NCBI RefSeq assembly: GCF_003387355.1
Contig: NZ_QUNH01000001.1
Span: 1,498,023 to 1,562,022, forward strand
Source of the DNA: Winogradskyella sediminis
GTDB taxonomy: Bacteria > Bacteroidota > Bacteroidia > Flavobacteriales > Flavobacteriaceae
Reading direction: 5' to 3'
DNA length: 64,000 nucleotides
Of the stretch, positions 1-64,000 are shown piece after piece. The translations under genes were made by a program, and so were the position numbers. Under the pieces are notes generated by a model. It was not told the origin of the DNA and made no database searches. It saw only the letters and a list, made by a program, of their open reading frames with translations. Positions within the stretch are counted from its first letter, which is position 1. The number at the start of each line of letters is the position of its first letter.

Positions 1-1
1 G

Positions 2-1102
2 GCGCCTTATGCTAATCCGGAATTAAAAGACAGTTTTCATGTTAACTCTTTTTTTCTAGGTAAAAATATTAGACATACTATAAAGGCAGGTAATGGATCT
101 TATACTCCTGTTTTTTTAAGTGAATTACCACGACTTTTTAAACAACGTGTACTTGAATTAGATGTGGTGCTAATTCATGTTTCTGTTCCCGATCGGCATG
201 GGTATTGTTCTCTTGGAGTATCTGTTGAAGCCGCATTGGCTGCTATAGATAATGCAAAAACCGTTATAGCACAAGTAAATCCGCAAATGCCCAGAACCCA
301 TGGTGCCGGAATTATTCATATTTCAGAAATCGATTACTTTGTTGAGGTTGATGAAGAACTTCCTTTACATGTTATGGCAAAACCTAATGCCATAGAACAA
401 AAAATAGGAGAATATGTTGCAGGTTTAATAGAGGATTGTAGCACATTACAAATGGGAATTGGTTCTATTCCAAATGCAGTTTTAACCCAATTAACGAATC
501 ATAAAGATTTAGGATTACATACTGAGATGTTTTCAGATGGTGTTATAGATTTAATACTTAATAATGTGATTAACGGTAATTATAAAAAGATAAATCGTGG
601 ACGTGCCTTATCTACATTTTTAATGGGGTCTAAACGTTTATATGATTATGTAAATGATAATCCGTTTGTAGAAATGCGAGCTTCGAATTATACAAACAAT
701 CCAGCCTATATAAAACAAAACCCAAAAATGGTAGCTATTAATTCTGCGATTGAGGTTGATGTAACCGGACAAGTTTGTGCGGATTCTATAGGTTCTGATA
801 TGTACTCTGGAGTAGGTGGTCAGATGGATTTTATCAGAGGCGCTTCGTTAAGTGCTGGTGGTAAGGCTATTATTGCATTACCGTCAGTTACTAAAAAGGG
901 TATTAGTAGAATTGTACCTGTATTGAAAAATGGAGCAGGTGTGGTAACGACAAGAGCTCACGTTCATTATGTAGTTACAGAGTACGGAGTAGCTAATCTA
1001 TATGGCCAAACCATTAAAAATAGGGTAAAAGCTTTAGTGAATATAGCGCATCCGAATCATCGTGAAGCAATTGAAAAAGCCTACTATAATTTTATAAAAT
1101 AA
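2..1102 (+). CDS. Acetyl-CoA hydrolase / 4-hydroxybutyrate CoA-transferase family protein (5' end missing)
   Basis: The reading frame is open from base 2, so the gene starts left of the window; 366 residues are visible and about 60 should be missing compared with the usual ~430. The family moves CoA between acyl groups (acetate, succinate, 4-hydroxybutyrate) or hydrolyses acetyl-CoA in the cytoplasm. The expected catalytic glutamate lies in the segment SAIEVDVTGQV (glutamate codon at 752-754), followed by the glycine-rich GVGGQMDF stretch of the CoA-binding C-terminal domain. An in-frame GTG at 164 is internal and should not be taken as the start. The exact acyl substrate cannot be read from the sequence. 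A terminator follows at once. Confidence 0.88.
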   Translation, partial: APYANPELKDSFHVNSFFLGKNIRHTIKAGNGSYTPVFLSELPRLFKQRVLELDVVLIHVSVPDRHGYCSLGVSVEAALAAIDNAKTVIAQVNPQMPRTHGAGIIHISEIDYFVEVDEELPLHVMAKPNAIEQKIGEYVAGLIEDCSTLQMGIGSIPNAVLTQLTNHKDLGLHTEMFSDGVIDLILNNVINGNYKKINRGRALSTFLMGSKRLYDYVNDNPFVEMRASNYTNNPAYIKQNPKMVAINSAIEVDVTGQVCADSIGSDMYSGVGGQMDFIRGASLSAGGKAIIALPSVTKKGISRIVPVLKNGAGVVTTRAHVHYVVTEYGVANLYGQTIKNRVKALVNIAHPNHREAIEKAYYNFIK

Positions 1103-1132
1103 ATGGTGGCTTAAAATTGCCACCATTTTTTA
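1100..1132. terminator. Bidirectional rho-independent terminator
   Basis: The 8-bp stem ATGGTGGC (1103-1110) pairs with GCCACCAT (1119-1126), with an 8-nt AT loop and a T run. An A run on the other side lets it serve both convergent genes. The right arm encodes the two tryptophans near the end of the minus-strand HAD gene, so the terminator overlaps that coding end. Confidence 0.85.
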
Positions 1133-1509
1133 TTTTCAGTAGGTATTTTAGGTTCTTCGTTAGTGATAATTTGATACACTTCTCCCCAACCTAAAATACC
1201 TCCTATGTTTCTATCGTCTATAAATAGATCTGCATGTATTTTTCGACTTCGACTATAATCGTATTTTTCTTCTGGAAAACTAGCATTTACAGCATAAAAC
1301 TCAATACCATTATCTTTACAAAAATCGACAGCCTCTTGCAACTTAGCTCCACATCTATAGGTCCAAAGAATTAGCCTATGGCCATCTTCTTGAAGACGTT
1401 TTAAAGTTTCAAATGCAAAGATGCGTGTTTTTCCAATTTTAGGATAAGCATCCTCTACAATGGTTCCATCAAAATCTACAGCTATTATTAATCTATTTTG
1501 AAAATTCAT
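1111..1509 (-). CDS. HAD-superfamily phosphatase-like protein
   Basis: A 132-residue single-domain HAD hydrolase. Motif I DFDGT is at residues 12-16 with the two catalytic aspartates D12 and D14, motif II threonine is in LWT (T50), a motif III lysine is K90, and the motif IV acidic pair is in LFIDDRN (D98, D99). There is almost no cap domain, as in small phosphatases that act on large or exposed substrates. The substrate is unknown. It lies downstream of gpmI in the same direction with 42 bases between, but has its own promoter (box 1530-1537). It ends inside a shared terminator. Confidence 0.8.
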   Translation of the reverse strand: MNFQNRLIIAVDFDGTIVEDAYPKIGKTRIFAFETLKRLQEDGHRLILWTYRCGAKLQEAVDFCKDNGIEFYAVNASFPEEKYDYSRSRKIHADLFIDDRNIGGILGWGEVYQIITNEEPKIPTENKKWWQF

Positions 1510-1529
1510 GTTATTTGTTAAATCTAGGG

Positions 1530-1559
1530 CAAAGTTACAACAATAAGAAAACTAAACAA
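1530..1559 (-). promoter_or_regulatory. Bacteroidota promoter of the HAD gene
   Basis: On the minus strand TAACTTTG (1537-1530) matches the -7 consensus TAnnTTTG. A TTG (1559-1557) lies 19 bases upstream of it. The box is about 20 bases before the ATG at 1509 and overlaps the 3' end of gpmI. Confidence 0.6.
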
Positions 1560-3069
1560 GGCTATCTCTCGTCATGGCCTTTGGCTGTGGGATACCGATT
1601 AGTTTTAAAATGGTTGGTGCGATATCTCCTAAAATGCCATCGTTTATTGCTTTTAAATCCTTATCAATTAAAATTACAGGAACCGGATTCGTTGTATGAG
1701 CTGTATTTGGAGAGCCATCAGGATTTATCATCGTTTCACAGTTACCGTGGTCTGCAATTAAAATAGTAGTGTAGTCATTGTCTAATGCCGCAGTAACGAC
1801 TTCTTTAACACATTTATCCACATGCTCACAGGCTTCTATAGCAGCTTGCATAACACCTGTGTGACCAACCATATCTCCGTTTGCAAAATTTAAACATACA
1901 AAATCAACGTCTCCTTTTTTCAATTCAGGAACGAGGGCGTCTGTTAATTCGTAAACACTCATTTCTGGTTTTAAATCGTAAGTGGCAACTTTTGGTGAGT
2001 TTCTTAAAATTCTTGTTTCTCCTTCAAACGGTTGTTCTTGTCCACCAGAAAAGAAAAAGGTAACATGAGGATACTTCTCAGTTTCCGCAATTCTAATTTG
2101 TTTTTTGTGGTGTTTCTCTAAGACTTCACCTAAAGTTTCGCTAAGATTTTCTTTATTAAATACAACATTAATACCTTTAAAACTGTTGTCGTAATTGGTT
2201 ATGGTTACATAGTGAAGTTTCATTTTGTGCATGTTGTACTCATGAAAATCACGTTGTGTTAAGGCCTCTGTTAATTGTCTGCCTCGATCTGTTCTGAAAT
2301 TAAAAAATATAACAACATCATCTTCTTTAATTGTAGCGACAGGTTGATCATTCTGATCTGAAACTATGATAGGTTTTATAAACTCGTCTGTTATGTCTTT
2401 AGCGTAACTATCTTGAATCGATTTTAAAACATCATTAGTTTTTTCACCTTCACCATTGACTAAGGCATCGTAAACGATTTTTACACGTTCCCAACGTTTA
2501 TCTCTATCCATAGCATAATAACGACCAGTAACTGAGGCAAGTTTTCCAGATGTTTTAGTGAGCTGTTTTTCTAAATTGGTAATAAAACTAAAACCAGATT
2601 TAGGATCGACATCCCTACCATCGGTGAAAGCATGCACAAATACGTTTTCTAAACCATAGTCGTGAGTCGCATTGAGTAAACCATATAGGTGATTAATATG
2701 AGAATGGACACCACCATCACTAACCAACCCTAATAAGTGAACGTTTTTGTTATTAGCTTTTGCGTATTCGAAAGCTGTTTTTAAAACAGGTTCTTCGCGC
2801 AGTGTATTATTTTCTACAGCAAGGTTAATTTTTACTAAATCTTGGTATACGATACGGCCAGCACCTAAATTCATATGACCAACTTCACTATTTCCCATTT
2901 GGCCTTCTGGCAAACCAACATGTAATCCGTCCGTCCTTAAACTAGCATTTGGATATTTGGTATACAGAGAATCTATAAATGGAGTTTGCGCGTTGTCTAT
3001 AGCCGAAACTTTAGGGTCAGGTGATTTTCCCCAACCATCTAAAATCATTAAAATAACCTTTTTATTCAT
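1552..3069 (-). CDS. gpmI: 2,3-bisphosphoglycerate-independent phosphoglycerate mutase
   Basis: This enzyme interconverts 3- and 2-phosphoglycerate in glycolysis using two Mn ions and a phosphoserine intermediate. Its 505 residues match the family length. The N-terminal metal motif MILDGWG carries D11. The catalytic serine S61 sits in GNSEVGHMNLGAGR, and the C-terminal metal-binding ADHGNCE and HTTNPVPV motifs are intact. The ATG at 3069 is 20 bases downstream of a well-formed promoter box. It is probably monocistronic or reads weakly into the HAD gene. Confidence 0.97.
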   Translation of the reverse strand: MNKKVILMILDGWGKSPDPKVSAIDNAQTPFIDSLYTKYPNASLRTDGLHVGLPEGQMGNSEVGHMNLGAGRIVYQDLVKINLAVENNTLREEPVLKTAFEYAKANNKNVHLLGLVSDGGVHSHINHLYGLLNATHDYGLENVFVHAFTDGRDVDPKSGFSFITNLEKQLTKTSGKLASVTGRYYAMDRDKRWERVKIVYDALVNGEGEKTNDVLKSIQDSYAKDITDEFIKPIIVSDQNDQPVATIKEDDVVIFFNFRTDRGRQLTEALTQRDFHEYNMHKMKLHYVTITNYDNSFKGINVVFNKENLSETLGEVLEKHHKKQIRIAETEKYPHVTFFFSGGQEQPFEGETRILRNSPKVATYDLKPEMSVYELTDALVPELKKGDVDFVCLNFANGDMVGHTGVMQAAIEACEHVDKCVKEVVTAALDNDYTTILIADHGNCETMINPDGSPNTAHTTNPVPVILIDKDLKAINDGILGDIAPTILKLIGIPQPKAMTRDSLV

Positions 3070-3088
3070 GTGAAAAAATTTTGAGTAT

Positions 3089-3117
3089 CAAAGATAATAC
3101 ATACAACGCTACAACAA
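3089..3117 (-). promoter_or_regulatory. Bacteroidota promoter of gpmI
   Basis: On the minus strand TATCTTTG (3096-3089) fits TAnnTTTG exactly, with a TTG (3117-3115) 18 bases upstream. The predicted transcript start is about 13 bases before the gpmI ATG. Confidence 0.65.
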
Positions 3118-3258
3118 ATCTGTATGTTAAAAAAATTTAGAATGTTAACGCTATTTTAAGTTTTACTAAATAGTTGGTAAAGATCTGTTTATGTTTTGTG
3201 ATGATATTAACATATTTATTTTCAAAGCGTTAAAGAAATGTTATAAAATGATTTTAGG

Positions 3259-3286
3259 TGTAACACTTTCAGGAAACTGTCGTCTA
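3259..3286 (+). promoter_or_regulatory. ECF sigma-type promoter of the ankyrin gene
   Basis: TGTAAC (3259-3264) and CGTCTA (3281-3286) are separated by exactly 16 bases, the classic -35/-10 pattern of ECF sigma promoters. The box ends 46 bases before the ankyrin ATG, and no TAnnTTTG box is seen in this gap. The window encodes two ECF sigma factors, but which one would read this promoter is unknown. Confidence 0.5.
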
Positions 3287-3332
3287 TTTGGTATAATCAA
3301 AAAACAATCAATTAAATTTAAAATCTTTCATC

Positions 3333-3734
3333 ATGAAAAAAACAGTAATCGTATTAGCCTTAGCATTAGGCTTTTCAATGTCAAATGTAAATGCATCTAA
3401 TGCTCTTTTAGCTTCTGAGTTAAATAATGCAATTGTTAAAACTTTAGAGGTTAGTCCTTTATGTAAAGCCGTTGCCACAGGAAACTTAGACGAAGTGAAT
3501 AAACTTATTAAAGCAGGTGCAGATGTAAACGCAAAATCAAATGGTATGATGCCAATTCATTATGCTGCAAAATACAATCGTGTAGAAATAATTAAGGTCT
3601 TAATTACAGCAGGCTCTAAAATTCATAGATCATGTGATAATGGATATACCGCAATAAAACATGCACAAAAATCGAAAGCCAAAGACGCAGAAATGTTTCT
3701 GAAGCGATTTAAAAATAAAAATGTCTGGGAGTAG
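3333..3734 (+). CDS. Small secreted ankyrin-repeat protein
   Basis: A 133-residue protein with an N-terminal signal peptide (MKK, hydrophobic core to about residue 20, cleavage probably after an NAS/NA site). About two ankyrin repeats follow (DEVNKLIKAGADVNAKSNG..MPIHYAAKYNRVEIIKVLITAGSKIH). The target is not known; secreted ankyrin proteins of this size in other bacteria are sometimes linked to stress or catalase functions, which is not shown here. It is monocistronic, with an ECF-type promoter upstream and a strong terminator downstream. Confidence 0.75.
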   Translation: MKKTVIVLALALGFSMSNVNASNALLASELNNAIVKTLEVSPLCKAVATGNLDEVNKLIKAGADVNAKSNGMMPIHYAAKYNRVEIIKVLITAGSKIHRSCDNGYTAIKHAQKSKAKDAEMFLKRFKNKNVWE

Positions 3735-3758
3735 ACAATTATTTGAGTTAGTTAGTTG

Positions 3759-3785
3759 AAAAAAGCGTCCTTAGGACGCTTTTTT
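3759..3785. terminator. Strong bidirectional terminator after the ankyrin gene
   Basis: AAGCGTCC (3763-3770), a 3-nt TTA loop, and GGACGCTT (3774-3781) form a perfect stem, flanked by A and T runs on both sides. Confidence 0.9.
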
Positions 3786-3827
3786 GTTTGTGTAAATGAC
3801 GTATTTTTAGCTTTTAAATTATCACCC

Positions 3828-4253
3828 ATGAATTATTATTTTAAATTAATTCCCAACGATAATCTCGACCAAATTATTCCTTTAGTCTATGAGCTAAATG
3901 ACGCTAAAGTCAGTAAAGCGTTATTAAGGTCACGTTTTAAAGACATGCAACATCAAAATTATAAATGTGCAGGCATCTTTATAGATAATGAGCTTGTAGG
4001 AATAACCGGATTATGGTTTTCTACCAGACATTATATTGGCAAATCCGTAGAATTAGACCATGTTTACATTGTACCAGAACATAGGGGAAATGGGTTAGGT
4101 AAAAGATTTATGGCTTGGATTTATAAGTATGCTAAAGAGTGTGGATGCGATTCTGTAGAGCTTAATACTTATGTACAAAATTATCCGTCGCATAAATTTT
4201 ATTATAACGAAGGTTTTCAGATTTTAGGATACCATTTTTTAAAAAAGCTATAG
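3828..4253 (+). CDS. GNAT-family N-acetyltransferase
   Basis: A 141-residue acetyl-CoA-dependent acyltransferase. The core is visible: the beta4 strand VELDHVYIVPEHRG, the CoA pyrophosphate loop RGNGLGKRF (R/Q-x-x-G-x-G/A), and the C-terminal YVQNYPSHKFYYNEGFQ with the usual tyrosine before the last strand. A longer open frame begins at 3756, but that start lies inside the terminator hairpin, so the ATG at 3828 is chosen. The substrate is unknown. It converges with pepE with one base between stop codons. Confidence 0.85.
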   Translation: MNYYFKLIPNDNLDQIIPLVYELNDAKVSKALLRSRFKDMQHQNYKCAGIFIDNELVGITGLWFSTRHYIGKSVELDHVYIVPEHRGNGLGKRFMAWIYKYAKECGCDSVELNTYVQNYPSHKFYYNEGFQILGYHFLKKL

Positions 4254-4254
4254 G

Positions 4255-4962
4255 TTATTTTAAAAAATCTAAATCCGTTTGCGGAGCTACTTCATAAGGA
4301 GATTTGTTATATTCAAAAATTCTAGCGTCTAAGTGACCTTTTAACGTTAGCTCACTTCCTTTAACGGCAATCCAACTACCTTCTCTTAATCCAATTACTG
4401 GCTGAGTATTGTAGGCATGAAATTCTTTAAGGCGTGTTTCTCTAGTTTCTCCCATGTGTGTGCTACCTTCAATAGGATCTAAATAATGCGGATTAATATT
4501 AAATGGAACAAGACCCAAGGTTTTAAAACTTGGAGGATATACAATTGGCATGTCGTTGGTAGTATTCATCGTTAAGCCACAAATGTTACTTCCTGCACTA
4601 GTACCTAAATATGGCGTGCCATTTTGTATCGCATCCTTTATTGGTGATAACACCTTGTATTTATACAATTGTGAAACTAAAACAAACGTGTTTCCGCCAC
4701 CCACAAAAATACCTTGAGCATTTTCTATGGCTGCAATAGCGTTATCAAATTCGTGTATACCTTTTACCGTTTTGCCTATTTTAGAAAAAGCTTTAGCTGC
4801 TGTTTGGGTGTAAACATTGTGAGAAATTCCGCCTGGTCTGGCATAGGGAATGAATAGAATTTCATCTGCCGATTTAAAATGTATTTTTAATTCGTCTAGT
4901 AAATAGTCTAAATAGCCACTTCCGTGAACCGTAGAAGTACTTGCAATTATAATTGATTTCAA
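4255..4962 (-). CDS. pepE: Dipeptidase E (peptidase family S51)
   Basis: A 235-residue cytoplasmic serine peptidase that cleaves Asp-X dipeptides. The nucleophile S122 lies in GTSAGSN, H159 in NPHY and E194 in GLREG. These sit two residues after the Ser120/His157/Glu192 triad known for the Salmonella/E. coli enzyme, so the whole fold is collinear. The length is normal. A cyanophycinase is less likely because of the length and these motifs. A near-consensus -7 box (TTACTTTG, 4997-4990 minus strand) precedes the start. Confidence 0.9.
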   Translation of the reverse strand: MKSIIIASTSTVHGSGYLDYLLDELKIHFKSADEILFIPYARPGGISHNVYTQTAAKAFSKIGKTVKGIHEFDNAIAAIENAQGIFVGGGNTFVLVSQLYKYKVLSPIKDAIQNGTPYLGTSAGSNICGLTMNTTNDMPIVYPPSFKTLGLVPFNINPHYLDPIEGSTHMGETRETRLKEFHAYNTQPVIGLREGSWIAVKGSELTLKGHLDARIFEYNKSPYEVAPQTDLDFLK

Positions 4963-5195
4963 ATTTTAAAGATTTAGTAGTATCGGTTACAAAGTAAGTT
5001 AATCTTTTTTAAAAGTGCTATTTTTCTCATTTAACAAACATTTACGAACCTATTGTTATGAGAATTGAAGAATATAACCGAAATTTATTACAAGAATGAA
5101 AAGTTAAAATCGAGCATGTTACTATCGTTTTTGCGTCTAGCGAATAATTTTATAGAGAACAGCATGTGATAATTCAATATATTAAATCAACACAC

Positions 5196-6014
5196 ATGAA
5201 AAAAATACTACTCTTATTATTTGCAATGACAACACTTACGGCATTTTCTCAAGCTGTAGAAAGGGTTACAATCAATGGTAGAATTGTAGTTGCTACGGAC
5301 GATAAAGAAGGAGTTGCTGTCTTTAATTCCTCTACCAATAAGGGGACGTACACAGATGCTGACGGTAATTTTGAAATCCAAGTTGCCTTAAATGATGTCA
5401 TAGAATTTGGTGCTCTTCAATTTCAGGATTTTTCAGTAACTATTACAGATAAGGTTTTAATTTCAAAACAATTAACGGTTATTCTTGTTGAGGAAGTTAA
5501 TAAATTAGATGAAGTGGTTATTCTGCCTTTTGACCTTACAGGTAATTTAAGAGCTGATTTAGAAAATGTAAGAACCTATAATGTAAGCCTTGACGATGTC
5601 TATTTCGGTTTAGATAATATTGAAGATTTTGAGTTTTCTGCAGACTATAAAACCAAAGCAGATAATTTGGCGTTTACGGAATATAATCCATATGTCGGAA
5701 ATATGGTTGATTTAGTAAACGTTGCTGGTTTTCTCTTCAAGCAAGTGGTTGATGTCGATGGTGAAAAAACTAAAAATAAAAAAGCCCAATTAAAAGAGAA
5801 AACACCTTTTAAGCAAGCATTAGATATTTATAGCGTTAATTATATTCATAAAAATTTTGATATTCCTTTAGATAAGGTGGACGCATTTATTGACTATGTT
5901 GAGAAAGCAGGAGTAGAAGATCGTTTGTTTGAAGAAAATAATGAAATGCAACTGTTAGAGCGTATTTCAGAGTTAAGTAAGACATTTTTAAAAGCAACCC
6001 GTGAAAAGGAGTAG
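5196..6014 (+). CDS. Secreted CarboxypepD_reg-like protein (first of a tandem pair)
   Basis: A 272-residue exported protein. The ATG at 5196 is preferred over an in-frame ATG at 5166 because it begins directly with a signal peptide (MKKILLLLFAM, cleavage after AFSQ). Residues ~25-110 form a carboxypeptidase-D regulatory-like beta sandwich (INGRIVV..KGTYTDADGNFEI..LDEVVI), the same module as in the N-terminus of TonB receptors. The rest has no recognised domain; LTGNLRADLENV is echoed in the next gene. It starts a likely four-gene run ending in an M1 peptidase. The molecular role is unknown. Confidence 0.75.
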   Translation: MKKILLLLFAMTTLTAFSQAVERVTINGRIVVATDDKEGVAVFNSSTNKGTYTDADGNFEIQVALNDVIEFGALQFQDFSVTITDKVLISKQLTVILVEEVNKLDEVVILPFDLTGNLRADLENVRTYNVSLDDVYFGLDNIEDFEFSADYKTKADNLAFTEYNPYVGNMVDLVNVAGFLFKQVVDVDGEKTKNKKAQLKEKTPFKQALDIYSVNYIHKNFDIPLDKVDAFIDYVEKAGVEDRLFEENNEMQLLERISELSKTFLKATREKE

Positions 6015-6798
6015 TTTATTATATGTTGTACTCGCTTGTTTATCGGTGTGTTATGTTAGTGCGCAACGTCGTGATCTAAATGGTCAACTTATTGCAGAGG
6101 ATGAGGTCGAAGGACTACATATTCAAAATAGAACAGCTGCAAAATACACCGTATCTAATGAAGATGGAAGTTTTGTGATACCTGCACAAGCACAAGATAC
6201 ATTGATAATTTCTGGAGTTAAATATCAAACACAAGAGGTGGTTATTACCAAACTAATAGTAGCAGTAGGAGCGTTTAATGTCTCACTTGTAGAAAATGTA
6301 AGTGCTTTAAATGAGGTTATTGTGGGTAAAATTTTTACTGGAAGTTTAGAGTCCGATCTCGAAAATCTTAAAGCCGAACCCGAAATAAATTTTTATGATC
6401 TCGGCATACCAGGTTATAAAGGTAAACAACTTACTCAAAATGAACGAAAACTATACGATGCAGATGGTGGGTCTTGGGGTAGTGTAGGTTTAGGGTTTAG
6501 CGTTAATTTTTATAAAGTACTTAACACTATTAGTGGACGAACAAAAAAGCTAAAAGCCATAGTAGAACTTGACGATCGCAATGCATGTATAGAACGCATG
6601 AAAAATAACTACGAAAACTATTTATTCAAAAATGATTCTTTAAAAGAAAATTTACGAACCGAATATTATATGTTTTGTCAAGAAGACAAAGAATTTTTGA
6701 ACCTTTGTAATCAAAATAACGATTTGGCACTATTAGAATTTTTACAAACAAAGCTAAAAGCATATCAAGAGAATCGGAAATCCGCAACTAAAGACTAA
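6001..6798 (+). CDS. Secreted CarboxypepD_reg-like protein (second of a tandem pair)
   Basis: A 265-residue paralogue-like neighbour of the preceding gene. It starts with GTG at 6001 and overlaps the upstream gene by 14 bases, which implies translational coupling. A signal peptide (MKRSSLLYVVLACLSVCYVSAQ) precedes a beta-sandwich module (LNGQLIAEDEV..YTVSNEDGSFVIP..LNEVIV). FTGSLESDLENLK mirrors LTGNLRADLENV in the first protein, pointing to an old duplication. The C-terminal half holds a glycine-rich segment and several cysteines. Function is unknown. Confidence 0.72.
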   Translation: MKRSSLLYVVLACLSVCYVSAQRRDLNGQLIAEDEVEGLHIQNRTAAKYTVSNEDGSFVIPAQAQDTLIISGVKYQTQEVVITKLIVAVGAFNVSLVENVSALNEVIVGKIFTGSLESDLENLKAEPEINFYDLGIPGYKGKQLTQNERKLYDADGGSWGSVGLGFSVNFYKVLNTISGRTKKLKAIVELDDRNACIERMKNNYENYLFKNDSLKENLRTEYYMFCQEDKEFLNLCNQNNDLALLEFLQTKLKAYQENRKSATKD

Positions 6799-6845
6799 CT
6801 TTGGACTGCATTTTACAATCCATAGATCTACCCTTAAATAAAAAC

Positions 6846-7352
6846 ATGAAATTCAAAGCTATATTATTTGTCCTTTTAAGCCTTCCATTTTTAATCTCTA
6901 ATACTAATAATCACGAATACTATGTAAGCGTCACTGTTGTGGAATATGCTAAAAAAGAACAGTCTCTTCAGATTATTAGCCAAATATTTATAGATGATTT
7001 CGAAACTTTAATACGAAAGCGTTTTGATGAATCTATAACGCTAGCCATCGATGATGAGTCCGAAATGGTGGATACTTATATGACCAAATACTTAAAGGAT
7101 AAATTAAAGATTCTTGTTAATGGCAAAACCGTAAACTTCACGTTTATAGGAAAAGAGTATAAAGATGATATTGCATATTGTTATTTAGAAGTAGAAAATG
7201 TTTCTAAATTAGAGTCTTTAGAGATTACCAATCAAATATTATTCGATGTGTTCTCAGGTCAACAAAACATTGTTCGCCTAAAAGTCTATGAGAAAAATAA
7301 AAGCTTTTTACTTGTGCCTGATAATGATGTGTGTCTGTTAAATTTTAATTAA
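6846..7352 (+). CDS. Small secreted protein upstream of M1 peptidase (DUF6702-like)
   Basis: A 168-residue exported protein. The ATG at 6846 starts a clear signal peptide (MKFKAILFVLLSLPFLIS), while the longer open frame from 6801 would place a polar stretch in front. The mature part is mainly predicted beta strand with alternating hydrophobics (HEYYVSVTVVEY, LKILVNGKTVNFTFIGKEY). It resembles a flavobacterial family of unknown function that I know next to M1 peptidases; the assignment to DUF6702 is from memory of the pattern and is tentative. Confidence 0.65.
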   Translation: MKFKAILFVLLSLPFLISNTNNHEYYVSVTVVEYAKKEQSLQIISQIFIDDFETLIRKRFDESITLAIDDESEMVDTYMTKYLKDKLKILVNGKTVNFTFIGKEYKDDIAYCYLEVENVSKLESLEITNQILFDVFSGQQNIVRLKVYEKNKSFLLVPDNDVCLLNFN

Positions 7353-7414
7353 ATAACTGTTAAAACCATCTTAAATTCATAATTTAGGTGCCATGTTTAA
7401 TTTCAAAATAACCT

Positions 7415-9712
7415 ATGAAAATTTTTAAATTTGTCTTGTGTGCTATTCTTTTTACCTCGTTTAGTACATATGCCCAAGATGAGGTAAAGACCGAACGTCA
7501 GCAAGGTCACACTAACCAAAATAAATTTAAACAGCTTTACGATGAGTTTTCTACACCTAATGTGTTTAGAACGGGCTCAGGAGCTCCTGGACCTGGTTAT
7601 TACCAACAACAGGCAGATTATAAAATGGACATTGAAATCGATGATGTTAATGCCAAATTATATGGAGATGAAACTATTACTTATACTAATAATTCACCCG
7701 ATGAATTAGGTTATTTGTGGGTGCAATTAGATCAGAATATGCGTGCTAAAGATTCTAAAACACCACTTATTGGTAGATCTGGTATTGCGCCAGCTTCTTT
7801 ATCTTCTAGAGTAGTGAAATCCTATTTAAAAGAATCTTTTGATGGTGGTTTTAACATTGTTCATGTTAAGGATGTAAATGGAAAAGACTTACCGTATACT
7901 ATAAATCGCACTATGATGCGAGTAGAATTACCACGAGCAATGAAAACAGGTGATAAGTTTTCATTCCAAATTAAATGGTGGTACAATATCAATAATCACG
8001 TTACAGATGGTGGACGTTCTGGTTATGAGTATTTTGAGGAAGACGACAACAACTTATATACTATTGCGCAATTTTATCCGCGTATGGCTGTATATAATGA
8101 CGTAGAAGGCTGGCAGAACTCTCAGTTTTGGGGACGCGATGAATTCGCTTTGCCATTCGGAAATTTTGATGTGAATATCACAGTGCCTGCAGATCATATT
8201 CTAGATGGAACAGGTGTATTAACCAACCGAGAGGAAGTATTTACAAAAGAGATGATGAAGCGCTATAAAAAAGCGCAGAAATCTTATGATGAACCTGTAA
8301 TGATTGTTACAGATGAAGAGGCTAGAAATGCTGAAAAATCTAAAAGTAAAGATAAGAAAACATGGAAGCTTTCGGCTAAAATGGTACGTGATTTTGGTTT
8401 TGCAACTTCACGTAAATTTTTATGGGATATGATGGCTGTGAAACTTGGGGATAAAGATGTAATGGCAGTATCTCTATACCCAAAAGAAGGAAACCCATTA
8501 TGGGAACAGTGGTCCACAAAAGCTGTAGCAAGTACACTAAAAACGTATTCTCGAATGACCTTTGATTACCCATATCACAAAGCAATTTCTGTAAATACAC
8601 CAATGGGAATGGAGTACCCAATGATCTGCTTTAACTTTGGTCGTCCAGATAAAGAAGGAAATTATTCTGATAGAACAAAATACGGAATGATTGGCGTCAT
8701 TATTCATGAAGTTGGTCACAATTGGTTTCCAATGATTGTAAATAGTGATGAACGTCAATGGACATGGATGGACGAAGGCTTAAATACGTTTACACAATAC
8801 GTAGCAGAGCAAGACTTTGGCGAATGGTATCCAGATGCGTTGTCTCCACAGCACAAAAAATTTCCATCTAGAAGAGGACCTGCTAAGAATATAGTGAGAT
8901 ATATGGGAGGTGATCAAAATTATATTGCACCAATTATGACTAAGGGATTAAATACCTATCAGTTTGGAAACAATGCCTATGGTAAGCCTGCAACAGCATT
9001 AAATATTCTAAGAGAAACAGTAATGGGACGCGACTTGTTTGATTATGCATTTAAAGAATATGCAAACCGCTGGAAGTTTAAACATCCAACTCCCGAAGAT
9101 TTTTTCCGCACTATGGAAGATGCTTCAGCTGTAGATTTAGACTGGTTTTGGAGGGGTTGGTTCTACACCACAGATTATACGGATATCGGAATCAAAGATG
9201 TAAAGAAATTTGCTGTAACTACGACGCCTAATGATAACGGAAAACGATTAGCTGAAAGGTATAATAGAGATCCTAACAGCTTAGTTTATTTCATAGAAGA
9301 AGGCGCTGAAGGTTTTGATGATGCCATGAAAGCCAATACATCTATTGATGAATTACCGACTGTAAAAGAATATATTATGGATAATTTTACACCAGAAGAA
9401 CAAAAATCTATGAAAAAAGCGCCTCAGTTTTTCTATCAAATTACTTTTGAGAAACCAGGTGGGTTAGTGATGCCGCTAATCGTAGAATATACTTATGCTG
9501 ATGGCACAGCATCTAGAGAAACTTATCCAGCTCAAGTATGGAGATTAAACGATAAGGAGGTGACAAAAGCTGTAGCTAGTGATAAAGAAATTGTATCAAT
9601 ACAAATTGATCCAGATTTAGAAACAGCAGATGTAGATACCACCAACAACGCATGGCCTAAAGAGGTAAAGGAAAGTGAATTTGATAAGTTTAAAGCGAGA
9701 GCTAGAGATTAG
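7415..9712 (+). CDS. M1-family (aminopeptidase N-like) zinc metallopeptidase, exported
   Basis: A 765-residue periplasmic or surface metallopeptidase with a signal peptide (cleavage after STYAQ). The zinc site HEVGHNW has H431, E432 and H435, with the third ligand E454 in WMDEG, giving the exact HExxH-x18-E signature of gluzincin family M1. The exopeptidase motif is seen as GMEYPMICF instead of GAMEN. It therefore belongs to the diverged flavobacterial M1 branch and exopeptidase activity is not assured. A strong terminator follows. It probably works with the secreted proteins upstream in peptide nutrition or envelope processing. Confidence 0.9.
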   Translation: MKIFKFVLCAILFTSFSTYAQDEVKTERQQGHTNQNKFKQLYDEFSTPNVFRTGSGAPGPGYYQQQADYKMDIEIDDVNAKLYGDETITYTNNSPDELGYLWVQLDQNMRAKDSKTPLIGRSGIAPASLSSRVVKSYLKESFDGGFNIVHVKDVNGKDLPYTINRTMMRVELPRAMKTGDKFSFQIKWWYNINNHVTDGGRSGYEYFEEDDNNLYTIAQFYPRMAVYNDVEGWQNSQFWGRDEFALPFGNFDVNITVPADHILDGTGVLTNREEVFTKEMMKRYKKAQKSYDEPVMIVTDEEARNAEKSKSKDKKTWKLSAKMVRDFGFATSRKFLWDMMAVKLGDKDVMAVSLYPKEGNPLWEQWSTKAVASTLKTYSRMTFDYPYHKAISVNTPMGMEYPMICFNFGRPDKEGNYSDRTKYGMIGVIIHEVGHNWFPMIVNSDERQWTWMDEGLNTFTQYVAEQDFGEWYPDALSPQHKKFPSRRGPAKNIVRYMGGDQNYIAPIMTKGLNTYQFGNNAYGKPATALNILRETVMGRDLFDYAFKEYANRWKFKHPTPEDFFRTMEDASAVDLDWFWRGWFYTTDYTDIGIKDVKKFAVTTTPNDNGKRLAERYNRDPNSLVYFIEEGAEGFDDAMKANTSIDELPTVKEYIMDNFTPEEQKSMKKAPQFFYQITFEKPGGLVMPLIVEYTYADGTASRETYPAQVWRLNDKEVTKAVASDKEIVSIQIDPDLETADVDTTNNAWPKEVKESEFDKFKARARD

Positions 9713-9735
9713 TACCACCTATCAATTGATAAATT

Positions 9736-9767
9736 TAAGCCAACTTTTCTAAGTTGGCTTTTTTTAT
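9736..9767 (+). terminator. Rho-independent terminator after the M1 peptidase
   Basis: AAGCCAACTT (9737-9746), loop TTCT, AAGTTGGCTT (9751-9760), then a T run. Confidence 0.9.
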
Positions 9768-9801
9768 TTAAATTCAAGTCGTTTAATTCACAAACTCATT
9801 C

Positions 9802-9809
9802 TATATTTG
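9802..9809 (+). promoter_or_regulatory. Promoter -7 box of tatA
   Basis: TATATTTG matches TAnnTTTG exactly and lies only four bases before the GTG start codon. The transcript may therefore begin at or next to the start codon. The same 11 bases (TTTGCATCGTG) occur at the start of the gene at 51764. Confidence 0.55.
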
Positions 9810-9813
9810 CATC

Positions 9814-10104
9814 GTGATACATCAACTAACAATATTATTTATTGGAGCTGCCGAGATAATGGTGATACTGCTAATAGTGGTATTAGTCTTCGGTGCAGAT
9901 AAACTTCCTGAAATAGCAAGAGGACTTGGTAAAGGTATGCGTCAGTTAAGAGATGCAAGTAATGATATTAAACAAGAAGTTTCTAAAAGCGCAAAAGAAA
10001 ATAACATCATAGATTCTGATGTTACAAAAAATGTTCAAGAAGAAATCAATAAAATTAAAGATGATCTCGAAGACTTCACAGGATCATTAAAACGCAATAA
10101 ATAA
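9814..10104 (+). CDS. tatA: Sec-independent (twin-arginine) translocase subunit TatA/TatE family
   Basis: A 96-residue membrane protein of the Tat pathway, which exports folded proteins. One N-terminal transmembrane helix (about residues 8-27), then the family hinge FGADKLPEIARGLGKGMRQLRDA and a charged amphipathic helix and tail. The start is GTG at 9814. The glutamate E14 in the membrane helix corresponds to the polar residue typical of TatA. No tatC or tatB is in the window, so the translocase partners must be elsewhere. Immediately downstream is a decayed gene. Confidence 0.88.
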   Translation: MIHQLTILFIGAAEIMVILLIVVLVFGADKLPEIARGLGKGMRQLRDASNDIKQEVSKSAKENNIIDSDVTKNVQEEINKIKDDLEDFTGSLKRNK

Positions 10105-10122
10105 TTACGTATTTCTTAAAAA

Positions 10123-10262
10123 TTAGCTTTAATTTGGTCTAAATATCCAAGTTGGAGCAGAACACAGGTTTTAAATAGACTGAAGCAATCTTCTGAATTT
10201 TATCCTAGTAAAAATAGTATTTTGGTTATGGAAATATTGATGCTTTAGAAGCTGTACAATAG
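10123..10262 (+). pseudogene. Frameshifted remnant of a subtilase (S8) C-terminal catalytic segment
   Basis: From 10123 the frame reads LKLALIWSKYPSWSRTQVLN, RLKQSSEFYPSKNSI. After one missing T in a T run (about 10221-10223) the next frame reads FGYGNIDALEAVQ and stops at 10260. The order ..ALIWS.YP..+..QV..RL..S......GYG.IDALEAV is the normal end of a peptidase S8 domain, after the catalytic serine. Stops (10117) and lack of upstream homology show that only about 45 codons survive. No start codon or intact frame exists. The assignment rests on motif order recognised by eye. Confidence 0.55.
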
Positions 10263-10289
10263 ATAGAACGTAATAATAAATGTAATAGG

Positions 10290-10327
10290 AAGCTTCGCAA
10301 AATGTTGTGAGGCTTTTCTTTTTTTTG
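10290..10327 (+). terminator. Rho-independent terminator
   Basis: AAGCTTCGCAA (10290-10300), loop AATG, TTGTGAGGCTT (10305-10315) pair over 11 bp with two G-U wobbles, followed by a long T run. It probably ended the lost subtilase gene and now ends tatA transcripts. Confidence 0.8.
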
Positions 10328-10338
10328 ATTGAAATAAT

Positions 10339-10725
10339 TTAATCTAACACATGTTTTTCAAAAATCGTTTGTAATTCATGTTCTGGATTATCAGTAATAC
10401 CACAATGTGTCTTAGAACTTTGAATTATAGTACTACGAGATGCTGCTAACCACCTAAACCTATCGGATAATTCAAATTGGGCAATCGCACCTCCGGAAGG
10501 GTCGCCTTTAGAAATCAATTCCCAGGATTTTAAATAATTATGAATAGCTTCCAATCCGAGTTCACATGAGAACGCCTGAAGCTTTTTCGGGTTAACGTTA
10601 TACTTTACTCCCAGAAATTTTTTCCGTTTCGAAAATAAGATCACACCAATATTAAAAAATTCTTCGCGTTCCACTTTAGGCACCAATCTAATAATTGCGT
10701 ATTCAAACGTCACTTTATCTTGCAT
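10339..10725 (-). CDS. DUF3037 family protein
   Basis: A 128-residue cytoplasmic protein. The opening FEYAIIRLVPKVEREEFFNIGVILFS followed by FLGVKYN is characteristic of DUF3037. It overlaps the 3' end of the HipA-like gene by 11 bases, so both are surely translated from one mRNA. The two families are often found side by side in Bacteroidota as I recall, which suggests that they act as a pair, but no biochemical role is established. It is the last gene of the minus-strand run that starts at kynU. Confidence 0.75.
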   Translation of the reverse strand: MQDKVTFEYAIIRLVPKVEREEFFNIGVILFSKRKKFLGVKYNVNPKKLQAFSCELGLEAIHNYLKSWELISKGDPSGGAIAQFELSDRFRWLAASRSTIIQSSKTHCGITDNPEHELQTIFEKHVLD

Positions 10726-11494
10726 CTTCAGCTTCTTTTACTAAGGTTTCAATTTTTGATAGTCTAGAGTTTAAATACGCTTTATAGGCAGTTCTCATAT
10801 CGTCAGGACTGAATGAATCAGATTCATTTTTCAACCAATCATCTGGTATTTTAGAAATAATATCTTCAATCGTTTCTTGGTTCAATACTTTTATAATGTC
10901 TTTTGAAGCTTCTTGTAAAAGTGCAGCACGTTCTAATAAAACATGATCTTTAACCAAAGAAAATGTTCCTTTTAGGTGATTTTCCCACGTGCTCCAATTA
11001 TGATGAAAATAGAAACTCGCTCCATTATCTATAACCCATAATTCATTATTCCAATTTAATAAATTGGTGTTTTTTACGGTACGGTCAATATTACTGATAA
11101 TACTGTCTAAAAGCACAATTTTAGATGAGGTTAAAGCATCTGCAACTGATACCAAAGGATCAAAAGTTATAGAACCACTTAGGTAATGCAGACCTAAATT
11201 TAAACCTACACTAAATTTTAATAAATCTTGTATTTCTTCATCAGGTTCAGTTTTACTAAACGAATCGTCTAAATTCAGAAACACTAATTCAGGAACTTTT
11301 AAACCTATTGCTCTTGCTAATTCACCTCCAATAAATTCTGCAATGAGAGCTTTGGTTCCTTGGCCTGCTCCTCTAAATTTTAGAACGTATAGAAAACCAT
11401 CGCTAGCTTCAATAATAGCAGGTAACGATCCGCCTTCTCTTAAAGGAGTGATGTATTTAACTACATCTACGGTTCTTATGTCAATGTCACTCAT
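10715..11494 (-). CDS. HipA-like kinase-fold protein
   Basis: A 259-residue single-domain protein with HipA-type kinase features: a glycine-rich loop GGSLPA (21-26), a candidate nucleotide-binding lysine K39 in YVLKF, the catalytic loop SNIDRTVKNTN (D137, K141, N142, N144) and a metal-binding D156 in IDNG. It is much shorter than classical HipA (~440 residues) and lacks the N-terminal HipA-N1 domain. No HipB-like helix-turn-helix gene is adjacent; instead DUF3037 overlaps it. It lies 8 bases downstream of the O-methyltransferase. Target unknown. Confidence 0.72.
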   Translation of the reverse strand: MSDIDIRTVDVVKYITPLREGGSLPAIIEASDGFLYVLKFRGAGQGTKALIAEFIGGELARAIGLKVPELVFLNLDDSFSKTEPDEEIQDLLKFSVGLNLGLHYLSGSITFDPLVSVADALTSSKIVLLDSIISNIDRTVKNTNLLNWNNELWVIDNGASFYFHHNWSTWENHLKGTFSLVKDHVLLERAALLQEASKDIIKVLNQETIEDIISKIPDDWLKNESDSFSPDDMRTAYKAYLNSRLSKIETLVKEAEDAR

Positions 11495-11502
11495 AGCTAG
11501 GC

Positions 11503-12144
11503 TTATTTTTTTCGGCTAATGGTTAAACCATCTCTTATAGGGAGAAGAACAGTTTCAATACGTTCGTCGTTTTTAAGAAGTGTGTTATAATCTAAAACTG
11601 CTTTTGTCGATTTGTCCTTTGCGTCAAAAGGCTCTACCACTTTTCCATACCATAACACGTTATCAGAAAGAATTACACCTCCTGGTTTTAACTTATCAAT
11701 TATTAAATGAAAATAATTGGAATAATTAGGCTTATCGGCATCAATAAAAACTAAATCGAAGGTCTCATTTAACTCAGGAATGATATCTAAAGCGCTTCCT
11801 GTATGCTGAATGATTTGCTGTCCATATTCCGACTTGTTAAAATACTTTCGCTGAAAATCGACGAGTTCTTCATTAATATCAATTGTATGAAGCCTACCGT
11901 TTTCTTGAAGTCCTTCTGCCAAACATAATGTCGCATATCCGGTAAAAGTCCCTAATTCTAAAACCGTTTTGGGACGAATTAATTTCGATATCATACTTAA
12001 AACACGGCCTTGATAAGGGCCACTAAGCATTATCGGTTGTAGTACTTTTTGATAGGTTTCTCTAGTGAGTTGTTGCAGTAATTGAGGTTCTTGTTCAGAA
12101 TGGTCAACTACATATTTGTCTAAATTATCGGGCAAGAAAAACAT
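11503..12144 (-). CDS. Class I SAM-dependent O-methyltransferase (COMT-like)
   Basis: A 213-residue methyltransferase of the Methyltransf_3 / catechol O-methyltransferase-like family. Motif I VLELGTFTGYATLCLA binds S-adenosylmethionine, and FIDADKPNY supplies the metal aspartate and a catalytic lysine; DNVLWYGKV is the usual third motif. Such enzymes methylate a catechol-type hydroxyl in a Mg-dependent way. Being 41 bases downstream of the ACMS decarboxylase, it may act on an ortho-hydroxylated aromatic intermediate, but that is inference; equivalent genes also occur outside such clusters. Confidence 0.85.
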   Translation of the reverse strand: MFFLPDNLDKYVVDHSEQEPQLLQQLTRETYQKVLQPIMLSGPYQGRVLSMISKLIRPKTVLELGTFTGYATLCLAEGLQENGRLHTIDINEELVDFQRKYFNKSEYGQQIIQHTGSALDIIPELNETFDLVFIDADKPNYSNYFHLIIDKLKPGGVILSDNVLWYGKVVEPFDAKDKSTKAVLDYNTLLKNDERIETVLLPIRDGLTISRKK

Positions 12145-12185
12145 AAATTATAATTTAAATTAAAACCTTAAGATGCAGAGAACTA

Positions 12186-13271
12186 TTAAGACAAAATTCT
12201 ATCCATTAATTTCTTTTTAGCTGCATCATCATCTCCACATAACCATTGAATAACGTTGTCTTCCCATATAGCATCTCCTTCGGTTTTAGTAATTATCTCG
12301 CGTTCTATGGCTAAATCTATAATTTTACCTGGATAAGAGGATTGCTTTTCGCTTTCCATTTCCCCTAAAGGGTAAGGGTCGTCTAGTCCCATAATTACTT
12401 GTTTAGAACCTTGATTTCTAATTAATAATTCTAAACCACCTGTGTCATGCACTAAAGTGTCAAAGAATATATTTTTATGTCCTACAGCTTTTCTAGGATG
12501 ACTTTTACCTTCAAATAAATCTGGTCGTCCATCAAAGCCTTGAATCCGTCGTCCTAAATTAATTTGTGCCAATTGTCCGCCATGCGCAAAACAAGTACGC
12601 ATGTTAGGATATTTATCTTGGTAACCATTTAAGGTTAAAAAGTGGTACGCATCGCCACATTGTGCTAACATCCAAATTAAATGAAACCGCCACGATGTGT
12701 TTTCTAATTTTATAAACTTCTCGCCATCGTAAGGATGAATTTCAACAGCCAAATTATATTTGTTGGCCATTTCAAAAATAGGTTCATTTTCTTCATCAAA
12801 AATGCAACGCCAAGTGCCAATAGAATCCATATAATGCGTAGGTAAACATAAAAGTTGCATACCTAGAACTTCAACACAACGTTCAATTTCCCAACAAGCA
12901 CTTCTTACAAATCCAGGATGCACTACAAAACCACAGGTGAATTTACTAGGATGATTATGTTGCACTTTAGCATTAAAATCATTCTGAAATCGTAAGGCTT
13001 GTTTCATTTCTTCAACCCTTAAACCATTGCCGTAAAGTTGAGATAAATTTAAAACAACGGCATGGTCTAGCTTATTGCGCTCCATCCATTCTAGCTTTTC
13101 TTCTAAGAAAAAACTAGAATCTGTAATAGGACGATTCCAATCTTTCTGAAGCATAAATTTTCGGTCTTTATCGACCCAAAAAATACCTTTGTCTTTCATG
13201 AACTGAGGAATTTCTTCAGGGTAGGGAAGAAGGTGTGAGTGACCGTTTATTCTTAGTTTGCGTTTACTCAT
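12186..13271 (-). CDS. Amidohydrolase-family 2-amino-3-carboxymuconate-6-semialdehyde decarboxylase (ACMSD) candidate
   Basis: A 361-residue TIM-barrel amidohydrolase. The metal pair HSH is at residues 11-13, a barrel histidine is in CFAHGGQ and the last aspartate in MGLDDPYP. ACMSD removes CO2 from ACMS, the product of 3-hydroxyanthranilate dioxygenase, and so diverts it from quinolinate/NAD toward degradation. The assignment rests on family plus position 50 bases after the dioxygenase gene and in the same operon. No REP-like element lies in this gap, unlike the gaps upstream. Confidence 0.82.
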   Translation of the reverse strand: MSKRKLRINGHSHLLPYPEEIPQFMKDKGIFWVDKDRKFMLQKDWNRPITDSSFFLEEKLEWMERNKLDHAVVLNLSQLYGNGLRVEEMKQALRFQNDFNAKVQHNHPSKFTCGFVVHPGFVRSACWEIERCVEVLGMQLLCLPTHYMDSIGTWRCIFDEENEPIFEMANKYNLAVEIHPYDGEKFIKLENTSWRFHLIWMLAQCGDAYHFLTLNGYQDKYPNMRTCFAHGGQLAQINLGRRIQGFDGRPDLFEGKSHPRKAVGHKNIFFDTLVHDTGGLELLIRNQGSKQVIMGLDDPYPLGEMESEKQSSYPGKIIDLAIEREIITKTEGDAIWEDNVIQWLCGDDDAAKKKLMDRILS

Positions 13272-13321
13272 ATTTGGGTTGGATTGCGAGAGATTTAATT
13301 ATGGAATATTTTTTTTCTAGT

Positions 13322-13801
13322 TTAGTCTTTTTTAATAGTCTTGTTATATCTATCAAAAATGGCAGGCATATCGGTTTCGATATTGTCCAAAGTAAATTCC
13401 TCTTCGTATAGCAAACTAGCATCTTTCTCAGAATACCATTGTAACTTATCTTTTACGCCTTCATCTCTTGGATACTCTATAACTAAACCAACAGTATTTG
13501 GTCCACGTTGTGGCGAATGCGGCACTTTTGGTGGTAATAAAAAGATGTCACCTTCCTTAATATGAATGTCTTTTGGTACACCATCATCAATGACTTTTAA
13601 AACAATGTCGCCTTCTACTTGATAGAAAAATTCTGGTGTTTCGTTATAATGATAATCTGTACGGTCGTTAGGTCCACCGACAACCATTACAATAAAGTCG
13701 CCATCTTTCCAAACCACTTTGTTACCAACAGGAGGTTTAAGTAAATGACGATTTTCTTCAATCCATTCTTTAAAATTTATGGGTGGAAATAGTTTGCTCA
13801 T
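13322..13801 (-). CDS. 3-hydroxyanthranilate 3,4-dioxygenase, cysteine-free form
   Basis: A 159-residue cupin dioxygenase opening the ring of 3-hydroxyanthranilate to ACMS. H51, E57 and H95 give the Fe(II) site at the same numbers as in the Cupriavidus enzyme, and R47, R99 and E109 fit the substrate site. The start MSKLF (13801) is used rather than an upstream start at 13822, because known enzymes begin there and a repeat element (13817-13891) covers the longer start. Unusually the protein has no cysteine at all: the second, rubredoxin-like iron site of many bacterial enzymes (WYCxxC) is replaced by WYSEKD and the C-terminal CxxC is absent. Confidence 0.92.
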
Positions 13802-13816
13802 GGTTATGTTGTTTTT

Positions 13817-13891
13817 TGTCATTCCTGCGCAGGCAGGAATCTATGTTATTATCAATCTTTATTTTGGATTCCTATGTTCACAAAAATGACA
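13817..13891. repeat. REP-like double hairpin, TGTCATTCC family (copy 1)
   Basis: A 75-bp element filling the gap between the SDR and dioxygenase genes. It starts TGTCATTCCTGCGCAGGCAG and ends with AATGACA. The left half folds as ATTCCTGC/GCAGGAAT. The right half (GGATTCC ... AATGACA) is decayed. Sister copies are at 16596-16670 and 57608-57680. Confidence 0.75.
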
Positions 13892-13901
13892 AGTCATAAA
13901 G

Positions 13902-14684
13902 TTACAAAGATTTTGTTCGTCCGCCATCAACAGGAAGGTTAATTCCGTTAATATAAGCAGCACGTTCACTCGCTAAAAATGTAATGGCATCGGCAAGCTC
14001 TTCTGGTTGCGCAAAGCGTTTTGCTGGTACTGCGTTTTTCATGGCATTTGCAGCTTCTTCTTCAGTATTTCCAGATTTAGCCGATTTGTTTTTTATAATT
14101 TGAGTTAAACGTTCTGTACCAGTAGCTCCAGGTAAAACATTGTTTACGGTAATACCAAATTGCCCCAATTCGTTAGCCAATGTTTTACTCCAATTGGCAA
14201 CGGCTCCTCTAATGGTATTACTAACACCAAGACCATCTAAAGGTTGTTTTACAGATGTTGAAATCACATTAATGACGCGACCAAAACCTTCCTCTTTCAT
14301 AAAAGGAACGGTAGTTTGAACTAAGACATGATTACATTTTAAATGTTGGGTGAATGCCGATTCAAATTCATCTACTTCAGCAGAAAAAACAGGACCTCCT
14401 TTTGGGCCTCCTGTATTATTTACCAAAATATGAAACCCATGATGGTTTGAAATATAATCTGAAACTTTAGATTTTAAATCCTCAGGATTTGAAAAATCAG
14501 CTACAATATAATCATGTGGTCTTTGTTGTGGTAATTCTGAAAGCACCGTTTTCAGTTTGTCTTCGTTTCTAGCGACAAGGGTTATTTGTACACCTTCTGC
14601 TGCTAAAGCCATTGCTGTTGCTTTTCCTATGCCTGCTGTGCTGCCGCAGACTAGTGCGTATTTGTTGTTTAATTCTAAATTCAT
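13902..14684 (-). CDS. SDR-family protein lacking the catalytic Tyr/Lys
   Basis: A 260-residue short-chain dehydrogenase/reductase fold in the kynurenine cluster. The cofactor loop CGSTAGIG (13-20) and NNTGG (89-93) are present, and ARN at 38-40 with K43 would favour NADP. The active-site serine region STS (142-144) is kept, but the usual YxxxK is replaced by SNTIR (S155, R159). A standard hydride-transfer mechanism is therefore doubtful; SDR relatives with SNTxR exist and their role is unclear. It may act on an intermediate of the pathway, but no step of the standard route requires it. Confidence 0.82.
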   Translation of the reverse strand: MNLELNNKYALVCGSTAGIGKATAMALAAEGVQITLVARNEDKLKTVLSELPQQRPHDYIVADFSNPEDLKSKVSDYISNHHGFHILVNNTGGPKGGPVFSAEVDEFESAFTQHLKCNHVLVQTTVPFMKEEGFGRVINVISTSVKQPLDGLGVSNTIRGAVANWSKTLANELGQFGITVNNVLPGATGTERLTQIIKNKSAKSGNTEEEAANAMKNAVPAKRFAQPEELADAITFLASERAAYINGINLPVDGGRTKSL

Positions 14685-14691
14685 AATATTT

Positions 14692-14717
14692 TGTCTGGTC
14701 GAGCGTAGTTAAGACCT
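14692..14717 (+). repeat. REP-like hairpin, TGTCTGG family (left border of GIY-YIG cassette)
   Basis: TGTCTGGTCGAGCGTAGTTA followed by AGACCT, a slightly decayed copy (T for C at two places) of the 26-bp hairpin TGTCTGG-TCGAGCGCAGTCGA-GACCT. It points outward from the GIY-YIG gene, with TGTC on the outside. Confidence 0.75.
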
Positions 14718-14773
14718 ACTTAGTTTTCAGGATTATAATTTGAATGTGTTGCATTTCTGCATTCAGATAGAAT

Positions 14774-15037
14774 TTATAACAAATCATAATCTCCTTTTAT
14801 TAAAGCATGTTTTTTCTTAGCACTCCATTTTTTTATTTTCTTTTCAAAGTATATTGCTTGTTCAATATCATTAAATTCTTGATGAAAAATTAATTTCAAA
14901 GGTCTTCTTTTATACGTGAAACAATTTTTATTTAATCCTTTTTGATGTTCTTCAAAACGTCTTGAAATGTCATTTGTTACTCCTGTATAAGTGAGGTTAT
15001 CTGAGCATTGTAATATGTAAATATAATAGGTTTTCAT
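14774..15037 (-). CDS. Single-domain GIY-YIG nuclease family protein
   Basis: An 87-residue GIY-YIG domain (UPF0213-like). The first motif is YYIYIL (residues 4-9), the second YTG (17-19), and catalytic R27, H31 and the metal-binding E65 are all present, so it could cut DNA. The start MKTYY at 15037 is preferred; an upstream start at 15043 adds two residues and touches the repeat. It is enclosed by inverted copies of the TGTCTGG hairpin (14692-14717 and 15042-15068) inside the kynurenine operon. Its function is unknown; mobility or repeat maintenance is a hypothesis. Confidence 0.88.
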   Translation of the reverse strand: MKTYYIYILQCSDNLTYTGVTNDISRRFEEHQKGLNKNCFTYKRRPLKLIFHQEFNDIEQAIYFEKKIKKWSAKKKHALIKGDYDLL

Positions 15038-15041
15038 AAGC

Positions 15042-15121
15042 AACCTCTCGACTGCGCTCGAGGCGACATTTTAGTTTTAATTTTATTTTTTTTATGTCTG
15101 GTCGAGCGCAGTCGAGACCTT
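15042..15121. repeat. Two REP-like hairpins, TGTCTGG family, in back-to-back orientation
   Basis: 15042-15068 is the inverted copy (CTCTCGACTGCGCTCGAG ending GCGACA) and 15094-15121 the direct copy (TGTCTGGTCGAGCGCAGTCG then AGACCT). They are about 28-bp arms of an 80-bp inverted repeat. The first closes the GIY-YIG cassette; the second abuts the aldehyde dehydrogenase stop codon. Confidence 0.8.
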
Positions 15122-15127
15122 GCTCTT

Positions 15128-16570
15128 TTAATATTTTATACAAACATTCTTAGCTTCCGTAAAAAAACGCAAAGCTTCAAATCCACCTTCGCGTCCTACG
15201 CCAGATGCTTTTACTCCTCCAAAAGGCGTTCTTAAATCGCGCATCATCCAAGTGTTTACCCAAACAATTCCTGCTTGTAGTTCGTTACTCATTCGCATAG
15301 TGCGTTTTAAACTGTTAGTCCATAATGTGGCTGATAAACCGTATTTTACTTTGTTTGCCATTTCTAAAACGTCGTCTTCTGATTTGAATGGCATGATGGT
15401 TACGACTGGTCCAAAAATTTCTTCTTGGTTTACTCTGCAGTCGTCATTTGGCACTTCAATAACCGTCGGCTCTAAATAATAACCGTTTTCAAAACCTTTA
15501 ATTGTGACTTCATTGCCGCCACATAAAACAGTTCCTTTTTCTTCTTTCGCAATGTTGATGTATGCTTTTACTTTCTCCAAATGCGATTTAGAGACTAATG
15601 CTCCAATATTGGTATCTGCTTCCGATGGATGTCCAACTTTTAAGGCTTTTACTTTTTCAACAAAGTCTTTTTTGAATTTATCATAGATAGACGCTTCCAC
15701 AAAAATGCGACTGCCACATAAGCAAATCTGTCCTTGATTAGCAAAAGAGGAACGTACAGTGGTATTCAACATGTCCTCATAATCACAATCGGCAAAAATG
15801 ATATTTGGGTTTTTCCCGCCTAATTCTAATGATAATTTTTTGAACATTGGTGCTGCAACTCTGGCAATATGTGCTCCTGTTGCTGTGCCTCCTGTAAAGC
15901 TTATGGCTTTAATGTCTGGATGTTCAATAATAGCTTGTCCTGTAGTTGTTCCTAAACCATGAACAATGTTTAAAACACCTTCTGGCAAACCTGCTTCGTT
16001 ACAAATTTCGCCAAGTAAATAAGCTGTCATTGGCGTGACTTCACTTGGTTTGGCAACGACGCAATTTCCTGCGGCTAGTGCTGGTGCTATTTTCCAGGTA
16101 AATAAATAGAGAGGAAGATTCCATGGTGAAATACAACCTACAACACCAATGGGTTGACGCAAGGTGTAATTAATAGCATTTTGACCTACAGATTCATGAC
16201 TTTCACTCGCGAATTGTGTTACCGCATTTCCGAAGAATCGAAAATTACTTGCTGCTCTAGGAATATCAATGGCTTTTGCTAATGAAATAGGCTTGCCATT
16301 GTCTTTACTTTCGGCTTCTGCAAAACGGTCTAAGTTGGCTTCTAATAATTCTGAAATTTTAATTAATATTCTGCTACGTTCTTCTAATGTGGTTTGACTC
16401 CAACTAGAGAATGCTGATTTTGCACTTTTGTATGCGCTTTCTACATCTTCTTTTGATGAGTTTGGAATTTGTCCGTAGATTTCCCCATTAGCTGGATTGT
16501 AGTTGTCTATCCAGTTGCCTTGAATTGGATTTTGGAATTTTCCTTTTATGTAGTTTTTGATAGTTATCAT
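15128..16570 (-). CDS. Aldehyde dehydrogenase, probable 2-aminomuconate-6-semialdehyde dehydrogenase
   Basis: A 480-residue NAD-dependent aldehyde dehydrogenase. The catalytic cysteine C283 lies in NQGQICLCG, the general base E249 in LELGGKNP, and N151 in PWNLP; the Rossmann FTGGTATG loop is at 226-233. In the kynurenine route it oxidises 2-aminomuconate semialdehyde, made spontaneously after ACMSD, to 2-aminomuconate. The substrate is inferred from its position between the deaminase and the dioxygenase/decarboxylase genes and from its likeness to hydroxymuconic semialdehyde dehydrogenases. Confidence 0.88.
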   Translation of the reverse strand: MITIKNYIKGKFQNPIQGNWIDNYNPANGEIYGQIPNSSKEDVESAYKSAKSAFSSWSQTTLEERSRILIKISELLEANLDRFAEAESKDNGKPISLAKAIDIPRAASNFRFFGNAVTQFASESHESVGQNAINYTLRQPIGVVGCISPWNLPLYLFTWKIAPALAAGNCVVAKPSEVTPMTAYLLGEICNEAGLPEGVLNIVHGLGTTTGQAIIEHPDIKAISFTGGTATGAHIARVAAPMFKKLSLELGGKNPNIIFADCDYEDMLNTTVRSSFANQGQICLCGSRIFVEASIYDKFKKDFVEKVKALKVGHPSEADTNIGALVSKSHLEKVKAYINIAKEEKGTVLCGGNEVTIKGFENGYYLEPTVIEVPNDDCRVNQEEIFGPVVTIMPFKSEDDVLEMANKVKYGLSATLWTNSLKRTMRMSNELQAGIVWVNTWMMRDLRTPFGGVKASGVGREGGFEALRFFTEAKNVCIKY

Positions 16571-16595
16571 GAATTCACGATTATTTATCTTGTTT

Positions 16596-16670
16596 TGTCA
16601 TTTCCAAAAGAGGAACGATTGGGAAATCTCATGATGCGATTTCTCGTCGCTGCGCTCTGTCGGAATGACA
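16596..16670. repeat. REP-like element, TGTCATTCC family (copy 2, diverged core)
   Basis: A 75-bp element between the deaminase and aldehyde dehydrogenase genes. It begins TGTCATTTCC and ends CGGAATGACA, which are the terminal inverted repeats of the family. The core (GGGAAATCTC ... TCGTCGCTGCGCTCTG) differs from the copies at 13817 and 57608, but the length is the same. Confidence 0.7.
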
Positions 16671-16677
16671 GAATATT

Positions 16678-17076
16678 TTATTTTGGTTTATAAGCCATAA
16701 CCTTTATCTCAACCACTAAATCAGGATGCGGTAACTGATGAACCGCAACAGTTGTTCTAGTTGGTCCTGTTTCTTTTTCAAAGAATTCAGCGTAGGCTTT
16801 GTTGTAATCAGCAAAGTCATTCATGTTCACTAAAAATGATGTGACATCAACGACATCTTTTAAGCTTGCTCCAACTTTTGCTAAGTTTTTTTCTATGTTT
16901 TTTAGGACTTCTTGGGTTTGGGTGTATGCGTTTAAACGTTTGGTTCCCATCTCGTCAATGATATCTACACCTGCGATAGTGTTGTCTGGTCGACGCGAAC
17001 TTGTTCCTGAGACGAATATGAAATCGCCTACTTGTTTTATGTGTGGATATGCTCCTCTTGGTGTTACTTCACTCAT
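16678..17076 (-). CDS. RidA-family protein, probable 2-aminomuconate deaminase
   Basis: A 132-residue YjgF/YER057c/UK114 (RidA) fold protein. R107 in GPTRTTV and E123 in VVEIKV are the conserved active-site residues of the trimer cleft. Classical RidA hydrolyses reactive enamines; in kynurenine clusters the member encoded there converts 2-aminomuconate to 4-oxalocrotonate with release of ammonia. The choice of that role comes from its place between kmo and the semialdehyde dehydrogenase. Both flanking gaps are filled with repeats. Confidence 0.82.
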
Positions 17077-17085
17077 GTCAATTAA

Positions 17086-17205
17086 AAGCCCATCCTAGCC
17101 TTCCCAATGGGAAGGAACTCTTACTCGGGCGAAAAAGAGTTTTTATATTATATTATTTTTTAAGCGCATTTGGTTCCCTTCCTTTGGAGGGGTTAGGGTA
17201 GGCTT
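17086..17205. repeat. Imperfect inverted repeat, AAGCC...CCTT / AAGG...GGCTT family
   Basis: The outer arms are AAGCCCATCCTAGCCTTCCC (17086-17105) and, read on the minus strand from 17205, AAGCCTACCCTAACCCCTCC. Each arm also folds on itself (CCTTCCC/GGGAAGG; GGTTCCCTTCC/GGAGGGG). An inner hairpin AACTCTT/AAGAGTT is present. It fills the kmo-deaminase gap and overlaps the kmo stop codon by two bases. Confidence 0.7.
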
Positions 17206-18601
17206 ACAAACCAGCAATCCTATCATCCTCTAAAATCGCCTCAGTTTCTGCGTTTACTTTGTCTAAAATGTCTTTTAAATCATCATCTGATGAAATAATC
17301 TTATCTGTTAATAGGTTTAAAATCGCCTTATCTTGTGCTCTTCCTTTTAACATGGCTAGTCGGTAACCTATGTTTTCATTAAAGGTTACTAAACTATATT
17401 TTGAGGAATACGCATTTTGAAATTCTTTTTCTAGTGCCATTTCAATTTTTCGTTTTTCTTGAAATATAGGATTTGCCACATGACCTTTCATTTCATGGAA
17501 ATTGTCAATAGCTAAATCGGCAATGGCATCTGTATCTTTCTTTCGGTTTTTCTCGTAAGTTTTAAATATTGCTTCCCAATTTTCTAAATTTTGGTCTAAA
17601 ACTTTATCGAATTCAACCACATCTTCAAACGAAGCATTCATACCTTGACCATAAAACGGTACAATGGCATGTGCGGAATCTCCCATTAATAGTGTATTTC
17701 CTTTGTAATGCCATGGCGAGCATTTTACCGTACCTAAAGCAGCTGTTGGATTTTCAAAAAAATCATCAACCAAATTCGGCATAATTGCTAAAGCATCTGG
17801 AAATTCTTTTTTGAAGAATTCCGTTACGACTTCAGGTGTTGTTAAATTATTAAAATTGTATTCGCCTTCATCATAACTTAAAAATAGCGTTACGGTAAAA
17901 CTACCATCTAAGTTGGGTAGCGCAATAAGCATAAAACTACTTCTTGGCCAAATATGTAAGGCATTTTTATAGGTTTTATAATCGCCAGTTTCTGTTGGTA
18001 AAAAGGTTAATTCTTTATAACCATGGCTTAGATACTCTTGTGAGAAACTGAATAAAAATTTCTTGCTTAAATAATAACTTTTTCTCAAGGCCGAACCTGC
18101 GCCATCTGTGGCAATGATGCAATCGGCATCTTCTATAAATTCGTTTTTTGAGTTATAATCTTGAAATAAAGCCGTGGTTTTTTCAAAATCTACGGATTTA
18201 CATTTTTTATTGAAATGAATGGTGACATTATCATGTTTTTCCGCTTCATTGAGAAGTAAAGCGTTTAAGTCGCCTCTAGAAATTGAGTTGATGTATTCGT
18301 AATCTCTTCCGCTATAATTAGACATGAAAGTCTTTCCTTCTTTATCGTGAATCATTCTACCATTCATTGGTATGCAAAGTTCTTTGACCTTGTCTTCTAG
18401 GCCAACGAGTTTGATTGCTTTGTTTCCACGGTCCGAAAATGCTAAGTTAATAGAACGACCAGCCGAAATGTCTGTGGTTCTTAAATCAGGTCGCATTTCG
18501 TAAACGGTTACGTCGTAGCCTCTTTGCCCTAGTCTTAGAGCTAAAAGGCTTCCGCAGAGTCCTGCGCCTATGATTAGAATGTTTTGTTGTTTATTACTCA
18601 T
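17204..18601 (-). CDS. kmo: Kynurenine 3-monooxygenase
   Basis: A 465-residue FAD monooxygenase that makes 3-hydroxykynurenine from kynurenine with NADPH and O2. The dinucleotide motif IIGAGLCGS (G12, G14, G17) starts the protein, and the second FAD motif GDSAHAIVPFYGQGMN is the hallmark of this flavoprotein class and closely fits KMO. RSFMLIAL and the long C-terminal helices fit the family. Length is normal. It lies second in the cluster, 72 bases after kynU, with that gap nearly filled by a repeat. Confidence 0.93.
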   Translation of the reverse strand: MSNKQQNILIIGAGLCGSLLALRLGQRGYDVTVYEMRPDLRTTDISAGRSINLAFSDRGNKAIKLVGLEDKVKELCIPMNGRMIHDKEGKTFMSNYSGRDYEYINSISRGDLNALLLNEAEKHDNVTIHFNKKCKSVDFEKTTALFQDYNSKNEFIEDADCIIATDGAGSALRKSYYLSKKFLFSFSQEYLSHGYKELTFLPTETGDYKTYKNALHIWPRSSFMLIALPNLDGSFTVTLFLSYDEGEYNFNNLTTPEVVTEFFKKEFPDALAIMPNLVDDFFENPTAALGTVKCSPWHYKGNTLLMGDSAHAIVPFYGQGMNASFEDVVEFDKVLDQNLENWEAIFKTYEKNRKKDTDAIADLAIDNFHEMKGHVANPIFQEKRKIEMALEKEFQNAYSSKYSLVTFNENIGYRLAMLKGRAQDKAILNLLTDKIISSDDDLKDILDKVNAETEAILEDDRIAGL

Positions 18602-18608
18602 ATGCTTT

Positions 18609-18667
18609 TGTCTGGTCGAGCGCAGTCGAGACCTAATTAAAAACTCTCGACTGCGCTCGAGTTGACC
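18609..18667. repeat. REP-like double hairpin, TGTCTGG family (compact 59-bp form)
   Basis: The left hairpin TGTCTGGTCGAGCGCAGTCG (18609-18628, through GACCT) and the right inverted hairpin CTCTCGACTGCGCTCGAG (18644-18661, ending TTGACC) are separated by an A+T spacer of about 8 bases. It nearly fills the kynU-kmo gap (18602-18673). It is the same head-to-head arrangement that encloses the GIY-YIG gene at 14692-15068, without the gene. Confidence 0.8.
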
Positions 18668-18673
18668 TTTAGT

Positions 18674-19942
18674 TTAATTCAAAATTTCTTTCATTTTTTC
18701 AACCATCAAATACACATCTTCAAATGAATTATATAAAGGTACAGGTGCACATCTAATAACGTCTGGTTCTCGCCAATCGCTAATAACGCCAGCTTCCGTT
18801 AATTTATCATGTAATGATTTGTCTGCATTTAAAACTTGAATAGATAGTTGACAACCACGCTCATCTGGGTTTTCAGGTGTGATAATTCTGATGGTATCTT
18901 CGCCTAAAGTTTTCAATAAAAATTCAAAATAACCCGTTAACTTTTTCGATTTTTTTAGAATTTTATCAAATCCGACTTCATGAAACATATCTAAAGAGGC
19001 TTTTATTGCTGCCATTGATAAAATTGGTGGATTACTCAGTTGCCAACCTTCGGCTCCTGGTAAAACATCAAACTCATGTCGCATATTAAATCGCGTATCC
19101 TTATTGTGGCTCCACCAACCTGTAAATCGGTTGAGGTCTTTATCGTGCGCATGTCTTTCATGCACAAAACAACCCGATAAACTTCCTGGCCCTGAATTTA
19201 AGTATTTATAGGTACACCAAATGGCAAAATCGGCTCCTGAATTATGTAAATCTAAATCTACGTTTCCGGCACCATGTGCGCAATCAAATCCGACTTTACA
19301 ACCGTAACTGTGACCAAGGTCTGTAATACGTTTAAAATCGAAAAACTGACCTGTGTAGTAATTGACTCCACCAATCATAATTAGTGCTATTTCATTACCA
19401 TGAGCTTCAAGAATGTCTTCTAAATCTTCATAACGCAATAATTCTTCGCCTTCTCTCGGTTTCCATAAAATTAAACCTTCTTTATCATCATAGCCATGAT
19501 GACGCAATTGTGATTCAACAGCATATTTATCTGAAGGGAAAGCATCACTTTCAATTAAGATTTTATAGCGTTCCTTAGTAGGTTGATAAAACGACACCAT
19601 CATAAAATGCAGATTTGCCGTTAAGGAATTCATAGTGACCACTTCAATGGGTTTTGCACCAACGAGTTTGGCTGTGGCTTCTGTTAGAAATTCATGATAT
19701 GGTAGCCAAGGATTTTTAGCATCTGTATGCCCTTCAACACCTAGATTTGCCCAATCTTCTAGTTCTTGATTAATATAAGCTTTTGTTGATTTCGGCTGTA
19801 AACCCAAAGAGTTGCCACAGAGGTAAATAAGGTCGTTCCCGTCTTTACCCTTTGGGATGTGAAACTGATTTCTATAGCTTGATAATGGATCTAATTGGTC
19901 TTGTTTTTGAGCATAATCAAGACTTAGTTTATAGTTGGACAA
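18674..19942 (-). CDS. kynU: Kynureninase
   Basis: A 422-residue PLP enzyme that cleaves kynurenine or 3-hydroxykynurenine to (3-hydroxy)anthranilate plus alanine. YLCGNSLGLQP near the N-terminus, DCAHGAGN and the PLP lysine in WCTYKYLNSGPG are diagnostic; GWWSHN and the C-terminal RCAPVPLYNSFED are also typical. The start is TTG at 19942 (MSNYKLSL); I see no in-frame ATG upstream. First gene of the minus-strand catabolic run, with its own promoter. Confidence 0.95.
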   Translation of the reverse strand: MSNYKLSLDYAQKQDQLDPLSSYRNQFHIPKGKDGNDLIYLCGNSLGLQPKSTKAYINQELEDWANLGVEGHTDAKNPWLPYHEFLTEATAKLVGAKPIEVVTMNSLTANLHFMMVSFYQPTKERYKILIESDAFPSDKYAVESQLRHHGYDDKEGLILWKPREGEELLRYEDLEDILEAHGNEIALIMIGGVNYYTGQFFDFKRITDLGHSYGCKVGFDCAHGAGNVDLDLHNSGADFAIWCTYKYLNSGPGSLSGCFVHERHAHDKDLNRFTGWWSHNKDTRFNMRHEFDVLPGAEGWQLSNPPILSMAAIKASLDMFHEVGFDKILKKSKKLTGYFEFLLKTLGEDTIRIITPENPDERGCQLSIQVLNADKSLHDKLTEAGVISDWREPDVIRCAPVPLYNSFEDVYLMVEKMKEILN

Positions 19943-19967
19943 AGTAAAAATGTTTTTCGGTTTGTAA

Positions 19968-19975
19968 CAAAAATA
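19968..19975 (-). promoter_or_regulatory. Promoter -7 box of kynU (kynurenine operon)
   Basis: TATTTTTG on the minus strand (19975-19968) fits TAnnTTTG and puts the transcript start about 18-20 bases before the TTG codon. It is probably the main promoter of the kynurenine cluster. Confidence 0.5.
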
Positions 19976-20043
19976 GCATAATTATATGGAATTTCCGTTA
20001 ACCCTTTTATGTAGAAAGCGGCAGAAAATTAAAAAGAATTAAA

Positions 20044-20051
20044 TAGTTTTG
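20044..20051 (+). promoter_or_regulatory. Promoter -7 box of the histidine kinase
   Basis: TAGTTTTG matches TAnnTTTG exactly, about 40 bases before the TTG start at 20091. Confidence 0.5.
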
Positions 20052-20090
20052 CGTATATTCTACTCGGTTAATTAATTATCAATAATTATT

Positions 20091-21476
20091 TTGAATATTC
20101 TAAAAAAACTTTGGTCGGCCTATCGTCAATGGTATGTTGAGTATATCGGTTTTTCAAATCAAAATGAAAGAGAAGATTTATCTTATTTTAGAGATAAGTT
20201 ATTTATTTCTATTTTAATATTAACCCTTGCCTTAAGTTTATTCTCTTACATTCCTAGTGTTGGCACTGCAATAGTTCTTGATAAATGGTTTGTGGTTGTT
20301 TTAGACACTGTAGCTGTATTGGTGATGTTATTTCTGTTTTTTAATAAGCAGATGGGTTTAATGACAAAGAAAATTATATTTTCTGTCAATTTGTTTCTGT
20401 TGTCTTTCGCTTTAATTATTGAACTTGGTCTTAGTGGAAATGGGACCATTCTTCTGTTTATGCTAAGTGTGTTAATAACCCTTTTTGGTAGTAAAAGAGC
20501 TGGGGTTCTTTCGGTTTTAGTTACGGCAGTGTTTTACTTTATAATCTTAGTTATTTATTATACTAAGTGGATAGAATTCAACTTTTTTTTAGAATCACCT
20601 ATAGAGGTTTTGTTTATTGTATTTGTGAATAATATCGTTTTTAGTTTGCTTACTGTACTTTCTGTGTCGTTTTTAATAGGTCGTATACACAATGCACTTT
20701 TAAAAGAAAATGAATTACAAGAAGAGCTTATTGAGAAGCATAAGAAGGTGATTATAGCAAAAGAGCGCGCTGAGCAATCCGATCAGTTAAAATCTGCATT
20801 CTTAACGAATATGAGTCATGAGATAAGAACACCGATGTATGGGATTTTAGGGTGTGCAGAACTTCTAAAATCGTACCATCAAGAGGATGAAGAATACCAG
20901 GAATACGTTAAAGTAATAGAAGGAAGTGGTAATGAATTACTAGAAGTAATTACAGATATCTTAGATATATCGAAGATCGAAACAGGTCTTATGACTGTTA
21001 GAAAATCGAACTTTAATGTTCTTAATATTATAGATGCAGTTTACAACTTGTTTTTACCAGAAGCAGAATTAAAGCATGTAGAGTTTACCATCAATAATTT
21101 TATATCAGAGCAAGACGTTCAAATATATACAGACAGTGATAAGTTGACTGCCATATTAAAACATTTAATAGAAAACGCAGTAATGTATACTTCAAAAGGA
21201 GATGCTATTTTGTTGAGTTGTAGTATCGATAAGGCGGCTTCTCAATTAAAGTTTTCAATAAAAGATACAGGAGTTGGAATTCCTGCAGATAAAATTGACA
21301 CTATTTTTAATCCATTTTATCAAGTTGATGTTGGTAATAAAAAAGCACTACATGGATCTGGCATTGGTTTGTCCATATCTAAAGCATATATTGAGATGTT
21401 AGGAGGTGAGTTGGTATTAGAAAGTGAACTAGAAAAAGGTACAAACTTTCATTTTTACATCGCGTTAGATTCATAA
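20091..21476 (+). CDS. Membrane sensor histidine kinase
   Basis: A 461-residue kinase starting at TTG. The N-terminal half has about six membrane helices (residues ~35-200) with only short loops, so the signal is probably sensed in or near the membrane. A coiled coil (203-235) leads to the HisKA domain with phospho-acceptor H243 in NMSHEIRTP. The HATPase_c domain follows with the N box (LIENAVMY), the G1 box (DTGVGIP) and the G2 box (GSGIGLSI). No response regulator is adjacent. It is divergent from kynU, 148 bases away; a link to kynurenine is unproved. Confidence 0.87.
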   Translation: MNILKKLWSAYRQWYVEYIGFSNQNEREDLSYFRDKLFISILILTLALSLFSYIPSVGTAIVLDKWFVVVLDTVAVLVMLFLFFNKQMGLMTKKIIFSVNLFLLSFALIIELGLSGNGTILLFMLSVLITLFGSKRAGVLSVLVTAVFYFIILVIYYTKWIEFNFFLESPIEVLFIVFVNNIVFSLLTVLSVSFLIGRIHNALLKENELQEELIEKHKKVIIAKERAEQSDQLKSAFLTNMSHEIRTPMYGILGCAELLKSYHQEDEEYQEYVKVIEGSGNELLEVITDILDISKIETGLMTVRKSNFNVLNIIDAVYNLFLPEAELKHVEFTINNFISEQDVQIYTDSDKLTAILKHLIENAVMYTSKGDAILLSCSIDKAASQLKFSIKDTGVGIPADKIDTIFNPFYQVDVGNKKALHGSGIGLSISKAYIEMLGGELVLESELEKGTNFHFYIALDS

Positions 21477-21512
21477 AAAGAACAACTGTTCAATTAAATA
21501 CGTGATACAAAA

Positions 21513-21544
21513 AAAGCACTTTAACAAAATTGTTGAAGTGCTTT
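21513..21544 (+). terminator. Terminator-like hairpin after the histidine kinase
   Basis: AAAGCACTT (21513-21521) pairs with AAGTGCTTT (21536-21544) and extends through T-G and AACAA/TTGTT to a nearly closed 15-bp stem. The T tail is weak. Three more hairpins follow up to 21654. Confidence 0.65.
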
Positions 21545-21648
21545 GTATATATAGACGCCATAAGGCGGAAAATGTAAGCTATGCGTTTTTAAGTGACACC
21601 TAAGAACACGAATCTTACATTATAGATTGCAAAAGTAGTGCCATAATA

Positions 21649-22332
21649 CTACTTATCCAAAGTAATACGCACATCTGTAAAATTGAGATTCCAGTTGCCA
21701 TCTGCTTTTTTATGGTCTGTGGCAATCTTAATACCGTTGTAATCTTTGTGATTTTCAAAAGTTGTGGTTAAAGACGGTTCTTTAGAATTTCCTTTTCTAA
21801 AAACCCACTCTTTAATTATAAAATCATTGTCGTAATAAATATCATAAGCATCACCTGGTGTATAGCCACCTTCGTTAGGGTACGCTATGGTTAACATATT
21901 TAACTGTGTTTTGCTAATTGGTGCATTAATGATTACAGGTTCTGAAATTGTTGCAGAGTTGTCCCATGCCAATTGAAATGGCACTAATAACCAATATTTG
22001 TCGTTAATGAATGCTTGGTCCGCTTTAACGTGTGTGCTATCCATTTGGTTTCTGATGTATTCAACAGTTGTTTCATCAGTTTTCATTTTTATTTTATCTT
22101 CTTTAGGAAACCAAGTCCAAGACCTTCCTTTACCTTTAATGGTATCTCTATCAACTTGAAATGTAAATTTTACTTCAGATACATTTTTCCAGTTTTTAAA
22201 ACCATGAGCATTGGCTATTTTTTCTGTAATTGATAATTCTTTTACCGTTTCAGAAATTGGTGTTTTAGATGTATCCGATTTACAAGAAACCATCAGTAAT
22301 AGACAAATCAAACTTATATATAATGTCTTCAT
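21649..22332 (-). CDS. Predicted lipoprotein of unknown function
   Basis: A 227-residue exported lipoprotein. The start at 22332 (MKTLYISLICLLLMVSCKSD) gives a clean signal peptide and lipobox (MVSC); a longer frame to 22371 would put 13 residues in front and cross the promoter box at 22359-22366. The mature part has beta-rich segments (VKFTFQVDRDTIKGKGRSWTW, YTPGDAYDIYYDNDFIIKEW). It resembles flavobacterial LolA/LolB-like lipoproteins in general layout, but I do not recognise the family. Divergent from the methyltransferase gene. Confidence 0.75.
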   Translation of the reverse strand: MKTLYISLICLLLMVSCKSDTSKTPISETVKELSITEKIANAHGFKNWKNVSEVKFTFQVDRDTIKGKGRSWTWFPKEDKIKMKTDETTVEYIRNQMDSTHVKADQAFINDKYWLLVPFQLAWDNSATISEPVIINAPISKTQLNMLTIAYPNEGGYTPGDAYDIYYDNDFIIKEWVFRKGNSKEPSLTTTFENHKDYNGIKIATDHKKADGNWNLNFTDVRITLDK

Positions 22333-22358
22333 ATTAAAAAGTTGTTTTAAATTACAGA

Positions 22359-22366
22359 CAAAATTA
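22359..22366 (-). promoter_or_regulatory. Promoter -7 box of the lipoprotein gene
   Basis: TAATTTTG on the minus strand (22366-22359), 26 bases before the chosen ATG at 22332, in the 41-base divergent gap. Confidence 0.45.
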
Positions 22367-22373
22367 ACCAACC

Positions 22374-23174
22374 ATGAAAGACAACACTAATTATTTTGAC
22401 GTTAATAAAGCGACATGGAACAAAAAGGTAGCTATACATGCCCAAAGTGACATGTATAATTTAGAAGCTTTTAAAAACGGGAAATCTTCCTTAATGCCAT
22501 ATGAATTAAAGGCTCTTGGTAAGGTTGAAGGAAAGTCCTTATTGCATTTACAATGTCATTTTGGACAAGACACGCTGAGTTGGAGTAGGATGGGAGCGAA
22601 GTGTGTTGGTGTAGATTTAAGTGATGAAGGTGTAAACTTAGCAAAACAGTTAAATGAAGAATTACAGTTAGATGCTGAGTTTGTCTGTTGTAATGTTTTA
22701 GACACATCTAAACATATTTCGGATACATTTGATATTGTGTTTACAAGTTACGGAACTATTGGTTGGTTGCCTGATTTAAAACCTTGGGCAAAAATGATTT
22801 CTGAAAGATTGAAAGTAGGTGGTACATTTTACATCGTAGAGTTTCATCCTATTGCTTGGATGTTTGATTATGTAGATGGTGAATCCAAAATGAAGTATCA
22901 CTATAGTCAAGATGAAGTGATATATGAAGAATATAAAGGGACTTATGCCAATCAAGATTCAGAAATGGTGAGTAAAGAATATGGTTGGAATCACGGTTTA
23001 GGCGAAGTCGTTAATTCACTTATTGAAGCCGGATTACAAATTGAATATCTCAATGAATATGATGAAAGTCCGTACGATGTGTTTTCAAATTTAATTAAAA
23101 CGGAATCTGGAATGTATAAAATGGAAAATCAATTATATCCTATGATTTTTGAAATTAAGGCTACTAAAATATAA
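22374..23174 (+). CDS. Class I SAM-dependent methyltransferase
   Basis: A 266-residue Methyltransf_11/25-type protein. The SAM motif is LLHLQCHFGQDTLSW (glycine-poor variant), motif II GVDLSDEGVNLAK, then DIVFTSYGTIGWLPDL and LKVGGTFYIVEFHPI. The HLQCHFGQDTL signature is common in a group of flavobacterial and proteobacterial methyltransferases of unknown substrate. It stands alone, followed by a palindromic repeat and the convergent msrA. Confidence 0.82.
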   Translation: MKDNTNYFDVNKATWNKKVAIHAQSDMYNLEAFKNGKSSLMPYELKALGKVEGKSLLHLQCHFGQDTLSWSRMGAKCVGVDLSDEGVNLAKQLNEELQLDAEFVCCNVLDTSKHISDTFDIVFTSYGTIGWLPDLKPWAKMISERLKVGGTFYIVEFHPIAWMFDYVDGESKMKYHYSQDEVIYEEYKGTYANQDSEMVSKEYGWNHGLGEVVNSLIEAGLQIEYLNEYDESPYDVFSNLIKTESGMYKMENQLYPMIFEIKATKI

Positions 23175-23180
23175 ATTGAG

Positions 23181-23210
23181 ACCTATCAAGTTTTTTAAAA
23201 CCTGATAGGT
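23181..23210. repeat. Palindromic repeat, ACCTnnCA..TG..AGGT family (copy 1)
   Basis: ACCTATCAAG (23181-23190), an A/T loop, CCTGATAGGT (23201-23210) form a 10-bp stem with one mismatch. A second member is at 41215-41245. Both lie just after plus-strand genes and before a convergent gene, where they could act as terminators. Confidence 0.65.
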
Positions 23211-23232
23211 TTGAGGTGAGAAAATTAATTTC

Positions 23233-23895
23233 CTAGTGCTCTTCATTTTTTTTTAGCAACCCAGGAAACTTAGCCTTAAATTTGTTTAATCGAGGTATAG
23301 ACACATTTCTAATATAACTTTGATTTGGGTGCAAACGTTCGTAGTTTTGATGGTAGTCTTCAGCAATCCAAAATTTCTGAAATGGATAAACTTCTGCTGC
23401 AATCGTTGCATTTAATGCTTGGGCTAATGCCGCTTTTTTATCCTCAATAATCTTTTTTTGCTCATCGTTTTGATAAAAAATAATGGAACGATACTGTGAG
23501 CCATGATCAGGACCTTGACCATTAACTTGTGTGGGGTTTTGAGAACCAAAGTACACATCTACTAATTCCGAAAAGCTAATGATTTTAGGATTGTAAATAA
23601 CCTCTACAGCTTCAGCATGACCTGTTTTACCAGTATTGCTTGCTTCATAGGTAGGTTTTTCTGTAAATCCACCAGAATATCCAGAGATAACCTCTTCGAC
23701 CCCTTTTACACTTTCATATACGGCCTCAACACACCAAAAACAACCGCTTGCAAAATACGCTTTGGCCTTGCCGTCTTTAAAGGGAACAACTACGGGTTCT
23801 GCATCTATAATCGCTTGTTGCTTAGGGTTAACTTGTGCCTGATTATGACAACTAAATACTAGTGAGATCGTTAAAATACTAAATAACTTTTTCAT
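23233..23895 (-). CDS. msrA: Peptide-methionine (S)-S-oxide reductase, exported lipoprotein form
   Basis: A 220-residue MsrA. The catalytic cysteine is C52 in GCFWC, with C55 next to it; YSGG, GHAEAVEV and the C-terminal HQNYERLHP complete the active-site region. An N-terminal lipoprotein-like signal (SLVFSC, C16) indicates that it works outside the cytoplasm, repairing oxidised methionines of envelope proteins. No msrB is adjacent. Convergent with the methyltransferase gene. Confidence 0.93.
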   Translation of the reverse strand: MKKLFSILTISLVFSCHNQAQVNPKQQAIIDAEPVVVPFKDGKAKAYFASGCFWCVEAVYESVKGVEEVISGYSGGFTEKPTYEASNTGKTGHAEAVEVIYNPKIISFSELVDVYFGSQNPTQVNGQGPDHGSQYRSIIFYQNDEQKKIIEDKKAALAQALNATIAAEVYPFQKFWIAEDYHQNYERLHPNQSYIRNVSIPRLNKFKAKFPGLLKKNEEH

Positions 23896-23978
23896 GCTTT
23901 AATTTTTCTTTTAGTTGTAGTCGTAGAAAGTTATAAAACCTTAATTGTAATTTTTATAAAATTTTATTAATATTAATA

Positions 23979-24006
23979 AAAAAAGCCCTTGCAAATGCAA
24001 AGGCTT
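23979..24006 (-). terminator. Terminator of the coiled-coil/Nif3 operon
   Basis: On the minus strand AAGCC(T)TTGCA, loop TT, TGCAA(G)GGCTT is followed by a run of seven T, just downstream of the gene ending at 24029. Confidence 0.85.
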
Positions 24007-24028
24007 AATTATATAATATTTAAAATGT

Positions 24029-24814
24029 TTACTTGCTAAGCTTAGCAAATAATTTATTCATTTTTACTTTTTCTTCTTCGGCTAAACCAGCATCAACAAG
24101 AATACGACCACTATGTTCATCTGTAATTACTTTTTTACGAGAAGCAATTTCTACTTGAATTTGTGGAGGAATAGTAAAGAAAGAACCACCAGAAGCACCG
24201 CGTTCAATCGCTACAACAGCTAAACCATTTTTAACGTTGTTTCTAATTCTTTGGTAAGCTTTTACTAAACGCTCGTCAATTTTCTTTTGAAAATCTAAAG
24301 ACTTTTCTTTTAAAGCTTCTTCTTCTTTTTCAGTTTCTTTTAAAATCTCATTAAGCTCACCTTTTTTGTGCTTTAAGTGTGCAGTACGGTCTTTTAAACG
24401 CTCTTTAGTTTCAGAAATAACTTCTTTTTTCTGCTCAATCTGAACTTTGAATTCTTTAATGTGCTTTTCAGCTAATTGAATTTCTAATTCTTGAAATTCT
24501 ATTTCTTTAGTCAATGAGTTGTATTCTCTGTTATTTCTAACATTCTTTTGTTGCTCACTGTATTTTTTAATTAAAGTTTTAGCTTCTTCGATGAGGTTTT
24601 TCTTCCCTTTAATCTCTTCATCAATAATAGTTAGGCTATCATTTAGCTTTTCCATTCTTAAGTTAAGCCCTTCAACTTCGTCTTCTAAATCTCTAACTTC
24701 TAAAGGAAGTTCTCCTCTGACATTTCTTATTTCGTCTACTCTAGAGTCAATTAGTTGTAAATCATATAGTGCTCTCAAACGCTCTTCAACAGAAACTTCA
24801 GCTTTTTTTGCCAT
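24029..24814 (-). CDS. CT398/zf-RING_7-like coiled-coil protein with lost zinc-ribbon cysteines
   Basis: A 261-residue protein, about residues 8-190 being a long coiled coil rich in E and K. The C-terminal block (GASGGSFFTIPPQIQVEIASRK..DEHSGRILVD) aligns in pattern with the C4 zinc ribbon of this family (CGGCxxxxPPQ ... CxxCGRIL), but every cysteine is replaced and the protein contains none. It is therefore likely a structural coiled-coil protein that cannot bind zinc at this site. It starts 2 bases after the Nif3-like gene ends, so the two are cotranscribed, as in many Bacteroidota. Confidence 0.85.
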   Translation of the reverse strand: MAKKAEVSVEERLRALYDLQLIDSRVDEIRNVRGELPLEVRDLEDEVEGLNLRMEKLNDSLTIIDEEIKGKKNLIEEAKTLIKKYSEQQKNVRNNREYNSLTKEIEFQELEIQLAEKHIKEFKVQIEQKKEVISETKERLKDRTAHLKHKKGELNEILKETEKEEEALKEKSLDFQKKIDERLVKAYQRIRNNVKNGLAVVAIERGASGGSFFTIPPQIQVEIASRKKVITDEHSGRILVDAGLAEEEKVKMNKLFAKLSK

Positions 24815-24816
24815 AA

Positions 24817-25911
24817 TTATAAATACTTTATCGGATTTGTATTTGTCTTTGATAAAATGATTGCAAAATTAGTGATTTTTTTTGATAGATAGTCTACTAA
24901 AAACGATTTTGTGAACTGTTCGCTCTCATAATGTCCAATATCTGCCAACACTATGCTGTTTTCTGCACTAAAAAAATCGTGATATTTCAGATCTGAAGTA
25001 ACCAATATATCAGCCTTTGCGGCCTTAGCAGCAGAAATTGCAAAGCTACCAGAGCCGCCTAATACAGCGATGCGTTTAATAGAGGTATTTAATGGCTTTG
25101 AATGTCGTATACATTCCGTATTCATTCTATCTTTAATGAATTTTAAACAATCTTCGGTGGTCATCGCCTCATTGAGCTCTCCAATCATACCAATTCCAAT
25201 ATGTTGGTTGGTATTATCTAATGTTGAAATTTCGTAAGCAATCTCTTCATAGGGATGCGCATCAAAAAGCGTTTTTAATACGTTTGATTCTAAATGTTTT
25301 TTGAATGTTACAGAAATTGCAATTTCCTTTTCTATATGTAATTTTCCTTTTTCACCTAAAACAGGATTAGAATTTTCGTTGCCTAAATAAGTCCCTTCTC
25401 CTTCAACATTAAAGCTGCACGATTCGTAGTTGCCAATATCTCCTGCGCCAGCATTAAACAATGATTTCCTTAACGCTTCTGCATTTGCTTTTGGAACGTA
25501 GGTTTGTAACTTTTTAATCGTTCCAGATTGAGGTATGAGAATTTTTTTATTTGTCAATCCTAATTGGTCGCATATAATTGAATTAACACCTTGTAAAGCA
25601 TTGTCTAAAGCGGTATGAATAGAAAATATAGCAATATTATGTTGAATCGCTTTTATTACCACGCGTTCTACATATGTTTTACCGGTTAATTTTTTTAACC
25701 CAGAAAATATAATAGGATGGAAACTTACAATGAGGTTACAGTTATTTTCTATAGCTTCATCTACAACCGCTTCAAGGGTATCTAATGTTACAAGAATACC
25801 AGACACGGTTTCATTTTTATCGCCAACTAAAAGTCCTACGTTGTCAAAATCTTCGGCATAAGCTAAAGGAGCTAAGTTGTGCAAGTGATTAATTACGTCT
25901 TGTATAATCAT
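24817..25911 (-). CDS. Nif3/DUF34-like dinuclear metal-binding protein
   Basis: A 364-residue protein of the Nif3-like (YbgI/GTP cyclohydrolase 1 type 2-like) family. The metal-site histidines are in VSFHPIIFSG and FSIHTALDN, with further ligands in the C-terminal ADIGHYESE. The middle (about 125-235) is the PII/CutA-like insert seen in longer members (KLQTYVPKANAEALRK..FDAHPYEEIAYE). The family's reaction is not firmly established. It has a promoter box at 25928-25935 and is divergent from lpxK. Confidence 0.88.
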   Translation of the reverse strand: MIIQDVINHLHNLAPLAYAEDFDNVGLLVGDKNETVSGILVTLDTLEAVVDEAIENNCNLIVSFHPIIFSGLKKLTGKTYVERVVIKAIQHNIAIFSIHTALDNALQGVNSIICDQLGLTNKKILIPQSGTIKKLQTYVPKANAEALRKSLFNAGAGDIGNYESCSFNVEGEGTYLGNENSNPVLGEKGKLHIEKEIAISVTFKKHLESNVLKTLFDAHPYEEIAYEISTLDNTNQHIGIGMIGELNEAMTTEDCLKFIKDRMNTECIRHSKPLNTSIKRIAVLGGSGSFAISAAKAAKADILVTSDLKYHDFFSAENSIVLADIGHYESEQFTKSFLVDYLSKKITNFAIILSKTNTNPIKYL

Positions 25912-25927
25912 AAGTGTATATTTGTTT

Positions 25928-25935
25928 CAAAAATA
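25928..25935 (-). promoter_or_regulatory. Promoter -7 box of the Nif3-like operon
   Basis: TATTTTTG on the minus strand (25935-25928), 16 bases before the ATG at 25911, inside the 40-base gap shared with the lpxK promoter. Confidence 0.5.
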
Positions 25936-25951
25936 ATATAATTTAGTCATC

Positions 25952-26950
25952 GTGAAATTTATCCGCATCATATTGTTTCCTATCGTACCAATTTATTTTG
26001 TAATTACTTGGTTACGTAATTGGTTATATAATGTAGGTATAAAGCAGTCCAAGTCTTATGATTTTCCTGTGATTTGTGTGGGAAATCTCAGTACAGGTGG
26101 AACAGGAAAAACACCAATGATAGAATATTTAATTCGATTGTTGCAAGATGAAAAATCGCTCGCCACATTAAGTCGTGGTTACAAAAGAAAAACGAAAGGA
26201 TTTATCTTGGCAGACAACACTGCAAATGCCGATACCATTGGTGATGAACCATTTCAGTTTTATAGAAAATTTAAAAACCTTACTGTGGCAGTTGATGCAG
26301 ATCGGCAACATGGTATTGAAAAACTTAAGGCATTGTTACGGCAACCCAAAGTGATACTGCTAGATGATGCTTATCAACATAGAAAGGTGAGGGCAGGTTT
26401 TAATATCCTATTAACCGCCTATAATAATCTTTATTATAAAGATATTGTTTTGCCAACAGGGAATCTGCGAGAGCCGCGTTCTGGTGCCAATAGAGCTAAT
26501 GTAATTGTTGTTACCAAGTGTCGCAAAGATATGTCGGAAAGTGAAAAACTAAGTATTGCTACTAAATTACGCATAGATAGTAATCAACAGCTCTTCTTTA
26601 GTTATGTCGATTATGCAACGAAAGTGGAGTCAGTATCTAAATCATTAGATTTAATAACATTACCTAAGTTTACTTTGGTTACAGGTATAGCCAATGCAAA
26701 ACCATTGGTGGATTTCTTAGCGAGTAAGGGGTTAAAATTTGATCATTTAGAGTATGGTGATCACTATAATTTTAGGGCTTCTGATATTGAGACTTTAGCT
26801 TCAAAATCATTAATTCTTACAACTGAAAAGGATTATGTAAGACTGAAGGATTATAATAGTTTAGAAGGAAAGTTGTTTTATATACCTATTGAAGTTAAGT
26901 TAGATAAGGAGGAAGAATTTAATGCTATGGTTAAGGGATTTGTTAATTAA
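25952..26950 (+). CDS. lpxK: Tetraacyldisaccharide 4'-kinase
   Basis: A 332-residue membrane-associated kinase that phosphorylates the 4' position of the lipid A disaccharide. An N-terminal membrane helix (residues 4-22) precedes the modified Walker A GNLSTGGTGKT (44-54), then LSRGYKR, DDAYQHRKV and LLTAYNNLYYKD..LPTGNLREP typical of LpxK. Start is GTG at 25952, in CATCGTGAAATTT, a context shared with the gene at 51764. The 3' end overlaps the convergent kinase gene by 8 bases. Confidence 0.95.
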   Translation: MKFIRIILFPIVPIYFVITWLRNWLYNVGIKQSKSYDFPVICVGNLSTGGTGKTPMIEYLIRLLQDEKSLATLSRGYKRKTKGFILADNTANADTIGDEPFQFYRKFKNLTVAVDADRQHGIEKLKALLRQPKVILLDDAYQHRKVRAGFNILLTAYNNLYYKDIVLPTGNLREPRSGANRANVIVVTKCRKDMSESEKLSIATKLRIDSNQQLFFSYVDYATKVESVSKSLDLITLPKFTLVTGIANAKPLVDFLASKGLKFDHLEYGDHYNFRASDIETLASKSLILTTEKDYVRLKDYNSLEGKLFYIPIEVKLDKEEEFNAMVKGFVN

Positions 26951-29183
26951 AAAAGCTAGATACTATTTTTTCTCCAGATAGTGCCGCATGTAGTTTGTCT
27001 TCAAAATCATCTTGTTTAAATGGCTTAGAAATAATATCATCAAAACCGGCTTCACCAAACTCGTGCATTTTATCTTCTAATGTTACTGCTGTGAGGGCAA
27101 AAATGGTTAATTCCTTATCGAAAGTTCTAATGATTTTAGTGGCTTCTAAACCGCTAATACCAGGCATATGGATATCCATTAAAACAACATCATATGTGGT
27201 TTCTTTTACTTGCTCAACTGCAGCTTCACCATTATCAACCACATCACAATAAAGATTCATTTTGTTAAGAATCTTTTTCGTAATCATTTGGTTGATTTTA
27301 TTATCTTCTACAATCAGAATTTTAACGTTACTTAAATCCAATCCTTCCATTTTATTTTCTTTTTTAACTTCAACTACTTCGGTTTTTTCAACAACATCAT
27401 CAAACTCTAATGGGATTTCGAAAAAGAATGTGGTGCCTTTACCAAGCTCACTCTTTAAATGAATAGTTCCTTTAAGAATTTGAATTAGTCCTTTTACAAT
27501 AGATAATCCTAAACCAGTACCTCCGTATTTTCTGTTGATTTGTACAGAGCCTTGAGAGAAACTCTCAAACATGTGGTCTTGTTTTTCTTTTGTAATACCA
27601 ATGCCATTATCTTCAATTTCGAAGCGAAGTGTGTACACATTGTCTTTGAGGTCAACTTTGCGTGTTCTCACCCAGATGTCTCCACCTTTTGTGAATTTAA
27701 TAGCATTACCAAGTAGGTTAATTAGGATTTGGGAAATCTTTAATTGGTCACCAACAAATGTTTCTGGTAACCCTTTTTCATATTCAAAATGAATTTGAGT
27801 CTCTTGGTCTTTTGCAGAATTGCTTAATGCCGAGATTACATTTTCTAATTTGGTTTTAAGGTTAAATCGCTCAGGATCTATTTCAACTTTATTGGCTTCT
27901 ATTTTATTAATTTGAAGAATATCGTTAATAAACGTTAATAGATAGTCGCCTGAAAATTTTAATGATTTTAAATGCGGTATTTGATGTTCTTTTGGATCTT
28001 CGTCTAACAACATATTCGTTAATCCGGTTACGGCATATAATGGTGTACGCAGCTCGTGCGTAACTGTAGATAAGAAATTAGCTTTGGTTTTAGAGGCTAA
28101 TTCAGCTTTTTCTTTAGCCACAATAAGTTCATCATTTTTTTTATGAAGCATTGTGTTGGTGTTCAGTCTTATGTTATTGTTTTTGTACAATGACAAGGTT
28201 AGTAACGATAAGATTGTAATTAAAGCGATACTTAAGATTGTTGTGATTCTAGTAAAAGCATGTTCTGCACTAACTTCATCTATTTGTGCTTTTAATTGTG
28301 CGTTTTCAGCGTCTTTATAATTATTAATGGATGCGTTAGATACACCTGAGGCGATGTTTTCTCGGGTAACATTTAATATTGAATCTGATAAGTGAATATG
28401 TCTTTTAATGTAATTATGAGCACTTTTATAATTGCCATTTTGCTCGTGTATATCACTAAGAATAACATAAGCTTCATCAATGTTTTCTATAATCTTTTCA
28501 GCTTGTGCAATTGCTAAGCCTTCTTCTGTTTGGGCCAAAGCCATCTTCGGATTATTTAAAGCACTATAAACTTTGCCACTCTGAATTAAGGCGCTACTTA
28601 AACGACGCTTCTGATCGTATTTTTTAGCTATAATCGTTGTTTTTTCGAGTTTCGTTTTCGCTTCTTCGTATTTTTCTTGAGCGATATAGGCTTTGGCTTC
28701 ATTAAGGGTTACATCAGAAATATATTCTTCTAAATCTTCTTGTTCAAAGAGATTTTTAGCAGATTCGTAATAGACTAAAGCTTTGTCGTATTTGCGTTGC
28801 GTACTAAAAATTACACCTTTTATGTTGTAGGTGATTGCAAGGTTGCTGTAATCATCATTTTCACGTTGTAGTTGAATGGCTTTACTGAGCGAAACGGTAG
28901 CTTGGTCTTCCTCACCAACTAAAAATTGTACTTTGGCAATTTTTGTATGAATCGTACCTTGACTCGTTTTGTCGTCAATCTTTTCAGCGATTAAAAGCGC
29001 TTTATCTAGATTGTCTTTGGCGTTATAATAGTTACCACGATCATTATCTAACTTGGCTTGGTTTAAGTGTTCCGCAAGCCTTAAAGTAAGCATATCCTCA
29101 TCTTCTACGCTTTCTTGTTGTGCGAAAATAAGACCACAAAAACATGCTAAAATAACAAATATGTAGTATTTGATCTGGGACAT
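26943..29183 (-). CDS. TPR-sensor hybrid histidine kinase/response regulator
   Basis: A 746-residue hybrid kinase. Order: signal peptide (to about LIFAQ), TPR repeats (about 30-285), one transmembrane helix (about 311-331, ITTILSIALITILSLLTLSLY), coiled coil, HisKA with H376 in VTHELRTP, HATPase_c (DNGIGIT, GTGLGLSIVKG), and a C-terminal receiver with D670 in VLMDIHMPG. No DNA-binding output domain is present and no partner is adjacent. The periplasmic TPR part probably senses a protein or peptide. Overlaps lpxK tail-to-tail by 8 bases. Confidence 0.92.
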   Translation of the reverse strand: MSQIKYYIFVILACFCGLIFAQQESVEDEDMLTLRLAEHLNQAKLDNDRGNYYNAKDNLDKALLIAEKIDDKTSQGTIHTKIAKVQFLVGEEDQATVSLSKAIQLQRENDDYSNLAITYNIKGVIFSTQRKYDKALVYYESAKNLFEQEDLEEYISDVTLNEAKAYIAQEKYEEAKTKLEKTTIIAKKYDQKRRLSSALIQSGKVYSALNNPKMALAQTEEGLAIAQAEKIIENIDEAYVILSDIHEQNGNYKSAHNYIKRHIHLSDSILNVTRENIASGVSNASINNYKDAENAQLKAQIDEVSAEHAFTRITTILSIALITILSLLTLSLYKNNNIRLNTNTMLHKKNDELIVAKEKAELASKTKANFLSTVTHELRTPLYAVTGLTNMLLDEDPKEHQIPHLKSLKFSGDYLLTFINDILQINKIEANKVEIDPERFNLKTKLENVISALSNSAKDQETQIHFEYEKGLPETFVGDQLKISQILINLLGNAIKFTKGGDIWVRTRKVDLKDNVYTLRFEIEDNGIGITKEKQDHMFESFSQGSVQINRKYGGTGLGLSIVKGLIQILKGTIHLKSELGKGTTFFFEIPLEFDDVVEKTEVVEVKKENKMEGLDLSNVKILIVEDNKINQMITKKILNKMNLYCDVVDNGEAAVEQVKETTYDVVLMDIHMPGISGLEATKIIRTFDKELTIFALTAVTLEDKMHEFGEAGFDDIISKPFKQDDFEDKLHAALSGEKIVSSFFN

Positions 29184-29203
29184 TCAGCTCATTTTAATTT
29201 AAA

Positions 29204-29211
29204 CAAATATA
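29204..29211 (-). promoter_or_regulatory. Promoter -7 box of the hybrid kinase
   Basis: TATATTTG on the minus strand (29211-29204) matches TAnnTTTG, 21 bases before the ATG at 29183. Confidence 0.5.
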
Positions 29212-29233
29212 ATTATTTATTCGACAAAAGTGG

Positions 29234-30229
29234 TTATTTGTCCGATAAATTGCAAATTAAATCTAAAATTCTTGAACTATATCCAGTCTCATTATCATAC
29301 CAGCCTACTATTTTTACCATGTTCCCTATCACAGAGGTCATTTGTGCGTCAAAAATACAGGAGTGTGGATTACCGACAATATCAATAGATACTATAGGAT
29401 CTTCTGTATATTCAAGAATTCCTTTTAATGCATTTTTTGAAGCATTTTCAAATATGGTATTGACCTTTTCTATAGTTGTAGGTTGTTCAACATTGATAGT
29501 AATATCAGTTAAAGACCCATTAGCCACAGGTACCCTAATACCGCAACCACCAATGACATCTGATAAATCAGGGAAAATTTTTGTCAATGCTTTGGCCGCG
29601 CCAGTTGTTGTTGGCACAATGGATTGTCCGGCTGCTCTAGCTCTCCTTAAATCTTTATGAGGCTGATCGTGCAAACTTTGGTCCGTTGTGTAAGAATGAA
29701 TCGTTGTAATATAAGCCTGTTTAATACCTAAATGCGCTTTTATTAAAGCAATCATTGGTGCCGCATTATTGGTAGTACAGGATGCATTAGAAAGGATTGC
29801 TTCCGTGCCATCGATGCTGTGATCGTTGACTCCTAAAACAATGGTTTTTATATCGTCTTCCAAAGCTGGAACGGATAGAATAACGCGCTTCGCGCCATTT
29901 AAAATATGGTGCTGAAGGTCGGTTTTAGTCTTAAATTTTCCTGTAGACTCTACAGTAAAGTCGGGCTGTACTTTTTGCCAATTAATATGTTTAGGATGCG
30001 TTTCTCTATATAAAGGTATAGCCACATCATTAACAATTATATGATTATCATCGTGTGAAACCGTGTCTGTTAAAACACCATGAATACTATCATATTTTAA
30101 TAAGTGACTTAATGTTTTTGCATCTGCTAAGTCGTTAATTGCCACCACACGGATTTGCGGATGTGCTAAAGCAAGTCTAAATACACGACGGCCAATTCTG
30201 CCAAAACCGTTAATGGCTATTGTGATCAT
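29234..30229 (-). CDS. gapA: Type I glyceraldehyde-3-phosphate dehydrogenase
   Basis: A 331-residue enzyme with INGFGRIGR at the start, the catalytic C151 in SNASCTTN and H178 in TTIHSYT. The phosphate site (RRARAAGQSIVPTTTGAA) and the C-terminal WYDNETGYS are intact. The substitutions MALRVPTPN to CGIRVPVANGS mark the flavobacterial branch. Acts in glycolysis/gluconeogenesis; NAD versus NADP preference is not certain. Its ATG overlaps the lipA stop codon by one base (TAATG), so it is translated from the lipA mRNA. Another gap paralogue may exist elsewhere. Confidence 0.93.
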   Translation of the reverse strand: MITIAINGFGRIGRRVFRLALAHPQIRVVAINDLADAKTLSHLLKYDSIHGVLTDTVSHDDNHIIVNDVAIPLYRETHPKHINWQKVQPDFTVESTGKFKTKTDLQHHILNGAKRVILSVPALEDDIKTIVLGVNDHSIDGTEAILSNASCTTNNAAPMIALIKAHLGIKQAYITTIHSYTTDQSLHDQPHKDLRRARAAGQSIVPTTTGAAKALTKIFPDLSDVIGGCGIRVPVANGSLTDITINVEQPTTIEKVNTIFENASKNALKGILEYTEDPIVSIDIVGNPHSCIFDAQMTSVIGNMVKIVGWYDNETGYSSRILDLICNLSDK

Positions 30230-31101
30230 TAATTAATATGTTTTTGTGCTTTGTACGACGATCTTACTAAGGCACTACTTTCAACATGTCTAAAACCTAA
30301 ATCTAATCCAATGGCTTTATATTCGTCAAATTGGTCTGGGTTTATAAATTGTTTTACCGGTAAGTGTTTTTTACTTGGCTGTAAATATTGACCAATGGTT
30401 ACAACATCTACATCATTAGCTCTTAAATCGTGAAGGGTTTGTATCACTTCTTCGCGTTCTTCACCTAAACCTAACATAATACCAGATTTAGTTCTTCGCT
30501 GGCCTTGGGCTTTTAAGTATTTTAAAACACCCATACTTCTATCGTATTGCGCTTGTATACGCACATCGCGCGTTAAACGTCTTACAGTTTCGATGTTATG
30601 AGAAACGACTTCAGGAGCGACATCAATAATTCTATCAATATGTTTTTCTATACCTTGAAAATCAGGAATTAGTGTTTCAAGTGTGGTTTCAGGATTCATG
30701 CGTCTTACAGCTTTTACCGTTTCAGCCCACATAATACTTCCCATGTCTTTAAGGTCATCACGATCTACACTGGTTAAAACGGCATGCTTAATCTGCATTA
30801 GTTTTATTGATCGTGCTACCTTTTCGGGTTCATCCCAATCTACAGTTTCTGGTCGTCCTGTTTTAACTCCACAAAAGCCACAAGAACGCGTGCAGACATT
30901 CCCTAAAATCATAAAAGTAGCTGTACCTTCTCCCCAACATTCACCCATATTAGGGCAGCTACCAGAGGTACAAATGGTATTTAGTTTATACTTGTCTACT
31001 AAGGTTCTTAGTTCAGTATATTTTTTGCCTGTAGGTAATTTTACTCTTAACCATTTTGGTTTACGTTCTGGTAAAATATTTGAAGCAACTTTTGTTTCCA
31101 T
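30229..31101 (-). CDS. lipA: Lipoyl synthase
   Basis: A 290-residue radical-SAM enzyme inserting two sulfurs into octanoyl groups of 2-oxoacid dehydrogenases. The auxiliary cluster cysteines are C44, C49, C55 ([12 protein letters not shown]), and the radical-SAM CxxxCxxC is C70, C74, C77. The C-terminal RSSYKA with the ligand serine is present. The start is ATG at 31101: a longer frame would begin with a TTG at 31125 that lies inside the -7 box TATCTTTG. First gene of a lipA-gapA operon. Confidence 0.96.
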
Positions 31102-31122
31102 GCAATTTTCAATTTCTAAGGA

Positions 31123-31130
31123 CAAAGATA
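31123..31130 (-). promoter_or_regulatory. Promoter -7 box of lipA-gapA
   Basis: TATCTTTG on the minus strand (31130-31123), an exact TAnnTTTG match. It decides the lipA start, since transcription would begin about 15 bases before the ATG at 31101. Confidence 0.6.
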
Positions 31131-31265
31131 CAAACTAAATAATTAAAATAGTTGACTGCAGCAAGTGGCACTTAGTGAGAAATATCTATTTGGAAATGTT
31201 GTTTTTAGTGATAAAAATGGATTGCTGTGAGGTGAAATAGTAAGCTGGCAAGGTTTGGTATAGTT

Positions 31266-31811
31266 CTAGCGTTTAACAATAATTTCTGCTAATAGTTTTT
31301 TGGCGCGCAGAAGTTTAACCTTTACATTGTTGATTGGTTCTTTTAGCTCTTCTGAAATTTCCTTATAGCTTAATTCTTGAAAATACCTCAAATTAATAAC
31401 TTCTTGATAGTGCAATTTTAGTTTTTTTATATCGCGTAAGAGATGAGCAAGGTTTTGTTCCGTAATAATTTTGTCTTCAGGTGAAGGTGAGTTATCTACA
31501 ATATCAAAATATTGATCTTCGTTGTCTTTAGAAGTATTATTAATTGTTTTTTTCTGTTTCCGGACTAAATCGATATGAATATTTTTCGAGATAGTAATCA
31601 ACCACGTTTTAAATTTATAGGCTTCATTATAAGTGCTAATCTTATCAAAAGCTTTAGAGAAAGTTTGTATGGTAATGTCTTCAGCATCATTTTCATTTTT
31701 TGTGCGTTTAAGCTGAAAAGCATATACGTCATTCCAGAACGTATCCAATAAAAATTTAAATGCTATTTGGTTATTATTTTTGGCTTTGTCTATGGCTTCT
31801 TTTACTTCCAA
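31266..31811 (-). CDS. ECF-type RNA polymerase sigma factor (no adjacent anti-sigma)
   Basis: A 181-residue sigma-70 family protein with region 2 (AFQLKRTKNENDAEDITIQTFSKAFDKI..FKTWLITISKNIHIDLVRKQ) and region 4 (LHYQEVINLRYFQELSYKEISEELKEPINNVKVKLLRAKKLL). It overlaps the end of the glycosyltransferase gene by 10 bases, so it is cotranscribed with that gene and a small membrane protein rather than with an anti-sigma factor. Regulon unknown. Confidence 0.9.
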   Translation of the reverse strand: MEVKEAIDKAKNNNQIAFKFLLDTFWNDVYAFQLKRTKNENDAEDITIQTFSKAFDKISTYNEAYKFKTWLITISKNIHIDLVRKQKKTINNTSKDNEDQYFDIVDNSPSPEDKIITEQNLAHLLRDIKKLKLHYQEVINLRYFQELSYKEISEELKEPINNVKVKLLRAKKLLAEIIVKR

Positions 31812-32914
31812 TGTTTTGGCTTAGATATCAAATTAGCTATAAAGATACTTAATTGTGTAGTAATGAGAAATAATTCTAAAACTGGCATTAAAATAATGAG
31901 GTCTGTTTCTTCAAATTTTTTAGCTGTAAAACCAAATGATAACCATTGAATGATAAAGCGCAATCCAATTAAAGATACAATCCATGGCCAAGCAAATCCG
32001 ATGAGTAATAAATAGCTTCCAAGTACCCAAAACAATAATGTTGAAAGATAAAATAGACTCAATAAAAATTTATGTTTTAATTTATAGAGACTAGCAGTGC
32101 TAATGTGCCTTCTTTTTTGGTGAATCCAATCTTTAAAACGTGTTTTCGGTTCAGAAATAGTGAAACTTTCTTTAGTGAAACAAACAGAGGTGTTAGAGGC
32201 GTTAGCTACTTCATTTATAAATAAATCGTCATCTCCAGATTTAATAGACATGTGGTTGTTAAATCCACGGTTATTAAAAAACAAAGCTTTTCTGTAAGCC
32301 ATATTACGACCTACACCCATATAAGGTTCACCCATTTTTGCATACGAAAAATACTGTAAAGCGGTCATTACAGTTTCAAACCTGATAAGTTTGTTTAATA
32401 CTGAAAATTTCTTTTTAGCATAGGCTCCATAACCTAGAACAATGGATTTATCGTTAGAAAAATGACTGCTTATTTGCGCAAGCCATTGTTCAGAGTTTGG
32501 TGTGCAATCGGCATCAGTGAATACTAAAAAATCATGTTTAGAAGCTTTTATGCCTAAGGTAAGTGCATATTTTTTATTTCCCCAAAAAGCTTCATTTGTT
32601 TTAACATCAACTAGTTTTATGTTGTCGTATTGCGCGTCAAAACGTTTCATGACTTCTAAGGTGTCGTCATACGAACTATCATTCACTAAGACAATTTCAA
32701 AATTTGAATAGTTTTGATTTAGTATTAGAGGAATGTTTTTTTTTAGATTTTCTGATTCATTTTTAGCACAGATAATTAGAGATATTGGGATGTGCTTTTT
32801 TAGTCGTGTTTCTGCACGTTTTAAACTAAAAAAGAATAGAAAACTAAGGTAATAAGCGATTTGAATACTAACTACTGCAACAAATGCATAACATAGCATT
32901 GAGGGAATGGTCAT
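31802..32914 (-). CDS. Membrane glycosyltransferase family 2
   Basis: A 370-residue integral membrane GT-A glycosyltransferase. One N-terminal helix, then the catalytic domain: LIICAKNESENLK, VLVNDSSYDDT, the metal DxD-like FTDADCTP, SGDDDLF and QKRRH (a QxxRW-like motif). Three C-terminal membrane helices follow. The donor and acceptor sugars are unknown; such enzymes often make surface polysaccharide or glycolipid. Clustered with a small membrane protein upstream and an ECF sigma factor downstream. Confidence 0.9.
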   Translation of the reverse strand: MTIPSMLCYAFVAVVSIQIAYYLSFLFFFSLKRAETRLKKHIPISLIICAKNESENLKKNIPLILNQNYSNFEIVLVNDSSYDDTLEVMKRFDAQYDNIKLVDVKTNEAFWGNKKYALTLGIKASKHDFLVFTDADCTPNSEQWLAQISSHFSNDKSIVLGYGAYAKKKFSVLNKLIRFETVMTALQYFSYAKMGEPYMGVGRNMAYRKALFFNNRGFNNHMSIKSGDDDLFINEVANASNTSVCFTKESFTISEPKTRFKDWIHQKRRHISTASLYKLKHKFLLSLFYLSTLLFWVLGSYLLLIGFAWPWIVSLIGLRFIIQWLSFGFTAKKFEETDLIILMPVLELFLITTQLSIFIANLISKPKHWK

Positions 32915-32920
32915 TAATAT

Positions 32921-33124
32921 TTAAGAATGTTGAGGTTCGCTACAGTCTTTGTATTGGTCTGGGGTTTTTCCACAAAAGCCGCAAGCTTCTCCTTCTTTAT
33001 TAAGCATAGGGTTTTGGCTGGCACAAGTGCCTGCAAATTTGCCATCTTTTTTTGCCCATATTTTTATAGCGATACCTGCCACTCCGATAGCTAATAATCC
33101 TAATGTAAGTAATAATAATTTCAT
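32921..33124 (-). CDS. Small cysteine-containing membrane-anchored protein
   Basis: A 67-residue protein with an N-terminal membrane helix (residues 2-23) followed by a short tail with four cysteines (GTCASQNPML..EACGFCG..YKDCSEPQ). The CGFC pattern could bind a metal or form disulfides. It is a recurring flavobacterial 'membrane or secreted protein' of unknown function. Six bases upstream of the glycosyltransferase gene in the same operon. Confidence 0.72.
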   Translation of the reverse strand: MKLLLLTLGLLAIGVAGIAIKIWAKKDGKFAGTCASQNPMLNKEGEACGFCGKTPDQYKDCSEPQHS

Positions 33125-33347
33125 CGGTTTATCTTTCTTTTTGTATTAATTGCCTTATAGCACCTTCTTAAACTTAATGATATTGGTTTAGCATTAAATT
33201 TTAAAGTGTTTCTCTTAAAGGCTTACTGAAATGCAAAGATAATGCTTTTACATTTATTTTCTTATTCATTTTTGTGTGACTTAACTTGTTGATGCTGTGT
33301 CTTATTACTAAATATAGATTTTTTACTAACTAATTAATTAAACAATT

Positions 33348-34034
33348 ATGAAAAAATTATTCGCGGAGTTCTTAGGAACGTTTTGGCTTGTGTTTGGAGG
33401 TTGTGGTAGTGCGATTTTTGCGGCTGCATTTCCCGAATTAGGAATTGGGTTTATGGGAGTAGCGCTAGCATTTGGACTTACAGTATTAACTATGGCTTAT
33501 GCTGTTGGACATATTTCTGGTGGTCATTTTAATCCGGCTGTATCTATTGGTCTTTGGGTAGGAGGAAAATTTGAGGCAAAAGATTTATTAGGATATATTT
33601 TGGCTCAAGTGATAGGAGCTATAGCTGCAGCAAGTGCATTGTACCTTATTGTATCTGGTAAAGCCGAATTTAGTGGAGTAGATGGTTTCGCAGCTAATGG
33701 TTATGGAGAGTTATCGCCAGGTGGTTTCAGTATGCTGTCTGCTCTAGTAATTGAAGTAATTTTAACTGCTTTTTTCTTAATAGTGATTTTAGGCAGTACT
33801 AATTATAGAGTTCCTAAAGGATTTGCACCTATTGCAATTGGTTTGGCTTTAACTCTTATTCACTTAATTAGTATTCCGGTGACCAATACTTCTGTAAATC
33901 CGGCAAGATCTTTAAGTCAAGCTATTTTTGCTGATGGTGCTTATTTATCTCAAGTTTGGATGTTTTGGGTGGCTCCGATAGTAGGTGCGGTTATTGGTGG
34001 AATTATTCATAAGTCCTTTTTCGAAAAAGAATAA
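33348..34034 (+). CDS. aqpZ: Aquaporin Z
   Basis: A 228-residue water channel with six helices and two half-helices. NPA motifs are at 62-64 (HFNPAVS) and 184-186 (VNPARS). The selectivity filter F43, H172, T181 and R187 corresponds to that of E. coli AqpZ (Phe, His, Thr, Arg), so it should pass water rather than glycerol. Single-gene unit: a 223-base gap without a recognised feature precedes it, and a strong terminator follows. Confidence 0.96.
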
Positions 34035-34053
34035 TATTCAAAACTGTATATCC

Positions 34054-34092
34054 AAAAAAAAGAGGTGCAATGTAAATAGCACCTCTTTTTTT
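34054..34092. terminator. Bidirectional terminator between aqpZ and the anti-sigma gene
   Basis: AGAGGTGC (34061-34068) pairs with GCACCTCT (34079-34086), with an A run on one side and a T run on the other. It serves both convergent units. Confidence 0.9.
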
Positions 34093-34109
34093 GGCTTTGA
34101 TTTTATTTT

Positions 34110-34901
34110 TTAATTTTCTTTTAAAGAAATTTCTGCAACTTCAGTATCATTTTCGTTGGCATTATCTCCTTTAGTACCAATTTTAATACTCAAAGCTAAA
34201 GCATCTTCCATGTATGGGATTTGTTTCAACTTACGATCAGATTCATCTAAAATACCTAAGTTAACCATTCTGTCTTGCAACTCGGCCCAAATTTGGTATT
34301 GTTGTTCTTTTGGTAATTGAGGAAGTGTAATCACATCTATCATAGATGTTTTTTCAACAGGATTTATGTAGGCTACAGTTTTTAAATTCTTAGCACGTCC
34401 ATTACCATTAAATACATATTTTTTAGAATCAGGATTGTTGAGCTTTAACAATTCCCTAGATAGTTCTTCTAATTTAGAGTTGTTATTTTCTATATCGCTT
34501 CGCAAGTCAAAAATTTCTTCAACAACAATATTGTTTTCATTATTTAAGGCCATATTCTTTTGGTAAAGCATTATTGAAGTTGCTGCAAATAATATTGCTG
34601 CTGCACTTGCTGCAATACTGTACCAAGGAGTTCTTTTTCGTGGTGCTAATGGAATGACTTTGGTATCATTAGTCTGTTCTAAAGATTTTAAAACATTACC
34701 TAAAATATATTGCGGCGCTTCAACGGCACCTGCCTTTGCTACAATTTCTAAATTATCTTGAAGCTTTTTGTACGCTTGTGCTACTTCAGGATAAGTAGAA
34801 ATAAAGTGTTCTACGTCTTTAGATGCTTCTAAAGAAAGGTCTCCAACCAAATACTTGTTAAGCAAGTCGGAATTTAAAAAGTTCTGTAAATTTTTTTCCA
34901 T
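34110..34901 (-). CDS. Anti-sigma factor (RskA-type)
   Basis: A 263-residue membrane regulator. The cytoplasmic N-terminus (residues ~8-60, LLNKYLVGDLSLEASKDVEHFI..PEVAQAYKKL) has the anti-sigma zinc-less helix pattern, one membrane helix is at about 93-112, and the outer part ends in a RskA-like beta domain (VAYINPVEKTSMIDVITLPQLPKEQQYQIWAELQDRMVNLG). It would hold the sigma factor encoded 11 bases upstream until a signal releases it. The ATG at 34901 is chosen over one two codons earlier. Confidence 0.9.
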   Translation of the reverse strand: MEKNLQNFLNSDLLNKYLVGDLSLEASKDVEHFISTYPEVAQAYKKLQDNLEIVAKAGAVEAPQYILGNVLKSLEQTNDTKVIPLAPRKRTPWYSIAASAAAILFAATSIMLYQKNMALNNENNIVVEEIFDLRSDIENNNSKLEELSRELLKLNNPDSKKYVFNGNGRAKNLKTVAYINPVEKTSMIDVITLPQLPKEQQYQIWAELQDRMVNLGILDESDRKLKQIPYMEDALALSIKIGTKGDNANENDTEVAEISLKEN

Positions 34902-34912
34902 GATCAAATAAT

Positions 34913-35446
34913 TTATGGATTGTAAACCTTTTTCAGTTCTCGTAATCCTATTTTTAATCTAGACTTAATTGTGCCAAGCGGAATATCTAATTCGTCGCTT
35001 GCCTCTTGTTGCGTCATGCCCTGAAAAAATAAGGCGTCTAACACAATTTGATATTTTTCTTCTAGTTTACCAACATGCTTTTTAATGTCCATGACATCTT
35101 GATTAAAATTTGTTGTTGGTAAGATATATACGTTAGATGTTTCAATTTGGACTTCTTTATGATAACGATTATTAAAACTTCGTAGTTTATCTATAGCGGT
35201 ATTTCGGGCGATACGAAATAACCAAGTAAAGAGTTTAGCCTTAGAGGCATCATATTTTGATGCGTTTTTCCATACTTTAATAAAGGTTTCTTGTAAGGCA
35301 TCTTGAGCAACTTCTTCATTTACCGTGATTTTTAAAATAACACCGTAAAGGCTGTTAGAATAATTTTCATAAAGCAAATTCAAAGCTCGTTTATCTCCTT
35401 GCTGAAGATAATCTATGATCTTTTGTTCTGTAGGTGATATACTCAA
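34913..35446 (-). CDS. ECF-type RNA polymerase sigma factor
   Basis: A 177-residue sigma-70 family protein: region 2 with LYENYSNSLYGVILKIT..AQDALQETFIKVWKNASKYDASKAKLFTWLFRIARNTAIDKLR and region 4 with VLDALFFQGMTQQEASDELDIPLGTIKSRLKIGLRELK. It is paired with the RskA-type anti-sigma factor immediately downstream. This SigK-like arrangement typically answers envelope or oxidative stress; the target set is unknown. Confidence 0.93.
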   Translation of the reverse strand: MSISPTEQKIIDYLQQGDKRALNLLYENYSNSLYGVILKITVNEEVAQDALQETFIKVWKNASKYDASKAKLFTWLFRIARNTAIDKLRSFNNRYHKEVQIETSNVYILPTTNFNQDVMDIKKHVGKLEEKYQIVLDALFFQGMTQQEASDELDIPLGTIKSRLKIGLRELKKVYNP

Positions 35447-35611
35447 AGTGTTAAAATCTTATTGTTTAGATAGTTAAAACGTCTAAATTTAATTTCTGAA
35501 CGTAAATATACTTAAATACACCTTAAAGGTGATAAATATAAAGTTTTAGAATGATTTTGTCTTCATAAGAGGTTGATTAATAGCGTTTTCAAATTGAAAT
35601 TATTCTAGATT

Positions 35612-35642
35612 CAAAAGTCACAATTCTAAATTGTGACTTTTG
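35612..35642. terminator. Perfect 13-bp hairpin downstream of murB
   Basis: CAAAAGTCACAAT (35612-35624), loop TCTAA, ATTGTGACTTTTG (35630-35642). It sits 2 bases beyond the murB stop codon and probably ends the aminotransferase-murB transcript, although the T tail in that direction is weak. Confidence 0.75.
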
Positions 35643-35644
35643 TT

Positions 35645-36658
35645 TTATATAATATTCACTTCCGTTTCAATACTGATATTAAAGAGTCGTCTTACCGTTT
35701 TTTGGATTAATTGCGCCAATTCAAAAATATCTTTACCATTAGCGTTGCCATAATTAACTAAGACTAAGGCTTGTTTTTGGTGTACTCCGTAATCTTTAAA
35801 ACGTTTACCTTTAAATCCGGCTTTTTCTATGAGCCATCCTGCAGGTATTTTTATAGCGTTATCAGATACTTTATAGGAAGGCACATCAGGAAACTGATTT
35901 TGTAATTCCATAAATGCTTCAGCTGTTATTATTGGATTCTTAAAAAAACTACCACTATTACCAATTTCTTTAGGATCTGGTAATTTACTTTGCCTAATGG
36001 CAATTACAGCTTTTGATATATCTTGAATGGTTGGGTTTACAATGCCCGCACATTCTAATTCGTGTCTAATAACACCATAATCCGTGTGTAGGTTATGATT
36101 GGTTTTTGTTAATTGAAGATTAACGCTAGTAATTATGTATTGTCCTTTTAAAGCTTGTTTAAAAATAGACTCTCTATAGCCAAAGTTACAATCAGATTTT
36201 GTAAATGTCTTTACGGATAGATTGTCTATTTTTATGGCTTCACAACTTACAAATACATCTTTTAGCTCAACTCCATAAGCACCAATATTCTGTATTGGAG
36301 CCGTACCAATATTTCCGGGTATTAAAGATAAATTTTCAATGCCTCCGTAATTTTGCGCTAAGCACCAAAGTACAAAGTTGTGCCAGTTTTCACCAGCCAT
36401 GGCTTTGATAACTACCGTGTCTGCAGTTTCACTAACAATCTCAATGCCTTTTAAGTTAATATGAAGCACCAAAGCCTTAATATCTTTAGTTAACAACATA
36501 TTGCTTCCTCCACCAAGAACAAATAAAGGAGTGCCGTGATGCGCTTTTAAAATGGTTTCTAGAGCAACAATAGTACTCACATCACAAAAAGATTGCGCTT
36601 TAGCATCGATACCAAAGGTGTTAAAAGGTTTTAAGGAAGCGTTGTTAATTATTGTCAT
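35645..36658 (-). CDS. murB: UDP-N-acetylenolpyruvoylglucosamine reductase
   Basis: A 337-residue FAD enzyme of peptidoglycan precursor synthesis, reducing the enolpyruvyl ether to UDP-MurNAc. FNTFGIDAKA near the start, the FAD-binding LGGGSNMLL, GNIGTAPIQNIGAYG and GNSGSFFKNP (proton-donor serine) are all present; the length fits the type I (E. coli-like) form. Its ATG overlaps the aminotransferase stop by one base (TAATG), so translation is coupled. Confidence 0.95.
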   Translation of the reverse strand: MTIINNASLKPFNTFGIDAKAQSFCDVSTIVALETILKAHHGTPLFVLGGGSNMLLTKDIKALVLHINLKGIEIVSETADTVVIKAMAGENWHNFVLWCLAQNYGGIENLSLIPGNIGTAPIQNIGAYGVELKDVFVSCEAIKIDNLSVKTFTKSDCNFGYRESIFKQALKGQYIITSVNLQLTKTNHNLHTDYGVIRHELECAGIVNPTIQDISKAVIAIRQSKLPDPKEIGNSGSFFKNPIITAEAFMELQNQFPDVPSYKVSDNAIKIPAGWLIEKAGFKGKRFKDYGVHQKQALVLVNYGNANGKDIFELAQLIQKTVRRLFNISIETEVNII

Positions 36659-37848
36659 TAGTCTTTATATACCTTTAATCCTTCTTCTAAAATTTTAACT
36701 GCAGTTCGTAAGCTATCTTCATTTAAAACATAGGCAATACGGATTTGGTTTAAACCTACTCCTGGTGTAGAATAGAAACCTGCTGCAGGTGCTACCATTA
36801 CCGTGTTGTTATTATAATCAAAAGATTCTAACAACCATTTTGCAAAATGATCTGAGTTTTTTACTGGTAATTCTGCAATACAATAAAAAGCACCATTTGG
36901 GTTTGCAACTTTAACGCCATCGATTTTTTCTAATGCTTCAATCAAAGTATTTCTACGTTTTACGTACTCTTCTTTAACATCATCAAAATAACTTTGCGGT
37001 GTATCTAAGGCTGCTTCGCTTGCAATTTGTGCAAGGGTCGGTGGACTTAATCTGGCTTGAGCAAATTTTAAGGCCGTCTTTATAAAGTCTTTATTTTTAG
37101 AAACTAAATACCCAATACGAGCTCCACACATACTGTAGCGTTTAGATACAGAATCTATTACAATAGCGTGTTGTTCTAAACCAGGTTCTTGTAAGATAGA
37201 ATAGTGCGATACATCATCGTACACAAACTCTCTATAGACCTCGTCTGCGATTAAAAATAAATCGTGTTTTTTTACGATGTCTGCAAGTTGTTTTATTTCT
37301 TCTTTCGAATATAAATATCCAGTTGGGTTACCAGGATTACAAATTAAAATAGCCTTGGTCTTTGGAGTAATTAATTTTTCAAATTCTTCAATCGGAGGAA
37401 GAGCGAAATTATCTTCAATTTTAGAAATTACTGGTACAACATTGACGCCAGAAGCTGTTGAAAATCCATTATAATTGGCATAAAACGGCTCTGGAATAAT
37501 AATTTCATCACCTTGGTCCATAATACTACCAAAGGCAAATAGAAGAGCTTCACTGCCTCCTGTTGTTACAATAATGTCATTATGAGACACTGCTATTGAG
37601 TTACGCTCGTAGTACTCAGCAATTTTTATTCTATAACTCTCTGCTCCTTCAGATCGACTATAAGCTAAGGTTTCAATGGTGCTATTTTTTATGGCATCTA
37701 AGGCTACTTGAGGAGTTTTTATATCTGGTTGACCTATATTAAGATAGAAGATGTTTTTACCTTTTTTTTGTGCTGCTTCAGCATAGGGTACCAATTTTCT
37801 AATTGGCGATTCTGGCATCTGGTTGCCTTTGTTTGATATTAATGGCAT
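36658..37848 (-). CDS. PLP-dependent class I/II aminotransferase (aspartate aminotransferase-like)
   Basis: A 396-residue fold-type I aminotransferase. LNIGQPDIKTP near the N-terminus, ICNPGNPTGYLYS, DEVYREFVYD, the PLP lysine K236 in SVSKRYSMCGARIGY and the C-terminal RIAYVLN are diagnostic of the I-gamma aspartate/aromatic group. The physiological amino donor is not certain. First gene of a coupled pair with murB. Confidence 0.9.
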   Translation of the reverse strand: MPLISNKGNQMPESPIRKLVPYAEAAQKKGKNIFYLNIGQPDIKTPQVALDAIKNSTIETLAYSRSEGAESYRIKIAEYYERNSIAVSHNDIIVTTGGSEALLFAFGSIMDQGDEIIIPEPFYANYNGFSTASGVNVVPVISKIEDNFALPPIEEFEKLITPKTKAILICNPGNPTGYLYSKEEIKQLADIVKKHDLFLIADEVYREFVYDDVSHYSILQEPGLEQHAIVIDSVSKRYSMCGARIGYLVSKNKDFIKTALKFAQARLSPPTLAQIASEAALDTPQSYFDDVKEEYVKRRNTLIEALEKIDGVKVANPNGAFYCIAELPVKNSDHFAKWLLESFDYNNNTVMVAPAAGFYSTPGVGLNQIRIAYVLNEDSLRTAVKILEEGLKVYKD

Positions 37849-37910
37849 TTAATAATGGTTTTAAAGTGCTAAGTTCTGAAAAATCTTAATGTTAATCGGA
37901 AAAAATACAT

Positions 37911-37945
37911 AAAAAAATGAGCCCTCAATTTGAGCGCTCATTTTA
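37911..37945 (-). terminator. Terminator of the DUF1573 gene
   Basis: On the minus strand AATGAGCGCTCAA / TTGAGGGCTCATT pair with one mismatch, followed by seven T. Confidence 0.85.
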
Positions 37946-37969
37946 AAATTTTTAAAAGGTTAAGTTTTA

Positions 37970-38395
37970 CTATTGTTCTAGCATACTTTTACTTTTCTTT
38001 TCTAAGACACTAGTCTTATTTGGATCAATTACTAAACCTTTTATTTTTAATGCTACTGTTGGTGTGTCAGCATTAGAAAATACAGTAATTGTTTTTCTAA
38101 TTGGGTTGACTCTTTTAGTATCGTATTTTACTTCTATTTCACCAGATTCACCAGGCATAATTGGTCCTTTTGGTTTTTTAGGAACGGTACAACCACAAGT
38201 AGATTTTACATTAGAAATTACTAAAGGAGCATCTCCTGTATTGGTAAATTCAAAGACTCTTACTCCATTAGCACCTTTTTCAATGGTACCGTAATCTATT
38301 ACATCGGTCTTAAATTCAATTTTTGCTACTTTTTCTTGAGCAAATGAACCTAGACTTATTAATCCTACAAATAATACTGTTATTAAATTTTTCAT
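37970..38395 (-). CDS. Secreted DUF1573 protein
   Basis: A 141-residue exported protein: signal peptide (cleavage after GSFAQ) and one DUF1573 domain, an immunoglobulin-like beta sandwich (IDYGTIEKGANGVRVFEFTNTGDAPLVISNVKSTCGCTVPKKPKGPIMPGESGEIEVKYD). The CGC pair in STCGCTVP is typical. Role unknown; related domains occur in envelope and cilia-like proteins. The ATG at 38395 is used rather than the one just upstream. Confidence 0.85.
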   Translation of the reverse strand: MKNLITVLFVGLISLGSFAQEKVAKIEFKTDVIDYGTIEKGANGVRVFEFTNTGDAPLVISNVKSTCGCTVPKKPKGPIMPGESGEIEVKYDTKRVNPIRKTITVFSNADTPTVALKIKGLVIDPNKTSVLEKKSKSMLEQ

Positions 38396-38538
38396 CACTA
38401 TAATTTTGATTAGTCAAACTTAGTTACTTTTTCATTCCTAGCAAAATTTATTAGACGTATAACACTTCATTTAACAGAAAATTTGACTTTTAAACTTATA
38501 TTCTTACGCTAATAATTTTTCAAAAAAGGAATTATAAG

Positions 38539-38546
38539 TACTTTTG
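38539..38546 (+). promoter_or_regulatory. Promoter -7 box of valS
   Basis: TACTTTTG matches TAnnTTTG. It covers an apparent upstream start codon at 38544 and so fixes the valS start at the ATG at 38577. Confidence 0.55.
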
Positions 38547-38576
38547 ACAGTTCTATTACAAAAACAATACCAAAAC

Positions 38577-41207
38577 ATGCAAATTCCATCTAAATATAAC
38601 CCCTCAACAGTAGAAAATAAGTGGTACGACTACTGGATGAAGCACAATTACTTTCATTCTAAACCAGACGAGAGAGAACCCTATACTATCGTTATTCCTC
38701 CGCCTAACGTTACAGGAATTTTGCATATGGGACACATGTTGAATAATACTATTCAAGATGTATTAATTCGTAGAGCACGTTTATTGGGTAAAAACGCATG
38801 TTGGGTGCCTGGTACCGATCATGCCTCAATTGCCACTGAAGCTAAAGTCGTGGCTAAACTAAAAGAGCAAGGGATCGATAAAAACGATTTGTCTCGCGAC
38901 GAATTTTTAGCTCATGCATGGGAATGGACTGAAGAGTATGGAGGTGTTATTTTAGAACAACTTAAAAAGTTAGGCTGTTCTTGCGATTGGGATCGTACTA
39001 AATTTACTATGGATGACGATATGTCAGAAGCTGTAATTAAAGTGTTTGTAGATCTTTATAATAAAGGACTTATTTACAGAGGTTATCGTATGGTGAATTG
39101 GGATCCAGAAGCCCAAACAACTTTATCTGATGAAGAGGTTATTCACGTTGAAAAACAAGGGGCGCTCTATTATTTAGAATACAAAGTAGAGGGGAGTGAT
39201 GAAAAATTAACCATCGCCACCACAAGACCAGAAACCATTTTTGGAGATACTGCAATATGTATTAACCCTAAGGATGAACGTTTTTTACATCTCAAAGGAA
39301 AAAAAGCGATTGTACCTATTTGTGGACGCGTAATACCTATTATTGAAGATGAATATGTGGATGTGGAATTTGGTACAGGATGTTTAAAAGTTACACCTGC
39401 ACACGATGAAAATGATAAAATTTTAGGTGATAAGCATCAACTGGAAGTAGTTGATATTTTTAATGCAGACGCAAGTTTAAATAGTTTCGGAATGCATTAT
39501 GAAGGTCAGGATCGTTTTGTAGTTAGAAAAGCCATTACTAAAGAACTTGAAGAATTAGGAGTTTTAGTAAAAACTGAAACTCATATTAATAAAGTTGGAA
39601 CGTCTGAACGTACTAAAGCTGTTATAGAACCAAGATTAAGTGATCAGTGGTTTTTAAAAATGGAGGAACTGGCGCAACCAGCTATTGATGCCGTTTTAAA
39701 AACTGGAGATGTAAAATTATTTCCAAAGAAATTTGAAAATACATATCGTCACTGGATGGAGAATATTCGCGATTGGAATATTTCTCGTCAATTACTTTGG
39801 GGACAGCAAATCCCTGCATTTTATTATGGAGACGGAAAAGAAGATTTTGTGGTTGCAGAGACCAGAGAAGTTGCTGTAAAACTTGCCCAAGAAAAAACGA
39901 ATAATTTTGCATTATCAGCAGAAGATTTAAGACAGGAAACCGATGCTTTAGACACTTGGTTTAGTTCTTGGTTATGGCCAATGAGTGTGTTTGATGGTAT
40001 TCGTAATCCTGAAAACGAAGAGATAAAATATTATTATCCTACAAACGATTTAGTCACTGGACCAGATATTTTATTCTTTTGGGTAGCACGTATGATAATT
40101 GCTGGTTACGAATACAAAGATGAAAAGCCATTTGAGAATGTTTACCTTACTGGTTTGGTAAGAGATAAACAAAGACGAAAAATGTCTAAGTCGCTAGGTA
40201 ATTCTCCAGATGCTTTAAAATTAATTGAGGAATACACTGCAGATGGTGTTAGAGTAGGGTTATTGTTAAGTTCCGCTGCAGGAAATGATTTAATGTTTGA
40301 TGAAGCACTTTGCCAACAAGGAAAAGGGTTTGGTAACAAAATATGGAATGCCTTTCAATTAACTAATTTATGGGAAGTAGCAGATATAGAGCAGCCAAAT
40401 TCTAGCAAAATCGCCTTAGAGTGGTACGAGGCTAAATTTCAATCTGTACTTGTAGAGATCGAAGATCATTTTAGCAAATATAGATTAAGTGATGCTTTAA
40501 TGGCAATTTATAAGTTGATTTATGATGATTTCTGCGGTTGGATGTTAGAGATGGTAAAACCAGCTTATCAACAGCCCATTGACAAAACGACCTATGAGAA
40601 AGTTATGTCTATTTTTGAAGATAATTTAAAAATTGTACATCCTTTTATGCCATTTTTAACTGAAGATATATGGCATTATATTAAGGAGCGTTCACCAGAA
40701 GAAGCCTTGATTATTGCTAAGTGGCCGGAGTCAAAACCAATTAATCAAGATTTGATTTCTGAGTTTGAATTTGCATCCGAAGTAATTTCTGGAATAAGAA
40801 ATATTAGAAAACAAAAAAATATTGCTTTCAAAGACGCAATTGGATTTTCTGTAGTGAATAATGAAAATGTAAATTCTACATTTGATGAAGTGATTTCAAA
40901 ACTAGGAAACCTTGAAAGTTTTGAATATGTTACCGAAGCAGTAGAAGGTGCGTTAACATATAGAGTAAAGTCTAATGAGTACTTTATTCCTATGGAAGGA
41001 AGTATTGATGTTGAGGCTGAAATTAAAAAGTTAACTGAAGAATTAAATTATACCGAAGGATTCTTAAAATCAGTGCAGAAGAAATTATCTAATGAGCGTT
41101 TTGTAGCAGGTGCACCAGAACAAGTGGTGGCAGCAGAGAAAAAGAAAGAAGCTGATGCTTTAGCTAAGATTGAAACTATAAACGCTAGTTTGGCAAGTTT
41201 GAAGTAA
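38577..41207 (+). CDS. valS: Valyl-tRNA synthetase
   Basis: An 876-residue class Ia synthetase. The HIGH motif is HMGH (50-53, preceded by PPPNVTGIL), the KMSKS loop begins at K535, and [17 protein letters not shown] and the editing domain ([16 protein letters not shown]) are typical of ValRS. The C-terminal coiled coil (about 805-876, [27 protein letters not shown]) that contacts the tRNA elbow is present. The start at 38577 is set by the promoter box. Followed by a palindromic repeat. Confidence 0.97.
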
Positions 41208-41214
41208 TAAATAT

Positions 41215-41245
41215 AACCTGCAAGGTTTCTAAAGCCTTGTAGGTT
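41215..41245. repeat. Palindromic repeat, ACCTnnCA..TG..AGGT family (copy 2)
   Basis: AACCTGCAAGG (41215-41225) and CCTTGTAGGTT (41235-41245) form an 11-bp stem with one G-U pair around TTTCTAAAG. It lies 8 bases after valS, like the copy at 23181 after a plus-strand gene. Confidence 0.65.
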
Positions 41246-41321
41246 TATTTTAAGATGAATTAACATCTTCATTAAGTAGAATAAAACTAATCGAGGATCT
41301 TCTTTAATCTAAAAGCAAAGG

Positions 41322-41343
41322 GGTAGAAATGTCTTTTTCTACC
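41322..41343 (-). terminator. Terminator overlapping the rodA end
   Basis: GGTAGAAA (41322-41329) and TTTCTACC (41336-41343) form an 8-bp stem that includes the last rodA codons. The minus-strand sequence after it is pyrimidine-rich. Confidence 0.5.
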
Positions 41344-42619
41344 ATTCATTAATCTTGTTGCTATCTAATTTTACAAAAATAAACAGTAAAATAGTAAAAC
41401 CCCAAAGTCCGGAGCCACCATAACTAAAAAAAGGTAGTGGTATGCCAACCGTTGGAATTAAACCCATTACCATACCAATATTAATGGTAAAATGGACAAA
41501 TAGAATTGAAGCTACTCCATATCCATAAACTCTACTAAATTGTGATTTTTGACTTTCAGCTAAGTACAAAATTCTTACAATGAGTACTACAAATATGATG
41601 ACTACAAAGCTTGTCCCTATAAAGCCCCATTCTTCTCCTACGGTACTAAAAATATAATCGGTTTCTTGTTCGGGTACAAATTTTCCTGTAGTTCTTGTGC
41701 CTTGTAAAAAACCTTTCCCAGTAATACGGCCAGAACTAATAGCTTGTTCAGATTGAATAAGGTTGTAGGCTTCTTCTTTTTTCATGCGCTCCAGTTTTGC
41801 CGGATCTTTTTCTAATCGTAACCAAAGGCTAATTCTGTTTTGCTGGTGTGTTTTTAAGCCGTGCTCATAAAATAATTTTATACCATAAGAAAACGCTATT
41901 GCTACAATGAGTGCAGCAACATATTGTAATATTGAACCTCTTTTTTTCTTTCTAAAAAAATACACAAATGTTAGAACCGTGACCACCACAAGTACTGTGA
42001 TTAAAACGCCAAATTTTAGCCCTAGTACAGCTAAGATTATTAATGACAAAGCAATAACTAAATACACTTGTTGTAAACCTTCGCGATAAAAAACAAAGAA
42101 AAAGGCTAGGTAAACAATAGTACTTCCGGCATCGTTTTGTAGTAAAATTAATAACGCTGGAATAAAAATAATTGCTGCAACTCTAACTTGATCTTTTAAA
42201 GTTGTCATATTGGTTTGAAGATCGCTTATGTATTTTGCAACCGCTAAAGCTGTAGCAAATTTGGCAAACTCACTGGGTTGAATTGTCATACTACCAATGC
42301 CATACCAAGAGCGAGCACCATTAACGTCCTTTCCGAAGATAAATAAGCCAATTAGTGATAAAATGGCCACTAAGTATATAATGCTGGCAAAGCGTTCATA
42401 GAACTTAGCTTCAAACGAAAGAATGAAAATAATAAGAACAAAAGTTAAGCCTAAAAACACAAGTTGCTTACCGTAAAGTTCTGAAGTGTCAAAATAGTTG
42501 GTTACCTCACCAACATGCGATGCTGATAAAATATTAAGATAGCCAAAACCTACCAATAATAGAAATAGAACTATAGTAACCCAATCGAATTTAAAACCTC
42601 TATGATTTTCTCTTATCAT
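41339..42619 (-). CDS. rodA: Rod shape-determining glycan polymerase RodA
   Basis: A 426-residue SEDS-family membrane protein with about ten helices that polymerises lipid II into glycan during cell elongation. WYGIGSMTIQPSEFAKFA holds the conserved region with Q-P-S-E, followed by the QNDAGST motif with the catalytic-type aspartate. GEEWGFIG and the final IPTVGIPLPFFSYGGSG are also characteristic. It follows its partner PBP2 by 4 bases. Last gene of the mre operon. Confidence 0.95.
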   Translation of the reverse strand: MIRENHRGFKFDWVTIVLFLLLVGFGYLNILSASHVGEVTNYFDTSELYGKQLVFLGLTFVLIIFILSFEAKFYERFASIIYLVAILSLIGLFIFGKDVNGARSWYGIGSMTIQPSEFAKFATALAVAKYISDLQTNMTTLKDQVRVAAIIFIPALLILLQNDAGSTIVYLAFFFVFYREGLQQVYLVIALSLIILAVLGLKFGVLITVLVVVTVLTFVYFFRKKKRGSILQYVAALIVAIAFSYGIKLFYEHGLKTHQQNRISLWLRLEKDPAKLERMKKEEAYNLIQSEQAISSGRITGKGFLQGTRTTGKFVPEQETDYIFSTVGEEWGFIGTSFVVIIFVVLIVRILYLAESQKSQFSRVYGYGVASILFVHFTINIGMVMGLIPTVGIPLPFFSYGGSGLWGFTILLFIFVKLDSNKINEW

Positions 42620-42623
42620 GCTT

Positions 42624-44564
42624 TTAAGACTTTGGGATTTCGGCTTTAAGTTTTAAGAGATTTTGAAATTCCTCTTCTTCTATAGGATCTAATTTTGTTT
42701 GTCTATTAATGCCAAATGGTTCATCTAAATATGGTTTTTCATATTCGTGTTCGAGAGAATAACGCAATACAAAGTTTTCTAAGTCCTTTCTTGTAATCTC
42801 ACCTTTAATGTAGTATTCTATCATAAGACTTGCCATTTTACCCGCAAATCGACTTCCAAAATAGCCGTTTTCTACAAATACAGCGATGGCTATTTTAGGG
42901 TTGTCCTTAGGTGCAAAGGCCACAAAAATTGAATGATCTGTAAGCTGCGTTTTTACACTATCAATAATCGCAAAGTTTTCTGCTGTCCCAGTTTTACCAC
43001 TGATTTCAATACCTTTTACTTGTAGTGATCTGGCTGTTCCTTTATTGTATACGTCATACATACCTTGTACAACTGGTTCAAAATGACGTTTGTCTATGGT
43101 TGTATATTTAGGAGTTCTAAACGCTTCAGGAATAGTATCTCCTTCAATATTTTTAATGATATGAGGTGTATAATAGTAGCCTCTATTTCCAATTGCTGCT
43201 GCCATATTAGCTAGCTGAATAGGTGTTGCTAGCACTTCTCCTTGACCAATAGAATTAGATAAGGTAAAGGTGGTGTACCATCGGTTTTTACCATAACCTC
43301 TGTTATAGGTTTCAGCTGAAGGCACTTTACCTGGTTGTCCTACTGCTAAATCATTGTTGAGATAATTTCCTAAACCAAAACTTTTTATATGCTTACTCCA
43401 GTTGTCCATACCTTCAGCTGGAGAGTCATATTTATCCATTATTCTTCTATATACATTGGCAAAATAGGAATTACAAGATTCGTATATGCCAATATTCATA
43501 TTTACTGGACTAATATGATGATGGCATCCCATTTTGCGGTTCCCATATCTGTAACCTAAGGCACAGCTAAAACGTTCTTCAGGGGTTACAACTCCTTCTT
43601 GTAATGCAATTAATGCATTTAAGGTCTTAAAAGGCGAACCAGGAGGATACATGGCTTGTAGGCCTCTATCGAATAAAGGTTTTGCAATGCTATCGTTATA
43701 TAATTTGGTGAAATTTTTAGAACGATCTCTTCCCACTAATAGGTTAGGATTGTACGATGGACCTGTAACCATGGCTAAAATTTCACCCGAACTAGGTTCT
43801 ATAGCAATTATACCTCCATGTTTATTGGTCATTAATAACTCTCCGTAAGCTTGTAGCTCAGAGTCAATGGTAATGGTAACATCTTTTCCGGCTTGTGGTA
43901 AGGTGTCTAGCTTCCCTTCCTTAAAAGGGCCTATATTTTTATTAAATCGGTCTTTTTGAATAAACTTTATTCCTTTTACACCTCGTAAGGTTTTTTCGTA
44001 AGTCTTTTCTATACCTTGTTTTCCTATAAGATCGCCAAGAGAATAATAAGGATCATTTTGAATGGTTTTGCGATTGACTTCACCGAGATCACCTAATACG
44101 TTGGCACCAATATTGGTTTGGTAAGATCTCAAAGAACGTTTTTGGATATAAAAACCGTCATATTTTCTCATCTTTTCCTGAAGCACAGCATAATCTTTTT
44201 TAGAGAGTTGTGGTACAAAAGGAGAGGGAAGTCTTGGCGAGTATCGTGTTGCTCGATCTAATTTTTTATCGTAATCTTCTCGTGTTATTTTTAAAAGGCT
44301 ACAAAATTCTTTAATTTCTAATGAGTCTAATGGTTTAACCTCTCTAGGAATAACCATAACGTCATAAGATGGTTGGTTGGCTACAAGTAACTTTCCGTTT
44401 CGGTCATACACATAGCCACGTTTTGGGTAGTTATATTCTTTTCGTATGGCATTGTCTTCAAAAATGTTATAAACCGTATTGTCATAAACTTGAAGATAAA
44501 ATAAACGGGCAATAAAAACGAGACCAACAAGAATTACCGATGTTAATAATAGCAACTTTCTCAT
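42624..44564 (-). CDS. mrdA: Penicillin-binding protein 2 (elongation-specific transpeptidase)
   Basis: A 646-residue class B PBP with one N-terminal membrane helix and a dimerisation domain (RGYVYDRNGKLLVANQPSYDVMV). The transpeptidase domain carries the active-site S310 and K313 in YPPGSPFK, SCN in ESCNSYF and KTGTAE near residue 525. GSPFK instead of GSTFK is a small variation. It cross-links the glycan made by RodA. Overlaps mreD by 4 bases (ATGA), indicating coupled translation. Confidence 0.96.
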   Translation of the reverse strand: MRKLLLLTSVILVGLVFIARLFYLQVYDNTVYNIFEDNAIRKEYNYPKRGYVYDRNGKLLVANQPSYDVMVIPREVKPLDSLEIKEFCSLLKITREDYDKKLDRATRYSPRLPSPFVPQLSKKDYAVLQEKMRKYDGFYIQKRSLRSYQTNIGANVLGDLGEVNRKTIQNDPYYSLGDLIGKQGIEKTYEKTLRGVKGIKFIQKDRFNKNIGPFKEGKLDTLPQAGKDVTITIDSELQAYGELLMTNKHGGIIAIEPSSGEILAMVTGPSYNPNLLVGRDRSKNFTKLYNDSIAKPLFDRGLQAMYPPGSPFKTLNALIALQEGVVTPEERFSCALGYRYGNRKMGCHHHISPVNMNIGIYESCNSYFANVYRRIMDKYDSPAEGMDNWSKHIKSFGLGNYLNNDLAVGQPGKVPSAETYNRGYGKNRWYTTFTLSNSIGQGEVLATPIQLANMAAAIGNRGYYYTPHIIKNIEGDTIPEAFRTPKYTTIDKRHFEPVVQGMYDVYNKGTARSLQVKGIEISGKTGTAENFAIIDSVKTQLTDHSIFVAFAPKDNPKIAIAVFVENGYFGSRFAGKMASLMIEYYIKGEITRKDLENFVLRYSLEHEYEKPYLDEPFGINRQTKLDPIEEEEFQNLLKLKAEIPKS

Positions 44565-45067
44565 TTTCGGTTTCGGCTAAATAGAATTATAATTAAAACA
44601 CTTAATATTATAGTGAAAATACTAGAGAATAACGTCTTTTTTAATATTGAAAGTATGTTTGAAATGTTAAATGTTTCTAGTGAAAATAATATAGTATGAT
44701 GAATTATGGTTCCTAATGAAATATAGGTAATAAGGCTACCAATGTCTGTAGAACTAAACTTTATACTTTGGTGTTCATATAACATGCCAAATGCGCTTTT
44801 AAGAAGTATTGGTCTAGCATAGGCTAAACAAACGGCAGCTGCGGCATGCACTCCTCCAGAGTCTGAAAACATATCGACCATTAAACCCAGTAAAAAACTG
44901 ACAAATAAGAGAACGAGACGGTCTTCGCGGATTGGAAACAGAAATATAAAAATGATATAGATGTAGGGATTGATATACCCTAAAAAATCAATATGATTGC
45001 AAATGACAACTTGAAGGAGCAACAGCAAAATAAATCGGGCAATATTTATACCAGCAACACTATTCAT
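44561..45067 (-). CDS. mreD: Rod shape-determining protein MreD
   Basis: A 168-residue inner-membrane protein with about five helices and few charges; NPYIYIIFIFLFPI and FLLGLMVDMFSDSGGVHAAA are typical of MreD. It links MreC to the elongasome. Position between mreC (overlap 8 bases) and mrdA (overlap 4 bases) confirms the assignment. Confidence 0.9.
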   Translation of the reverse strand: MNSVAGINIARFILLLLLQVVICNHIDFLGYINPYIYIIFIFLFPIREDRLVLLFVSFLLGLMVDMFSDSGGVHAAAAVCLAYARPILLKSAFGMLYEHQSIKFSSTDIGSLITYISLGTIIHHTILFSLETFNISNILSILKKTLFSSIFTIILSVLIIILFSRNRK

Positions 45068-45881
45068 TAGTTTTGTTTTCTAAAGATTGAATTTCTGCAC
45101 GATCTAGATTTTCTAAAATATATACCGTTCCAATGTTCGTCATGTCGTTAAACAACTTTACTTGTATTTTATATGTGTCTCCACTGATGTCAGTTTCAAA
45201 ACTCGTTATAGTTCCTATACCAATGCCTTTTGGGAAAATAGAAGATTCTCCACCTGTTTCAATAGTATCTCCGACTTTAATAGGTGCAAATTGAGACACG
45301 TCCTCTAACTGAACATACACAGGAGATTTTCCATCCCAAGTTAAAGAACCAATATGGTTGGTAGATTTTATCTTAGCGTTAATTTGACTTTTTACATTTA
45401 AAATTGATAACACTGTGGCGTAATTTTTTGAGGTATTATCAATAATACCAACAATACCATTAGACGTCATTACTCCAAAATCTTGCTTAATACTGTCGTT
45501 TTTTCCTTTATTTATGGTAAGAATATTATGTGTCGATGAATAGCTGTTTTTGTACAGATTTGCTATTGTAATTTTATAATGACCTTTTGAATAAGAGCTA
45601 TCGATATATGATGAGTCTTTAGTGCCTTGTAGATTAAAAAGTTGCTCTCTTAACTGTCTGTTTTCTTCACTTAAAATAGCATTGGTAGTTTTTAAGTCGA
45701 AATATTGATCTACCGAATTCATGGTGCCATAAACTCCACCAGTTAAAAAATTAGCTGAATTTATAAATTTACTTCGGTGATAAGAATGCGACTGAATGGT
45801 TAATGCTAAAGCAATACTAAATAGCAATAAAAACAACAGAAAGGTTTTGTTTCGTATAACAAAATTGAATATTTGTTGCAT
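45060..45881 (-). CDS. mreC: Rod shape-determining protein MreC
   Basis: A 273-residue bitopic membrane protein: N-terminal helix (residues ~9-29), a coiled coil with LSEENRQLREQLF (about 67-85), then the two-barrel periplasmic domain (NKGKNDSIKQDFGVMTSNGIVGII..SVL..VKSQINAKI). It organises PBP2-RodA in the periplasm. Ten bases after mreB. Confidence 0.94.
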   Translation of the reverse strand: MQQIFNFVIRNKTFLLFLLLFSIALALTIQSHSYHRSKFINSANFLTGGVYGTMNSVDQYFDLKTTNAILSEENRQLREQLFNLQGTKDSSYIDSSYSKGHYKITIANLYKNSYSSTHNILTINKGKNDSIKQDFGVMTSNGIVGIIDNTSKNYATVLSILNVKSQINAKIKSTNHIGSLTWDGKSPVYVQLEDVSQFAPIKVGDTIETGGESSIFPKGIGIGTITSFETDISGDTYKIQVKLFNDMTNIGTVYILENLDRAEIQSLENKTNE

Positions 45882-45891
45882 TATTTACGGC

Positions 45892-46920
45892 TTATTTAAT
45901 CAATACGCTTTTGTATTTAGGTAAATTTTTAAGTACAATTCCTGTCCCTCTAACAACTGCTCTTAATGGATCTTCAGCTATGTAAACGGGTAAATCTGTT
46001 TTTTGAGATAAACGTTTGTCTAAACCTCTTAACATAGAGCCACCACCCGCTAAATATATACCTGTGTTATAAATATCAGCGGCTAACTCTGGTGGAGTTT
46101 GAGACAATGTTTCCATAACAGAGTCTTCGATACGTAAAATAGATTTATCTAAAGCTTTAGCGATTTCACGGAATGAAATCTGTACTTGCTTAGGTTTACC
46201 TGTTAGTAAATCACGTCCTTGAACACTCATATCCTCAGGAGGTAATTCTAAATCCTCGGTAGCTGCACCAATCTGAATTTTAATTTTTTCAGCCGTTCTA
46301 TCTCCAACATATAAGTTATGCTGCGTTCTCATGTAATAAATAATGTCGTTAGTAAATACATCACCAGCAACTTTTACAGATTTATCGCATACAATACCTC
46401 CAAGAGCAATAACAGCAATTTCTGTGGTACCGCCTCCGATATCAACAATCATGTTTCCTTTGGGTTGCATTATATCTACACCAATACCAATAGCAGCAGC
46501 CATAGGCTCGTGTATTAAGTAAACTTCTTTACCATTTACACGTTCACAAGATTCTTTTACTGCTCGCATTTCGACTTCAGTAATTCCGGAAGGAATACAA
46601 ACTACCATACGTAACGCAGGATTAAAAAACTTTTTCTTTAATGCCGGAATATTTTTAATAAACATACTAATCATTTGCTCTGAAGCATCAAAATCAGCAA
46701 TCACTCCGTCTTTTAAGGGACGAATAGTCTTAATGTTTTCGTGTGTTTTTCCTTGCATCATGTTGGCTTCTTTACCAACAGCTATGATTTTTCCGCTGAT
46801 GCGGTCTCTTGCGACTATCGATGGATTGTCTACAACAACTTTGTCATTGTGAATTATCAGTGTATTTGCGGTTCCTAAATCTATGGCTATTTCTTCCGTT
46901 AGGAAATCAAAAAATCCCAT
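45892..46920 (-). CDS. mreB: Actin-like rod shape-determining protein MreB
   Basis: A 342-residue actin fold ATPase whose filaments guide lateral wall synthesis. IDLGTANTLI (phosphate 1), DIGGGTTEIAVI (phosphate 2) and GIYLAGGGSMLRGL (adenosine) are complete, and EPMAAAIGIG is present. The length matches the family. First of mreB-mreC-mreD-mrdA-rodA; a 228-base gap with a terminator separates it from purH, so it probably has its own promoter. Confidence 0.98.
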   Translation of the reverse strand: MGFFDFLTEEIAIDLGTANTLIIHNDKVVVDNPSIVARDRISGKIIAVGKEANMMQGKTHENIKTIRPLKDGVIADFDASEQMISMFIKNIPALKKKFFNPALRMVVCIPSGITEVEMRAVKESCERVNGKEVYLIHEPMAAAIGIGVDIMQPKGNMIVDIGGGTTEIAVIALGGIVCDKSVKVAGDVFTNDIIYYMRTQHNLYVGDRTAEKIKIQIGAATEDLELPPEDMSVQGRDLLTGKPKQVQISFREIAKALDKSILRIEDSVMETLSQTPPELAADIYNTGIYLAGGGSMLRGLDKRLSQKTDLPVYIAEDPLRAVVRGTGIVLKNLPKYKSVLIK

Positions 46921-47090
46921 GTGCTATTCTTAATTATTTGGGTTATTTGTATCTTATTTTTAAGACTATCTGTAAAAGTAGTAAAATATACGTTATTTAT
47001 ATGTTTAAAGATGTTTATTGCTAAACTTTTTTCGTTTTTTCTTTGGCTTAATTTATAAAATAAATATGATTAGGAGTTTAATAAAAACAA

Positions 47091-47133
47091 AGAACCCAAA
47101 AATGAGATGGTTAACATCTTTATTTTGGGCTCT
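47091..47133 (-). terminator. Terminator of purH
   Basis: AGAACCCAAAA..GAGATG (47091-47109) pairs with CATCTT..TTTTGGGCTCT (47115-47133) in a long stem with a small bulge; the minus-strand flank is T-rich. It separates purH from mreB. The remaining gap (46921-47090) holds no feature I can name. Confidence 0.75.
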
Positions 47134-47148
47134 GAATACGTGTAATAT

Positions 47149-48678
47149 TTAATGTTTAAAATGACGTGTGCCAGTCATTACCATGGCTATATTATTGTCA
47201 TTACAATAGTCAATACTTAACTGATCTTTTATAGAGCCGCCAGGTTGAATTACAGCCGTAATACCTGCCTTATCTGCAATTTCTACGCAGTCTGGAAATG
47301 GAAAGAATGCATCACTAGCCATCACAGAACCTTTTAAATCAAATTTAAATGATTTTGCTTTGTGTATAGCTTGGTTTAACGCGTCCACACGGCTCGTTTG
47401 TCCGGTGCCACTAGCACACAATTGTTTGTCTTTTACTAAGACAATAGTATTAGATTTAGTGTGCTTACATATTTTAGACGCAAAAATTAGGTCGTCTAAT
47501 TCATTAGAAGTTGCCGTTGTTTTAGTTACTGCTTTTAAATCTTCAAGCGTATCTGTAACGTTATTTCTATCTTGAACTAATACACCATTTAAACACGTTC
47601 TAATGTTGGTTTCAGGCATTTCAATATCGTTCAAAATTAATAGAATTCTGTTTTTCTTACCTTTTAAAATGTCTAAAGCCTCAGGAGAAAAAGATGGAGC
47701 AATAACAACTTCGCAGAAGAGTTTATGGATTTCTTCTGCCGTGGCAACATCAATTTCAGAATTACTAATTAAAACCCCTCCAAAAGCTGAAACCGGATCG
47801 CCAGCAAGAGCGTCTAAGTAGGCTTGGTGTAAGGTGTCGCGTTGTGCTAATCCACAAGCGTTATTATGTTTTAATACCGCAAATGTTGGAGCGTCATTTT
47901 TAAATTCTAGCATTAAATTTACAGCTGCATCAACATCTAATAGGTTGTTGTAACTAAGTTCTTTTCCATGTAGTTTTTTGAAAATAGCATCAAAATCTCC
48001 AAAGAAAAAGCCTTTTTGATGTGGGTTTTCACCATAACGCAAGACCTTGCCTTTTTGTTCAGAAATTTTTAAGGTTGGGATGTCTTGATTTTTATTAAAA
48101 TAATTAAAAATTGCAGCATCGTAATGTGATGACACGTTAAATGCTTTAGCTGCAAATTGTTTTCTGTCTTCTTCTGAAGTCTCACCGTTTTTAGTCGCTA
48201 ATAACTCTAAAAATTCAGCGTAGTCATCCACAGAAGATACACAAGTGACATCTGCGTAATTTTTAGCTGCAGCTCTAATTAAAGAAATACCTCCAATATC
48301 AATCTTTTCAATAATATCTTGATTGCTCGCTCCAGAAGCAACAGTTTTTTCAAAAGGATATAAATCTACAATTACAAGATCGATTTGTGGAATTTCGAAT
48401 TCTTTTAATTCAGCAACATCACCTTCATGATCTTGGCGATTTAAAATGCCTCCAAAAACTTTAGGGTGTAATGTTTTTACTCGTCCACCTAAGATAGATG
48501 GGTAAGATGTAACATCTTCTACTGGTACCACATCGATACCTAAATCTTTAATGAATTTTTCAGTGCCTCCCGTAGAATAAATTGTAACGTTGAGGTCGTT
48601 TAATTTTTGTACAATTGGTGCTAATCCGTCCTTACTAAATACCGAAATTAGTGCTGACGAAATGGATTTGTTGCTCAT
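47149..48678 (-). CDS. purH: Bifunctional AICAR transformylase / IMP cyclohydrolase
   Basis: A 509-residue enzyme for the last two steps of purine synthesis. The N-terminal MGS-like cyclohydrolase domain (SALISVFSKDGLAPIVQKL..STGGTEKFI, VTSYPSILGGRVKTLHPKVFGGIL) precedes the transformylase domain with the catalytic KHNNACG and the C-terminal MASDAFFPFPD..AVIQPGGSIKD. The start is ATG at 48678; the longer frame to 48723 crosses the promoter box at 48705-48712. Confidence 0.96.
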   Translation of the reverse strand: MSNKSISSALISVFSKDGLAPIVQKLNDLNVTIYSTGGTEKFIKDLGIDVVPVEDVTSYPSILGGRVKTLHPKVFGGILNRQDHEGDVAELKEFEIPQIDLVIVDLYPFEKTVASGASNQDIIEKIDIGGISLIRAAAKNYADVTCVSSVDDYAEFLELLATKNGETSEEDRKQFAAKAFNVSSHYDAAIFNYFNKNQDIPTLKISEQKGKVLRYGENPHQKGFFFGDFDAIFKKLHGKELSYNNLLDVDAAVNLMLEFKNDAPTFAVLKHNNACGLAQRDTLHQAYLDALAGDPVSAFGGVLISNSEIDVATAEEIHKLFCEVVIAPSFSPEALDILKGKKNRILLILNDIEMPETNIRTCLNGVLVQDRNNVTDTLEDLKAVTKTTATSNELDDLIFASKICKHTKSNTIVLVKDKQLCASGTGQTSRVDALNQAIHKAKSFKFDLKGSVMASDAFFPFPDCVEIADKAGITAVIQPGGSIKDQLSIDYCNDNNIAMVMTGTRHFKH

Positions 48679-48704
48679 AATGTTGTGTTGTGTTTTAGAT
48701 GCGG

Positions 48705-48712
48705 CAAAAATA
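48705..48712 (-). promoter_or_regulatory. Promoter -7 box of purH
   Basis: TATTTTTG on the minus strand (48712-48705), 26 bases before the ATG at 48678; it excludes the upstream start. Confidence 0.55.
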
Positions 48713-48822
48713 CGTATATTCACAAAGAATATCTCGATGTAAAATGCAGTTTCTTTAAGTTTTTTGTAACAATAAATTGTTGAAAACGTCCTATCTTTAA
48801 AATGATATAAAATAATCCTTGC

Positions 48823-50076
48823 ATGCTGGTCTATTTACGTTTACTAAAAGAGAGTTTTTCATTTGCCTTAAATGCACTTCGGAACAATAAACTCAGGACA
48901 TTCTTGTCTCTTTTAGGTGTAACTGTAGGGATATTCTCTATTATAGCGGTTTTGGCAGCCGTAGATTCTTTAGATAAAACGATACAAGGACAATTGAGCT
49001 CTTTAGACAGTAATACAATGTATATTTCTAGTATGTCTTTTGGACCAACAGAAGTACCACGTTGGCAAAGAGAAACGTTTGAAGAAGTGTCGTATAATGA
49101 GTTTAAAAGTATACAAACTACCGTTCAAGATGTAGAGCATGTGGCATTGCAATTGTTTGTAAAGCGTGAAAATATTAGATACGAATCTGAATTAGTAAGT
49201 AGTGTTAATACAGTTGTGGTATCGCATGAGTTTATAGATATTCAGGCCATGCAATTTGAAAAAGGTCGTTTTTATAATGAAGTAGAATCTAATTCCGGTC
49301 GACCTGTAGTGGTTATAGGTTCTGAAATTGCAAAATCGCTATTTGGTGACTTAGAGCCGATAGGTAAAAAAGTACGACTTTATGGTCAGAAATTTACTGT
49401 AATTGGTGTGGTTAAAAAAGAAGGCTCTGGTATATTTGGAGATAGTAATGACGTTTCTATATTTCTTCCTGCTAATTACGTTAGAAATAGATATGGTGAT
49501 AATAATCCGTTTATTAAGTATGTGGTAATTGTAAAACCAGAGAAAGATGCGGATATTGAAGGTGTGAAGGCTGAGATTACTCAGGTACTACGAAGTAAAA
49601 GAGGTTTAAAGCCAGATCAAATTGATACTTTTTTTATTAGGGTAATGTCTGGATTGCAAGATGTAATAGATACTATAATTGGAAGTTTAAATGTTATTGG
49701 CTGGGTGATTAGTGGCTTTTCGCTTTTAGTAGGTGGTTTCGGAATTGCTAACATTATGTTTGTGAGTGTAAAAGAGCGAACGAATCTTATAGGTATTCAA
49801 AAATCTTTAGGTGCCAAAAATAAGTTTATCTTATTTCAATTTTTGTTTGAAGCTGTTATCCTGGCTGTTGTAGGTGGACTGGTAGGTTTATTTTTAGTTT
49901 GGATAGGTACACTTATAGGCAGTAGTCTCGTTGAAGACTTTGAGTTTGTTCTTTCGATACAAAATATGTTTCTCGGATTTTTTATTTCTTCCGTTATTGG
50001 ATTAATTTCTGGTGTAATTCCTGCGCTTGCAGCTTCACGTTTAGATCCTGTGGAAGCCATTAGAACTGGGATGTAA
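48823..50076 (+). CDS. MacB-like ABC transporter permease
   Basis: A 417-residue permease: first membrane helix (about 25-50, LRTFLSLLGVTVGIFSIIAVLAAVDSL), a large periplasmic MacB_PCD domain (55-275) and three C-terminal helices (FtsX domain, 285-405), ending ALAASRLDPVEAIRTGM. This architecture belongs to mechanotransmission ABC systems that act on substrates outside the membrane. No ATPase or adaptor gene is adjacent, so its partner must be encoded elsewhere. A near-consensus -7 box TATCTTTA is at 48792-48799. Confidence 0.9.
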   Translation: MLVYLRLLKESFSFALNALRNNKLRTFLSLLGVTVGIFSIIAVLAAVDSLDKTIQGQLSSLDSNTMYISSMSFGPTEVPRWQRETFEEVSYNEFKSIQTTVQDVEHVALQLFVKRENIRYESELVSSVNTVVVSHEFIDIQAMQFEKGRFYNEVESNSGRPVVVIGSEIAKSLFGDLEPIGKKVRLYGQKFTVIGVVKKEGSGIFGDSNDVSIFLPANYVRNRYGDNNPFIKYVVIVKPEKDADIEGVKAEITQVLRSKRGLKPDQIDTFFIRVMSGLQDVIDTIIGSLNVIGWVISGFSLLVGGFGIANIMFVSVKERTNLIGIQKSLGAKNKFILFQFLFEAVILAVVGGLVGLFLVWIGTLIGSSLVEDFEFVLSIQNMFLGFFISSVIGLISGVIPALAASRLDPVEAIRTGM

Positions 50077-50188
50077 ACATCTTATTATAATGTATTCGAG
50101 ATTGGAATGCCACTTTAAAATGCCATCCAGATTTACAATAATGCACTACAATTTGGAAATCGAATTATTAAAGTGTAATACTTAATGT

Positions 50189-50647
50189 TTATGCTAATAA
50201 TGTGGCAACTGCTTCGCAAACAAACTCTAAAAACTGTTCGTCGACTTTAGTAAACGGATCTGGAGTATTTGAGTCAATATCAATTTGTCCAATATTATTT
50301 CCATTTACAAAAATAGGAATTACAATCTCTGCTTTAACTGTAATGCTACAGGCTATATAATTGTCTTGAGCACTAACGTCTGGTACTACAAAGTTCTCGT
50401 TACTCACCGCAACTTGCCCACAAATACCTTTTCCAAAAGGAATAATGGTGTGATCGGTTGGTTCACCAACATACGGTCCTAATTTTAATTCGTCCTTATC
50501 TCCATTTTTAAAATAAAAACCAACCCAATTATAATAACTTATATTTGCTTCTAGTGTTTCGCAAACCTTTAATAAGCGTTCGTCAACACTTAAGTTTTCT
50601 TGAGATAAGATTGATTTTATTTCAGGTCGTAAGTCGTGTAAATCCAT
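50189..50647 (-). CDS. GAF-domain protein, free methionine-(R)-sulfoxide reductase-like
   Basis: A 152-residue GAF domain of the fRMsr (MsrC/YebR) group, which reduces free methionine-R-sulfoxide in the cytoplasm. GKGICGQVA (C76) and DNYIACS (C100) are spaced as Cys94 and Cys118 in the E. coli enzyme; the third cysteine (Cys84 equivalent) is a histidine (H66). VIPIFVNGNNIGQIDIDS is typical. The start MDLHDL (50647) is used because the promoter box TACTTTTG (50674-50667) lies inside the longer frame. Confidence 0.82.
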   Translation of the reverse strand: MDLHDLRPEIKSILSQENLSVDERLLKVCETLEANISYYNWVGFYFKNGDKDELKLGPYVGEPTDHTIIPFGKGICGQVAVSNENFVVPDVSAQDNYIACSITVKAEIVIPIFVNGNNIGQIDIDSNTPDPFTKVDEQFLEFVCEAVATLLA

Positions 50648-50666
50648 AGGTGAAAAAAACTTTTTG

Positions 50667-50674
50667 CAAAAGTA
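50667..50674 (-). promoter_or_regulatory. Promoter -7 box of the fRMsr-like gene
   Basis: TACTTTTG on the minus strand (50674-50667), 20 bases before the chosen ATG at 50647. Confidence 0.55.
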
Positions 50675-50739
50675 TTTAAAATACACTGTTTTAAAATAGG
50701 GTTTTTATAAATTTAACAACAAACTAACATTCTTGATTT

Positions 50740-51291
50740 TTGAAGTCACTTCTCATAAAATATAAATCTGTAATTCGTTTTATCGTTACTTTTTTAACGG
50801 TGTATGGTATCTTAACGCTCGGGTATCATTTTTATTTAAGTGTCTCGGATGGTTCTAAGTTTTATCCTGATTATATAACCCATTTGGTAGCTGTGCAAAC
50901 AGATGCTTTATTAAACGGGTTAGGGTACGATGCCAGTATTACACCACATCCACATGAAGCTTCTATTAAAATTATTATTAACGGTAAGTACATTGCAAGA
51001 GTCATTGAAGGTTGTAATGCCATGAGCGTAATAATTTTATTTCTTTCATTTATCGTTGCTTTTGCAGGGAAGTTGAAAACAACAGTATTGTATGGTTTGG
51101 CTGGTAGTATAATTATTTATGCTTTTAATTTAATCCGTATTGTTATTTTATCCATCGGACTCTATCATTATCCATGGAGAAGAGAAGTGTTGCATACTGT
51201 TATTTTTCCGATGTTAATCTATGGTACAGTATTTTTACTTTGGATGTTTTGGGTCAATCGATTTTCTAAAAACATAAGGCCTAATGAATAA
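50740..51291 (+). CDS. xrtF: Exosortase F (XrtF)
   Basis: A 183-residue integral membrane transpeptidase-like protein with about five helices, starting at TTG. The exosortase active-site set is complete: cysteine C92 in IEGCNAM, arginine R133 in FNLIRI and histidine H152 in REVLHTV. Exosortases cleave and sort proteins with a C-terminal PEP-CTERM-like signal. XrtF is the flavobacterial type, known with the partner encoded next. No protein with a recognisable sorting tail is in the window. Confidence 0.9.
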   Translation: MKSLLIKYKSVIRFIVTFLTVYGILTLGYHFYLSVSDGSKFYPDYITHLVAVQTDALLNGLGYDASITPHPHEASIKIIINGKYIARVIEGCNAMSVIILFLSFIVAFAGKLKTTVLYGLAGSIIIYAFNLIRIVILSIGLYHYPWRREVLHTVIFPMLIYGTVFLLWMFWVNRFSKNIRPNE

Positions 51292-51712
51292 GATTGTTAC
51301 TTATAGTTTGGTAGGTGTATTAGTATTATTGTTAATATTGATAAGAGCTTATGAGCACGTTCTGTTTTACGATCCGTACCTTACCTTTTTTGAAAATGAC
51401 TATTTATATATAGATAGCCCAAGACGCGAAATCGCAAAATTAGTTTTAAATACAACGTTTAGGTTTGTCTTAAATTCGCTTATTTCTTTGGGGATTTTAT
51501 ACCTTGTATTTAAAGATAAGAGTATTATAAAGTTTTCGGCTCTTATTTATGGATTGGCATACGTGTTACTACTTATTCCGTTTTTGTATTTTGTTGTAAA
51601 CCCTAAGCAAGAAGATTATTATTTGTTTTTTAATATTAGACGTTTTTTAATTCAGCCTATAATTTTAATATTACTATTACCAGCTTTTTATTACTATAAG
51701 CTAAACCGTTAA
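51284..51712 (+). CDS. Exosortase F system-associated membrane protein
   Basis: A 142-residue membrane protein with about four helices (residues 6-23, 57-78, 85-105, 120-137). DPYLTFFENDYLYIDSP between the first two helices is the family's loop. It overlaps xrtF by 8 bases, the conserved arrangement of the exosortase F pair. Its biochemical role is unknown; it probably forms a complex with XrtF. Confidence 0.88.
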   Translation: MNKIVTYSLVGVLVLLLILIRAYEHVLFYDPYLTFFENDYLYIDSPRREIAKLVLNTTFRFVLNSLISLGILYLVFKDKSIIKFSALIYGLAYVLLLIPFLYFVVNPKQEDYYLFFNIRRFLIQPIILILLLPAFYYYKLNR

Positions 51713-51751
51713 TAGTTTAATAATTCTTACAACATCAATTTAATAATTTTG

Positions 51752-51759
51752 TAGCTTTG
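51752..51759 (+). promoter_or_regulatory. Promoter -7 box of the HYC_CC_PP gene
   Basis: TAGCTTTG (exact TAnnTTTG), four bases before the GTG at 51764, in the same TTTGCATCGTG context as tatA. The mRNA may be leaderless. Confidence 0.55.
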
Positions 51760-51763
51760 CATC

Positions 51764-52183
51764 GTGAAATTTTCATACGCACATAAAATATTTTCTGTCA
51801 TTCTATCCTTTTTGGTGTTGTTTTCTACATTATCATTAACGATTGAAAAGCACTTTTGTGGAGATACGTTAGTGGATGTTGCCATATTTACAAAAACGGA
51901 TAAGTGTGCTGATGATATTGTGAAGCACGATGATTCTAGTGCCAGTATCATTAAAATGAGTTGTTGTAAAGATGAGATAGATGTTATTGACGGACTATCC
52001 GAAACCACACTTAATTCATTTGAAGATTTAGACCTTATTCATCAACAGGTTTTAATAGCTTATAGCTATTCTTATATCAATCTTTTTGAGGGTTTACCAA
52101 ACTTGGTTATTCCGCATGCAGATTATTTACCTCCAACCTTAGTTAAGGATATTCATCTTTTGGATGAAGTCTACCTCATTTGA
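51764..52183 (+). CDS. HYC_CC_PP family protein
   Basis: A 139-residue exported or membrane-anchored protein starting at GTG. After an N-terminal hydrophobic segment it has the landmarks that name the family: H30-F31-C32 (EKHFCGD), the pair C67-C68 (MSCCKDE) and P123-P124 (DYLPPT). The histidine and cysteines suggest metal binding. It precedes a TonB receptor and a heavy-metal-associated protein in the same direction, so a role in metal, probably copper, handling is likely but inferred. Confidence 0.85.
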   Translation: MKFSYAHKIFSVILSFLVLFSTLSLTIEKHFCGDTLVDVAIFTKTDKCADDIVKHDDSSASIIKMSCCKDEIDVIDGLSETTLNSFEDLDLIHQQVLIAYSYSYINLFEGLPNLVIPHADYLPPTLVKDIHLLDEVYLI

Positions 52184-52213
52184 TTCAGTTATAACTTTTA
52201 GTAAAATAAAAGA

Positions 52214-52229
52214 ACACATATGTATGTGT
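52214..52229. promoter_or_regulatory. 16-bp palindrome upstream of the TonB receptor gene
   Basis: ACACATA (52214-52220), TG, TATGTGT (52223-52229) is a perfect 7-bp dyad in the 75-base gap before the TonB gene, without a T tail. It could be an operator, but no regulator is identified. Confidence 0.4.
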
Positions 52230-52258
52230 AATTAGTTATATCTGAAATTCAAAAAAAA

Positions 52259-54493
52259 ATGAAAAAATATTTATTTATAAAATTTATGTTCTTGTCGTTA
52301 ATGCTGTCTGCGCAAGATCAATTAAAAGGTGTTATTTTAGAAACAAGTAGTGGGCAAGAAATGCCTTTACCTGGTGCCAATGTCTATTGGTTAGATTCTT
52401 CAATTGGCGTTATTACAGCAGCGGATGGTACGTTTGCTATTCCTTATAAGTTTTCATACAATCAATTAGTGGTGAGTTATGTGGGCTTTAAAACGGACAC
52501 CATTACGGTTAATGAAAACAGATTTGTAAAACATGTTCTTCAAACAAGTGATGAGTTAGATGCTGTGGAAATTACCTCACGTAAACAAGCCACGCAAAAA
52601 TCATATTTAAAAGCCACAAATACATTTACAGTAACAAGTGACGAACTTCTAAAGGCGGCTTGTTGTAATTTGGCAGAAAGTTTTGAAACCAATCCGTCTA
52701 TTGACGTTAATTTTGCCGATGCGGTAACAGGAACACGACAAATAAAAATGTTGGGCTTAACGTCTCCCTATATTTTAATTGCAACAGAAAATATCCCAGC
52801 AATACGCGGTGCATCTCAAGCTTATGGTTTAAGTTTTATTCCTGGCACTTGGGTAGAAAGCATTCAAATAACCAAAGGGACTGGTAGTGTGGTTAATGGG
52901 TTTGAAAGTATTGCTGGTCAAATTAATGCAGAGCTGGTAAAACCAGAGACCGATGATAAGTTGTTTGTTAATTTGTATGGTGCTTCTAGCGAGCGTTTAG
53001 AACTCAATACACATTTTAACACACAAGTTTCTGAGAAGTGGAGTACTGGCTTATATGTACATGGTAATACACATCAAGAAAAACATGATGTTAATAATGA
53101 TGGGTTTTTAGATATGCCACTTTATAATCAAATTAATCTGATGAACCGTTGGCAGTATACCAATCCCGAGAAAGGCTTTGTGTCTTTTATTAATTTGAAA
53201 TACCTTAATGATGAAAAACAAGCTGGCCAAGTCGATTTTAATCCAGATACGGATAAGGGTACAACCAATTTTTGGGGAAGCGAAATTAATTCGGAACGTT
53301 TTGAAGCCACAACAAAGCTAGGTTATGTTAATCCTGAAATTCCGTATCAAACTTTAGGGCTTCAGTTGGCATTTAGTCATCACAATCAAGATTCTTATTT
53401 TGGATTAAACCTATACGATATAGAGCATAACAGTTTTTACTCTAATTTAATTTATAATTCGATTATTGGAGATTCACGTCATAAAATCAAAACAGGATTG
53501 AGTTTTACTTATGATCATTATGATGAATTGGTAAACACTACCAATTATGAGCGTAAAGAAAACTCTATTGGTGGATTTTTTGAATATGCTTTCGACAACT
53601 TAGATAAATTGACCATGACGGCTGGTGTGCGTGTCGATCAGCACAATAAATTAGGCTTTTTTGTAACACCTCGTTTTCATTTGCGATATACACCTTGGGA
53701 AAAATCAGCATTAAGATTTTCAGTAGGAAGAGGAAAACGAAGTGCTAATATTTTTGCTGAAAACCAGAATATGTTTGCGAGTTCTAGACAAATTAATATT
53801 TTGAATTCAGGTGGAGCTATTTACGGTTTAGATCCTGAAATTGCATGGAATTATGGTGTAAGCTATTTACAAGGATTCAACTTATTTAATAGAAAAGCTG
53901 ATGTTACTTTTGATTTTTATAGAACCGATTTTCAAAATCAAGTGGTTGTAGATTGGGAAAATCCTTATGAAGTTAATTTTTATAATTTGGAAGGTGAAAG
54001 TTATGCTAATAGTTTTCAATTTGAATTTAATTATAATGCATTTAAACATTTTGATGTAAGAATGGCTTATAAGTATTATGACATACAGACCGATTATGAA
54101 TCTGGTAAATTAGAAAAACCATTGGTGCCAAAACATCGTCTATTTGCTAATGCATCTTATGAAACCGAAATAAAAAATAATAGTCAATGGAAATTTGATG
54201 CTACATATAATTGGTTGAGTGCCCAGCGTTTTCCAAGTACAGATGTGAGCGCAACGGCATTTCAGTTAGCAGATGAAACGCCTACAGTTGGAACTCTAAA
54301 TCTACAAATCACCAAAGTGTTTTCTCCAAAATTTGAAGTATATTTAGGTGGGGAAAATGTGACAAATGTGCGTCAAGATGATCCTGTTGTTAGTGCAGAT
54401 AATCCTTTTGGTTCAAATTTTGATAGTAATTTTGTGTATGGTCCAATATACGGAAGTATGTATTATGCTGGTTTACGTTTTAGAATAAAGTAA
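52259..54493 (+). CDS. TonB-dependent outer-membrane receptor
   Basis: A 744-residue receptor: signal peptide (cleavage after MLSAQ), CarboxypepD_reg-like domain (about 22-105, LKGVILETSSGQEMPLPGANVYW..ADGTFAI), plug domain (about 110-225, with KMLGLTSPYILIATENIPAIRG..TKGTGSVVNGFESIAGQINAEL) and a 22-strand barrel ending in an aromatic/basic residue pair (YYAGLRFRIK). A CC pair (AACCNLAES) sits at the plug start. No SusD partner follows, which argues against glycan uptake; flanking metal-binding proteins suggest a metal or metallophore substrate. Confidence 0.92.
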   Translation: MKKYLFIKFMFLSLMLSAQDQLKGVILETSSGQEMPLPGANVYWLDSSIGVITAADGTFAIPYKFSYNQLVVSYVGFKTDTITVNENRFVKHVLQTSDELDAVEITSRKQATQKSYLKATNTFTVTSDELLKAACCNLAESFETNPSIDVNFADAVTGTRQIKMLGLTSPYILIATENIPAIRGASQAYGLSFIPGTWVESIQITKGTGSVVNGFESIAGQINAELVKPETDDKLFVNLYGASSERLELNTHFNTQVSEKWSTGLYVHGNTHQEKHDVNNDGFLDMPLYNQINLMNRWQYTNPEKGFVSFINLKYLNDEKQAGQVDFNPDTDKGTTNFWGSEINSERFEATTKLGYVNPEIPYQTLGLQLAFSHHNQDSYFGLNLYDIEHNSFYSNLIYNSIIGDSRHKIKTGLSFTYDHYDELVNTTNYERKENSIGGFFEYAFDNLDKLTMTAGVRVDQHNKLGFFVTPRFHLRYTPWEKSALRFSVGRGKRSANIFAENQNMFASSRQINILNSGGAIYGLDPEIAWNYGVSYLQGFNLFNRKADVTFDFYRTDFQNQVVVDWENPYEVNFYNLEGESYANSFQFEFNYNAFKHFDVRMAYKYYDIQTDYESGKLEKPLVPKHRLFANASYETEIKNNSQWKFDATYNWLSAQRFPSTDVSATAFQLADETPTVGTLNLQITKVFSPKFEVYLGGENVTNVRQDDPVVSADNPFGSNFDSNFVYGPIYGSMYYAGLRFRIK

Positions 54494-54571
54494 ACGATTA
54501 CAGAAATAGAAACTAAGTTAAAATAAATAGGTTTTTTGCTATTGCAGAAACACAATTAAAAACAAAATAAG

Positions 54572-54943
54572 ATGAGAAAAATAATAGTAATTTTTACAGT
54601 GTTAATAACAACATTATCATTTGCCCAAGACAAGAACAAAAAAGCAAGTATTGAAGTTGATGGTGTTTGTGGTATGTGTAAAGATCGTATTGAAAAAGCA
54701 GCGATAAGAACCAAAGGAGTTAAATCTGCTATATGGAGTATTGATACACACGAGTTAAAACTTATTTTTGACGAACGTAAAATAGATTTACTAGCGATTT
54801 CTAAAAAGGTGGCTTCCGTGGGGCATGACACCAAAGAGATAAAAGCAACGGAAGAACAATACAATGCTGTACATCCATGCTGTAGATATCGTGATGAGGT
54901 GGTTAAAAACGATCACAAAAAAGAAAAAGAAGACGGAAAATAA
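54572..54943 (+). CDS. Exported heavy-metal-associated (HMA) domain protein
   Basis: A 123-residue periplasmic protein: signal peptide (cleavage after SFAQ), an HMA ferredoxin-like domain with the metal site GVCGMC (C33, C36), and a C-terminal second candidate site HPCCRYRD (H101, C103, C104) with a charged tail. HMA domains of this type bind Cu(I) or other soft metals. It follows the TonB receptor in the same direction and would receive the metal in the periplasm. Followed by a strong terminator. Confidence 0.88.
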   Translation: MRKIIVIFTVLITTLSFAQDKNKKASIEVDGVCGMCKDRIEKAAIRTKGVKSAIWSIDTHELKLIFDERKIDLLAISKKVASVGHDTKEIKATEEQYNAVHPCCRYRDEVVKNDHKKEKEDGK

Positions 54944-54957
54944 CAAACACAAAAATT

Positions 54958-54992
54958 TAAAAAGCCTGAGTTTTAAGATTCAGGCTTTTTTG
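54958..54992. terminator. Bidirectional terminator after the HMA gene
   Basis: AAAAGCCTGA (54960-54969) pairs with TCAGGCTTTT (54980-54989), loop of about 10, A run before and T run after. Confidence 0.88.
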
Positions 54993-55016
54993 TTTAATAT
55001 GTTTTTTCAATAGGGT

Positions 55017-55850
55017 TTAAAACGTGCCCGTTAAACCTATAGTGCCAGCACCAGCGCTTATGCGCCAACTCATAGTTTTAGGTTTTGCAGTGTTATAAAA
55101 GTTGTTTTTAGTCATAAAATTTTCAATGCCATCGACAACGACAACGCTAATTGCCATACCTAAACCAACATCGCTCAGCCAATGTGCATTTTCCCATAAC
55201 CTAGAGATTGGAGCAATTGAGCCAACAGCATAAATGCCTGCTTTAACCCAAAAATTATCAAATTGTTTGGCTATGGCATGTGCCATAGTGAAAGATAAAA
55301 CACTGTGACCAGAAGGAAAAGAGTGGAAGCCAGGCTTATTGCTAAAGGGTTCAAATTCGTTGTAATCGCCACTGTTAGGTCTAGCGCGACCTACAACAGT
55401 TTTGGATATCGATTGTATAAGACCTGTCGTAATCGCAGATGAAAAGATCAAGATTCCTGTATGACGGACTTTTTCATTATCTGTAAGAAGTCCAAAACCA
55501 TAAATCCCAGTAGATACCATAAAGAAGTTTTGAGGACTCCCAAAATACCAACCAAAGTCTTTTACTATTTCAGGAGCACCAGAGCCTTGTTTTATAAAAA
55601 CAGGGTTTGCTTGCTCATCACTTAAATACAGCAACGTTGTTCCTGCTAAAATACCTCCAGCCGTTATAAAATCATCGCTTTTCCACTTAAGGGGTTGGGT
55701 AAATGAATGCCCAACACTTTTTAAGGTTATGCCAGCGTCATATTTAAGGTGTTTCCATACTCTACCGGTTTTTGTTGTGGTACTGTCTGTCTGCGAAAAA
55801 AGATTTAGTGAAGCTAGTGACAGTAAAAATAGAATTGTGATTTTTTTCAT
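55017..55850 (-). CDS. PAP2-family membrane phosphatase, exported
   Basis: A 277-residue protein with a signal peptide (SLNLFSQ) and a PAP2 acid phosphatase domain: C1 KTVVGRARP, C2 FPSGHS and C3 SRLWENAHWLSDV contain all catalytic residues. Such enzymes remove phosphate from lipid or polyprenyl phosphates at the envelope. No lipid synthesis gene is adjacent, so the substrate is open. Confidence 0.88.
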   Translation of the reverse strand: MKKITILFLLSLASLNLFSQTDSTTTKTGRVWKHLKYDAGITLKSVGHSFTQPLKWKSDDFITAGGILAGTTLLYLSDEQANPVFIKQGSGAPEIVKDFGWYFGSPQNFFMVSTGIYGFGLLTDNEKVRHTGILIFSSAITTGLIQSISKTVVGRARPNSGDYNEFEPFSNKPGFHSFPSGHSVLSFTMAHAIAKQFDNFWVKAGIYAVGSIAPISRLWENAHWLSDVGLGMAISVVVVDGIENFMTKNNFYNTAKPKTMSWRISAGAGTIGLTGTF

Positions 55851-55885
55851 TTTAATTGCTGTAAGTTTTAAATATAATATAAAAT

Positions 55886-55913
55886 AAAGCCTCTGACTCT
55901 CATCAAAGGCTTT
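55886..55913 (-). terminator. Terminator of groES-groEL
   Basis: AAAGCCTCTGA (55886-55896) and TCAAAGGCTTT (55903-55913) pair over 11 bp (one G-U in the minus-strand RNA), with a T-rich minus-strand tail. Confidence 0.75.
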
Positions 55914-55961
55914 AAATTTATAATTTGACCTATGTCAATAAGTATTAATGATGTTTCACTA

Positions 55962-57683
<1,722 letters not shown>

Positions 57684-57699
57684 TTAATAGTTTAAATGA

Positions 57700-57975
57700 T
57701 TATATTATCGCTAGGATGTCACTCTCGCGCATCATTAAATAATCTTTTCCTTCTAGTTTAAGATCAGTTCCACCATATTTACCATAAAGTACAGTATCTC
57801 CGACCTTAACCGTTAAAGGTTCGTCTTTTGTACCATTACCTATGGCAACAACAGTCCCTCTTTGAGGTTTTTCTTTGGCGTTATCTGGAATAATAATACC
57901 TGAAGCTGTTTTAGTTTCAGCTTCTGTTGGTTCAACAAGAACACGGTCTGCTAAAGGTTTAATGTTTAAACTCAT
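57700..57975 (-). CDS. groS: Co-chaperonin GroES (Hsp10)
   Basis: A 91-residue Gro[14 protein letters not shown] at the start, the mobile loop [19 protein letters not shown] and [14 protein letters not shown]. Caps the GroEL ring. First gene of the operon; the upstream region contains a 14-bp palindrome (58008-58021). Confidence 0.98.
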
Positions 57976-58007
57976 TTGTTATATGTTTTTTTAGTTATTT
58001 AATAAAT

Positions 58008-58021
58008 TACGCTTTAGCGTA
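58008..58021. promoter_or_regulatory. 14-bp palindrome upstream of groES
   Basis: TACGCT-TT-AGCGTA, 33 bases before the groES ATG. It is not the CIRCE element (no TTAGCACTC/GAGTGCTAA). It could be a heat-shock operator. Confidence 0.4.
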
Positions 58022-58090
58022 TTTCGAAAATTATGCCAATAGAGAAAGTCTGACAAAGTTTCAGACCTATATGACGAAAGTGATGGAATA

Positions 58091-58117
58091 AAAAAAGCCA
58101 ACTTAAAAAGTTGGCTA
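58091..58117 (-). terminator. Terminator of secG
   Basis: AGCCAACTT (58096-58104) pairs with AAGTTGGCT (58108-58116); the minus-strand tail is a run of T. Confidence 0.9.
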
Positions 58118-58146
58118 AATATCTTTATGAATATAACTGATTGTTA

Positions 58147-58488
58147 TTATTCTGGAGTGCTATCTGATGTTTCAGAATCTGTTGTTGCAGCAGGTAATGT
58201 TGGCATCTCAGTAGTTTCGTTAGTATCTAAAGCTTTAGATTCTATATTTCCACCAGAATTAATAGTTACATTAGATGCTAAGATTAAAACGATTAAAGCG
58301 GTTGCTAAAAACCAAGTGCTTTTATCTAAAAAGTCTCCTGTTTTCTTTACTCCACCCATTTGTTGTGTTCCGCCACCGCCAAAAGATGATGATAATCCTC
58401 CGCCTTTAGGGTTTTGAACCATAATTACTACTACAAGTAAGAAGGCAACGATTACGATTAGTATTAAAAAAATTGAAAATGCACTCAT
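58147..58488 (-). CDS. secG: Protein translocase subunit SecG
   Basis: A 113-residue membrane protein of the SecYEG channel. Two helices (residues 4-23 and 57-75) flank the signature VVIMVQNPKGGGLSSSFGGGG; the tail is acidic and Ser/Thr-rich as in other Bacteroidota. It starts one base after the upstream gene stops, in an lptE-TPR-secG operon. Confidence 0.95.
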   Translation of the reverse strand: MSAFSIFLILIVIVAFLLVVVIMVQNPKGGGLSSSFGGGGTQQMGGVKKTGDFLDKSTWFLATALIVLILASNVTINSGGNIESKALDTNETTEMPTLPAATTDSETSDSTPE

Positions 58489-58489
58489 T

Positions 58490-59476
58490 TTATATTGTAT
58501 TATTATCTTTTAATTCTTTTACCAATTTTATTTGGTGTGCAAAGAAACTACTTTTTTCTGGATATTTCAAACTTAAAATTTTGTAAGATTGAATTGCCTT
58601 GTCATAGTTTTTTTGTTCTAAATAAATTCGCGCTAAAGTTTCAGTCATTAAACTATCTGAAATAGGGTTGTCGTTATTGACTAACTTAGGTTTAGGTGCG
58701 TTGTGAGAAACAGGTTTTATCTTAGGATTTTCGCTTATAAATTTATCTATAATAGATAGTTTTTCTTGAAGCGGAGATGTCTTTTTGGGCACTTCTGGTT
58801 GCGCTGTTGTTGCAGTTGTTTTTTTATTTTCTTCTAGAACTTCTGCATTATCTCGAGTTTCCTTTTCTTGGTTTTCTTCTCTAACAATAGGCTTAAAACT
58901 GGTAATTTTTAACCATTCTGTAAATGAGTGGTTTTCAGATTTATCAAATTCTAATGGTTCACCTATCTTTAATTCTTTTTCGGGTGTAATGTTTTTGACA
59001 TCTACAGAGATAATAGAGTCTTCAATTTTTGGTAACTTAGTTTCTAATCTTGGTGGAGGTAGCGGTTTAACTTCAAACAAACCAGGATCTAAAACACCTT
59101 CAGTTGCTTTAATATGTGCTTTGAGTGCATCATCTATAGTGACGCTTTTGTTAACAGAAATGTCATCAGCCTCATTAACATCTATAGATTTTAGATGCTC
59201 TGTATTTTGTTTAATCTGTTTAGAGATTTCATTTTGATTGAAAATCTTCGAGGTAATATAATCAAACAGTACGCTGCGATCGGTAGTATGCGCAGCTGTA
59301 GTCTTTAATGCATTGTTATATTTATAACTTTCTTTTTGCTTTAAACCTTTGAGATATAAAGCTCTTAAAGGTTGAAAATAAGGGTACTCTTTAATTGCTG
59401 CAGAAAGTACCTCGGTTTGAGATGCTGTAACCGCTTCTGGATGCTGTAATAAATAAGTGAGGTCTTGAAGCTGCAT
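58490..59476 (-). CDS. Hypothetical TPR-containing protein between lptE and secG
   Basis: A 328-residue protein starting at ATG 59476 (an upstream TTG at 59488 would overlap lptE). The N-terminus (LTYLLQHPEAVTASQTEVLSAAIKEYPYFQPLRALYLKGLK) and C-terminus (LMTETLARIYLEQKNYDKAIQSYKILSLKYPEKSSFFAHQI) are TPR-like helical pairs, with a long low-complexity charged linker between (about 95-270). No membrane segment. It recurs in this position in flavobacteria as far as I recall; function unknown. Confidence 0.78.
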   Translation of the reverse strand: MQLQDLTYLLQHPEAVTASQTEVLSAAIKEYPYFQPLRALYLKGLKQKESYKYNNALKTTAAHTTDRSVLFDYITSKIFNQNEISKQIKQNTEHLKSIDVNEADDISVNKSVTIDDALKAHIKATEGVLDPGLFEVKPLPPPRLETKLPKIEDSIISVDVKNITPEKELKIGEPLEFDKSENHSFTEWLKITSFKPIVREENQEKETRDNAEVLEENKKTTATTAQPEVPKKTSPLQEKLSIIDKFISENPKIKPVSHNAPKPKLVNNDNPISDSLMTETLARIYLEQKNYDKAIQSYKILSLKYPEKSSFFAHQIKLVKELKDNNTI

Positions 59477-59481
59477 AGTTT

Positions 59482-59985
59482 TTACCAATCTGCTAGAGAA
59501 GCATTGAGAATATCTTGTGTTAATCGTTCTAAAATTTCATCGAACGCAGTATCCTTTATACTACCAGTAAGCTGTTCGCTGGCTCCGTAATCATAGAAGA
59601 ACGAAAAGGTGCGTTCAAAATCTTTTTCTTCGTCTTTTGTGTTTATATAGCGTACTCTAACTCCAATGGTTAATCGGTTTTGTGCAGCAGTGTTTTCTGC
59701 AGTTGCTGTCATTGGAGCAATGCGGTATTCTACAATTTCACCTTCATAAATAACTTCACCTCCAGAAGTTACGAGCTGTGCGCTTGTCTGATTTACAATA
59801 AGATCTTGAAGTGCGTTTGTAAATAATTGGTCTAAACCAGGTTCTACTAAATCTGCATTATTTTGAAAGAAGTTAACCTGAAAAGTTTCAGGTGTTTCTG
59901 TTATTCCTGTAAAAGAATAATTAACCTTACAACCATAATATACCAAACAAATTGCAGCTATAATAATGTATTTAAATGACTTCAT
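59482..59985 (-). CDS. lptE: LPS-assembly lipoprotein LptE family
   Basis: A 167-residue outer-membrane lipoprotein (lipobox LVYYGC, C19) of the Bacteroidota LptE type: YSFTGI, FQVNFFQNNADLVEPGLDQLFTNALQDLIVNQTSAQLV and the YEGEIVEYRI strand. It plugs the LptD barrel that places LPS in the outer leaflet. Together with lpxK it marks LPS synthesis. It is followed at 5 bases by the TPR gene. Confidence 0.88.
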   Translation of the reverse strand: MKSFKYIIIAAICLVYYGCKVNYSFTGITETPETFQVNFFQNNADLVEPGLDQLFTNALQDLIVNQTSAQLVTSGGEVIYEGEIVEYRIAPMTATAENTAAQNRLTIGVRVRYINTKDEEKDFERTFSFFYDYGASEQLTGSIKDTAFDEILERLTQDILNASLADW

Positions 59986-60135
59986 TTATTGTATTTTAAA
60001 TCGTTTAATAATCACATAAGCAAAGATAACTTTGATGTACTTATGTCGATTTGTTTTGAACAAGTAATGTGAGCCTGAACAATAATATAACTCAAAAATA
60101 AAAGGTTATCTTATTGTACAGCTCTTAAACTTATC

Positions 60136-61395
60136 TTAAAGATCAAATTGTTTTATTTTTCTATAAAGCGTTCGTTCACTGATGCCTAACTCTGCAGCAG
60201 CTAATTTACGTTTGCCGCCATGTCGTTCTAGTGATTTTTTAATCAATTCTAATTCTTTATCATGTAAAGATAATGTCTCTTCTTCTTCTATTTCTTCGGC
60301 AAAATGATATTTATCTTCACTTTCTGTAGTTGCATTTTCATCAGCATGTTCTGCAAGCGATAGAATTTCTAAGTCTTCTACAGCTGCTTCAAATTTTTCA
60401 TCTTTATCATCTCCATAAATTTTCTGAATTAAATGTTCATTATCTTTTTGAACATCGGCATCACTACCTTTTTTCATGAGTTCCATGGTGAGTTTTTTAA
60501 GATCGTTAAGATCGCTCTTCATGTCAAATAAAACTTTGTAGAGTATTTCGCGTTCACTGCTAAAATCACTTTCAGATTTAGAGTCATTAACTATGGCTGG
60601 CAAATTGCTACCAGAGCTTGGTAGATAATTTTGAAGTGTGAGGCCGTTTATAGTTCTATTTTGTTCTAAAACAGAGACTTGTTCTGCGACATTACGTAAT
60701 TGTCTAATGTTACCATTCCAACGGTACTTTACCAATAAACTAATTGCGTCGTCGGTTAATTTTACCGTTGGCATTTTATATTTTAAGGCAAAATCACTAG
60801 CAAATTTTCTAAATAATAAGTGAATATCGTCTTTACGCTCACGAAGCGGAGGTAAATTGATTTCTACTGTACTTAGTCTGTAGTATAGATCTTCTCTAAA
60901 TTTTTCTTTTTTAATTGCATCAAACATGTTAACGTTCGTTGCAGCTACGATTCTAACGTTGGTTTTTTGAACCTTACTAGAACCTACTTTTATAAATTCC
61001 CCATTTTCTAGTACGCGCAGTAAACGCACTTGTGTGGTCAATGGCAATTCTCCAACTTCATCTAAAAAAATGGTGCCTTCGTCGGCGACTTCAAAATAGC
61101 CAGATCGGGTGGATGTGGCTCCTGTAAATGCGCCCTTTTCGTGTCCAAATAATTCGCTATCAATGGTTCCTTCAGGAATAGCTCCACAGTTTACAGCAAT
61201 ATATTTACCGTGTTTTCTGTGTGATAATTGGTGTATGATTTTTGGAATACTTTCTTTTCCTACACCACTTTCCCCTGTGACTAATACTGAAATATCAGTA
61301 GGAGCAACCTGTATCGCTTTTTCTATAGAGCGATTAAGTTTAGGCTCGTTTCCAATGATACCGAAACGTTGTTTTATGGCTTGAATAGATTCCAT
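60136..61395 (-). CDS. Sigma-54 interaction-domain transcriptional activator
   Basis: A 419-residue activator without a receiver or sensor domain. The AAA+ domain begins almost at the N-terminus: Walker A GESGVGKE (41-48), the sigma-54 loop GAFTGA (88-93), Walker B GTIFLDEVGEL (108-118) and an arginine finger region. An acidic linker (about 285-375) leads to a Fis-type helix-turn-helix (KRKLAAAELGISERTLYRKIK). Control must come through partners or expression level. It starts 2 bases after the upstream lipoprotein gene and precedes lptE by 150 bases. Confidence 0.92.
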   Translation of the reverse strand: MESIQAIKQRFGIIGNEPKLNRSIEKAIQVAPTDISVLVTGESGVGKESIPKIIHQLSHRKHGKYIAVNCGAIPEGTIDSELFGHEKGAFTGATSTRSGYFEVADEGTIFLDEVGELPLTTQVRLLRVLENGEFIKVGSSKVQKTNVRIVAATNVNMFDAIKKEKFREDLYYRLSTVEINLPPLRERKDDIHLLFRKFASDFALKYKMPTVKLTDDAISLLVKYRWNGNIRQLRNVAEQVSVLEQNRTINGLTLQNYLPSSGSNLPAIVNDSKSESDFSSEREILYKVLFDMKSDLNDLKKLTMELMKKGSDADVQKDNEHLIQKIYGDDKDEKFEAAVEDLEILSLAEHADENATTESEDKYHFAEEIEEEETLSLHDKELELIKKSLERHGGKRKLAAAELGISERTLYRKIKQFDL

Positions 61396-61397
61396 GA

Positions 61398-62330
61398 TTA
61401 ATTAACGTATGAAAACCTTTCGTTAAATTCAAATGATAATTCAGGTCCAAAGTTGTAGGCGATAACTCGACTTTCAATTCTTCCTGCTGAATTGTATTCT
61501 AAATCAAAATTAAAAACATTACCATCGAAAGTTGCTCCATTCCAATTGTTTGTGGAAAGAAATTGAGCAATTGGACTTCCAATTTCATCCGAATAATCAT
61601 CATCTAAAAATGTAAGTAAATAATTGTCTTCAAAAATGACTTTTAATGGATTAGGATTATCATCAAATTGATATGTGGTATTACTATCTGTTTCTCCCGT
61701 TCTGATACTACTTGAAATATTTCCATTGGCAGCATAACTAATGCTTTCAAATTGAATAGAAAAACCATTTTCAAAAGATTCTTTTTGTATAATACGATCT
61801 GAATTATCTACTGTAAATACTGTAGAAATACTAGAGCCTTCTTCTGTTCTTGTAATGGTATTGCCGTCATACGTAAAGTTGTAACTATAGTTTTCTTCAG
61901 CATCTTCGTAATAGGTGTATGTAATATTAGAAATGACTCCGTTGGTGTATGTTATGGTGGTTTCGTTAGTTGTTACGCCAGCTGTATTTACGGATTCATC
62001 ATTAATAATTTGCCCTGAGCTATTTCGGGTAATAATTAAATTTTCATTTTCAAAAGGGCTACCGTTGGCTGATAAAGCATTGGATCCAGAGATAATTTTA
62101 CTGTTTGCAATATTAAAATCAGAATTGGTTATAGTCTCTATTGGTGCGCCAAAGAACTCTAAATTTACTTGTGTGTCTAATTCATAAATAGACATTGTAA
62201 GGTCTGCACTTTCACTACCAGTGCCACCTCCTTGATTGCCTCCTCCTTGTGTGTAAGCCGGATCTAAAGGTTCAACGTCACAAGCTGTAATAACAGTAAG
62301 GGTGAGTAATAATAAGGTTAGTTTCTTCAT
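61398..62330 (-). CDS. Predicted lipoprotein with repeated beta (YD-like) segments
   Basis: A 310-residue exported lipoprotein (VITACD, C17) with a glycine-rich linker (GGGNQGGGTG) and a series of short beta repeats such as ITYTNGVISNITYTYYED and YDGNTITRTEEGS, resembling loose YD repeats. The function is unknown. It is placed between a second lipoprotein and the sigma-54 activator, to which it is tightly linked (2-base gap). Confidence 0.75.
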   Translation of the reverse strand: MKKLTLLLLTLTVITACDVEPLDPAYTQGGGNQGGGTGSESADLTMSIYELDTQVNLEFFGAPIETITNSDFNIANSKIISGSNALSANGSPFENENLIITRNSSGQIINDESVNTAGVTTNETTITYTNGVISNITYTYYEDAEENYSYNFTYDGNTITRTEEGSSISTVFTVDNSDRIIQKESFENGFSIQFESISYAANGNISSSIRTGETDSNTTYQFDDNPNPLKVIFEDNYLLTFLDDDYSDEIGSPIAQFLSTNNWNGATFDGNVFNFDLEYNSAGRIESRVIAYNFGPELSFEFNERFSYVN

Positions 62331-62452
62331 TGATGGTTTAATTTTTTTTTAATTCTCATAGCGATGAGAGGGGTAGTTGGACTTAGTAATTTCTTTTTTG
62401 AATCGATTACGAATAGCTTAATTTCTACAATTCTTTAGTTATGCTTTTAAAA

Positions 62453-63307
62453 TTAGTAATACGTATAGGTTAACGTATTTATTACTTCACCTGTTGCTAC
62501 ATTTGTTATGGTTACAGACATAGGGTAATCATCATCGTTGTATACATAATTGTAGGCTAATGTATTTCCTTGATTATCGGTTTTACTTAACACATTGTTT
62601 GGTGACATGGCCACGGTGTTATGGTCATCCATAAAATAGAGTGCTAAATTATAGCCGTCCATAGATTCTGCTATCGGGTTTTTTTTATCGTCATACGTAT
62701 AGGTGTTGCTATAATCAACTTCAATACCATAGCTTATTGTGGTGTGACTTCCAACGATATTGAAGTTGTTATCATATTCGTAATCTGTTAAATTTTGTAC
62801 AGAGTTCGCATTATTTATTAAGGTGGATTTTTTTTGCGCTAAATACTTTAATTGATCTGAACTAAATGTCCATTGAATATTTAAATCATCTTCTTCTATG
62901 TCTGAATCCATTAGATCGATATAGTTGAGGGTGTTATTGTTAATAACAACGTTAGAATCTATGCTATAACCGAGTGTGACATACTTATAATTAGTAATAT
63001 TATTATCAGTGTAAGTGAGATTTATAAACGCCTCTTCAGTACCATATGTGTGGTAAGAACTGTTAAGTTTATTGTCGTTTGAGTATTCAAATTCAGATAG
63101 AATATAATTATATTCAGGAAGGGCATTAGTATCTGTAATGGAGACTAATCTTCCGTTTAAATCGAAATAAAAATTACGCTCATTATTTTCTCTAACATCA
63201 GTAATGTGTTTAATAATTAATGTGTTAGGTGTTTCTGTTTCTTGGTTATCATCAGAACTACAGGAAAACATAGAGATAAAAAAGATGATGTAAAAAAAAT
63301 ATTTCAT
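62453..63307 (-). CDS. Predicted lipoprotein with YD-like beta repeats
   Basis: A 284-residue exported lipoprotein; the ATG at 63307 (MKYFFYIIFFISMFSCSSDD, lipobox MFSC) is used. The mature part has tandem strand-turn segments (FYFDLNGRLVSITD, FEYSNDNKLNSSYH, YTYDDKKNPIAESMDG, YVYNDDDYPMSVTI) typical of degenerate YD/RHS-like repeats. It starts one base after the miaB stop. Probably a surface protein of unknown ligand, similar in design to its downstream neighbour. Confidence 0.75.
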   Translation of the reverse strand: MKYFFYIIFFISMFSCSSDDNQETETPNTLIIKHITDVRENNERNFYFDLNGRLVSITDTNALPEYNYILSEFEYSNDNKLNSSYHTYGTEEAFINLTYTDNNITNYKYVTLGYSIDSNVVINNNTLNYIDLMDSDIEEDDLNIQWTFSSDQLKYLAQKKSTLINNANSVQNLTDYEYDNNFNIVGSHTTISYGIEVDYSNTYTYDDKKNPIAESMDGYNLALYFMDDHNTVAMSPNNVLSKTDNQGNTLAYNYVYNDDDYPMSVTITNVATGEVINTLTYTYY

Positions 63308-63308
63308 A

Positions 63309-64000
63309 TTAATTATTTTTAGAATATCCAATAGCTTTACCTATTAGAGTTGCGCTTGTACAATCTGTAATCAATACATCTACTAAATCTCCTACCTTAT
63401 AATGTTCTTTTGGAAACACAGCTACCGTGTTATCAGAAGTTCTTCCCGACCATTGCAAATCGGATTTTTTAGATGCTTTTTCAATTAGGATCTCTACCGT
63501 TTTGTTAAGGTGAGATCTAGTGTTCATGGCACTGTGCTTGCGTTCTAATTGAATAATTTCGCTTAGACGACGCTTTTTAACTTTTTCAGGGACATCATCT
63601 TTCATTTTACGACCAGCTAATGTTCCTGGACGCTCAGAATAAGTAAACATATAACCAAAATTATATTTCACATATTCCATTAGAGATAAAGTGTCTTGGT
63701 GATCTTCTTCTGTTTCCGTTGGAAAACCAGCAATTAAATCGACACTTATGGAGCATTCTGGGATAATTCTTCTAATGTTATCGATGATTTCAAAATATTC
63801 TTGGCGTGTATGTAAACGATTCATTTCTTTTAAAATACGATCGCTTCCACTTTGTACAGGTAGATGTATGTGTTTACAGATGTTATCGTACTTAGCCATG
63901 GTTTCTATCACATCTAAAGTGAAGTCCTGAGGATTAGAAGTGGAAAAACGGATACGCATTCTAGGCTGTGCCTTAGCGCATAGTTCCAAAAGATTTGCAA
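63309..64000 (-). CDS. miaB: tRNA-2-methylthio-N6-dimethylallyladenosine synthase, C-terminal part
   Basis: About 230 C-terminal residues of MiaB; the frame stays open to the window edge. ELCAKAQPRMRIRFSTSNPQDF, HIHLPVQSGSDRILKEMNR, SVDLIAGFPTETEEDHQDTL and FTYSERPGTLAGRKM are characteristic, followed by the TRAM domain (TVEILIEKASKK..VAVFPKEHYKVGDLVDVLITDCTSATLIG). The radical-SAM cysteines lie outside the window. It methylthiolates i6A37 in tRNAs. An in-frame TTG at 63989 is internal, not the start. Confidence 0.95.
   Translation of the reverse strand, partial: ANLLELCAKAQPRMRIRFSTSNPQDFTLDVIETMAKYDNICKHIHLPVQSGSDRILKEMNRLHTRQEYFEIIDNIRRIIPECSISVDLIAGFPTETEEDHQDTLSLMEYVKYNFGYMFTYSERPGTLAGRKMKDDVPEKVKKRRLSEIIQLERKHSAMNTRSHLNKTVEILIEKASKKSDLQWSGRTSDNTVAVFPKEHYKVGDLVDVLITDCTSATLIGKAIGYSKNN

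Follow-up and report, generated by a model that had tools for sequence, protein, structure and literature searches.

TGTC-headed palindromes in the kynurenine operon of Winogradskyella sediminis as probable ends and remnants of very small mobile elements encoding a GIY-YIG nuclease

The window, which is the whole 64-kb stretch of W. sediminis DNA that was analysed, contains a kynurenine operon on the minus strand, consisting of kynU (kynureninase; 18674-19942, PF22580 and PF00266), kmo (kynurenine 3-monooxygenase; 17204-18601, PF01494, with 80 relatives), a RidA-like deaminase (16678-17076, PF01042), an aldehyde dehydrogenase (ALDH; 15128-16570, PF00171), a short-chain dehydrogenase (SDR; 13902-14684, PF13561), 3-hydroxyanthranilate dioxygenase (HAO; 13322-13822, PF06052, the true start of which is probably near 13801), an ACMSD-type amidohydrolase (12186-13271, PF04909) and an O-methyltransferase (11503-12144, PF01596). 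A reading of the printed stretches located palindromes in all five of the gaps between kynU and HAO, where a preliminary description of this DNA had placed them. The kynU/kmo gap holds a gene-less pair of arms of family F1 (18609-18667, minus strand), of which the left arm has a degenerate head; the kmo/RidA-like gap holds a palindrome of family F4 (17086-17205) with the ends AAGCC and GGCTT and no TGTC head; the RidA-like/ALDH gap holds a TGTC-headed heterodimer of family F3 (16596-16670) with the ends TGTCATTTCC and GGAATGACA; and the SDR/HAO gap holds a pair of family F2 (13817-13891) with a TGTC head, an 8-bp stem and a 4-nt loop, the second arm being degenerate. No palindrome is present in the HAO/ACMSD and ACMSD/O-methyltransferase gaps, both of which fold at 0 kcal/mol, and scanning the whole window for the family patterns, with a limited number of mismatches allowed, turned up a single further family member, an F2 heterodimer beside groEL on the groES side (57608-57680); on both points the preliminary description holds. 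Its description of the families as unrelated needs correction: F1, F2 and F3 are alike in build, each being an inverted pair of TGTC-headed hairpins, and only F4 differs. Its judgement that five occupied gaps out of five are hardly due to chance is borne out by simulation, five elements within 5 kb being matched by 1 of 20,000 uniform random placements, although this figure is post hoc because the region was chosen for standing out.

The ALDH/SDR gap also holds a gene that the preliminary description had overlooked. This gene (14774-15037, minus strand, which is the operon strand) encodes a small GIY-YIG nuclease of 87 amino acids with a PF01541 score of 64.1 bits against a cut-off of 22.6, and the relatives of the protein in the structure database (PDB) are the UPF0213 proteins 1zg2 and 1ywl. 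Copies of a single repeat, F1, flank it in inverted orientation: an arm at the 5' end (15043-15068, minus strand) with one mismatch to the left-arm motif and an arm at the 3' end (14692-14717, minus strand) with three mismatches to the right-arm motif. An additional right-type arm that matches its motif exactly lies upstream of the element (15095-15120, minus strand) and pairs with the arm at 15043-15068 as a long hairpin. The closest relatives of the protein have about 105 amino acids, and the window protein is shortened by an in-frame stop; judging from this stop and the early end, the gene may be in decay. The F1 pair between kynU and kmo, which has no gene, consists of arms of the same types and in the same order as those around the GIY-YIG gene.

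In the complete genome (3.8 Mb), at the mismatch limits used, there are 53 merged elements (19 F1, 30 F2, three F3 and one F4, the last being the copy in the kmo/RidA-like gap), which is far short of occupying most intergenic gaps. The 24 F1 half-sites and 35 F2 units are often paired, single F1 arms are common, and F3 and F4 are rare. Nor are the elements of the operon conserved at the base level in relatives. For these four families, neither of the outcomes that the preliminary description named as removing the special status of the operon was therefore obtained. The operon is nevertheless not unique: a 19-kb phenylacetate region elsewhere in this genome has two GIY-YIG genes and six elements of F1 or F2, although three of its four F1 arms sit inside genes. 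Gene runs named by eye as putative trp, arg and mur clusters also carry some elements in their gaps. Among 17 F1 elements fetched from this genome there are eight lone arms that sit in open frames of at least 400 amino acids; two of these arms, being 2-mismatch matches, may be due to chance. The idea of a preferred landing zone was supported by 80 related kynurenine loci: among co-directional gaps of 40-700 bp, palindrome types also known from the flanks of GIY-YIG genes are present in 107 of 336 gaps inside the operon versus 7 of 174 outside gaps from the same loci. The operon is supported as a recurrent landing zone, but not as the sole one. A count of perfect hairpins in the 80 loci ranks the gaps the opposite way (24/336 inside versus 62/174 outside); the 14 cases from outside the operon that were inspected look like ordinary terminators. 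Termination was accordingly rejected as the nature of the kynurenine gap hairpins, the perfect-hairpin count indicating terminators outside the operon and not these elements.

Comparison with relatives reveals empty, full and deleted sites. At the RidA-like/ALDH junction, the two genes overlap by 4 bp in three loci (L067, L102, L080), the gap contains full elements in three others (L091, L092, L103), and deleted remnants align with the terminal part of the nuclease gene and with its arm, clearly in L096 and over a shorter stretch in L104. Junctions of 25 bp or less are frequent across the 80 loci and the window: 24/81 for kynU/kmo, 26/78 for kmo/RidA-like, 13/76 for RidA-like/ALDH, 7/73 for ALDH/SDR and 19/74 for SDR/HAO. 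As in MITEs and insertion sequences, there are terminal inverted repeats that enclose a gene, and forms with internal deletions occur; no target site duplication is evident at the sites that were read, where the flanks are too diverged for a firm test.

The bracketing of small GIY-YIG genes by inverted repeats extends across the genus. With a flank repeat score of at least 28 as the threshold, 68 of 117 small GIY-YIG genes (eight of 125 GIY matches having been removed for exceeding 175 amino acids, and a few loci overlapping) are bracketed, compared to 35 of 1677 other genes at genus loci. When only unique loci are counted, most of them picked from the head of the PF01541 list irrespective of their flanks, 53 of 91 small GIY-YIG genes have bracketing inverted repeats, compared to 4 of 178 other genes. 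A bracketed member occurs in 42 of 61 distinct gene contexts, or in 37 when each context is judged by its middle member. The same named palindrome lies on both sides of 83/117 GIY-YIG genes and 24/1677 controls, by patterns composed after the GIY flanks had been read. A strict detector of tagged hairpins matched both sides of only 7/117 GIY-YIG genes and 15/1677 controls, a low yield because many arms are imperfect, and was supplanted by the flank-alignment measure; an earlier permutation control, in which 5 of 33 exceeded the 99% line, gave too high a figure, since palindromes recur between loci, and control genes were used instead. All 17 GIY-YIG genes or fragments in kynurenine operon gaps of the 80 relatives and the window lie on the operon strand, 16 with F1 in the same gap and one bracketed by F2. 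GIY-YIG genes are co-directional with both neighbours in 92 of 114 cases, moderately above a small control (15 of 24). The columns of the catalytic-type residues Y, Y, G, R, H and E are invariant (1.00) across 99-101 GIY-YIG proteins. Each of 60 genus genomes has 2-15 GIY-YIG matches at E <=1e-9, long proteins included, and the median number of F1 half-sites is nine in the 21 genomes that possess a GIY relative at 60% or more versus two in the 39 that do not (p 8e-5, ignoring kinship); contrary to this trend, some genomes rich in F1 sites lack any GIY match at E <=1e-15 (G021 with 27 sites, G039 with 14 and G052 with 12).

Different nuclease clades carry different palindromes. When palindrome labels (nine groups, one of which comprises five alphaproteobacterial rows; the palindrome types number eight) were placed on the GIY-YIG tree, they required 12 changes, compared to a minimum of eight and a shuffled mean of 57.0, and none of 200 shuffles was as low. 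Single types occupy several genomic contexts: 12 for the 26 genes of F1, 10 for 15 of F2, 7 for 13 of F5, 12 for 12 of F7 and 5 for 5 of F10, all of which are upper bounds, since some of the neighbours are doubtful frames or further GIY copies. F11 has two contexts for ten genes, mostly one orthologous site, and therefore looks vertical.

Outside the genus, CGTC-tagged hairpins bracket the same kind of GIY-YIG gene in Rhizobiaceae, Azospirillum, sphingomonads and Aeromonas. Flank repeats score at least 28 at 18 of 26 loci from a plasmid collection (an uncontrolled count), and [CT]GTC hairpins lie on both sides in 10 of 24 loci. The eight unbracketed plasmid-collection loci are two of YazA type, one broken, one mis-framed (a close relative of which, L248, scores 36) and those of R. 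tumorigenes, Photobacterium, Cupriavidus and Salinivibrio. The two YazA-type loci, which lie between a tRNA methyltransferase gene and rsmI, score 17 and 16. In the N. gonorrhoeae record (L249) the arms are reversed, with the head towards the gene, and a [CT]GTC hairpin is absent from the repeats of Methylobacterium.

The TGTC- and CGTC-headed palindromes are probably the ends and gene-less remnants of tiny mobile GIY-YIG elements, many of which lie in operon gaps. The element would consist of a TGTC-headed hairpin, a small GIY-YIG nuclease gene and an inverted hairpin that ends in GACA, with a length of about 350-400 bp, which would be very small for a mobile element that encodes its own enzyme. 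The complete form would be the one in the ALDH/SDR gap, and the other TGTC pairs of the operon would be gene-less forms similar to REPINs or MITEs. Gene-bearing elements lie for the most part in gaps flanked by genes of one direction; there the nuclease gene, which apparently has no promoter of its own, would be read together with the host genes. Single arms can also sit inside genes. The nuclease would recognise its own palindrome family and would cut at or near the foot of the hairpin, presumably driving movement of the repeat, and copying during repair or replication would spread full and gene-less units alike. Later the nuclease gene would decay and the palindrome would remain.

Free-standing GIY-YIG homing endonucleases and those of group I introns combine a GIY-YIG catalytic domain with selfish spread, and the GIY-YIG gene could instead be a nuclease of this type that has invaded the loop between the arms of palindrome pairs moved by another agent, in which case the bracket is its target. 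The match between clades and palindromes also fits a target-recognising homing nuclease, and the W. sediminis genome has more F1 and F2 units that carry no GIY-YIG gene than it has GIY-YIG genes. However, the gene-less F1 pairs of kynU/kmo gaps have their left and right arm types in the order of full elements, and L096 and L104 resemble partly deleted elements, as expected if full elements gave rise to the pairs. A search that covered Y1 transposases revealed no further enzyme at F1 or F2. Invasion of pre-existing pairs is unlikely. Homing and intron endonucleases differ from the elements described here, which have palindromic ends, occupy chromosomal operon gaps and show no intron.

That the hairpins are retained because they tune mRNA stability segment by segment or set the ratios of the operon's enzymes, the other role proposed in the preliminary description, is distinctly improbable. 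The RNAs of all five gaps fold better than most shuffles (z-scores of -6.9, -3.1, -3.3, -9.9 and -2.3, of which -9.9 belongs to the ALDH/SDR gap, where only 15038-15127 was folded; the SDR/HAO stretch was folded without the first six bases of F2), and mRNA stabilisation and termination are among the hypothesised roles of REPs in the passages drawn upon from a survey (PMC3733652). However, neither the position nor the family of the palindromes is conserved and the gaps are nearly absent in many relatives, and such replacement of one palindrome by another speaks against a role in mRNA that is conserved. A role in mRNA stability may exist, but the mobile-element reading does not require it.

A RAYT (Y1 tyrosine transposase), as for GTAG REPs, is a very improbable mover of these repeats. 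Although 26 of the 60 genus genomes contain Y1_Tnp matches, F1 or F2 brackets a Y1 gene at none of the 30 loci examined out of 42 matches listed, many weak Y1 genes of about 500 amino acids have a palindrome of their own, the single Y1 match in the W. sediminis genome scores 24 bits, and the passages drawn upon from PMC3733652 report no Y1 gene flanked by CGTC repeats. On the Y1 loci examined, RAYT was rejected as the mover of F1 and F2, which also have no GTAG head. That the whole association is spurious, arising from vertical descent and from a sample of operons rich in palindromes, deserves almost no credence: part of the sample was obtained via the kynurenine operon and F11 is mostly one orthologous site, but the enrichment persists at PF01541 loci chosen blind to flanks, in most distinct contexts and in other bacterial groups.

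CGTC-tagged REPs were one of two large classes in a 2013 survey (PMC3733652, Di Nocera et al. 2013), which, in the passages drawn upon, found no enzyme for them and did not settle whether other transposases move them. By its description they have CGTC (or TGTC or CCTC) at one end, a stem of 8-9 bp starting with A-T, a loop of 4-5 nt and an unpaired tail near CCA, and are present in many copies per genome, mostly as inverted dimers. The arms of F1, F2 and F3 start with TGTC and share with this class a short hairpin, frequent pairing as inverted dimers, although single F1 arms are common, and a mostly intergenic location; F4 has no such head. F2 resembles family 1 of the class, with an 8-bp stem starting with AT and a 4-nt loop, and the bulged F1 hairpin of about 22 nt falls outside the stem and loop rules. 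No dedicated transposase is reported in those passages, whereas here a GIY-YIG gene is bracketed, and records of carriers named there (A. lipoferum, N. aromaticivorans, S. meliloti and Neisseria) show GIY-YIG genes adjoining such repeats. REPtrons (a RAYT gene with GTAG REPs) are described in the same source as having a bracketed gene for a small DNA-cutting enzyme, enzyme-specific palindromes and gene-less derivatives, as here, but their enzyme is of HUH/Y1 type and their head GTAG, as opposed to GIY-YIG and TGTC/CGTC. Rickettsia palindromic elements and neisserial dRS3, for which those passages give no enzyme, have the same kind of head, and F1 too is found inside reading frames. UPF0213, YazA and YhbQ proteins, called the Slx1 family in the portion consulted of PMC7017083, share fold family and size with the element nucleases, and the two YazA-type loci are without a bracket. 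Among the open-access PMC matches listed, only PMC9465073 names both GIY-YIG and extragenic palindromes, and it does so in unrelated passages; earlier work elsewhere is possible.

For a class of palindromic repeats that is widespread in bacteria, the GIY-YIG gene may be the partner that has long been missing. The broader proposition is modestly favoured: in many bacterial phyla, small GIY-YIG nucleases would supply the enzyme so far missing for TGTC/CGTC-tagged REPs. They would provide a second way of making and spreading REP-type repeats, unrelated to the RAYT tyrosine transposases, and would live as passengers between the genes of operons. Palindromes of the REP kind are common in bacteria, and a GIY-YIG partner would give the CGTC-tagged class a testable enzyme, would offer a reason for the several GIY-YIG genes in each genus genome, and would make gap-filled operons such as the kynurenine operon accumulations of element ends. 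F4, a different palindrome class, is possibly tied to DUF559 nucleases, which is a lead only: palindromes bracket three of nine short DUF559 genes (117-122 amino acids), too few for a claim, and the other 21 loci of that set comprise 18 frames of more than 260 amino acids and three short or broken frames. The tails of F2 and F5 arms in the genus are mostly TCT or TCC, and those of rhizobial and Azospirillum arms are TCCA.

The minus-strand run in the window reads kynU-kmo-RidA-ALDH-SDR-HAO-ACMSD-OMT by Pfam matches, with gene names presumed from knowledge of the kynurenine pathway. By sequence inspection, pattern scan and folding, palindromes are present in all five of the kyn gaps named in the preliminary description, namely kynU/kmo (18609-18667), kmo/RidA (17086-17205), RidA/ALDH (16596-16670), ALDH/SDR (14692-15121) and SDR/HAO (13817-13891), and are absent from the next two, HAO/ACMSD and ACMSD/OMT, as described. 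The families had been called unrelated, which holds for F4, with its AAGCC ends, but not for F1, F2 and F3, in each of which two TGTC-headed hairpins are paired in inverted orientation. Within the mismatch limits of the scan, the genome of W. sediminis contains 53 merged elements of F1-F4; five in 5 kb are therefore exceptional, in agreement with the suspected clustering, by a post hoc test that takes placement to be uniform.

The ALDH/SDR gap also contains, on the operon strand, an 87-aa GIY-YIG nuclease gene (PF01541 match and translation) that the first reading missed. It lies between two F1 arms (single hairpin halves) in inverted orientation by motif match, with a third F1 arm outside the bracketed gene, and stops early compared to most of its close relatives, which have 103-106 aa. 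The full element consists of a TGTC-hairpin, the GIY-YIG gene and a hairpin-GACA.

Among the best 80 of 332 matches to the kyn operon, the top ones are from Winogradskyella, gap sizes range from overlap up to several kb, and the empty gaps that were sought are found, compact junctions being common at most kyn gaps. A small GIY-YIG gene or fragment occupies 17 kyn gaps, the window included (8 RidA/ALDH, 9 ALDH/SDR), always on the operon strand (17/17), accompanied by F1 in 16 and by F2 arms in one. The elements turn over: RidA/ALDH junctions include few-base overlaps, full elements and remnants in which the nuclease gene's end can still be aligned, and at kynU/kmo several species have a 69-73 bp gap with an F1 pair and others a 5-bp overlap. 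The sequence AACTAAA often directly precedes the left TGTC in different gaps (kynU/kmo in L037 and L046, RidA/ALDH in L092 and L103), and may belong to the element or be a favoured target.

The proposal that the operon is a landing zone is borne out within these loci, where palindrome types of GIY-YIG flanks are found in 107/336 kyn gaps versus 7/174 other co-directional gaps; counting all named families gives 137/336 versus 8/174, a comparison skewed by those families whose first examples came from kyn gaps. Perfect hairpins are more frequent outside the kyn gaps than inside, and the 14 outside examples printed resemble terminators. A second hot zone of the same genome is the phenylacetate region (L010, C1:34500-54400; gene names assigned by eye), with F1, F2, two GIY-YIG genes, a threonine-dehydratase-like ORF preceded by a DUF559 domain, and a 127-aa S23-like four-helix-bundle ORF (L010:12939-13322, named by eye), which is among the control genes and has AGGAATTAGGGATTAGG-type inverted repeats on either side.

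GIY-YIG matches at E <=1e-9, long proteins counted, number 2-15 in each of the 60 genus genomes searched, W. sediminis among them. In a genus sample of 30 match loci and 60 stretches, taken mostly from the top of the match list with flanks disregarded, a flank-to-flank inverted repeat surrounds 53 of 91 unique small GIY-YIG genes versus 4 of 178 other genes; with all loci pooled, the figures are 68/117 and 35/1677. The active site is conserved. The palindromes at GIY-YIG flanks were sorted into eight named types, leaving 16 of the 117 genes without an assignment, and nucleases are specific to palindromes: in a 109-row tree (101 GIY-YIG sequences from the loci and 8 added), the palindrome label changes 12 times, the fewest possible being 8 and the mean after shuffling 57.0; many forks of this tree are poorly resolved, and near-copies favour clustering of labels. 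A given palindrome-nuclease pair is found again in different gene contexts (context counts are upper bounds), and the contexts of recurring pairs include kyn, thiolase/paaZ, his and trp, all but kyn assigned by eye from neighbour translations. Neighbouring units of tandem GIY-YIG copies are 99.3% (L174, 441-bp unit), 92.5% (L227), 82% (L192) and 73% (L188) identical.

A mechanism may be proposed in which the GIY-YIG nuclease, expressed through operon transcription, acts on its own palindrome and the palindrome-nuclease unit is copied by repair or replication. The strongest rival casts GIY-YIG as a homing nuclease invading pairs of palindromes that something else moves. CGTC REPs were defined, and TGTC variants noted, by Di Nocera et al. 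2013 (PMC3733652), who conclude that CGTC REPs apparently lack a dedicated transposase; passages among the literature matches listed, including those from PMC3733652, PMC9465073, PMC7017083 and PMC8709438, make no link of GIY-YIG genes to CGTC/TGTC repeats.

Two tblastn searches of a plasmid collection listed at least 30 and at least 45 records, from which 26 loci were taken, mostly one per species, with Listeria, Legionella, Enterococcus and some others left out. The flank-to-flank inverted-repeat alignment score reaches the cut-off of 28 at 18 of the 26, a figure that stands without control genes. Hairpins tagged [CT]GTC are present on both flanks at 10 of 24 loci examined: Azospirillum lipoferum AZO_p3 (L234), where a GIY-YIG element bracketed by CGTC pairs separates sufB from sufC, Sphingobium, Rhizobium CIAT894, S. 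meliloti, three Shinella, Neorhizobium, Novosphingobium aromaticivorans and Aeromonas caviae. Arms point inward in the record from Neisseria, and among the 26 loci no bracket was found at two YazA-type loci, Salinivibrio, Cupriavidus, R. tumorigenes or Photobacterium.

One Y1 transposase class of the genus has a palindrome of its own. Weak Y1_Tnp genes of ~500 aa (L030, L121, L125, L127, L128, L131, L132, L133) have flanks with AAACCTTGTAGGT/CCTGCAAGGTTT-like palindromes, which are a separate REP-like family. Three of nine short DUF559 nuclease genes (L266, L276, L285) are bracketed by CCTCCCTTTCAGAAAGGGAGG or TGTCCCCTTGAGGGGAC palindromes, and short DUF559 nucleases are a possible partner of F4-type repeats.

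Palindromic elements of Rickettsia are known inside reading frames, and F1 arms in open frames are like them: 8 of the 17 F1 elements fetched from the W. sediminis genome are single arms within open frames of at least 400 aa (two of the eight being 2-mismatch matches), at positions that include L010:1447, 4321 and 13638, L017:622 and 1384, and L020:765. Translation of two of these frames reads the F1 arm as SSSAVETS.
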